This document shows positions 1 to 35,688 of a stretch of DNA of 35,688 nt, piece by piece. The notes under the pieces were generated by a model. The model was not told the origin of the DNA. It ran no database searches and worked only from the letters and a program-made list of their open reading frames with translations. Location of the stretch: assembly GCA_009699125.1 (NCBI GenBank), contig WLOT01000005.1, positions 1-35,688 on the forward strand. Reading direction: 5' to 3'. The position numbers and the translations under genes are program-made. The DNA comes from Actinomycetota bacterium (GTDB lineage Bacteria; Actinomycetota; Acidimicrobiia; Acidimicrobiales; Acidimicrobilacustridaceae). Numbering within the stretch: position 1 is the first letter of the stretch; every line of letters starts with the position of its first letter.

Positions 1-11
1 ATCCTCTGATC

Positions 12-536
12 TCAGAACGATTCACGGAGTTGGGACAGACGCTGACGCACAGAACCGTCGATGACGGTGTCGCCGATCTGGGTGACGATGCCACCGAGGA
101 CGCTGGGGTCGACATCGACCACGACCTCGATCTGCTTGCCGGTCTTCTTCGCCAAAGCGGCGGCGAGACGGGACTTCTGTTCGTCGGTCAGTGCGACCGC
201 CGAACGAACCTGCGCAACAACCTTGTCGCCGGTTGCAGCGTTACGAGCAAGCATGCTGTCGACAATGATCGGCAGGTCGCGAACTCGGCCGTTGGTGATG
301 GTGGTGGACACCAACGAGATAGTGAGTGCGTGTGCTTTGCCTTCGAGCAGGTCTTGAACGATCTGCGTGCGGAGCTCGGCAGGAAGGTGCGGATCGGAAA
401 GCGTGTTGCGCAGTTCGTCGTTACCTTCGATCGTGCGCGAAACACGAAAGAGTTCGTCGAGCACCTCGTTGCCCGAGCCTTCGGCACGAACAAGTGAGAG
501 GAATGCGCCGGCGTAGAGGTCGGTACGGTCGCTCAT
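12..536 (-). CDS. atpH: ATP synthase F1 subunit delta
   Basis: OSCP/delta-like protein ending GGIVTQIGDTVIDGSVRQRLSQLRESF; first of an atp gene run; start overlaps the stop of the upstream b subunit gene. Confidence 0.95.
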   Translation of the reverse strand: MSDRTDLYAGAFLSLVRAEGSGNEVLDELFRVSRTIEGNDELRNTLSDPHLPAELRTQIVQDLLEGKAHALTISLVSTTITNGRVRDLPIIVDSMLARNAATGDKVVAQVRSAVALTDEQKSRLAAALAKKTGKQIEVVVDVDPSVLGGIVTQIGDTVIDGSVRQRLSQLRESF

Positions 537-1084
537 GAGCCTGCCCCCACGCTGTTGATGTAGCTATCGATGAGTTCGGTTTGCGTTGCCGCATCGAGGC
601 TGTTGGCCACAACCTTTTCGGCCGCACCAAGTGCGAGCACTCCGATTTCGGCTTGAAGATCAGAGGTGGCCTGCGACTTGGCTGATTCGGCATCGGCAAG
701 ACCGCGTGCCTTGAGGTCGGCTGCATCGGTGCCGGCACGAGTGATGATCTGTGCCTTCACGGTCTGTGCGTCGGTGCGAGCCCCAGCGATGATGCGCTGA
801 CGTTCATCGGCGGCGTTGGCGATGTTGGATTCAACTTCGGCCAACTTGGCCTCGGCCGCTGCACGGGTATCAGCGGCGGCGGTGACCTCGTTGCGGATGC
901 GGTCGATGCGACCGTTCCACATTGTCTTGACGGGGCCAAGGCCCTTCCAAAGGAACAGCAGGACAATAAGAGTGAACGAAATCGTTCCCCAAATGACCTC
1001 GTTGGTGTCGCCAGGAATGATGAAGCTGTTGGCGTGGTGGCCACCTTCGCCGGCAGCCTCACTCGCGAGAACAAAGAAATTCAT
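533..1084 (-). CDS. atpF: ATP synthase F0 subunit b
   Basis: N-terminal TM segment (IWGTISFTLIVLLFLWKGLGPV) followed by a long Ala/Glu/Arg-rich coiled coil; position in atp operon. Confidence 0.92.
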   Translation of the reverse strand: MNFFVLASEAAGEGGHHANSFIIPGDTNEVIWGTISFTLIVLLFLWKGLGPVKTMWNGRIDRIRNEVTAAADTRAAAEAKLAEVESNIANAADERQRIIAGARTDAQTVKAQIITRAGTDAADLKARGLADAESAKSQATSDLQAEIGVLALGAAEKVVANSLDAATQTELIDSYINSVGAGS

Positions 1085-1096
1085 GTGTCAGTCCTC

Positions 1097-1678
1097 TCAG
1101 TTCTGTCCGGCGGCGTTGACGTAGTCCTCGACGATGCGGCCCTGGGCAGCACGGTCAAGCGGCTTTTGGATAACGGCTTCGGCAGCACCCACAGCGATGT
1201 CAGTGATGGAGCCAGTGAGTTCGCTGCGGGCACGGGCCTTGGCGTCGGCAATTTCAGACGCCGCCTCGGCTCGGGCTGCGGCCACATCGGCCTCGGCAGC
1301 GGCGATCTGTGTGCGACGTTCGGCATCGCCTTCGGCCCGTGAGGCCTCGAGGATGGCGACGGCTTCGGCACGAGCACCGGCCAGACCGGCCTCGTACTGC
1401 TCGAGCTTGGCGACGCGCTCGGTCTCGGCTGCCTCGGCAGCGGCGAGATCGTCACGAACTTTGTCAGTGCGACCATCCATCACCTTGGTGATGCGCGGGA
1501 GCAGCACGAACTTCATCAGCGCCCACAGCGCGATGAAGAAGATCGCTGCCCAGAACATCTCATTGACGGTGGGGAGGATCGGGTTCTTGACCGTCTTGGC
1601 GTCACCCGCGGCCTGACCAAGCAGATTGTCAGCCTCATTTACGGCCTGATTGGCCAAAACCAGAATCGAAGCGAGCAC
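1097..1678 (-). CDS. atpF: ATP synthase F0 subunit b (second, b'-like copy)
   Basis: TM segment (MFWAAIFFIALWALMKFVLLPRI) plus coiled coil; tail resembles the neighbouring b subunit. Confidence 0.9.
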   Translation of the reverse strand: MLASILVLANQAVNEADNLLGQAAGDAKTVKNPILPTVNEMFWAAIFFIALWALMKFVLLPRITKVMDGRTDKVRDDLAAAEAAETERVAKLEQYEAGLAGARAEAVAILEASRAEGDAERRTQIAAAEADVAAARAEAASEIADAKARARSELTGSITDIAVGAAEAVIQKPLDRAAQGRIVEDYVNAAGQN

Positions 1679-1767
1679 GTGGAACTCCTTGGAGCGTGCG
1701 TCGTGGACAGAAAAGAAACTGCGTCAGTGCAAAAACTTCAGTGCAAAAAAACTTCGGTGCAGCGAAT

Positions 1768-1823
1768 CCTTTTGGGCGTCACCTGCCCCGCCGGAGCGGG
1801 GACAGGTGCGCAACACCCAAAAG
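1768..1823 (-). terminator. Large stem-loop between atpE and the first b subunit gene (attenuator or 3' stabiliser candidate)
   Basis: CCTTTTGGG(1768-1776)...CACCTGCCCCG/CGGGGACAGGTG...CCCAAAAGG(1815-1823); T7 and T5 tracts follow on the minus strand (1727-1756). Confidence 0.6.
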
Positions 1824-1828
1824 GAGAA

Positions 1829-2986
<1,158 letters not shown>

Positions 2987-2990
<4 letters not shown>

Positions 2991-3436
2991 TTGGAGGTCG
3001 ACTCCTTCGAAGCAGGTGTGGGCTTAAGCCCGGGGTAAGCGATGGAAAGGGAGACACGCTTCATCTCCCAGAACAAAAGACCGAGGTGAGTCGTAACGAT
3101 GGTGATGCCAAGGGGCACCAACTCGACCCACGAGGCTGTCCGGACAAGCCAGATAGCCAGAAAAATTAAGGACAAACGAATCAGATAACCGAAGAGCGCT
3201 GCGCCCATGACGAATCCCGGAGAGATACGCCCGGCCCAGGTCAGCATCGCGGCGGCAAGCACGAAGTTCGCCACAACGATCGCAAGACCATAGGCGGTGG
3301 AGAGGGCCCCGTGGACACCCCAGATGAAACCAAATGCGATGATGAGAATCGGCCCAATAATTGCGGCCTTTTTCACCATGTCGCGAGCGATCATCGCCTC
3401 GGGTGCATCGCTATCAACATGGATCGGTGAGGTCAT
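2987..3436 (-). CDS. ATP synthase subunit I-like membrane protein
   Basis: Four-TM protein directly upstream of atpB; start MTSPIHVD overlaps the preceding stop (ATGA). Confidence 0.7.
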
Positions 3437-3681
3437 CGTTGCGCCCATGGACCGTTCGCTTCGTGGTGTTCCATCTCAGAGCGATACGTGAAGTAGATCT
3501 TCGTGACGGCACCGACGAGGCCGAGCAGGCCGAAAGTGATCGTGAGAACCGGGACAGTTCCGAACAAGCGATCGAGTCCGTAGCCAATGACGGCGAGGAG
3601 CAACGGCGAAAAGACGAGCTCGTAGCCGCCCGTGGTTCGTCCCATTTGCTGTGTGAGTTCGCGCCGTTGCGAATTCTTCAC
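3433..3681 (-). CDS. AtpZ/AtpI-family small membrane protein
   Basis: Two TM helices (ELVFSPLLLAVIGYGLDRLFG; LTITFGLLGLVGAVTKIYF) at head of atp operon; GTG start at 3681 preceded by AAGG. Confidence 0.65.
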   Translation of the reverse strand: MKNSQRRELTQQMGRTTGGYELVFSPLLLAVIGYGLDRLFGTVPVLTITFGLLGLVGAVTKIYFTYRSEMEHHEANGPWAQR

Positions 3682-3746
3682 CGCGCACCTTGGTGTGTCG
3701 GAGGAATGATGGACCGATCGACAACACCCAAACCTGCGTGTCGCTG

Positions 3747-3770
3747 ACCTTGTGAAACTGCGCACAAGGT
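3747..3770. promoter_or_regulatory. Perfect 8-bp inverted repeat ACCTTGTG-N8-CACAAGGT overlapping a putative -10 (TACCTT) for the atp operon
   Basis: Direct reading; lies 10 bp past the wecA-like stop and upstream of the AtpZ-like gene; no T-tract follows. Confidence 0.5.
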
Positions 3771-3780
3771 AGGCGCGCCG

Positions 3781-5016
3781 TTAATTTTCCGCAACTTTTC
3801 CCTGCTCTTCATCCGCAACCGGGGCTGGGGCACCGAACTCGATTGGCCCGGTGGCCTCGGACTGGTCGAGTCCAGCGCGGCGGCGGTTGTCCCGGGCCTC
3901 GTCTCTGGCCAGGCGACGACGCTCAATTCGTACTCCCGGATGCAGGATCGTGAAGAGCGATAAGAGGATGGCGGCGATCCCGAACGGCACGATGCCATCG
4001 CCTGAACCGCTGTAAATCGGCCACAGAACGAAGCCACTTAGCAGGGCAGTCCAGGTCCAGAGAATGAAGACACTGCGGCGATGTCCGTGACCAAGCGCCA
4101 TGAGGCGATGGTGCAGGTGGCCTTTATCGGCATTGGAGATGCCGCTGCGGGAACGGGCTCGCCGAATGATGGCGAACAGCGTGTCGATGACCGGTACCCC
4201 GAGGATGACGAGCGGAATGAGCAGCGGGGCAAAGAAGAAGAAGGAGCTGCCCGAGTACGACCGATCGGTACGCCCACCAACAACCATGGTCGATGCCGCC
4301 ATCAACAAACCGAGGAGCAGAGCTCCGGCGTCGCCCATGAAAATTTTGGCGGGGTGAATGTTGTGGGGAAGAAAGCCGATGCACGCACCGAGAGCAACGA
4401 TGGCGACGAGTGGACCGACATTCCCAGCCGCCAACAGTCCTTCGCCACCAAGTTCGTGGGCATAGAGGAAAAACGTCGCAGCGGCGATGGCCACAATGCC
4501 ACCGGCCAAACCATCAAGCCCGTCGATCAGGTTGATGGCGTTTGCCATACCGACGACCCACACCACCGAGATCAAGTACGACCAATCGGTGGAAAGTACG
4601 AAAACGCCAGCAAACGGCACGCGGAATACGAGTATCGAAATTCCTGAGATGACAAGCACACTCGCAGCAAGAGTGATGCCCGCGATTTTCGCCGGTGCCG
4701 AAACTTCTTTCAGATCGTCGATGACACCAACAACGGCGATGACGATTGCAGCGAGCACCAACCCGAGTGGCTCAGTACTGCCGTTGAAAACAACATCGAA
4801 TGATCCCATGCACCATGCGGTGAACATTCCCGCGAGAACACCGAGCAGCATCGCAACGCCACCAAGAGTGGGAGTTGGACGTTCGTGCACATGACGCGCA
4901 TCGGGACGCACGACCGCGCCAATCCGAAACGACAAACGCCGAACTCCGAACAAGGTCACAAACGTCGTGGCGGCAACGACCGCCAAGACGATTGCGTATG
5001 CGCCGATGCTCGGCAC
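3781..5016 (-). CDS. wecA: WecA/Rfe/MraY-family undecaprenyl-phosphate glycosyl-1-phosphate transferase
   Basis: Motifs ERPTPTLGGVAM, VGVIDDLKE, NAINLIDGLDGLAGG, KIFMGDAGALLLG, GHLHHRLMALGHGHRR. Confidence 0.93.
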   Translation of the reverse strand: MPSIGAYAIVLAVVAATTFVTLFGVRRLSFRIGAVVRPDARHVHERPTPTLGGVAMLLGVLAGMFTAWCMGSFDVVFNGSTEPLGLVLAAIVIAVVGVIDDLKEVSAPAKIAGITLAASVLVISGISILVFRVPFAGVFVLSTDWSYLISVVWVVGMANAINLIDGLDGLAGGIVAIAAATFFLYAHELGGEGLLAAGNVGPLVAIVALGACIGFLPHNIHPAKIFMGDAGALLLGLLMAASTMVVGGRTDRSYSGSSFFFFAPLLIPLVILGVPVIDTLFAIIRRARSRSGISNADKGHLHHRLMALGHGHRRSVFILWTWTALLSGFVLWPIYSGSGDGIVPFGIAAILLSLFTILHPGVRIERRRLARDEARDNRRRAGLDQSEATGPIEFGAPAPVADEEQGKVAEN

Positions 5017-5036
5017 GGTGTCGAAGACTCCCCGAC

Positions 5037-6278
5037 TCAGCCGTAGGGGGTGAAGTTGGCGCAGAGTGCAGCAACATCGGTGCGCACGGCGGCGATGGCT
5101 GCGTCGTCGGTGCGACCGCGAAGTGCACGGGCAATCAACGATGCGATCTGCGCCATTTCGGGCTCGGTCATGCCCTGCGTTGTCACTGCTGGAGTACCGA
5201 TGCGAACACCACTGGTAACGAACGGCGAGCGAGGGTCGTCAGGAATCGTGTTCTTGTTCAGCGTGATACCAGCAAGGTCGAGCACAGCCTGTGCTTCCTT
5301 GCCCGTGAGTTCCGCATCGAAACCACGAAGATCAACCAAGCAGAGATGGTTATCGGTGCCACCTGAGACCAAACGGAATCCTTCTTTGGCAAGCGCTTCT
5401 GCAAGCGCAGCAGAGTTCTTCACGATCTGCTGCGCGTAACCCTTGAACGATGGGTCGGCTGCTTCACGGAATGCAACTGCCTTCGCGGCGATGGCATTTT
5501 CAAGCGGCCCACCCTGCAAGCCAGGGAACATCGCCTTGTCGATTGCCGCCGCGTGTTCAGCGCGGCTGAGGATGCAGCCACCGCGTGGACCGCGCAGAGT
5601 CTTGTGCGTGGTGAAAGTAACGACGTCGGCGTACTGCACGGGATTGGGATGCACGCCGCCGGCAATGAGGCCAGCAATATGCGCTGCGTCGAACATAAGC
5701 AGCGCGCCAATTTCGTCGGCGATTTCACGAATAGGCGCTGGATCGATGATGCGCGGGTATGCGGTAGCACCAGCAATGATCATCTTCGGACGTTCACGCA
5801 GCGCGGTTTCGCGCATTTGGTCCATGTCGATTCGTTCGTCAGACATGTTGACGCCGTACGCCACGAAGTTATAGAAGCGACCAGAGATGTTGACGGGCGA
5901 ACCATGGGTGAGATGACCGCCGTGATCAAGGCTGAGGCCCATGACTTTGTCGCCCTGCTCGAGAAGTGCGAGATACACGCCGAGGTTGGCGTTGGCACCC
6001 GAATGAGGTTGAACGTTGGCGTGCTCGGCGCCGAAAAGTTCCTTCACCCGGTCGCGAGCGATGTCTTCGATCTCGTCGACGATCTCGTTGCCGCCGTAAT
6101 AACGCTTGCCGGGGTAACCCTCGGAGTACTTGTTGGTGAGCACCGAACCCGTGGCGCGCATGACTGCGGGTGACGTGAAGTTCTCGGAAGCGATGAGCTG
6201 CAGCGTGGTGTTCTGACGTTCGACCTCGGAATCGATAAGTCCGAAAAGCGTGTCGTCGTTGTCAGCGGGCCAGGGCAT
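5037..6278 (-). CDS. glyA: Serine hydroxymethyltransferase
   Basis: SHMT motifs ([51 protein letters not shown]); GAGGAG before ATG at 6278. Confidence 0.98.
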
Positions 6279-6361
6279 GGCGGATCTCCTCGTGCGGTGT
6301 GGCATGGATGGTAGTGCCGCACCTTCGGACGCCGACCCGCTCGGCAAGTACGTTGCCGGAC

Positions 6362-7888
6362 ATGGCTCTCGAACTCGATCCCCGACTTCCAATAATCGTC
6401 GGCACCGGACAGATCATGATCCGCGACGCAGCGACCGAACCTCTCGAACCCGCCGACCTCATGGCCGAGGCCTTGCGCCGGGCCGAAACCGACAGTGGCG
6501 GAACGGGGCTACTCACCGGTGCCGATCAGGTGCTGACGGTCAGCGAACTCTCATGGAAGTACCGCAATCCGGCCCTTGCGGTTGCTGAGCGCATTGGGGC
6601 GACGCCCCGACGCCTCGCCACCTCCGTCGTGGGCGGAAATCTGGCCGGTGTCATGGTCGCCCGGGCCGCAGCCGACATTCAGGCCGGCGCCGCCGATGTG
6701 ATCGTCATCACCGGAGGTGAAGCAACCCGGACTCGATCTCGCCTCCGCAAGGCTGGGCTCGAACCGGAATGGTCAACCCAAGCCGACTCGGTCGAGTCGC
6801 CCGAATCGATCGGCGACCTTCGTCCGCTCGTTGATGAGATCGAAAATGCCCGCGGGGTTCGATTGCCCGTTCACGTGTACCCGTTGTTTGAAGTTGCACT
6901 TCGGGCCCGACTCGGACTGAGCGTCGATGACCACATCGCACGCGTTGGTTCGCTGTGGTCAGCGTTCTCTGACGTTGCAGCAACGAATCCAAACGCCTGG
7001 ATTCGCACTCCCCTTTCCGGAACCGAGATCACGGTTGCCTCGGCCGAGAACCGAATGATCGCGTGGCCCTACACAAAGCGGCTTTGCTCAAACAACCAAG
7101 TCGATCAAGGTGCCGCAGTCATCATCACCTCGGTTGCAGCCGCCGAACGTGCCGGCGTTCCTCGCGACCGGTGGGTCTTCCTTCACGCTGGCGCCGAAGC
7201 GATCGACCACTGGAACGTTTCACATCGCGTCGACTTGTGTTCATCACCCGCGCTTCGAACTGCCGGACGCGATGCATTCGCACTTGCAGGCATCGCATCC
7301 GACGACATTGCTCATATCGATCTGTACTCGTGCTTCCCAGCGGCGGTTCAGATCGGCGCAATTGAACTTGGACTCATTCCTGCGGCCGACACAAATGGCG
7401 AAGGATGGGGCGGCGTTGGTGCAACGCGTCCGCTCACCGTCACCGGAGGCATGACATTTGCTGGGGGCCCACTGAACAACTACCCGACGCATGGTCTTGC
7501 AACGATGGTCGAAACGTTGCGCAATGACGCTGGCTCCGTCGGCCTTTGCACCGCAAACGGTGGTTACACCACCGAACACGCCGTTCTCATCGCTTCGACC
7601 GAACCTCCAGCGGCTGGTGCCTATCGATACTCGAATCCACAAGCCGAAGTCGACGCGCTTCCGAGCGTTGCATGCGATGACACGTGGAGAGGCGCCGTCA
7701 CCATTGAGAGCGCGACCGTTGTGTTTGAAGATGTTCCAACCCACGCGCTCATTGCGACGCGCACACCAGAAGGCCAGCGCTCTTGGGGAATGTCCACCGA
7801 CACGAACTTTATGAATGCCGCTATGACAACAGAGCTTGTTGGATTGGGCGCGCAACGCTCCGCAGACGGAACCGTTTCAATTGACTGA
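6362..7888 (+). CDS. Thiolase-family acetyl-CoA acetyltransferase-like protein
   Basis: Thiolase-like architecture ([11 protein letters not shown]..., [58 protein letters not shown]). Confidence 0.8.
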
Positions 7889-7901
7889 ATCAGTTGATGA
7901 C

Positions 7902-8333
7902 TTAGCCGTCGCTCAAGTTCGCTTTTAAGCGAGCAGCGAGCAACGTGTGCACTCGCTCCTCGGCCTTCGGCATTTCAGTCAAAAGTTTTTGAAACGCTTT
8001 CGTGTCGAACGCGAGCAACGCCATCGGTGTGGTGGCAACGACTGTTGCGGTACGTGGCCGACGGTCGATCAGCGACATCTCACCGACCATGGAACCTGGC
8101 CCGAGCGTGACGAGGTGTTCCTCGCCTACAAAGACCTCGGCCTCGCCCGATTCGATGACGTAACACTCCTGGCCGACTCGACCTTGATCGATCAGAAGCA
8201 CCCCCGCCTCGATCTCGACATCGTCGGCCAACTCGGCCACTCGATCGAGTTCCGCGTCGCTGAACCCCTCAAAGAAGGCCAGTCCTCTCAGTCGAGAGGC
8301 GCCATTGACTGCCTTTTTTCGCTTTCCGAACAC
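7902..8333 (-). CDS. Cyclic nucleotide-binding domain (CRP-like sensor) protein
   Basis: FFEGFSDAELDRVAELAD...GSMVGEMSLIDRRPRTATVVATTPMALLAFD; GTG start at 8333 preceded by AAAGGTGG; no HTH visible. Confidence 0.8.
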   Translation of the reverse strand: MFGKRKKAVNGASRLRGLAFFEGFSDAELDRVAELADDVEIEAGVLLIDQGRVGQECYVIESGEAEVFVGEEHLVTLGPGSMVGEMSLIDRRPRTATVVATTPMALLAFDTKAFQKLLTEMPKAEERVHTLLAARLKANLSDG

Positions 8334-8415
8334 AATTCCCACCTTTCGGCATGGACGGGTGCCCCCGTCCGCGACGATGGTAGGCGCAACCCGCTTCATC
8401 TGACCGGAGGAATTC

Positions 8416-9318
8416 ATGGTCTCGGAAATCTTTGACCCAACCGCATGGCGCCCCGTCCCCGGTTTTGAGGACTTCACCGACATCACGTACCACCGCGCGG
8501 TCGATCAGGGAACGGTCCGGGTCGCGTTCAACCGCCCCGAGATCCGCAATGCGTTTCGACCGCAAACTGTCGATGAGCTCTATAAGGCGCTTGACCATGC
8601 ACGCATGTCGAGTGATGTCGGCTGCGTGTTGCTCACCGGCAACGGTCCGTCGCCACGAGACGGTGGATGGGCGTTCTGTTCCGGCGGCGATCAACGGATT
8701 CGCGGCAAGGACGGCTACAAGTACGCCGACGGTGAAACTGCCGACACCATCGACCCCGCACGAAGCGGACGACTTCACATCCTCGAGGTGCAGCGACTCA
8801 TCCGCTTCATGCCCAAGGTCGTGATCTGCGTCGTTCCTGGCTGGGCAGCCGGTGGCGGACACAGTCTTCATGTTGTGTGTGATCTCACACTCGCCAGTGC
8901 AGAACATGCGAAGTTCAAACAGACCGATGCCGATGTTGCCAGTTTCGATGGCGGATTCGGCTCGGCGTATCTCGCGAGGCAAGTCGGGCAAAAGTTTGCT
9001 CGCGAGATTTTCTTCTTAGGTCGCGAATACAGCGCAGAGCAGATGTTCCAAATGGGCGCGGTCAATGAAGTTGTTCCGCATGCTGATCTCGAAAAGGTCG
9101 CGCTTGAGTGGGCAGCGATGATCAATGGCAAGAGCCCAACCGCACAACGAATGTTGAAGTATTCGTTCAACCTCATTGATGACGGGCTTGTTGGTCAACA
9201 AATCTTCGCTGGCGAAGCGACGCGCCTTGCCTACGGAACCGACGAAGCAGCCGAAGGTCGAGATTCATTTCTCGAAAAGCGCGACCCCGATTGGTCCGCC
9301 TATCCGTGGCATTTCTGA
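8416..9318 (+). CDS. menB: 1,4-dihydroxy-2-naphthoyl-CoA synthase
   Basis: Crotonase fold with MenB features (FCSGGDQRIRGKDGY, PGWAAGGGHSLHVVCDLTLAS, FDGGFGSAYLARQVGQKFAREIFFLGR, C-terminal FLEKRDPDWSAYPWHF); GGAGGAA RBS. Confidence 0.95.
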   Translation: MVSEIFDPTAWRPVPGFEDFTDITYHRAVDQGTVRVAFNRPEIRNAFRPQTVDELYKALDHARMSSDVGCVLLTGNGPSPRDGGWAFCSGGDQRIRGKDGYKYADGETADTIDPARSGRLHILEVQRLIRFMPKVVICVVPGWAAGGGHSLHVVCDLTLASAEHAKFKQTDADVASFDGGFGSAYLARQVGQKFAREIFFLGREYSAEQMFQMGAVNEVVPHADLEKVALEWAAMINGKSPTAQRMLKYSFNLIDDGLVGQQIFAGEATRLAYGTDEAAEGRDSFLEKRDPDWSAYPWHF

Positions 9319-9375
9319 CCTGCGGTCCGCGGGCACTTCTCACCTGCACCGGATGCACTTCTAAGGCAAGCGACC

Positions 9376-10209
9376 TCAGGTCGCAACAACGACGACGACG
9401 CCGATGAGCGCCAACGCCGCACCGATCCACTGCTCGCGTTCAAGGCGCTCATGGTGAACTTGCCGTGCAAGCACAAGTGTCATCACGGGGAACATTGATG
9501 CCAGTGCAGCAACCACTGGCAGAGAACCCGACTGCGTCGCTACGCCATAAAGCGTCACAGCAATGACGTCACCAATTCCAGCAATAGCAACCATCGGGAG
9601 CACCGAAGTCGCCGGTCGTCGCGGCGCCCTTATCGAAAGGACGGCCCCAACCAGCACGACTGGGTAGACAACTCGCATGATGAGGAGTGTCGAATAGGCG
9701 CTGTGTTCGCTCCCGTTCGCTACCGCGAGTAACGAAATGCCAATCCCTAACGCTGCTCCGAGCGCCAAAAGGATTGGACGATGTCCGCCGGTACGGAAAT
9801 CACGAATATGCGGTCCCCCAGCAAGGATCACGCCAACAACCGCAATCGCGATTCCGATGGTCTGAGCGAGTCCCGGGCTCTCGCCTCGCAAGAAACCAGC
9901 AACAACCGGGACAAGGACCGACGTACTGGCGATAGGTGCCACCACGCCCATAGGTCCGGTTGCAAGTCCCCGGTAGAGCAACACGATGCCGATTGAACAC
10001 GAAACACCAGCAACGACACCCCAGCCCACAACCGACGAATCAAAAACCAAATCGCCACTGACGATGGCAATCACAGAAATGACTGGAAGCGCAATCAGGC
10101 TCGCCCACAACAACACCGTCGTCGATGGAGACTTCTTTGAGGCGGTACCACCAAAGAAGTCTGAAGTTCCCCAAAGCGCCGAGGAAATCAAAGCAAGAAG
10201 GATCGGCAT
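9376..10209 (-). CDS. EamA/DMT-superfamily transporter
   Basis: About ten TM helices with paired EamA-like halves (SSALWGTSDFFGG..., LALIGVVVVV). Confidence 0.85.
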   Translation of the reverse strand: MPILLALISSALWGTSDFFGGTASKKSPSTTVLLWASLIALPVISVIAIVSGDLVFDSSVVGWGVVAGVSCSIGIVLLYRGLATGPMGVVAPIASTSVLVPVVAGFLRGESPGLAQTIGIAIAVVGVILAGGPHIRDFRTGGHRPILLALGAALGIGISLLAVANGSEHSAYSTLLIMRVVYPVVLVGAVLSIRAPRRPATSVLPMVAIAGIGDVIAVTLYGVATQSGSLPVVAALASMFPVMTLVLARQVHHERLEREQWIGAALALIGVVVVVAT

Positions 10210-10210
10210 G

Positions 10211-11092
10211 TCAGTCTCCTCGTCTCACGACAAGTGACCGTTCGCGACCAGCAAGGTCAGCATGGGTTTCGATTCCTACGAAACCAAACGAACGTGCGAG
10301 TTCCGAGGCTGTTTCGAGTTGAAGCGGATCCATCTCGAGAATCAGAACTCCACCGGAACGAAGCCACGAAGGCGCATCTTCAAGAATTGTTCGAATGTCA
10401 TCGAGGCCATCCTCCCCCGCAAACAGGGCAGACTGCGGCTCCCATTCACGAACGATCGCTTCAACCTCATCGCCAATCGCGACGTAGGGGGGATTACTGA
10501 TGATCAGATCAACCGATCCACGCAACTCCGGCGGAAGCGCGTCGAACCACGAGCCTTCCTCGACTCGGACACGCGTTGCCGCCCTGCCAATTCCAGCCAG
10601 ATTGGAACGAGCAACGACCAGTGCGTCCGCGGAAGCGTCGGTGATCCACACCTCGGCTCGTTCAACTTCGGCAGCAAGAGAAAGCCCGATCGCGCCCGAA
10701 CCGGTTCCCAGATCTACCGCGACTGGCCGATCGATCCCCGCCGCGCGCATCGCCTTCAATTCGTCGATCGCGAGACCAGCAACCATTTCCGTTTCCGGTC
10801 GCGGGATGAGTACCCGTCGATCGACGTAGAGATCAAGCGTTCGAAAACCCCAGCGACCAAGCACGTACTGCAACGGTTCGCCGGCCAACCGCCGCTCGAC
10901 CATGAGGTCGTGAAAATGCATGCCGCGTTCAGTGACGTTTTCATCGAGTCCGAGCACATACTCCGGTCCGTCAAAACCGGCAGCTCGCTCGATGATCCAA
11001 CGCGTTTCATTCGTAGGCGAATCAGCGACTACCGAAAGGCGAGCCTCGGTTTCCGCTGCAACTTCACGCCAGGTGATGGTGTTGTCGCTCAT
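10211..11092 (-). CDS. prmC: Peptide chain release factor N5-glutamine methyltransferase
   Basis: VLIPRPETEMV, VDLGTGSGAIGLSLA, DLIISNPPYVA; stop/start overlap with prfA. Confidence 0.96.
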   Translation of the reverse strand: MSDNTITWREVAAETEARLSVVADSPTNETRWIIERAAGFDGPEYVLGLDENVTERGMHFHDLMVERRLAGEPLQYVLGRWGFRTLDLYVDRRVLIPRPETEMVAGLAIDELKAMRAAGIDRPVAVDLGTGSGAIGLSLAAEVERAEVWITDASADALVVARSNLAGIGRAATRVRVEEGSWFDALPPELRGSVDLIISNPPYVAIGDEVEAIVREWEPQSALFAGEDGLDDIRTILEDAPSWLRSGGVLILEMDPLQLETASELARSFGFVGIETHADLAGRERSLVVRRGD

Positions 11093-12162
11093 ACGTCGCG
11101 TTCGCGAAGTTGCGTGGCGCGTTCGTCAGCAACGAGTGCATCGACGACATCGTCGAGTTCGCCACCAAGAACTTTGTCGAGTTTGTAGAGCGTCAAACCA
11201 ATTCGGTGGTCAGTAAGACGATTCTCTTTGAAGTTGTAGGTGCGTACCTTCTCGGAACGTCCACCACCACCGGTCTGCGCTTTACGCGCACCAGATGCTT
11301 CAGCAGCCTGCTTTTCCTGCTCAGCCTGCAGCAAGCGACTGCGCAGCACCCGCATCGCTTTCTCGCGATTTTGGATCTGACTCTTTTCGTCCTGCATCGC
11401 AACGACAACGCCCGTCGGAAGATGGGTAATGCGCACAGCAGAGTCGGTCGTGTTTACCGACTGACCGCCAGGACCTGAGGAGCGGTACACATCGATGCGA
11501 AGTTCATTGGGATCAAGAACGACATCGACTTCATCAGCTTCTGGAAGCACCGTGACCGTCGCCGACGACGTATGCACGCGACCCTGGCTTTCGGTAACCG
11601 GCACACGCTGCACGCGGTGCACACCGCCCTCGTGTTTCATCTTCGACCACACGCCGTCACCAGCGAGTCGGAAGGTCACGTCCGAATACCCACCGAGATC
11701 CGATACCTGAGCATCCATAATCTCGAACTTCCAGGCTTGCTTGGTCGCAAAGCCTCGGTACATCTCGAACAGATCTCGAGCAAAGAGGTTTGCCTCTTCT
11801 CCGCCTTCGGCACCGCGAATCTCGACGATGACGTTGCGGGCATCGTTCGGGTCTTTCGGAAGAAGCAGAACCTTGATTTCTTCGTCGAGACGTTCGATCG
11901 CAGCCTCGGCCGTATCGATTTCGGCACGAAGCATTTCGCGATCAGCGCCGTCGGAATCGGTGAACATCTCGCGGGCAGCGGCCAGGTCTTCGGTCGCTTG
12001 GCCGAGATCACGTAAGCGGCTGACCAGTTCCCCAAGGTCGCGATAACGGCGATTGAGCTCGGCATACCGCTTCTGATCAGCGATCATCGACGGATCAGCC
12101 AACGAACCTTCGATCTCGGTGAATTCGCGCTGAAGATCAGGGAGGCGTTCGAGCATGCTCAT
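11089..12162 (-). CDS. prfA: Peptide chain release factor 1
   Basis: YRSSGPGGQSVNTTDSAVRITHLPTG and NFKENRLTDHRIGLTL. Confidence 0.97.
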   Translation of the reverse strand: MSMLERLPDLQREFTEIEGSLADPSMIADQKRYAELNRRYRDLGELVSRLRDLGQATEDLAAAREMFTDSDGADREMLRAEIDTAEAAIERLDEEIKVLLLPKDPNDARNVIVEIRGAEGGEEANLFARDLFEMYRGFATKQAWKFEIMDAQVSDLGGYSDVTFRLAGDGVWSKMKHEGGVHRVQRVPVTESQGRVHTSSATVTVLPEADEVDVVLDPNELRIDVYRSSGPGGQSVNTTDSAVRITHLPTGVVVAMQDEKSQIQNREKAMRVLRSRLLQAEQEKQAAEASGARKAQTGGGGRSEKVRTYNFKENRLTDHRIGLTLYKLDKVLGGELDDVVDALVADERATQLRERDV

Positions 12163-13175
12163 GATGCAGTCTCGCGGTCGCGCCACTCGCCCGACAGCCC
12201 GATGACTTCTGATGGCCCGATGAGGCGTTCCGCGAGGCGTCGAGTGGCTGGATGATCGTCGCGTTCAGGCACCACGATGACAACCCGCGCGTCAGGGTCG
12301 TTGAGCACACGAGCATCGGCAGCAGTTGGCACGACATCAAGATCGATGCCGACCGAACACGCAACGACGACGGCCTGACCTGCGAGATCACGGCCTACGG
12401 CGATTGATGCGCCAATGTCTTTCACGCTGTCACGAGGAGTTGGTGGCTCAACGGGTCGAAGTTCCTGCGCCCCGATGAGATGCGGATCTTGCAGAAGACG
12501 CCATCGCAACCAGCCTTCAGGGGCAAGTCGACGCAGCGGGTGAGCTTCGGCATCGACTCTTCGGACGGCATCGACGCTCGCAATAACTGATTCGAGTGCC
12601 TTTGCTGTCGGAAGATTTCCATGCACCATCGTGAATGCCTCACGATCGTGGCGACCCACACCAACCTCAAGCCGTGTGCCTTCGCTCGATTCAACGACGC
12701 GCGCAATCTCGAGGCCGCGGAGTTCACCACGGATCTCGCCGTGCTCCACCGTCACTTCAACTCCAGCCGCAACCAACATTCCAATAAGTTCTCGGGCAGC
12801 GGCCGACGGCTCGACCGGAGTTGGCACTGGCGCAGAGGTGGCAGGAACAAGCGAGCGACCTTCAATGCGCCACACCGTCGGTGCATCACGGAATTGTTCA
12901 GCCCGACGCGCAACGATCCCCGATGTTTCAACTGATTCAGCCATCACGTGCAACGTTGCGATGCCTTGTCGGTCGGCGAGCACCATCGCTGCACCAAAGC
13001 TGCGAATAGCACCCTCATCTAGCAAGCACCACGCTGCAGTCGCGGCACGCACAAGAGCACCGCCCGGGAAGGGGGTGACGGCGAGTTCAGACGCATCAAC
13101 GTTCGACGCATCGGCAACGAGCGCACGCGCTTTTGCCGCGAGCAGTCGAGTTCGTTGATCTGGATCTAGGGGCAC
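12159..13175 (-). CDS. Uncharacterised protein between rpmE and prfA
   Basis: GTG start at 13175 with GGTCAGGAG upstream; stop overlaps the prfA start (ATGA, 12159-12162); no family recognised. Confidence 0.75.
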   Translation of the reverse strand: MPLDPDQRTRLLAAKARALVADASNVDASELAVTPFPGGALVRAATAAWCLLDEGAIRSFGAAMVLADRQGIATLHVMAESVETSGIVARRAEQFRDAPTVWRIEGRSLVPATSAPVPTPVEPSAAARELIGMLVAAGVEVTVEHGEIRGELRGLEIARVVESSEGTRLEVGVGRHDREAFTMVHGNLPTAKALESVIASVDAVRRVDAEAHPLRRLAPEGWLRWRLLQDPHLIGAQELRPVEPPTPRDSVKDIGASIAVGRDLAGQAVVVACSVGIDLDVVPTAADARVLNDPDARVVIVVPERDDHPATRRLAERLIGPSEVIGLSGEWRDRETAS

Positions 13176-13212
13176 GGTCGGCTCCTGACCGCGCAGTGGC
13201 TCGGTGGTGCCG

Positions 13213-13419
13213 CTATTTGCGGCGCTTGCCGTACCGCTTCTCGAACTTCTCGATGCGGCCGCCGGTATCAACCAGCTTCTGCTTGCCCGTATAGAAGGGA
13301 TGGCACTCGTTGCAGAGTTCTGAAGTGAGCTCGGCCTTCGTGGAGCGCGTGGTGAAGGTGTTCCCACAGGAACACTTCACGGTCGATTCGACGTAGTCGG
13401 GATGAATGTCGGCCTTCAT
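13213..13419 (-). CDS. rpmE: 50S ribosomal protein L31 (Zn-ribbon form)
   Basis: [68 protein letters not shown]. Confidence 0.98.
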
Positions 13420-13510
13420 GGCGGTGCTCCAAAGAGATTTCGGGACTCACAAGTGTGCCGGTCCGGGACGAGAACTGCAATCTCGGCTCCGAACCGGCCC
13501 AGGACAGGGG

Positions 13511-15112
13511 TTAGCCCTTGGCCACCTCGGCCAAGAACTCGTCGTTGGTGCGGAAGGTGCCCAATCGGTCGATGAGCATTTCAAGGCCCGGACCAGCACT
13601 TCCGCCCTCGGCCAGCCCCGCAAGGACCCGGCGAAGCTTGTGGACCTGCTTGAGCTGCTTGGCGTCGTACAACAACTCTTCGTGACGAGTGGAGGAAGCA
13701 TCGACATTGATCGCTGGGTACAAGCGACGCTCGGCGAGACGACGGTCGAGGCGCAGTTCCATGTTTCCGGTGCCCTTGAACTCTTCAAAAATGACGTCAT
13801 CCATCTTCGAGCCGGTTTCGACGAGTGCGCTGGCGATGATCGTGAGCGAGCCACCCTCTTCAAGATTTCGGGCAGCACCAAAGAACTTCTTCGGCGGATA
13901 GAGCGCTCCGGTGTCGATGCCACCAGACATCACGCGACCAGTTGCCGGAGCCGCCAAGTTGTAAGCCCGTGCAAGACGCGTAATGCCATCGAGGATGATG
14001 ACAACGTCGCGGCCTTCTTCCACCAAACGCTTGGCGCGTTCAAGGACGAGTTCCGCAACCGACGCGTGCTCTTCAGCTGGTCGATCGAAGGTCGACGCGA
14101 CAACTTCCCCGTTCACCGAACGACGCATGTCGGTCACTTCTTCAGGGCGCTCGTCAACAAGAAGCACCATCAGGTGGACGTCTGGGTTGTTTTCAGAGAT
14201 CGATTTTGCGATCTGCTTCATGATCGTGGTCTTGCCCGCCTTCGGCGGCGCAACGATGAGACCGCGCTGGCCCTTTCCGATCGGAGCAAGAAGGTCGATG
14301 ATCCGAGTCGTCATGTTGTACGGCTCGTCGCGCGACGAAAGTGTGAGGCGCTCGTCAGGGAACAACGGCGTGAGATCATCGAAACGGCGACGATCGCGAG
14401 CCGAATCGGGCGCTCCCCCATTGACAGAGTCAATGCGAAGCAGCGCCGGGTTCTTTTCGTTGCGCGCGGCCGGGCGACTCGTTCCGACGATGACGTCGCC
14501 ACGACGAAGCGAGAACTGGCGGGTTTGCTTGACCGACACATACACGTCGTCACGAGTAGGCAAGTAGCCACTTACACGGATGAAGCCGTAGCCCTCGTCT
14601 CGAAGATCAAGAACGCCCGAGACCTCAACGGGATCGCCCGACCACGGCTCATCAGTACGTGTTTCGAAACGTTCGCCGCCGCGATCACGGCCACGGCGTC
14701 GACGACGGCGGCCGGCACCCTCGCCATCGTCACCATCGGTGTCGGTTCCAGCAGCCGGACGGGATGGGATTTCGTCTGCACCCGAATCTCCGGCGTCATC
14801 ACCGTCATCACCGTCATCGCCGTCATCACCGTGATCGGCATCGTCATCAGTCGAGACCTCGTCGTCGATCTCAATGACCTCTTCGACTTCGTCCTCGGCA
14901 GTTGTCTCTTCAACAGCCGCAGCCTTCGGCGGACGACCACGTCGTGGCTTGGGCGACGCAGGCTCGGAGTCGGCGATGAGGCCAAGGATCATGTCGATCA
15001 CATCGGCCTTCTTTGCGCGAGAGCCGGGCTTGCCGCCAAGAGTCGACGCAATTGTCAGGAGCTCGTCACGATCTTTCGCTTCAAGCGTGGCGCGTTGATC
15101 TTTCTCGGACAT
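13511..15112 (-). CDS. rho: Transcription termination factor Rho with acidic/RG-rich N-terminal insertion
   Basis: [77 protein letters not shown]. Confidence 0.98.
14795..14839 (+). repeat. 9-bp tandem repeat (GTCATCACC-type) encoding DDG repeats within rho
   Basis: gtcatcacc gtcatcacc gtcatcgcc gtcatcacc gtgatcggc. Confidence 0.8.
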
Positions 15113-15201
15113 CGGGACCTCGTTCCTCCCGGACGCAATCGACCAGGTGAGATAGGGAAAACTTTGAAAAGTGAACTGAACAGCGGTGCGGGAGAGACAT
15201 C

Positions 15202-15215
15202 GCTTCGATCGAAGC
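15202..15215. promoter_or_regulatory. 14-bp perfect palindrome GCTTCGATCGAAGC in rho 5' region
   Basis: Direct reading; about 90 bp upstream of the rho ATG. Confidence 0.4.
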
Positions 15216-15312
15216 AATGGTCCGTCGGACGACGGGGAGACGCCGGACCAGCCGAAGCGGTCACAAGCGACGACGTCAGGTTAGTGGCGACCCAGTCGGG
15301 CGACCAAGCAGG

Positions 15313-16458
15313 TCAACGAGCGACCAAGCGCCCCATGAGTTCATGTCCTGGCACGACAGGCAGGTCGGCGACACCGGCTTCGGTGTACTCGCCACCGGAA
15401 CCATCGATCGTGGAGTCGAACAGCAGGTAGGGAACCGCGTCGGATGTATGGGTGCGGAGCGCGAGCGGCGTTGCGTGATCGGGAAGCAGAAGCATTCGCC
15501 ACGGACCACTTGCATCGAGCGATTCGACGAGGCCGGCGAGGATTCGTGAGTCCCAGTTCTCGAGTGCACGAACTTTTTCTTCGACGTTGCCAGCATGGCC
15601 AGCTTCGTCGGTTGCTTCGACATGAACGATGAAGAGGTCGAGCCCATCGTCGAGCCCATCGACAGCACAATCGCGCTTGCCCTCGTAATCGGTGTCGTAC
15701 CAACCAGTCGCCGATTCAAGTTCGACAACTTCGATATCGGTCAGCACACCAAGACCGCGAACCAGATCAACCGCTGTAACAAGTCCGGCTTTGAGTCCGT
15801 ACGTGGATTCAAACGAAGGCATTTGCGGCTGGAATCCTTGGCCCCACAGCCACACCGTGTTTGCATCGATGTCGAAGTCGGCGAGGATGTCGCGAGACGC
15901 GTCCATCACGCGCTGGAGCTTTGCCGCAGCGGGACCAGTTGGCCACACAAGCGACTTACCGGTCAGATCATGCGGCGGCGCACATTCGGCTTCGGCCCAA
16001 TCGGCGGGCGCAACCATGATGTGGCGATACTGAACACCGCGATGAAACTCGATGCCTTCATCGGCGAATGCTTTGTGCATCGCTTCGATTGCTCCGGCAG
16101 CGCGTTCGGTTGAGGGATGCCCGCCAGCGAAGTCGATCATCGTTCCGTCTTCGCCAATCGTTGAAAGATTGCAGCGATAGGCCACTTGATCGGGACGGAG
16201 CTTCAGGCCGAGTGCTGCGGCTTCGATTGGCGCGCGACCGGTGTGGTACTCGGCCGGGTCGTAACCGAAAATCGACATGTTGCCGACATCGGAACCTGGC
16301 GGAAGTCCCTGCGGAATGACCGCTGCGCGTCCGAGCGTCGAACGAGCAGCGATGCGATCGAGCACAGGAGTGTGCGCAGCTTGGAGGGGGGTACGTCCGC
16401 CGAGCTCAGCGAGCGGCTCGTCGGCACAACCATCGGGGACACAGACCACGTATTTCAT
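15313..16458 (-). CDS. ApgM-type phosphoglycerate-mutase-fold protein; candidate alternative homoserine kinase
   Basis: MKYVVCVPDGCADEPLAELGGRTPLQAAHTPVLD...GLPPGSDVGNMSIFGYDP...HVEATDEAGHAGN...LLLPDHATP; sits directly after hom and thrC. Confidence 0.85.
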   Translation of the reverse strand: MKYVVCVPDGCADEPLAELGGRTPLQAAHTPVLDRIAARSTLGRAAVIPQGLPPGSDVGNMSIFGYDPAEYHTGRAPIEAAALGLKLRPDQVAYRCNLSTIGEDGTMIDFAGGHPSTERAAGAIEAMHKAFADEGIEFHRGVQYRHIMVAPADWAEAECAPPHDLTGKSLVWPTGPAAAKLQRVMDASRDILADFDIDANTVWLWGQGFQPQMPSFESTYGLKAGLVTAVDLVRGLGVLTDIEVVELESATGWYDTDYEGKRDCAVDGLDDGLDLFIVHVEATDEAGHAGNVEEKVRALENWDSRILAGLVESLDASGPWRMLLLPDHATPLALRTHTSDAVPYLLFDSTIDGSGGEYTEAGVADLPVVPGHELMGRLVAR

Positions 16459-16504
16459 CGGACCGACAGTCTGCCCGAAGATCCCGCCATTCGGCAGATC
16501 GGCC

Positions 16505-17914
16505 TCAGGACTTATCGAGAGTTGCTTCGATGAGGCCGCGGACGGTGGCGAAATCGTTGGCGCAGACTTCGAAGTGCTCGGGACGATCGAAGAGATCGGC
16601 AAGGTGTTCAGGTAACGGTGGTCGAACACCAGACGCGGCCTCAACCGCATCGGGGAACTTCGCCGGATGGGCAGTGGAAAGCACCACCATTGGCACCGAT
16701 GCATCGGCCCGAGCCTGCCGGGCTGCGGCCAATCCAACCGCTGTGTGCGGATCGAGCAACATGCCGCTTCGCTCAAACTCGGTGGCGATGGTCGCCGCTG
16801 TTTGTGCATCGTCAACACGAGCAGCGGACCAATGATCGGCCAGCAGCTCGAGACGATCCCCGCTGACCGACACCGTTCCCTCGGAGCGGAACCGAGCCAT
16901 GAGTTCGGCAATGGCTGCACCATCTCGCCCATGGATTTCGAATAACAACCGCTCAAGGTTCGACGAAACCTGAATATCCATGCTCGGGCTCAGTGTGGGA
17001 TGAACCTCACCGATCGTCATAGTTCCGGTTGTGAGGAACTGCGTCAGGATGTCGTTGCGATTCGACGCCACGATGAACTGCGAAATGGGCGTTCCCATGC
17101 GTTGCGCGCCGTAACCGGCAAAAACATTTCCGAAGTTGCCGGTGGGGACAGAGAACGCAACTGGTCGACCAGCGCCGCCACCAAGGCGCACTGCACAGGT
17201 GACGTAATAAACCATCTGCGCCATGACTCGGGCCCAGTTGATTGAGTTGACTGCCGACAAATTGCGCGACTCACGGAACTGGTCGTCAGCAAACAACGCC
17301 TTGACCATGTCTTGGCAATCGTCGAACGTCCCCTGCACAGCAATGTTGTGCACATTCGGCGAAAGCACGGTGGTCATCTGACGACGCTGCACATCGGAAA
17401 CTCGACCAGCAGGGTGGAGGATGAACACTTCGGCGGTGGGGCGATCACGCAGCGCTTCGATTGCGGCGCCGCCGGTGTCGCCAGAAGTTGCGCCGACAAC
17501 TGTGACCTTCTCGCCGCGGCGCGTGAGTTCGTGATCGAACAGACGACCAACGAGCTGTAGCGCAATGTCTTTGAACGCAAGCGTCGGGCCGTGAAACAAC
17601 TCGGCGAGCCAGAAGTTGTCTCCAAGGTCAACGATCGGAACAACTTCATCAGTCGCGAAGGTTGCGTAGGCATCGTGAACGATTGCCGCAAACGCGTCTC
17701 GTTCAATCGAACCTTCGACGAATGGCCACATAACTTCGGTGGCGATTTCGGCATAGGACATCGATTCGAATCGCTCGAAGGCGCCGACGGTGAGCGATGG
17801 CCATTGCGACGGAACGTAGAGACCGCCATCGATTGCCAAACCGGCAAGCAGGACATCGGCAAAGCCAAGTTCGGGTGCGGCGCCGCGGGTGCTGACATAG
17901 GTGATCGGGGCCAT
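16505..17914 (-). CDS. thrC: Threonine synthase
   Basis: MAPITYVSTRG...; FHGPTLAFKDIALQLVG, VVGATSGDTGGAAIEALR, SVPTGNFGNVFAGY. Confidence 0.95.
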   Translation of the reverse strand: MAPITYVSTRGAAPELGFADVLLAGLAIDGGLYVPSQWPSLTVGAFERFESMSYAEIATEVMWPFVEGSIERDAFAAIVHDAYATFATDEVVPIVDLGDNFWLAELFHGPTLAFKDIALQLVGRLFDHELTRRGEKVTVVGATSGDTGGAAIEALRDRPTAEVFILHPAGRVSDVQRRQMTTVLSPNVHNIAVQGTFDDCQDMVKALFADDQFRESRNLSAVNSINWARVMAQMVYYVTCAVRLGGGAGRPVAFSVPTGNFGNVFAGYGAQRMGTPISQFIVASNRNDILTQFLTTGTMTIGEVHPTLSPSMDIQVSSNLERLLFEIHGRDGAAIAELMARFRSEGTVSVSGDRLELLADHWSAARVDDAQTAATIATEFERSGMLLDPHTAVGLAAARQARADASVPMVVLSTAHPAKFPDAVEAASGVRPPLPEHLADLFDRPEHFEVCANDFATVRGLIEATLDKS

Positions 17915-19224
17915 TAGCGGTCAGCCTCAACGAGTACGCGAATCGTGGAACCAATGCTTCGAACTGAATCGAGCACACCGAGCGCATCGAGCGTGGCGCG
18001 GACATCGCTCTGCAACGCTGGATGAATGATCAGATCGATGCGCGCTTCGTTTGCAGCATCATCTGGTCCTGACAATGAGTGTTGTTCCATTGAGTCGATC
18101 GACACACCGTGCTCGCCAAAGACTCCTGCGATGGATGCGAGCACACCCGATCGATCGTCGACTCGAAGACTGAGATACCACGCCGCAGCGAGTTGATCGC
18201 TTGGGCGAATCGCCATTGGCACAAAGGCTCCAAGCGATGCATGGGCGCCGCTCTGCAGATTTACTGCCGCGTCAACCAGATCCCCCAGAACCGCCGATGC
18301 GGTGGGATCGCCACCAGCGCCACGGCCGTAGAACATGAGATCGCCGACAGCCTCGCCTTGAACAAAGACGGCGTTGAAGCTGTCGCGCACGGCCGCAAGT
18401 GGATGTGAGTTTGGAACCAGGCATGGATTCACTCGCGCAGAAAGCTCATCGCCGTTCGAATCAGAGAATCGCTCAGCGATTGCAAGAAGCTTGATCGCAA
18501 AGCCATGCCGCTTTGCAAACGCTATGTCGTCCGCGGTGACCTTTGAGATGCCTTCACACTCAACATCGGAACTCGTCACTTCCGCACCAAACGCAATCGA
18601 CGCAACGATGGCGATCTTCGCCGCAGCATCGTGACCTTCAACATCTGCGGTTGGATCAGCCTCCGCGTAACCCAATGCCTGCGCTTCGGCGAGCGCCTCG
18701 GAATAATCGGCGCCTCCTTCAGTCATGCGGGTGAGGATGTAATTCGTCGTTCCGTTCATGATGCCCATGACGCGAACAACGGGTTCGGCAAGCAGCGATT
18801 CACGCAACGGCCGTATGAATGGAATGCCGCCAGCGACCGACGCCTCAAAAAGAAGGTCAACACCAGCCGCTTCTGCTGCAGCGAACAGTTCGGAACCGTG
18901 CGCTGCGAGAAGAGCTTTATTGGCCGTAATGACCGGCTTGCCTGCAGCGAGCGCGGCCAGGATGAGTTCACGCGCAGGCGAGATGCCCCCCATGACCTCG
19001 ACGACCACGTCGATGTTTGGGTCAGTGGCCACCGCCATTGCGTCGGAGGTAAACGCAGCGCTGTCGATGCCGATTGGACGAGCCCGAGAAACGTCACGAA
19101 CAGCGATGCGAGAGATCTCGAGGGAAAGTCCGGTGCGAGCCTGAATGGTGGCGTTCTGGCGATCGATGAGCGCGACGAGTGACGCCCCGACCGTCCCGCA
19201 ACCCAGGAGTCCGACTCGAATCAC
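17914..19224 (-). CDS. hom: Homoserine dehydrogenase with C-terminal ACT domain
   Basis: VIRVGLLGCGTVGASLV, VITANKALLAAHG, GIMNGTTNYILTRM, YLSLRVDDRSGVLASIAGVFGEHGVSIDSMEQ; alternative GTG at 19236. Confidence 0.95.
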   Translation of the reverse strand: MIRVGLLGCGTVGASLVALIDRQNATIQARTGLSLEISRIAVRDVSRARPIGIDSAAFTSDAMAVATDPNIDVVVEVMGGISPARELILAALAAGKPVITANKALLAAHGSELFAAAEAAGVDLLFEASVAGGIPFIRPLRESLLAEPVVRVMGIMNGTTNYILTRMTEGGADYSEALAEAQALGYAEADPTADVEGHDAAAKIAIVASIAFGAEVTSSDVECEGISKVTADDIAFAKRHGFAIKLLAIAERFSDSNGDELSARVNPCLVPNSHPLAAVRDSFNAVFVQGEAVGDLMFYGRGAGGDPTASAVLGDLVDAAVNLQSGAHASLGAFVPMAIRPSDQLAAAWYLSLRVDDRSGVLASIAGVFGEHGVSIDSMEQHSLSGPDDAANEARIDLIIHPALQSDVRATLDALGVLDSVRSIGSTIRVLVEADR

Positions 19225-19285
19225 AGATCCATCCACGGCGGAGAGGCTATCGGCGCCGCACCATGGGCTCCGACGGAATTTTCGA

Positions 19286-20020
19286 TCAGCCCACAACCAC
19301 GCTGATGATCGTCACAACAGCGGTAACGGCAAGCAGAATCGTGACGAGACCACGGAATCGCATCGGATCGACATGACCCCGAAGTCGAAGTCCGAGCGAG
19401 AATCCAATTGCCAACGCCGGAGCCGCAACCAGCAACGCCAGCGCTACGTCTCGGGTGAAGTGTCCGGTCGCACCAAAGAGCACGAGGGAAATCAGGCCGA
19501 TTCCAACGAAGACCGCAGAGATGGTCCCGCGAAACGTGTGCGGAGAGAAGTGGCGGGCGTGGATCGCCATGACGAGTGGGGGTCCGTTTGTCGAAAGCGA
19601 GGTACTCAGAACTCCACCGACAAAACCAGCAGCGAGGTCGACAGGGACACTCGCGTGCTCGAGTTTGAACCCACGAAGATTGAGAAGCAGAAAGAGAACG
19701 ATCACTGCGGCGAGACCCAACTTCAATTGCTGTGAGCTGGCGAAGTTGAGAATCACGAGTCCGAATGGAGCGCCAACAACCGCAGCCAGCAACAGTCGCT
19801 TGATTGTCGGTCTGTCGCCATGGTGGCGCTCGGACCACGCCTGACCACCACTCGTAAATGTCCCTAGCGTCGCCGCGATTACGACTGCAGCGTCAGTGGG
19901 AATTGCCATCGACATAAGCGGAACCGCAAGCAAGGCGAATCCAAATCCTGTGATCGTCTGAATGAGCGACGAAAGAAGGACTGCGAAAGCAACAAGAAGT
20001 AGCGCAGAGGTCGACACCAA
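19286..20020 (-). CDS. TauE/SafE-family membrane permease
   Basis: Multi-TM protein (SSLIQTITGFGFALLAVPLM..., GGVLSTSLSTNGPPLVM). Confidence 0.85.
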   Translation of the reverse strand: MVSTSALLLVAFAVLLSSLIQTITGFGFALLAVPLMSMAIPTDAAVVIAATLGTFTSGGQAWSERHHGDRPTIKRLLLAAVVGAPFGLVILNFASSQQLKLGLAAVIVLFLLLNLRGFKLEHASVPVDLAAGFVGGVLSTSLSTNGPPLVMAIHARHFSPHTFRGTISAVFVGIGLISLVLFGATGHFTRDVALALLVAAPALAIGFSLGLRLRGHVDPMRFRGLVTILLAVTAVVTIISVVVG

Positions 20021-20025
20021 CGGAC

Positions 20026-21297
20026 CTAGTCGACTTCGAGAAGTAAGAGATCGTCGAGTGTCTCGCGGCGAACAACAAGGCGAGCTTCGCCGTTCGCGAC
20101 AAACACAACCGCCGGACGCGTGACCTTGTTGTAATTCGACCCCATTGAGTGGCCGTACGCGCCAGTTACTGGCGTCGCGAGAATGTCTCCGACAACAAGG
20201 TCTGCCGGAACGATTGCATCGCGAACAAGGATGTCGCCGGATTCGCAGTGCTTTCCCACGACGGTGACGACGCGATCGCGATCGGCGCCAACTTCTCGCG
20301 GAAGAAACGCCTCGTAACCACTGCCATAAAGAACCGGGCGCGGGTTATCGCTCATTCCGCCATCGACAGAGACATAGGTGCGGATGGCGGGAATGTCTTT
20401 GATCGTTCCCACCGAATAGAGCGTGATCGCTGCTTGAGCGACGAGGGCTCGCCCGGGCTCGGCGGTGACATGAGCCGTGATGCCAGCTGCGTCGCACGCG
20501 GCCTTCACAACAGCACCCCATTCGGTGATCGAAGCCGATTCTTCGCCAGCAACGTAGGCAACGCCGAGTCCCCCGCCCACGGAGAACTCCGGCAACGCGT
20601 GCTTCTGTACGAATGGCGCCATGACCTCGATGGCCATCTCAAAGAACTCTGCGTCGAACACCTGTGAACCGATGTGTGCATGAAGACCAACAAGATCGAT
20701 TGCAGGCGACGCCGCCGCTCGGAGAACTGCGGCATCGGCCTGTCCACTTGCGAGGCCAAAACCAAACTTGGAATCGTCCTGGCCCGTGCGAACGAACTCG
20801 TGAGTGTGCGCTTCAACCCCGGGAGTGACGCGAATGAGCGCCTTCGGAACAGGCAAGCCTTCCGCAACGAGAGATTCGATGCGATCGATCTCGTCGAACG
20901 AATCGATGATGATGCGACCGATACCTTCGGACATCGCACGCCGGAGTTCCGCGGTGCTCTTGTTGTTCCCGTGCAGAACAAGACGATCGGCGGGAACCCC
21001 TGCAGAACGGGCGACGTGATACTCGCCTCCGGTCGACACATCGAGATTGCAGCCTTCTTCGACAGCAAGGCGGGCCATCGCCTGGCAAAGGAACGCCTTG
21101 GTCGCGAAATTCACGCCGACACCAAACGCGGCAACTGCTTCACGACAACGCGCACGAAGGTGTTCTTCGTCGTAGACAAAGAGCGGCGTACCGAACTGCT
21201 CAGCGAGTTCAAGAGTGTCGCAGCCACCGATGATGAGTTGGCCCTTGTCGCCAATCGTGGCCGTATCGGGCAGTAACGAAAACGGAAGCGTGCTCAT
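20026..21297 (-). CDS. lysA: Diaminopimelate decarboxylase
   Basis: VNFATKAFLCQAMARL, LDVSTGGEYHVA, HGNNKS, LGLHAHIGSQ-like VGLHAHIGSQ, CESGDIL. Confidence 0.96.
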   Translation of the reverse strand: MSTLPFSLLPDTATIGDKGQLIIGGCDTLELAEQFGTPLFVYDEEHLRARCREAVAAFGVGVNFATKAFLCQAMARLAVEEGCNLDVSTGGEYHVARSAGVPADRLVLHGNNKSTAELRRAMSEGIGRIIIDSFDEIDRIESLVAEGLPVPKALIRVTPGVEAHTHEFVRTGQDDSKFGFGLASGQADAAVLRAAASPAIDLVGLHAHIGSQVFDAEFFEMAIEVMAPFVQKHALPEFSVGGGLGVAYVAGEESASITEWGAVVKAACDAAGITAHVTAEPGRALVAQAAITLYSVGTIKDIPAIRTYVSVDGGMSDNPRPVLYGSGYEAFLPREVGADRDRVVTVVGKHCESGDILVRDAIVPADLVVGDILATPVTGAYGHSMGSNYNKVTRPAVVFVANGEARLVVRRETLDDLLLLEVD

Positions 21298-21304
21298 CGG
21301 AGGC

Positions 21305-22912
21305 TCACATCTGGTCGGGTGCGCTAACACCCAACAGGTCGAGACCGATTGCAAGACCAACCGATGCAGCTTCAACAAGATGGAGGCGCGCTTGCGTGAG
21401 TTCGGTGGAGACACCATCGCCCATCACGTAACAGTCGTGGTAGAAGCCGTGCACTGCACCAGCCAGTTCGCGCACCCAAGTAGCGATTCGGTGCGGGGCT
21501 CGATCAGTTGCTGCGGTCGACACCGTGTCAGGGAGTTCAGAGAGAGCCCGAAGCACATCGAGTTCGCGTTCGTGAGTAAGCAGAGAGAGGTCGACCTGCA
21601 TCAGAGGAGCAACCGCGACGCTTCGTTCTGCAGCAACGCGGAAGATTGACTGAATGCGGGCATAGGCCATTTGCACGTAATAGACGGGGTTATCCATCGC
21701 CCGACTCTTTACGACGTCGTAATCGAACGTCTGCGTCGAATCGATGGACTGCAGCAGGTACGTAAGCCGGGCCGAATCAGCACCAACTTCGTCGAGCACC
21801 TCAGAGAGCTCGACGATGTCACCAGCACGCTTCGAAAAGCGGACGGGTTCGCCACCCTTGAGCAGATTCACCAGCTGAATGATCGCGCATTCGAGTTCGG
21901 ACGGATCATGTCCGAGTGATTGCATTGCTGCCTTCATGCGCGGAACATAACCGTGGTGATCGGCTCCCCATACGTCGATGAGAAGGTCGTAGCCACGAGA
22001 GAACTTGTCACGGTGGTAGGCGATATCGGGAAGCAAGTAGGTGAACTCGCCGTCACTCTTAATGAGCACACGGTCTTTGTCGTCGCCGTAATCGGTAGAG
22101 CGAAGCCACACGGCGCCGTCTTCGTCGTACACAACGCCACGTTCACGGAGATCAGCCAACGTCACATCGATTGCGCCAGAAGCAACCATTGACTTCTCGC
22201 TGAACCAATTATCGAATTCGACATTCATGCGACTGAGCGTGAGCCGATGATCGGCGACCGCTCGGTCTTCGCCCCATTCAAAAACGTCGGCATCGGCCGG
22301 CAACTCGGCTGCCCATTCAACGATGTACTCGCCCTGATAACCACCTTCGGGCAATGGCGTTCCGTCTCGGCGCGCAATCAGCGATGCGACGAAGAGCTGC
22401 ATCTGGGTGCCGCGATCGTTGAGATAATTCTCGCGATCGACGTCGTAGCCGCATCGTTCAAGAATGCGAGCAAGAGAATCGCCGTAAGCGGCACCGCGTC
22501 CGTGGCCAGCATGCAACGGCCCAGTCGGATTCGCGCTTACAAACTCGAGCAGCACCTTCGTGCCATCGCCAGTTGCGGAACGGGCGTAGTTCTCAACGCC
22601 AGACGTTTCGACGTCGACGAGAACATCGTGCAGCCACGAGTCGGCCAATCGGAAGTTCACGAAACCAGGACCAGCGATTTCTACCGACGTCACGTGGGCC
22701 GGAAGGTCAGCGTTGATGATCTCGGCCATACGCCCGGCGAGCTCGCGGGGATTCCAGCCTGCGGCCTTTGCCGTTGCGAGAGCAATGTTCGACGACCAAT
22801 CGCCATGCTCACGCCGGGCTGGGCGCTCAAGATGGACCGATTCGGGAATCGGTGCGATCTCGAGGGTCGACAATGCCGATCGCAGGGCGGTGGCGAGGGT
22901 GTCGCGAATCAC
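21305..22912 (-). CDS. argS: Arginyl-tRNA synthetase
   Basis: SANPTGPLHAGHGRGAAYGDSLARIL, GADHHGYVPRMKAAMQSLG, C-terminal ALLOWED anticodon-binding region; GTG start at 22912. Confidence 0.96.
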   Translation of the reverse strand: MIRDTLATALRSALSTLEIAPIPESVHLERPARREHGDWSSNIALATAKAAGWNPRELAGRMAEIINADLPAHVTSVEIAGPGFVNFRLADSWLHDVLVDVETSGVENYARSATGDGTKVLLEFVSANPTGPLHAGHGRGAAYGDSLARILERCGYDVDRENYLNDRGTQMQLFVASLIARRDGTPLPEGGYQGEYIVEWAAELPADADVFEWGEDRAVADHRLTLSRMNVEFDNWFSEKSMVASGAIDVTLADLRERGVVYDEDGAVWLRSTDYGDDKDRVLIKSDGEFTYLLPDIAYHRDKFSRGYDLLIDVWGADHHGYVPRMKAAMQSLGHDPSELECAIIQLVNLLKGGEPVRFSKRAGDIVELSEVLDEVGADSARLTYLLQSIDSTQTFDYDVVKSRAMDNPVYYVQMAYARIQSIFRVAAERSVAVAPLMQVDLSLLTHERELDVLRALSELPDTVSTAATDRAPHRIATWVRELAGAVHGFYHDCYVMGDGVSTELTQARLHLVEAASVGLAIGLDLLGVSAPDQM

Positions 22913-23066
22913 TGAGGAGGTCTCCCATGGCGGGCGGACAGGCGGTAGAGGACCGTCGAACCCTACCCCCGCGACCCCTTTGCCCTCGCGCCCACTTTCG
23001 TTTGTGGCGTCGCCGTGCACCATTACGCCTCAGGGCACGAGTGCTGTCATCAGGACCGTTGCGCCC

Positions 23067-23072
23067 TACCAT
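23067..23072 (+). promoter_or_regulatory. Putative -10 element TACCAT for murA
   Basis: GTTGCGCCCTACCATC 9 nt upstream of ATG at 23082. Confidence 0.4.
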
Positions 23073-23081
23073 CAAGGGCCA

Positions 23082-24413
23082 ATGGCCATCCCCCCGACCT
23101 CCGATCTTCCCGACACGATGCTTGTGCGCGGCGGGCAACCCGTCAGCGGCGAGATCCACGTTCGCGGGTCAAAGAATGCATTGCCCAAGGCCATGGTTGC
23201 CGCGCTCCTCACTTCCGAGCCCTGCCGACTGACCAACATCTCCGCCATCACCGACATCGCTGTCGTCGATGAGCTGATCAGCATCGCTGGCGGAACGGTC
23301 GTCCACGAGAACGACACCGTCATCATTACCGCTCATCAATTCCGCGCGCTGGCCGAAAACGACGTCATGCGTCTCCATGCAGCGAGCCGTATCCCGGTGC
23401 TTACGACCGCAGTTTCACTTCACCGAACTGGACATGCGGTCGTCGCTGCTCCTGGCGGATGTTCGATCGGACCGCGTCCTGTCGATTTCCATCTCAATGT
23501 GTTGCGAGCTTTTGGTGCTCGCGACGTCCATCGCGAAGACATCATTGAACTGAACGTCGATCGCATGCGTGGCGCTCGCATTGAACTCCCCTTCCCGAGT
23601 GTTGGTGCAACGGAACAATTCCTCTTCGCTTCGGTGCTCGCCGAAGGCGACTCCGAATTATCGAATGCAGCAATCGAGCCTGAAATTCTCGACCTCATTG
23701 CCGTCCTACAAAAGATGGGCGCGATCATTTCGGTGGAACCAAACCGAACCATTCGAGTCACTGGCGTTGCCGAACTTGGCGGCTTTGAACACCGAGTCAT
23801 CGGCGATCGCCTCGAAGCGGCGTCCTGGGCCTCACTCGCGCTCGCCACGGGCGGAACGATCACCGTTCACGGCGTTCAGCAACAGCTGTTTTCCACTTTT
23901 TTGAACATGTACCGCCGAGCCGGCGGCGACTTCAAAATCGACGCCGAAGGCGACACGCTTACGTTTCACCGCGCTCGCCGAATGCTCCGCCCGCTTGCCC
24001 TCGAAACCGATGTTCATCCCGGTTTCATGACCGACTGGCAATCACCGTTCGTCACAGCGCTCACGCAGGCCGACGGCGTGAGCGTTGTGCACGAAACCGT
24101 GTACGAAGATCGTCTCGGCTACACCGATGCGCTGCGCAGTCTCGGCGCACAGATCCAAGTCTTTACCGAATGTCTCGGCCCAACTCGTTGCCGATTCGGC
24201 GCCGCGAACCATCGGCATTCCGCAGTCGTTGTCGGCCCCACCAAGTTGCATGGTGCCGAACTTGTAGTGCCCGACCTTCGGGCTGGGTTCTCCTACGTGA
24301 TTGCAGCTGCAGCCGCAGACGGTGAAAGCCTCATTCATGGTGTCGATCTTCTTGATCGCGGCTACGCCGATTTCCGTAGCAAGTTGTCTGCAGTCGGCGT
24401 CGAACACCGATAA
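23082..24413 (+). CDS. murA: UDP-N-acetylglucosamine 1-carboxyvinyltransferase-family protein
   Basis: EPSP synthase-like fold: VRGGQPVSGEIHVRGSKNALPKAMVAALLTSEPCRLTNISAITDI..., TDWQSPFVTALTQADG, VPDLRAGFSYVIAAAAADGES; active-site loop reads GGCSIGPRPVD. Confidence 0.92.
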   Translation: MAIPPTSDLPDTMLVRGGQPVSGEIHVRGSKNALPKAMVAALLTSEPCRLTNISAITDIAVVDELISIAGGTVVHENDTVIITAHQFRALAENDVMRLHAASRIPVLTTAVSLHRTGHAVVAAPGGCSIGPRPVDFHLNVLRAFGARDVHREDIIELNVDRMRGARIELPFPSVGATEQFLFASVLAEGDSELSNAAIEPEILDLIAVLQKMGAIISVEPNRTIRVTGVAELGGFEHRVIGDRLEAASWASLALATGGTITVHGVQQQLFSTFLNMYRRAGGDFKIDAEGDTLTFHRARRMLRPLALETDVHPGFMTDWQSPFVTALTQADGVSVVHETVYEDRLGYTDALRSLGAQIQVFTECLGPTRCRFGAANHRHSAVVVGPTKLHGAELVVPDLRAGFSYVIAAAAADGESLIHGVDLLDRGYADFRSKLSAVGVEHR

Positions 24414-24451
24414 CGCAGTTCGCCAGCCGCACGGAAGTATCGTCCTCAGCG

Positions 24452-24847
24452 ATGAAGACAGTCGGAAACATCCTCTGGTTCGTGCTCGGCGGAATCTGGC
24501 TTGCGCTCGGCTACGCCATCGGCGGTCTCGTGATGTGCATCACGATCATTGGCATCCCGTTCGGCATTCAGTCGTTCAAGCTTGCCGGCCTCGCACTTTG
24601 GCCATTCGGATACACCACGACCATGGGCAGATCAGGCGGTTGCCTTGAGGTCATTTTCAACATCATCTGGCTCGTGTTGTTTGGCTGGGCAATCTTCGTG
24701 GCCCACATCATCTTGGGTCTCGTCTTGTGCGTCACCATCATCGGCATTCCGTTTGGCGTACAGGCGTTCAAGATCTCAACGCTTGCACTGTGGCCGTTCG
24801 GTCGAGTGATCGTTCGCACAAACACCAACGCTGGCTACCAATCCTGA
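24452..24847 (+). CDS. YccF-domain membrane protein
   Basis: Two internal repeats (CITIIGIPFGIQSFKLAGLALWPFG / CVTIIGIPFGVQAFKISTLALWPFG). Confidence 0.9.
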   Translation: MKTVGNILWFVLGGIWLALGYAIGGLVMCITIIGIPFGIQSFKLAGLALWPFGYTTTMGRSGGCLEVIFNIIWLVLFGWAIFVAHIILGLVLCVTIIGIPFGVQAFKISTLALWPFGRVIVRTNTNAGYQS

Positions 24848-25500
24848 TGGTCAAACAACGTGGTCCTCGCCATCACGAACCCCGATGGCCTGCGGCGATC
24901 GCGTTAGTCGCTGCCCTCGCGCTCTACCTCTTTCTCCCCTCGACACTCATCGTCGGGCCTCGGTGGCTCCTCCCCGCACTTGAAGCTCTTCTCGTCGTAC
25001 CACTCGTGATCACGAATCCTGACCGTCGCGATGCCGACACCACACCTCTCCGAGTGGTCTCGATTTTGTTGATTGCGATCATTTCAATCGCCAACATCAG
25101 TGCACTCACGTTGCTGGTGCACGACCTGCTCCGCAATACCGATATCGATGGCAAGCCCCTCATCTATTCGGCAATTGCGCTGTGGTTCAACAACGTCATT
25201 GTCTTTGCACTTTGGTACTGGGAACTTGATGGCGGAGGACCCGCCGACCGTCACAACGTGGCGGTTGAGGATCGTGACTTTCTCTTCCCGCAACAAAACG
25301 CGCCCGATGTCTTCACCGACCCCTGGTCACCAACCTTCTTTGATTACCTCTACACAAGCTTCACCAATTCGACGGCCTTCAGCCCCACCGACACCATGCC
25401 GCTCACTCGACGGGCCAAGGCGTTGATGATGCTTCAGTCGGGCTCGGCGCTCGTAACGATCGTCCTCGTTGCGTCACGGGCGATCAACATCTTGAAGTGA
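24847..25500 (+). CDS. Predicted multi-pass membrane protein (DUF1345-like/ion-channel-like C-terminus)
   Basis: Several TM helices; DYLYTSFTNSTAFSPTDTMPLTRRAKALMMLQSGSALVTIVLVASRAINIL; start overlaps the YccF stop (TGATG). Confidence 0.7.
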   Translation: MVKQRGPRHHEPRWPAAIALVAALALYLFLPSTLIVGPRWLLPALEALLVVPLVITNPDRRDADTTPLRVVSILLIAIISIANISALTLLVHDLLRNTDIDGKPLIYSAIALWFNNVIVFALWYWELDGGGPADRHNVAVEDRDFLFPQQNAPDVFTDPWSPTFFDYLYTSFTNSTAFSPTDTMPLTRRAKALMMLQSGSALVTIVLVASRAINILK

Positions 25501-25561
25501 GCCAGCAGTCCGCGTCTGAAAGCGCCTCACGAGGGCTCGGCTAGGGTCATACCGCTATCCA

Positions 25562-25633
25562 GCCCTCGTAGCTCAGGGGATAGAGCATCGCCCTCCGGAG
25601 GCGTGTGCGGGCGTTCGAATCGCCCCGAGGGCG
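25562..25633 (+). tRNA. tRNA-Arg (anticodon CCG); CCA not encoded
   Basis: Cloverleaf read by eye: GCCCTCG acceptor pairs CGAGGGC; D-arm GCTC/GAGC; anticodon loop CTCCGGA; T-arm GGGCG-TTCGAAT-CGCCC. Confidence 0.92.
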
Positions 25634-25657
25634 CTCTCAATTCACATCAGTCGGCGA

Positions 25658-26338
25658 TTATTCGGTACTCACGTCTGTCGATTTCGACTGGCCCTGTTCC
25701 AAGAAGCTCGACGCGATTTGTGCAGTCAGCACGGCAAGGGAAACCAGACCGAGCACGAGCAGTGCGACCGCAGTCAATCGACCACCGAGTGTCACCGGGG
25801 TGTAATCGCCATAACCGACGGTGGTTACCGTGACGACCGACCACCAAAGGGCGTTACCTAATGTTGTGATGTTTGAGTTGGGCGCAAGGGATTCAAACTC
25901 CCAGACGACGACGCCGGCGTTCAGCATCAGGATCAATGCAACAAACATGAACTGTGCAAGATTGCCGCGCCTGAACATCTGACGAAGAAGTCGCATGCTC
26001 GCGAAGATTCGCACCGGCGGAATCACTACTGCAATGACGAGATCAAGCCGTGACAACGGGTAGCGCCAGCCTCGGCCCGAGAGCCTCGATCGAATGATCA
26101 GATCGATTGCATAGATGACCGAGATCGCAATTCGACAGCCCAACCAGATCGGGATGAAATCGATTTCACGCTGACCAGTGAATATCGCGAGTACTAACCA
26201 GATGGTTGAGAGGGCGAGTAAGTCAAGCCATGCCTGCGTTTTCGCCACATACGCGTTGAACGCAGAAGGAAATGACGAAGATTTGGCTTCATCGTCTGTC
26301 GGTACGGCGCTGACAAGATCTGCTGGAGGTGTCGACAT
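25658..26338 (-). CDS. Voltage-gated potassium channel-like protein
   Basis: Six-TM organisation with selectivity filter WWSVVTVTTVGYGDYTPVT. Confidence 0.9.
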   Translation of the reverse strand: MSTPPADLVSAVPTDDEAKSSSFPSAFNAYVAKTQAWLDLLALSTIWLVLAIFTGQREIDFIPIWLGCRIAISVIYAIDLIIRSRLSGRGWRYPLSRLDLVIAVVIPPVRIFASMRLLRQMFRRGNLAQFMFVALILMLNAGVVVWEFESLAPNSNITTLGNALWWSVVTVTTVGYGDYTPVTLGGRLTAVALLVLGLVSLAVLTAQIASSFLEQGQSKSTDVSTE

Positions 26339-26404
26339 GCGCATCAGTCCACCACTGACGCCTCGTCCGACCGCGCATGATCGCAGAAGCCCACGTATCC
26401 AGCG

Positions 26405-27946
26405 TTAGTGACGTTTCCCTATCAGTTCAGGGTTCTCCGACAGTCGTTGACGCAATTGGGCTTTGACGACTTTCCCTGAGCCAGTCACCGGAAGTTCGTC
26501 GACGAAAACAATGTGTCGAGGAACTTTGAATCCCGCGAGCCTCTGACGCACGAACGCCACGAGATCAGCGGAAACGATCTCACTTCCGGGCGTCGCGACA
26601 ATGACCGCGCACACATTCTCGCCCCACTTGGGATCCGGCACTCCGACAACCGCGACTCGAGCCACGCTGGGATGGTCCAGAAGCGCTGCCTCGACTTCAA
26701 GCGACGAAACGTTTTCGCCACCCGTAATGATGATGTCTTTCTTGCGGTCGACGACATGCAACCAACCATCAACTATCCGACCCATGTCGCCAGTGTGAAG
26801 CCAGCCGTCGCGGAGGGCAGCGTCCGTCGCTGCCGGATCATCGAGATAGCCCTGCATCACTTGAGCGGCACGAATCAGGATCTCTCCCACCTCTCCGTGA
26901 GCGACGTCTTCACCAGCGTCGTTAACGAGTCGTAGATCCACCCCCGGAGCAGGTGTGCCCGCAGCTTCAAGCAGACCCGCCTCGCCTGAAAGGCCTCGGC
27001 GATGAGCCTCTGCATTCAAGAAAACGGCGTTCCCTGAAAGTTCGGTCATTCCGTAGCCCTGTGCGAAGTCGACACCAAGAAGTTCGTCTGCACGTCGGAG
27101 TAACGGCGTAGGCATTGGCGCTGCCCCGTATGCAATCGATCGAAGCGACTGAAGCTGTGTGAGCCGATGGGGTTCAGACTCGATGAGTTCAACGAGCGTT
27201 GCCAGCATCGTCGCGGCGAGTGATGTCGACGTTGCCCGCTCGCGTTCGACAGTGTCGCAAAATTCAGATGCAGCGAATCCGCTCATCAGCACAACCGGTC
27301 GGCCGTGCGCATGGCGATGGACAACGTTGTAACCCGCGACATGACACAGCGGGAATGGGAACATATAGACATCGTCCGCTTCAACGGGACGCGCGCCCGA
27401 GCTCGCTTCAACCGCAGCAAGGATGCTCGCGTGGGTCAACATCGCACCCTTCGGCGCTGCGGTTGTTCCACTCGTGAACAACAACCACGCCGGAACTGAT
27501 GGATCAGATTTCGAGAGAGCAGGCGGATCGGTCATCCCATCCACGAGATCTGACCAGGTTTGCCAATCGAACATTGGGAGTTCCGCACCCGCATCGCGAA
27601 GTCGATCGAGTTCAAGTGGATCGCCAATAACAATTCCAGCGTCTGATCGTTCGATCATCGAAAGCAATTCACTCGCGTGCAGCCGATGATTCAAGAAGAC
27701 CAATGTGCGCCCTGCTGCGGGGACTGCGTAATACAGGCTCACCCACGTGCGATGGTTCGGGCCGAGCACGGCGACTGAAACACCGGGACCGAGTAGATCG
27801 TTGATCAATGCTGCGCTCGCGCGCACGAGTTGATCGAGTTCCGCAAATGTCAGCGAACCTGCATCATCGATCAGGGCGACGGCGTCCGGTTGGCGCGTCG
27901 CCTCGTCTTCGATCAGGCCGGCAAGAGTTCCGGCAACACCGCTCAC
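26405..27946 (-). CDS. Class I adenylate-forming (AMP-binding) acyl-CoA synthetase-like enzyme
   Basis: LLFTSGTTAAPKGAMLTH, QGYGMTELSG, GWLHTGDMGRIVDGWLHVVDRKKDIIITGGENV, PVTGSGKVVK. Confidence 0.92.
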   Translation of the reverse strand: MSGVAGTLAGLIEDEATRQPDAVALIDDAGSLTFAELDQLVRASAALINDLLGPGVSVAVLGPNHRTWVSLYYAVPAAGRTLVFLNHRLHASELLSMIERSDAGIVIGDPLELDRLRDAGAELPMFDWQTWSDLVDGMTDPPALSKSDPSVPAWLLFTSGTTAAPKGAMLTHASILAAVEASSGARPVEADDVYMFPFPLCHVAGYNVVHRHAHGRPVVLMSGFAASEFCDTVERERATSTSLAATMLATLVELIESEPHRLTQLQSLRSIAYGAAPMPTPLLRRADELLGVDFAQGYGMTELSGNAVFLNAEAHRRGLSGEAGLLEAAGTPAPGVDLRLVNDAGEDVAHGEVGEILIRAAQVMQGYLDDPAATDAALRDGWLHTGDMGRIVDGWLHVVDRKKDIIITGGENVSSLEVEAALLDHPSVARVAVVGVPDPKWGENVCAVIVATPGSEIVSADLVAFVRQRLAGFKVPRHIVFVDELPVTGSGKVVKAQLRQRLSENPELIGKRH

Positions 27947-29577
27947 TTGCAGACGACGCCTTCGGGGGCTTTACCTGCCTCAACGCCGACGTATTCGGTG
28001 ACTTCGCCAGGCTTAATCGTCGTTACCGGGCCGGTCGTTGTTGAAGTTGACGAATCGACACTGCCAGCAACGGTGGTTGTGGTGCTTGCTGGAATGGGCT
28101 CCGCGAGCACACCAGTGAACGAGGAACCAAGAAGAAGCGTGACCGGAGTGCTGCTCTTCAAGGTCTTATCGACCTGCATTTCGGCGCCACCACCAAGCTG
28201 ACGGCGAAGGAGGTCCGCCTGCTTTTCAAAACCAGGCAAGTACTTGATGACTGTGGCCGTTTGCGTCTTGGTGATGTCGCCGGCTGACTTTGAAGTGAAT
28301 CCGAGCTGACGCAATCGAGAAGTGACGTCGACCGCATTGCCCTTTGTCCCTGTGGCGTTGGCGACACTGACGACAACCGATGCGGGCGTAACAGTGCCTG
28401 CAGGAAGACCGCGGAAGACATTAAAGACATCTTCGGCAGCCGCAGAATCAAGACGAAGGATGCTGGCTCCGCCACTTGTCATATCCATATAAACGGGCAG
28501 CGCGTGAGTCGCGATCTGATCGCCGGAGAAACCCTTAAATGATTTTCCGAGAGAGACAAGATCGCTGATACTCAACTTGGAATCAAACGTGAGGTTGTCA
28601 GCGGTCGACGACACCAAGCTATTTATCGCCTTGATGTCCATCGAACCGAACTTGTCTTGTGCTCGATCAAGCATGGTGCGCATGAACAAGGTCTGACGAG
28701 AAATGCGGCCAAGATCGGCGCTTGGGTCTTCGATCCACTTCTTGGTTTTTGGATCGAGATATTCAAGATGCCGTGATCGGGCATAGGCAAGCGCAGCGTC
28801 GCCGTCGAGCGTCTGGCATCCGGTTCCGTACATGTAGAAACCAGAGTTTTTATCGCGGACCTGTTTGTCGAAGTACATCGGGATACCGCCGACTGCCTGG
28901 GTAACCCCTTTGAAACTATTGAAGTTGATTTCGACATAGTGATTGATGTCGATACCGAAATCTGCCTTGATGGTGTTGATCAGACGCTGTGCTCCATCGG
29001 CACTGTCCTTGCCTTGAGCGAAAGCAGTGTTGATTCGCTCTTCTTCGCCCGAAGGTTGAATCGGAACCCACAAATCTCGCGGAAATGACATGAGATCGAT
29101 GGTCTTGTTCTTCGAATCAACCCGAGCAACCATGATCGTGTCGGACCGTTGCCCAGACTCTTGGGCGCCCTGACCGTTCAAGAAGGCTGACGAATTGGTA
29201 TCGGACTTCGACATGCCAGACCGGCTATCAGAACCAACAATCAAGAAGTTCTGCACTCCACCCGATGACGATGCGAGCGCCAGAGAGTCTCGATGAATTT
29301 GGCTGTAGCGGTACCAGCCGTAGCCGGCAATCGCAGCGACGCCTACTGCAATGAGAACAACGACGCCAAGACCAACCTTGAGGACGCGCTTTCGCGTCTT
29401 GGGTGGCTTGGCATGAGCGAACGTGGGCTTTGGTGCCGCGCTTGCTCCCCCGCTTTTCGACGGGGTCTTCGACGAGCCAAGGACCCGGCGGTCGGGAGAA
29501 CTGTCGGTGCGTCGAGGAGGCTGACCCGGATCCCATGGGGGAACCGATCCTCCCGACGTGGGGGGCACATCGGACAT
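27943..29577 (-). CDS. LytR-CpsA-Psr (LCP) family protein with C-terminal LytR_C-like domain
   Basis: Single N-terminal TM; LIVGSDSRSG, RSDTIMVARVDSKNKTIDLMSFPRDLWVPIQ, GDAALAYARSRH; Thr/Ser-rich tail. Confidence 0.93.
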   Translation of the reverse strand: MSDVPPTSGGSVPPWDPGQPPRRTDSSPDRRVLGSSKTPSKSGGASAAPKPTFAHAKPPKTRKRVLKVGLGVVVLIAVGVAAIAGYGWYRYSQIHRDSLALASSSGGVQNFLIVGSDSRSGMSKSDTNSSAFLNGQGAQESGQRSDTIMVARVDSKNKTIDLMSFPRDLWVPIQPSGEEERINTAFAQGKDSADGAQRLINTIKADFGIDINHYVEINFNSFKGVTQAVGGIPMYFDKQVRDKNSGFYMYGTGCQTLDGDAALAYARSRHLEYLDPKTKKWIEDPSADLGRISRQTLFMRTMLDRAQDKFGSMDIKAINSLVSSTADNLTFDSKLSISDLVSLGKSFKGFSGDQIATHALPVYMDMTSGGASILRLDSAAAEDVFNVFRGLPAGTVTPASVVVSVANATGTKGNAVDVTSRLRQLGFTSKSAGDITKTQTATVIKYLPGFEKQADLLRRQLGGGAEMQVDKTLKSSTPVTLLLGSSFTGVLAEPIPASTTTTVAGSVDSSTSTTTGPVTTIKPGEVTEYVGVEAGKAPEGVVCK

Positions 29578-29630
29578 GAGACAGTCAGGGTAGTCGGGGC
29601 CGTTTCCGCCCTTCCGTCACCCCCGACGGT

Positions 29631-30872
29631 TCAGGCTGTGACCTTGGGCTCCTTGGGAAGGCCCAGCACTCGTTCGCCGACGATATTGCGCTGGATCTGC
29701 GAGGTTCCGCCCCAGATGGTCTCGGATCGACTGAAGAAGAACGAGGACTGGAGCGCATTGGCCGGATAGTTCGGGTTCACCGCACGGCGGCCGTAGCCGG
29801 GAACTGACTCTTCAGTCCCGGTGTCGCCAAGAAGCAACTGAGCTTCCGGACCGAGAACATCCATCGCAAGTGCCATCACCTGCTGGTGATACTCGCTCCA
29901 GAAAATCTTGTTTGTTGCACCGAGCGCCGCAACGCTGAAGTCCTTGCGATCCTGGACAACAGCAGTCAGTGAACGCAGACCATTGATGCGCATGATCTGC
30001 ACCTTCGACCACGCAAGCGCGATGCGCTGACGAATCATTGGATCGTTGATTGATCCGTTCTTCTTTGCCACAGCGATGATGTGGTTCAGTTCGGTTTCGA
30101 AACGGCGATAACCCGTTGTGGCTGATGTTCCTCGTTCAAAACCAAGCGTGGTCATTGCGACCGCCCAACCATTGTTGAGACCGCCAACAACGTTTTCCTT
30201 CGAACAGCGCGCATCAGTGAAGAACACCTCGGCAAATTCGGCAGAACCATCGACCTGCTTGATGGGACGAACTTCAACACCCGGCTGATCCATCGGGCAA
30301 AGCAAGTAGGAAATGCCTTTGTGCTTGGGTGCATCGGGATCGGTACGGCAAAGAATGAACACGTAGTCAGCGATGAATCCCTGAGTGGTCCAGATCTTTT
30401 GGCCGTTGATGACCCATTCGTCACCATCGAGAACAGCCTTCGTGCCGAGGTTCGCAAGATCGGAACCGGCGTCGGGCTCGCTAAAGCCCTGACACCAGGC
30501 GATGGTGCCGGAAAGAATCTTCGGGAGGAATTCCTTCTTCTGCTCTTCGGTACCCCACTGAAGAATGGTCGGACCAACGAGCGTGTCACCGAAGAAGTCG
30601 GCGCGCATCGGCGCACCTGCGTTCGCGAACTCTTCCGCCACCACAACGGCCTTCATGGTCGACAGTCCCTTGCCGCCATACTCGGCCGGCCACGACGCGC
30701 AGATCCAGCCGCCGCCGTACAACTTGGAGGTCCACTGCTCAAGGAACAGCGCGCGTTCGTCGGCTGTCATCTCGAATCCGGGTTCGAACCAACCCTTCGG
30801 GAGGTTCTCTTCAAGCCACCCGCGAACTTCGCTGCGATAGGCCTCGGCGTCTTCCGGATAGTTCAGGTCCAT
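29631..30872 (-). CDS. Acyl-CoA dehydrogenase
   Basis: WCQGFSEPDAGSDLANLGTKA, INGQKIWTTQGFIADYVFILCRTDP, SRSETIWGGTSQIQRNIVGERVLGLPKEP. Confidence 0.96.
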   Translation of the reverse strand: MDLNYPEDAEAYRSEVRGWLEENLPKGWFEPGFEMTADERALFLEQWTSKLYGGGWICASWPAEYGGKGLSTMKAVVVAEEFANAGAPMRADFFGDTLVGPTILQWGTEEQKKEFLPKILSGTIAWCQGFSEPDAGSDLANLGTKAVLDGDEWVINGQKIWTTQGFIADYVFILCRTDPDAPKHKGISYLLCPMDQPGVEVRPIKQVDGSAEFAEVFFTDARCSKENVVGGLNNGWAVAMTTLGFERGTSATTGYRRFETELNHIIAVAKKNGSINDPMIRQRIALAWSKVQIMRINGLRSLTAVVQDRKDFSVAALGATNKIFWSEYHQQVMALAMDVLGPEAQLLLGDTGTEESVPGYGRRAVNPNYPANALQSSFFFSRSETIWGGTSQIQRNIVGERVLGLPKEPKVTA

Positions 30873-30961
30873 GGGTGACAGTCTTCCGATGTGGACCTAT
30901 GCCGTCCAATCGTTTCGCCGAAGGGCAGCGAACCCGTGCCAGAGGGGTAGATTCGCCCCCT

Positions 30962-32134
30962 ATGAGCATCGCTGAGACTCCAACCAAAGCAGAGCGCTGG
31001 TCCTTCCAGTGGAAGGAACTCTTTAGCGAGGTCATCACCTCGGGCCTGTGCACCGGGTGTGCCGGCTGCGTGATCGCGTGCCCCCACGATGTCATTGGGT
31101 ACAACCACGAGGCTGGCGGTTACAAGCCTTTCCACATCGAAGACGAACTTGGCCCGACCAATTGCGGTCACGGCGAAAAGGGCTGCACCAGCTGCACGCG
31201 CGCATGCCCGCGGTTCCGGGTCTGGGAACCACAAGCCAACGAACACCTCTTCGATCGCGATCGCACCGACGATGAAGTTGCTGGCATCTACAGCGACATC
31301 CTTCTCACTCGCGCATCAGACGACATGGTTCACCGCATGGGCCAAGACGGCGGCCTGGTTTCGGCGCTTCTCATTTGGGCGCTCGATAACGATTACATCG
31401 ACGGTGCACTCACCTCGTATCTCGAAGGCGGCGACGCAGCGACCTGGAAAGCAATTCCTGGCGTAGCGACCAATCGCGAAGAAGTACTCGCTGGTGCAGG
31501 CAGCCGTTACACCTACTCGGCCAACACACTCGCAATGGACGAGGCAAAAGAGCGGGGCCTCAAGCGCCTCGCACTCGTTGGCATGAGTTGTCAGTCATCA
31601 ATCGCACCGGTCATGTGGTCGCGGAAGATCGGCAAAGTCTCAAAGCCAATCGTGTTCAACATTGGTTTGCTTTGTTCAAAGACCTTCGACGACGCGATCT
31701 TCGAAGAACTGTTTGAGGCGAAGTACCGCATCCCCAAAGCGGAAATCACCAAGATGAACATCAAGGGTGTCTTCCAGATCTGGACTCGTGACGGCGGCTA
31801 CCACGAGGTCAACCTCAAGGAATGTCACGACTGGACGCGTGAAGGATGCAATCACTGCCCCGATTTCGCAGCAGAACACGCCGACATTTCCACCGGCGGA
31901 ATCGGCAAGGACAATGACTGGACACTCACCATTGTTCGCACCGACGTTGGTCGCGAAATCATTCAGCGAATGATCGCCGATGGTTCAATCGAAGCTCGCC
32001 CCGGCGACGAAGATCCCGGAGCGATCGCACTCATGCGCAAACTCGCAGAGAAGAGCCGCGCTCGTTGGCCGCAATGGGCTGAGCCAGTTGTGCGCCTCGG
32101 ACTTCCGGAAAAGAAGAAGCCAGCAACGAAGTAA
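30962..32134 (+). CDS. Coenzyme F420 hydrogenase/dehydrogenase beta-subunit (FrhB) family iron-sulfur protein
   Basis: CTGCAGCVIACP and CGHGEKGCTSCTRACP clusters; MGQDGGLVSALL; CNHCPDFAAEHADISTGGIG. Confidence 0.9.
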   Translation: MSIAETPTKAERWSFQWKELFSEVITSGLCTGCAGCVIACPHDVIGYNHEAGGYKPFHIEDELGPTNCGHGEKGCTSCTRACPRFRVWEPQANEHLFDRDRTDDEVAGIYSDILLTRASDDMVHRMGQDGGLVSALLIWALDNDYIDGALTSYLEGGDAATWKAIPGVATNREEVLAGAGSRYTYSANTLAMDEAKERGLKRLALVGMSCQSSIAPVMWSRKIGKVSKPIVFNIGLLCSKTFDDAIFEELFEAKYRIPKAEITKMNIKGVFQIWTRDGGYHEVNLKECHDWTREGCNHCPDFAAEHADISTGGIGKDNDWTLTIVRTDVGREIIQRMIADGSIEARPGDEDPGAIALMRKLAEKSRARWPQWAEPVVRLGLPEKKKPATK

Positions 32135-32146
32135 CGCTGCGAGCGA

Positions 32147-32635
32147 TCAGCCTGCGGTTGTCGTTGAAGGAACTGCTGCCGTCGTCGTTGTCGACGCAGC
32201 GGCACCAGCTGCGCACTTGTTCACGGCGTCTTTGATATCGGAGGAAACGCCGTTCCAGGCCTTCTCGGGATCTGACTTCAGATCGCCATTAAGGGTGGTG
32301 AAGTCAGCAATCGACATTTTGTCGACGAACACTGCATACATGCAGAGGCAGTCTGACTGGCTCGTTCCCTTGACATCAGACTTGATCGTCGTACCAGTGG
32401 GCTTGAGGGCCGTATCGAGCGTTGACGCGCTTGACGCATTGATAGCGGTGATCTCGCCGGACGACGTGTAGAGATAATTGGTGCAGAGTTCAACAAAGTT
32501 CTGCTGCGTGAGGGTGTTGTACTCCTTGGGCGTGTTGTCTTGATTGCAACCGCTCAGACCGATCATCGCTACCAAGGCAAGGGCAACAACACCAGCGCCA
32601 ACTCGTCGTCCCAACATCGTGCTGACCATCCTCAT
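32147..32635 (-). CDS. Putative lipoprotein of unknown function
   Basis: Signal peptide with lipobox (LVAMIGLSGC); internal Cys residues (CTNYLY, DCLCMY); AAASTTTTAAVPSTTTAG tail. Confidence 0.7.
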   Translation of the reverse strand: MRMVSTMLGRRVGAGVVALALVAMIGLSGCNQDNTPKEYNTLTQQNFVELCTNYLYTSSGEITAINASSASTLDTALKPTGTTIKSDVKGTSQSDCLCMYAVFVDKMSIADFTTLNGDLKSDPEKAWNGVSSDIKDAVNKCAAGAAASTTTTAAVPSTTTAG

Positions 32636-32774
32636 GAACTTGATGCCGCAACGACCGGGGGGCCGTGGCGGGGTGTCGAAACCGTAGTCGGTGCCTCTCG
32701 ACCTCCCGACATCAACGACCCATGGCCGCCCGACCGGTCCATCGGCCAAGACGGCTCGGTAGGCTCTCCTTCCC

Positions 32775-33422
32775 ATGGCCCGTAAGCGATCTGCCCCTGC
32801 ACCAACCCTTGTTCTGCTCGTTCGCCACGGCCAGACACCGACCACCGGCACCACGCTGCCCGGCCGGGCCCGAGGGCTCCACTTAGCCGACCCCGGCATC
32901 GCCCAAGCCGAGGCTGCCGCCAGCCGAATCGCGAAACTGTCGAAAGTTTCAGCGATCTATGCCTCTCCACTCGAACGCACTCGTGAAACCGCCAAGCCGA
33001 TCGCCCGCGAGCGCAAACTCAAGGTGCAGATCGATCGCGGTCTTCTCGAGTGTGACTTCGGAGACTGGACCGGCAAGAAACTCGACGCGCTCCGAAAGCT
33101 TCCCGAGTGGACAACTGTGCAGCGCTACCCCAGCGGCTTTCGTTTTCCGAATGGTGAATCGTTCGCCGAAATGCAGACCCGCATGGTCGGCGCCATCGAC
33201 GGACTTGTCGCCAAGCACCCGGGACAAACAATCGTCGCGGTCTCGCATGCCGATCCGATCAAGGCAGCGATTGCGCAGGCACTCGGTACTCACCTTGATC
33301 TGTTTCAACGCATCGTCGTTTCGCCATGCTCTATCTCGGCGATCATGTATTCGTCCTCGGGACCAGCAGTCCTTTCTGTGAACTCCACCGGCGATGACTT
33401 GTCGAAGTTGGGACTTTCGTGA
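32775..33422 (+). CDS. Histidine phosphatase superfamily protein (MSMEG_4193-like)
   Basis: LVRHGQTPTT, YASPLERTRETAKPIA, ECDFGDWTGKKL, VSHADPIKAAIA. Confidence 0.9.
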   Translation: MARKRSAPAPTLVLLVRHGQTPTTGTTLPGRARGLHLADPGIAQAEAAASRIAKLSKVSAIYASPLERTRETAKPIARERKLKVQIDRGLLECDFGDWTGKKLDALRKLPEWTTVQRYPSGFRFPNGESFAEMQTRMVGAIDGLVAKHPGQTIVAVSHADPIKAAIAQALGTHLDLFQRIVVSPCSISAIMYSSSGPAVLSVNSTGDDLSKLGLS

Positions 33423-33937
33423 GCGAGTCCTGGGAGTTCATGGATCCCGATTCAATTGTTCCTGGCGCTTTTGGCGAGCCCGGTCGCCGTACGTTTTTCA
33501 TTCAAGCAAGCGATGCCGGACGCAGCGTGTCGTTCAAGGTCGAGAAACAACAAATCGCGGCACTCTGTGAATACCTCGATGGGATCCTGACCGACCTTCC
33601 CGCAATCCATCCCGGCCAATTCGTTGCACCAACCTCAGCGAATCCTCCCCTTGACATGCAATGGACGGTTGGTGGGCTCGCAGTCGCGTACGAAGAAGAC
33701 GACGATCGACTTGTCATCGTTGCGGAAGAACTCGCTGACTTCGATGAACTTTCCAGTGAAGCGTTCGACGAGGATTTCGGGTTCGATCCGGCGACAGCGC
33801 GCTTCCGCCTTTCACGTGCGCAGGTCGCTGCATTCATCGCCGTTGGCAATGACCTTGTTCGGGCCGGACGTCCTGCCTGCCGCTTATGCGGACGTCCGAT
33901 GGATCCAGGTGGCCACCCTTGTCCGCGTCTGAATTAA
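33419..33937 (+). CDS. DUF3090-like protein with C-terminal Zn-ribbon-like motif
   Basis: SWEFMDPDSIVPGAFGEPGRRTFFIQA...; C-terminal CRLCGRPMDPGGHPCPRLN; GTG start overlaps upstream TGA. Confidence 0.88.
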   Translation: MSESWEFMDPDSIVPGAFGEPGRRTFFIQASDAGRSVSFKVEKQQIAALCEYLDGILTDLPAIHPGQFVAPTSANPPLDMQWTVGGLAVAYEEDDDRLVIVAEELADFDELSSEAFDEDFGFDPATARFRLSRAQVAAFIAVGNDLVRAGRPACRLCGRPMDPGGHPCPRLN

Positions 33938-34647
33938 ACGTCTCAAACGGCGACGACATCACCGCCATCATCACAAAGGGCGAGATTGAACTCATCGGGC
34001 GAATGCCGTGGAGTTCGAACGCCACATTTCTCGCCGAAGCAACGCTTGACGAGCGCTCAACTCGAGTGATCTACAAGCCACACATCGGCGAACGACCTCT
34101 TTGGGACTTCCCCGACGGACTTTGGAAGCGGGAAGTTGCCGCGTACGAACTCAGCCATGCGCTTGGTTGGGAGGTTGTTCCGTTCACCGTCGGACGCGAG
34201 GACGCACCCCACGGAATTGGTTCCGTACAACGTTTCATCGATGCCGACTTTGAGCAGCATTACTTCACCATGCTCGAAGAGGAAGAAACCCACGATCAAC
34301 TGCAACGCATGGCGGTATTCGACTTCGTCTGCAACAACACCGACCGCAAAGGCGGCCACTGTTTGATTGACGATGACGGCCACATTTGGGGCATCGACAA
34401 CGGCCTGTCATTCCATGCCGAATTCAAACTTCGCACCGTCATCTGGGATTTCGGCGGCGAAGAGATTGACGACGAACTTCTTGCAGACCTGCAGTCGCTC
34501 GTCGACAACGGACTGAACGATGCGGTGAAAGGGTTGCTGGGCACCTTTGAACTGGATGCTGTGCTCGGCCGAGCTCGAGCACTCATCCGCGAAGGAGTGC
34601 TTCCAATCGACGAAAGCGGCCATCGCTACCCATGGCCATTGATCTAA
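33886..34647 (+). CDS. SCO1664-like protein with PI3/4-kinase-like fold
   Basis: VIYKPHIGERPLWDFPDGLWKREVAAYELS, VFDFVCNNTDRKGGHCLIDDDGHIWGIDNGLSFH; precise start uncertain within the overlap with the preceding gene. Confidence 0.88.
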   Translation: MRTSDGSRWPPLSASELNVSNGDDITAIITKGEIELIGRMPWSSNATFLAEATLDERSTRVIYKPHIGERPLWDFPDGLWKREVAAYELSHALGWEVVPFTVGREDAPHGIGSVQRFIDADFEQHYFTMLEEEETHDQLQRMAVFDFVCNNTDRKGGHCLIDDDGHIWGIDNGLSFHAEFKLRTVIWDFGGEEIDDELLADLQSLVDNGLNDAVKGLLGTFELDAVLGRARALIREGVLPIDESGHRYPWPLI

Positions 34648-34653
34648 CCGACG

Positions 34654-35187
34654 TCAGTCGCCGCTATAGGTAACCGTCGGCGCAACGTCTTTGTTCTCCC
34701 ACGTGGCCTTTGCGCCGCTGTGACCCACATTGACCACAAGCACCGATCCAAAGATGCAAAGCACAACCGCGAATACGCCAATGAGCGTGCGAAGCGGTCG
34801 AGTGATCGAAAGTTCGGGCAGGTTTCGCTTCGCCCGTTCTTTCACAAATTGATCAAACAACATCAATGTGCACGCGCTGCCACCGACAAGGAACGCGCCG
34901 ATCACACCTTGGTCACCCATCTCCGCGTGCGACTTCACCGCTGCGGTAACACGAACCGTTTCAAGAAGAGCTTCACCACTCTCCTTCGCAAAGAACGCAA
35001 AGAAGAAACCGATTACTCCGAGTACCGCAGTGATCCAACCAATCCGATTGCGAGCGGCCGGCCAGAACGCAATAACGACTGTTCCGATCGCAGCGAGCGG
35101 AACGAGCACGACCGCTGCATGAACCAACAGCGGATGACCGGGAAGTCCGAAAATCGAATCGAAGAGTGCGAACACAGCGGTCTCCAT
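34654..35187 (-). CDS. DUF2231-like membrane protein
   Basis: LFDSIFGLPGHPLLVHAAVVLVPLAAIG N-terminus and multiple TM helices. Confidence 0.75.
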   Translation of the reverse strand: METAVFALFDSIFGLPGHPLLVHAAVVLVPLAAIGTVVIAFWPAARNRIGWITAVLGVIGFFFAFFAKESGEALLETVRVTAAVKSHAEMGDQGVIGAFLVGGSACTLMLFDQFVKERAKRNLPELSITRPLRTLIGVFAVVLCIFGSVLVVNVGHSGAKATWENKDVAPTVTYSGD

Positions 35188-35225
35188 CGGTTGTGAACAC
35201 TCAGTCTGTCAGGCAATCACAACGC

Positions 35226-35263
35226 AAAAAGACAGATGCCCCGGTCATTGACCGGGGCATCTG
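35226..35263 (-). terminator. Intrinsic terminator after the etfA-like gene
   Basis: CAGATGCCCCGGTC-ATT-GACCGGGGCATCTG, 14-bp stem followed on the minus strand by TC then T5. Confidence 0.9.
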
Positions 35264-35282
35264 GACACTTCGGTGCTGAAGA

Positions 35283-35688
35283 TCAACGAGCCTTGAGAGC
35301 CTCGATGAGCTGCGGCAGAACCTTGTGCACGTCACCAACGATGCCGAGGTCGCTGACCGCAAAGATCGGCGCTTCAGCATCCTTGTTGATGGCGATGATG
35401 TTCTTTGAGCCCTTCATGCCGACCATGTGCTGCGTCGCACCGGAAATACCGGCGGCGATGTACACGGTGGGCTTGACGACCTTGCCGGTCTGTCCGACCT
35501 GGTAGCTGTAAGGCACCCAGCCAGCGTCGACGATGGCGCGGGATGCACCCGGGGCAGCGCTGAGAAGCTTGGCCAGGTCCTCGACGAGGGCGTACTTGTC
35601 CTGTTCGCCAAGACCACGACCACCCGACACCACGATTGCGGCTTCGTCGAGTGATGGCCCTTCACGCTCTTCAACGTGACGGTTGACG
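35283..35688 (-). CDS. etfA: Electron transfer flavoprotein alpha subunit (C-terminal part; runs off the window)
   Basis: VVSGGRGLG..., [77 protein letters not shown]. Confidence 0.96.

Follow-up and report, generated by a model that had tools for sequence, protein, structure and literature searches.

The gene at positions 15313..16458 (- strand) of the window, the 35,688-nucleotide stretch of freshwater actinobacterial DNA that was analysed, very probably codes for ThrB2, the enzyme that phosphorylates homoserine in a hom-thrC-thrB2 pathway, with a predicted reaction, predicted residue roles and a putative phosphoryl donor. Homoserine kinase is well supported as the role of this protein and is a candidate activity. 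Hom would supply homoserine, ThrB2 would convert it to O-phosphohomoserine, and ThrC would convert this to threonine. The substrate of ThrC is O-phosphohomoserine. Threonine synthase and homoserine dehydrogenase are both present in the genomes of the window family, and O-phosphohomoserine must therefore have a source.

The homoserine-kinase idea is not new, TIGR02535, BT2402 and 'ThrB2' having all been published. Homoserine kinase was a low-confidence step for 20% of the 148 prototrophs in one study, which also found a TIGR02535 member in 15 of the 29 prototrophs lacking ThrB; the proposal that TIGR02535 is a homoserine kinase came from TIGRFAM curators (PMC7311316). A gut-genome study named ThrB2, and reported that its occurrence is complementary to that of ThrB and that it swaps with thrB inside an operon (PMC9026213). 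SitesBLAST analysis of BT2402 found the zinc sites kept and a calcium site not kept (PMC9765024). A different replacement of ThrB, related to shikimate kinase, has been proven in Desulfovibrio (PMC5764234). The D. vulgaris enzyme resembles the present case as a non-orthologous ThrB replacement, which was found by genetics (PMC5764234); it differs in being a shikimate-kinase relative that complements E. coli thrB and is unrelated to the window protein. The papers found report no demonstrated activity for a TIGR02535/ThrB2 member, and a search spanning part of the literature returned no published account of ThrB2 in Acidimicrobiia.

The locus and the slot between thrC and rho

The ThrB2 candidate is an intact open reading frame of 381 aa with an ATG start and no internal stops. 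It was assigned to the ApgM family (PRK04200/TIGR02535-like), as a proposed homoserine phosphotransferase, from HMM scores, residues, predicted fold and tree position. Its ATG lies 46 bases from the stop codon of thrC (16505..17914, -), a long-form threonine synthase (Thr_synth_N, PALP and THR4_C domains by Pfam; HMM score 269 bits) that consumes O-phosphohomoserine. The thrC gene overlaps by 1 base with hom (17914..19224, -), the homoserine-producing homoserine dehydrogenase, which carries an ACT domain (HMM score 533.7 bits, and Pfam). Downstream of the slot the conserved flank is rho (13511..15217, -; HMM). The upstream flank is lysA, encoding diaminopimelate decarboxylase (20026..21417, -; HMM), the listed frame of which probably extends 5' of the real start.

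The complete order on this strand is argS, lysA, a TauE-family gene, hom, thrC, the ThrB2 candidate, rho, rpmE (13213-13419), a conserved protein, prfA and prmC, where argS, rpmE, prfA and prmC were named by sequence and position and not by HMM. These ORF and HMM checks bear out the coordinates and the order hom, thrC, ApgM-like gene, rho given in the preliminary description. The TauE/SafE-family transporter gene (19286-20020, -; Pfam) occupies the space between lysA and hom; L105-L107, which are close relatives, have a lysA-hom gap of about that size, and hom directly follows lysA in L111, L114 and L119. The conserved protein between rpmE and prfA (approximately 335 aa; 12159 to approximately 13170, -) has no Pfam match, and counterparts with 33-42% identity occupy this position across Acidimicrobiales. 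Its listed 402-aa frame overlaps rpmE at the 5' end.

The hom-thrC-ThrB2 order recurs in Acidimicrobiia, Nitrospirota, Omnitrophota, deltaproteobacterial lineages and Gaiellales. Because it recurs across phyla, this gene order is not due to chance.

Within the window order (families f1-f9) the slot between thrC and rho was found in three states, containing ThrB2, GHMP thrB or nothing. ThrB2 occupies it in f1 and in one genome of f9 (G114); in the f9 genome G110, hom-thrC has been relocated and ThrB2 still adjoins rho. GHMP thrB occupies it in an order-mate of family f6 (G075), in the order hom-thrC-thrB-rho (TIGR00191, 135.6 bits). This ThrB thus shares both slot and pathway step with the window protein, but has an unrelated fold and is absent from the window genome. 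In f2, f8, f4 and f5, and outside this order also in f15 and f26, the slot is empty (hom-thrC-rho) and ThrB is encoded elsewhere. In other orders ThrB2 is located next to or close to rho and follows hom and a thrC of the short form; in some cases a gene for an SDR, a sortase or a glucose/sorbosone dehydrogenase separates thrC from ThrB2. These intervening genes were considered as hidden kinases and rejected. In f1, f2, f6, f8 and G114 thrC is of the long (THR4-like) type; f3-f5 and other orders carry a short thrC in this hom-thrC slot. An in-place exchange of thrC itself seems to have occurred.

The window protein might alternatively act in threonine synthesis without itself phosphorylating homoserine, for instance by needing a partner enzyme, by preparing the phosphoryl donor, or by making another activated homoserine for ThrC. 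In favour of such an indirect role, BT2402 mutants of Bacteroides thetaiotaomicron require threonine, yet BT2402 failed to complement an E. coli thrB mutant (PMC7311316). However, no additional gene common to the clusters was observed, those between thrC and ThrB2 being the three types named above, and GHMP thrB alone can occupy the same slot. An indirect role is accordingly considered unlikely.

Family scores, residues and proposed chemistry

Profile searches (hmmscan, NCBIfam) gave the ThrB2 candidate 427.6 bits, over its full length, against NF003242/PRK04200 (cut-off 426), 408.8 bits against TIGR00306 apgM (cut-off 320) and 417.4 bits against TIGR02535, 'proposed homoserine kinase' (cut-off 446.3). 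Of TIGR02535 and TIGR00306, the two models suggested for comparison in the preliminary description, the apgM cut-off is passed and that of TIGR02535 is missed. The Pfam domains are PhosphMutase and Metalloenzyme. The NCBIfam and Pfam profile searches returned no GHMP match, placing the protein outside the GHMP homoserine kinases (TIGR00191).

The TIGR02535 cut-off is exceeded in only 3 of 119 class genomes. In the ThrB2 tree the window protein falls in one clade (support 100/99) with above-cut-off proteins of G012, G006 and G040 (453-498 bits), and it shows the ThrB2 combination of linkage to threonine genes and absence of ThrB. With TIGR02535 and BT2402 it shares the ApgM branch, the threonine-gene context and the complementarity to ThrB. 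It differs from them in its score (417 against a cut-off of 446), its rho-linked actinobacterial locus, its long-form ThrC partner and its likely ancestral status in the class. The closest named protein record is from a Microthrixaceae MAG (L104; 97% identical). Farther named homologues within Acidimicrobiia come from Candidatus Microthrix UBA2974 (L119), MedAcidi-G2B (L121) and the complete genome IMCC26256 (L135). By its closest named relatives the window genome belongs to Microthrixaceae, class Acidimicrobiia.

An AlphaFold2 model of the candidate (pLDDT 96, pTM 0.92) matched ApgM 2zkt best among PDB structures (TM 0.81), followed by 3idd/3kd8, iPGM and phosphopentomutase. The iPGM ligand set (D9, S56, D284, H288, D327, H328 and H337) is kept in all aligned class members and across phyla. 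Codons S56-D57-V58-G59 (16282..16293, -) include the invariant and predicted phospho-accepting S56, its role being taken from iPGM/ApgM homology. Codons 281-288 (15595..15618, -) include, by alignment and homology, the metal ligands D284 and H288, and carry E281 in place of the Lys of true ApgM, three residues ahead of D284.

The predicted fold and the metal and nucleophile set are shared with archaeal ApgM (PDB 2zkt, 3kd8/3idd) and bacterial PRK04135, whereas the substrate side differs. Relative to ApgM, the conserved swaps are N60 (H in ApgM), H114 (R), Y144 (H), P161 (D), W203 (L), W205 (R), D231 (P), E281 (K) and R321 (V); H163-D164 and a PPHD motif are additions in ThrB2. The comparison set was small (n = 9), consisting of two PDB ApgMs and seven PRK04135-type proteins of the class, these seven being close relatives, and against these nine sequences the candidate departs from the conserved non-metal residues of ApgM proper by at least eight conserved swaps. 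The loss of Arg, Lys and His together with the gain of acidic residues fits an ammonium-bearing acceptor rather than phosphoglycerate, as far as can be judged from an alignment.

By homology to the cofactor-independent phosphoglycerate mutases, ThrB2 would be a two-metal, double-displacement phosphotransferase. One predicted metal site comprises D9, S56, D327 and H328, and the other D284, H288 and H337. S56 would accept the phosphoryl group from the donor and hand it to the gamma-hydroxyl of homoserine in a phosphoserine relay. The donor may be a nucleotide or a phospho-metabolite, for example PEP or 3-phosphoglycerate. Nothing usable was found in the literature on PhpG enzymology as a precedent for transferase chemistry in the family. 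All residue roles in ThrB2 are putative and homology-based.

Homoserine kinases and phosphoglycerate mutases in the class

The window genome (G000) is 80.75% complete. For this reason absences were also read in a genome of the same genus (G023, 98%) and in two genomes of the same family (G035, 100%; G083, 97%). GHMP ThrB (TIGR00191) and ThrB_alt (TIGR00938) had no match in any of these four, and ThrB_alt had none above cut-off in the class. The two GHMP-domain proteins found in each of G000 and G023 are galactokinase (TIGR00131, above cut-off) and IspE, and the weak TIGR00191 matches (<54 bits) in ThrB2 genomes were likewise rejected as ThrB.

A shikimate-kinase-type homoserine kinase was also considered and rejected, each window-family genome having one full-length SKI match; in G000 this is accompanied by a second match at 21 bits, below cut-off. 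Two order-mates, both of f9, contain a second shikimate-kinase-family protein of 107-113 bits (G110:C1:1210812-1211279 and G114:C8:97301-97759).

These searches bear on a further reading, in which the organism either is auxotrophic for threonine or relies on a homoserine kinase of unrecognised type, possibly encoded in the 19% missing from the assembly, and the window protein has another function. The incompleteness of G000 and the existence of genomes with neither enzyme speak for it. It is nevertheless extremely improbable, as G023, G035 and G083 show the same pattern and the shikimate-kinase family yields a single full-length match per window-family genome.

A phosphoglycerate mutase is encoded separately. 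The window genome contains a full GpmA on contig C38 (TIGR01258, 349.5 bits; PRK14120, 366.5 bits against a cut-off of 366), and GpmI (TIGR01307) was ruled out as absent. GpmA covers glycolysis, and the ThrB2 candidate is therefore free for another job. PRK04135-type ApgM was found in seven class genomes, all seven without a full GpmA; three tested proteins scored 450, 509 and 527 bits against a PRK04135 cut-off of 468. The PRK04135 type is found where GpmA is lacking (p = 2e-7), an association that ThrB2 does not show (p = 0.21); phosphoglycerate mutase and ThrB2 are therefore separate jobs in the class. The class PRK04135-type ApgMs (L093-L098, L030) have Glu at the position of the metal-ligand His of archaeal ApgM and ThrB2 (H288), and seem to be the sole phosphoglycerate mutases of their genomes.

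That the window protein is itself a glycolytic phosphoglycerate mutase, as its PRK04200 name implies, standing beside hom-thrC for historical reasons, is therefore very unlikely. Its full-length match just above the PRK04200 cut-off, its apgM score and its complete set of metal and nucleophile residues agree with that name. Against it are the gene context, the full GpmA and the conserved substrate-side residues unlike those of ApgM; a second, distinct ApgM of the PRK04135 type is present in each of the six GpmA-less ThrB2 genomes, and a mutase would leave no known homoserine kinase.

An alkaline-phosphatase-superfamily protein that sits where thrB would be and supplies the missing homoserine-kinase step, as the preliminary description held, is thus upheld by the absence of GHMP ThrB and ThrB_alt, the separate GpmA and the G075 thrB in the same slot. 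That description would have been abandoned had a GHMP thrB been found elsewhere and no other phosphoglycerate mutase; the opposite was found, in an 80.75% complete genome with which the 97-100% complete relatives agree.

Co-occurrence was scored in 119 Acidimicrobiia genomes, ThrB being a TIGR00191 match of >=100 bits and ThrB2 a strong TIGR02535 match. ThrB2 alone was present in 25, ThrB alone in 61, both in 4 and neither in 29, of which 26 come from a single family of streamlined genomes (f13). With this family excluded, the counts are 25/61/4/3 (Fisher p = 2e-15, ignoring kinship). A kinship-aware test on an rpoB tree gave five well-supported independent pairs, with 3.3 on average in the opposite direction and 0 in the same direction (p 0.125-0.5); the pairs are too few for significance.

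The four genomes with both genes (G020, G084, G107 and G111) all belong to family f19, and their GHMP ThrB is located elsewhere than ThrB2. A transitional state or divergent roles are possible. These genomes, the failed complementation by BT2402, a score below the TIGR02535 cut-off and just above that of a family named phosphoglycerate mutase, the non-significant kinship-aware test, the small ApgM comparison set and the genomes outside f13 with neither gene count against the ThrB2 reading.

Genomes of f13/genus g26 (e.g. G011, G017 and G065; L283) are streamlined to approximately 1 Mb, and hom together with a divergent thrC is present in most of them; GHMP ThrB, ThrB2 and ThrB_alt were not found in them, and their homoserine-kinase gap is unfilled. 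G091 (f2, 97% complete; L273) has hom and a long thrC without ThrB or ThrB2. Its contig stops shortly after thrC, so a slot gene could be missing. As three genomes outside f13 are without both genes, the class may have homoserine kinases of still other kinds.

Direction of replacement and implications

In the ThrB2 tree the class is monophyletic (100/99), with f14+f17 basal, then f25, then the window order against a group of f20, f27, f23 and f19. The rpoB tree agrees in outline (window order 100/99, f14+f17 100/95) and differs at f25. In it the ThrB2 carriers of the window order, f1 and f9, form one group, weakly supported (77/70). The GHMP ThrBs of the window order do not form one clade, those of f2, f6 and f8 grouping with f19, apart from those of f3, f4, f5 and f7. 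A tree constrained to unite them was worse by 68 log units (AU p = 0.001, or 1e-7 when the long G075 branch was left out).

These single-gene trees suggest that ThrB2 is probably the ancestral enzyme of the class, displaced by GHMP ThrB that was gained on two or more occasions. This direction is also favoured because ThrB, where present, is mostly encoded elsewhere with the slot empty. The non-orthologous replacement proposed earlier is thus retained as a role, and its direction, displacement of ThrB by an ApgM-type enzyme, is not: the opposite is favoured by ThrB2s that are monophyletic and broadly in line with rpoB, and by GHMP ThrBs of the order that do not form a single clade.

What is new is the class-wide case, the three states of one slot, the score just below the TIGR02535 cut-off and the probable reversal of direction. 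Few steps of bacterial amino-acid synthesis seem to be missing as often as homoserine kinase. Proteins of this kind pass the phosphoglycerate mutase model by approximately 2 bits and miss the homoserine-kinase model; the pathway therefore seems interrupted, and its hosts seem to be auxotrophs. Acidimicrobiia provide a clean natural experiment, with three states of a single slot among members of the same order and a separate phosphoglycerate mutase in every GpmA-less ThrB2 genome. The residue signature is offered for telling ThrB2 from phosphoglycerate mutase, and complete genomes with ThrB2 exist (e.g. IMCC26256). A fuller scheme is conceivable, although less likely than not, in which an ancestral ThrB2 of Acidimicrobiia uses a non-ATP metabolite (such as PEP or a phosphoglycerate) as donor in its phosphoserine relay and was displaced repeatedly by ATP-dependent GHMP ThrB. 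If this is true, the non-ATP donor would tie threonine synthesis to glycolytic intermediates, and the direction of replacement would be the reverse of the usual one.
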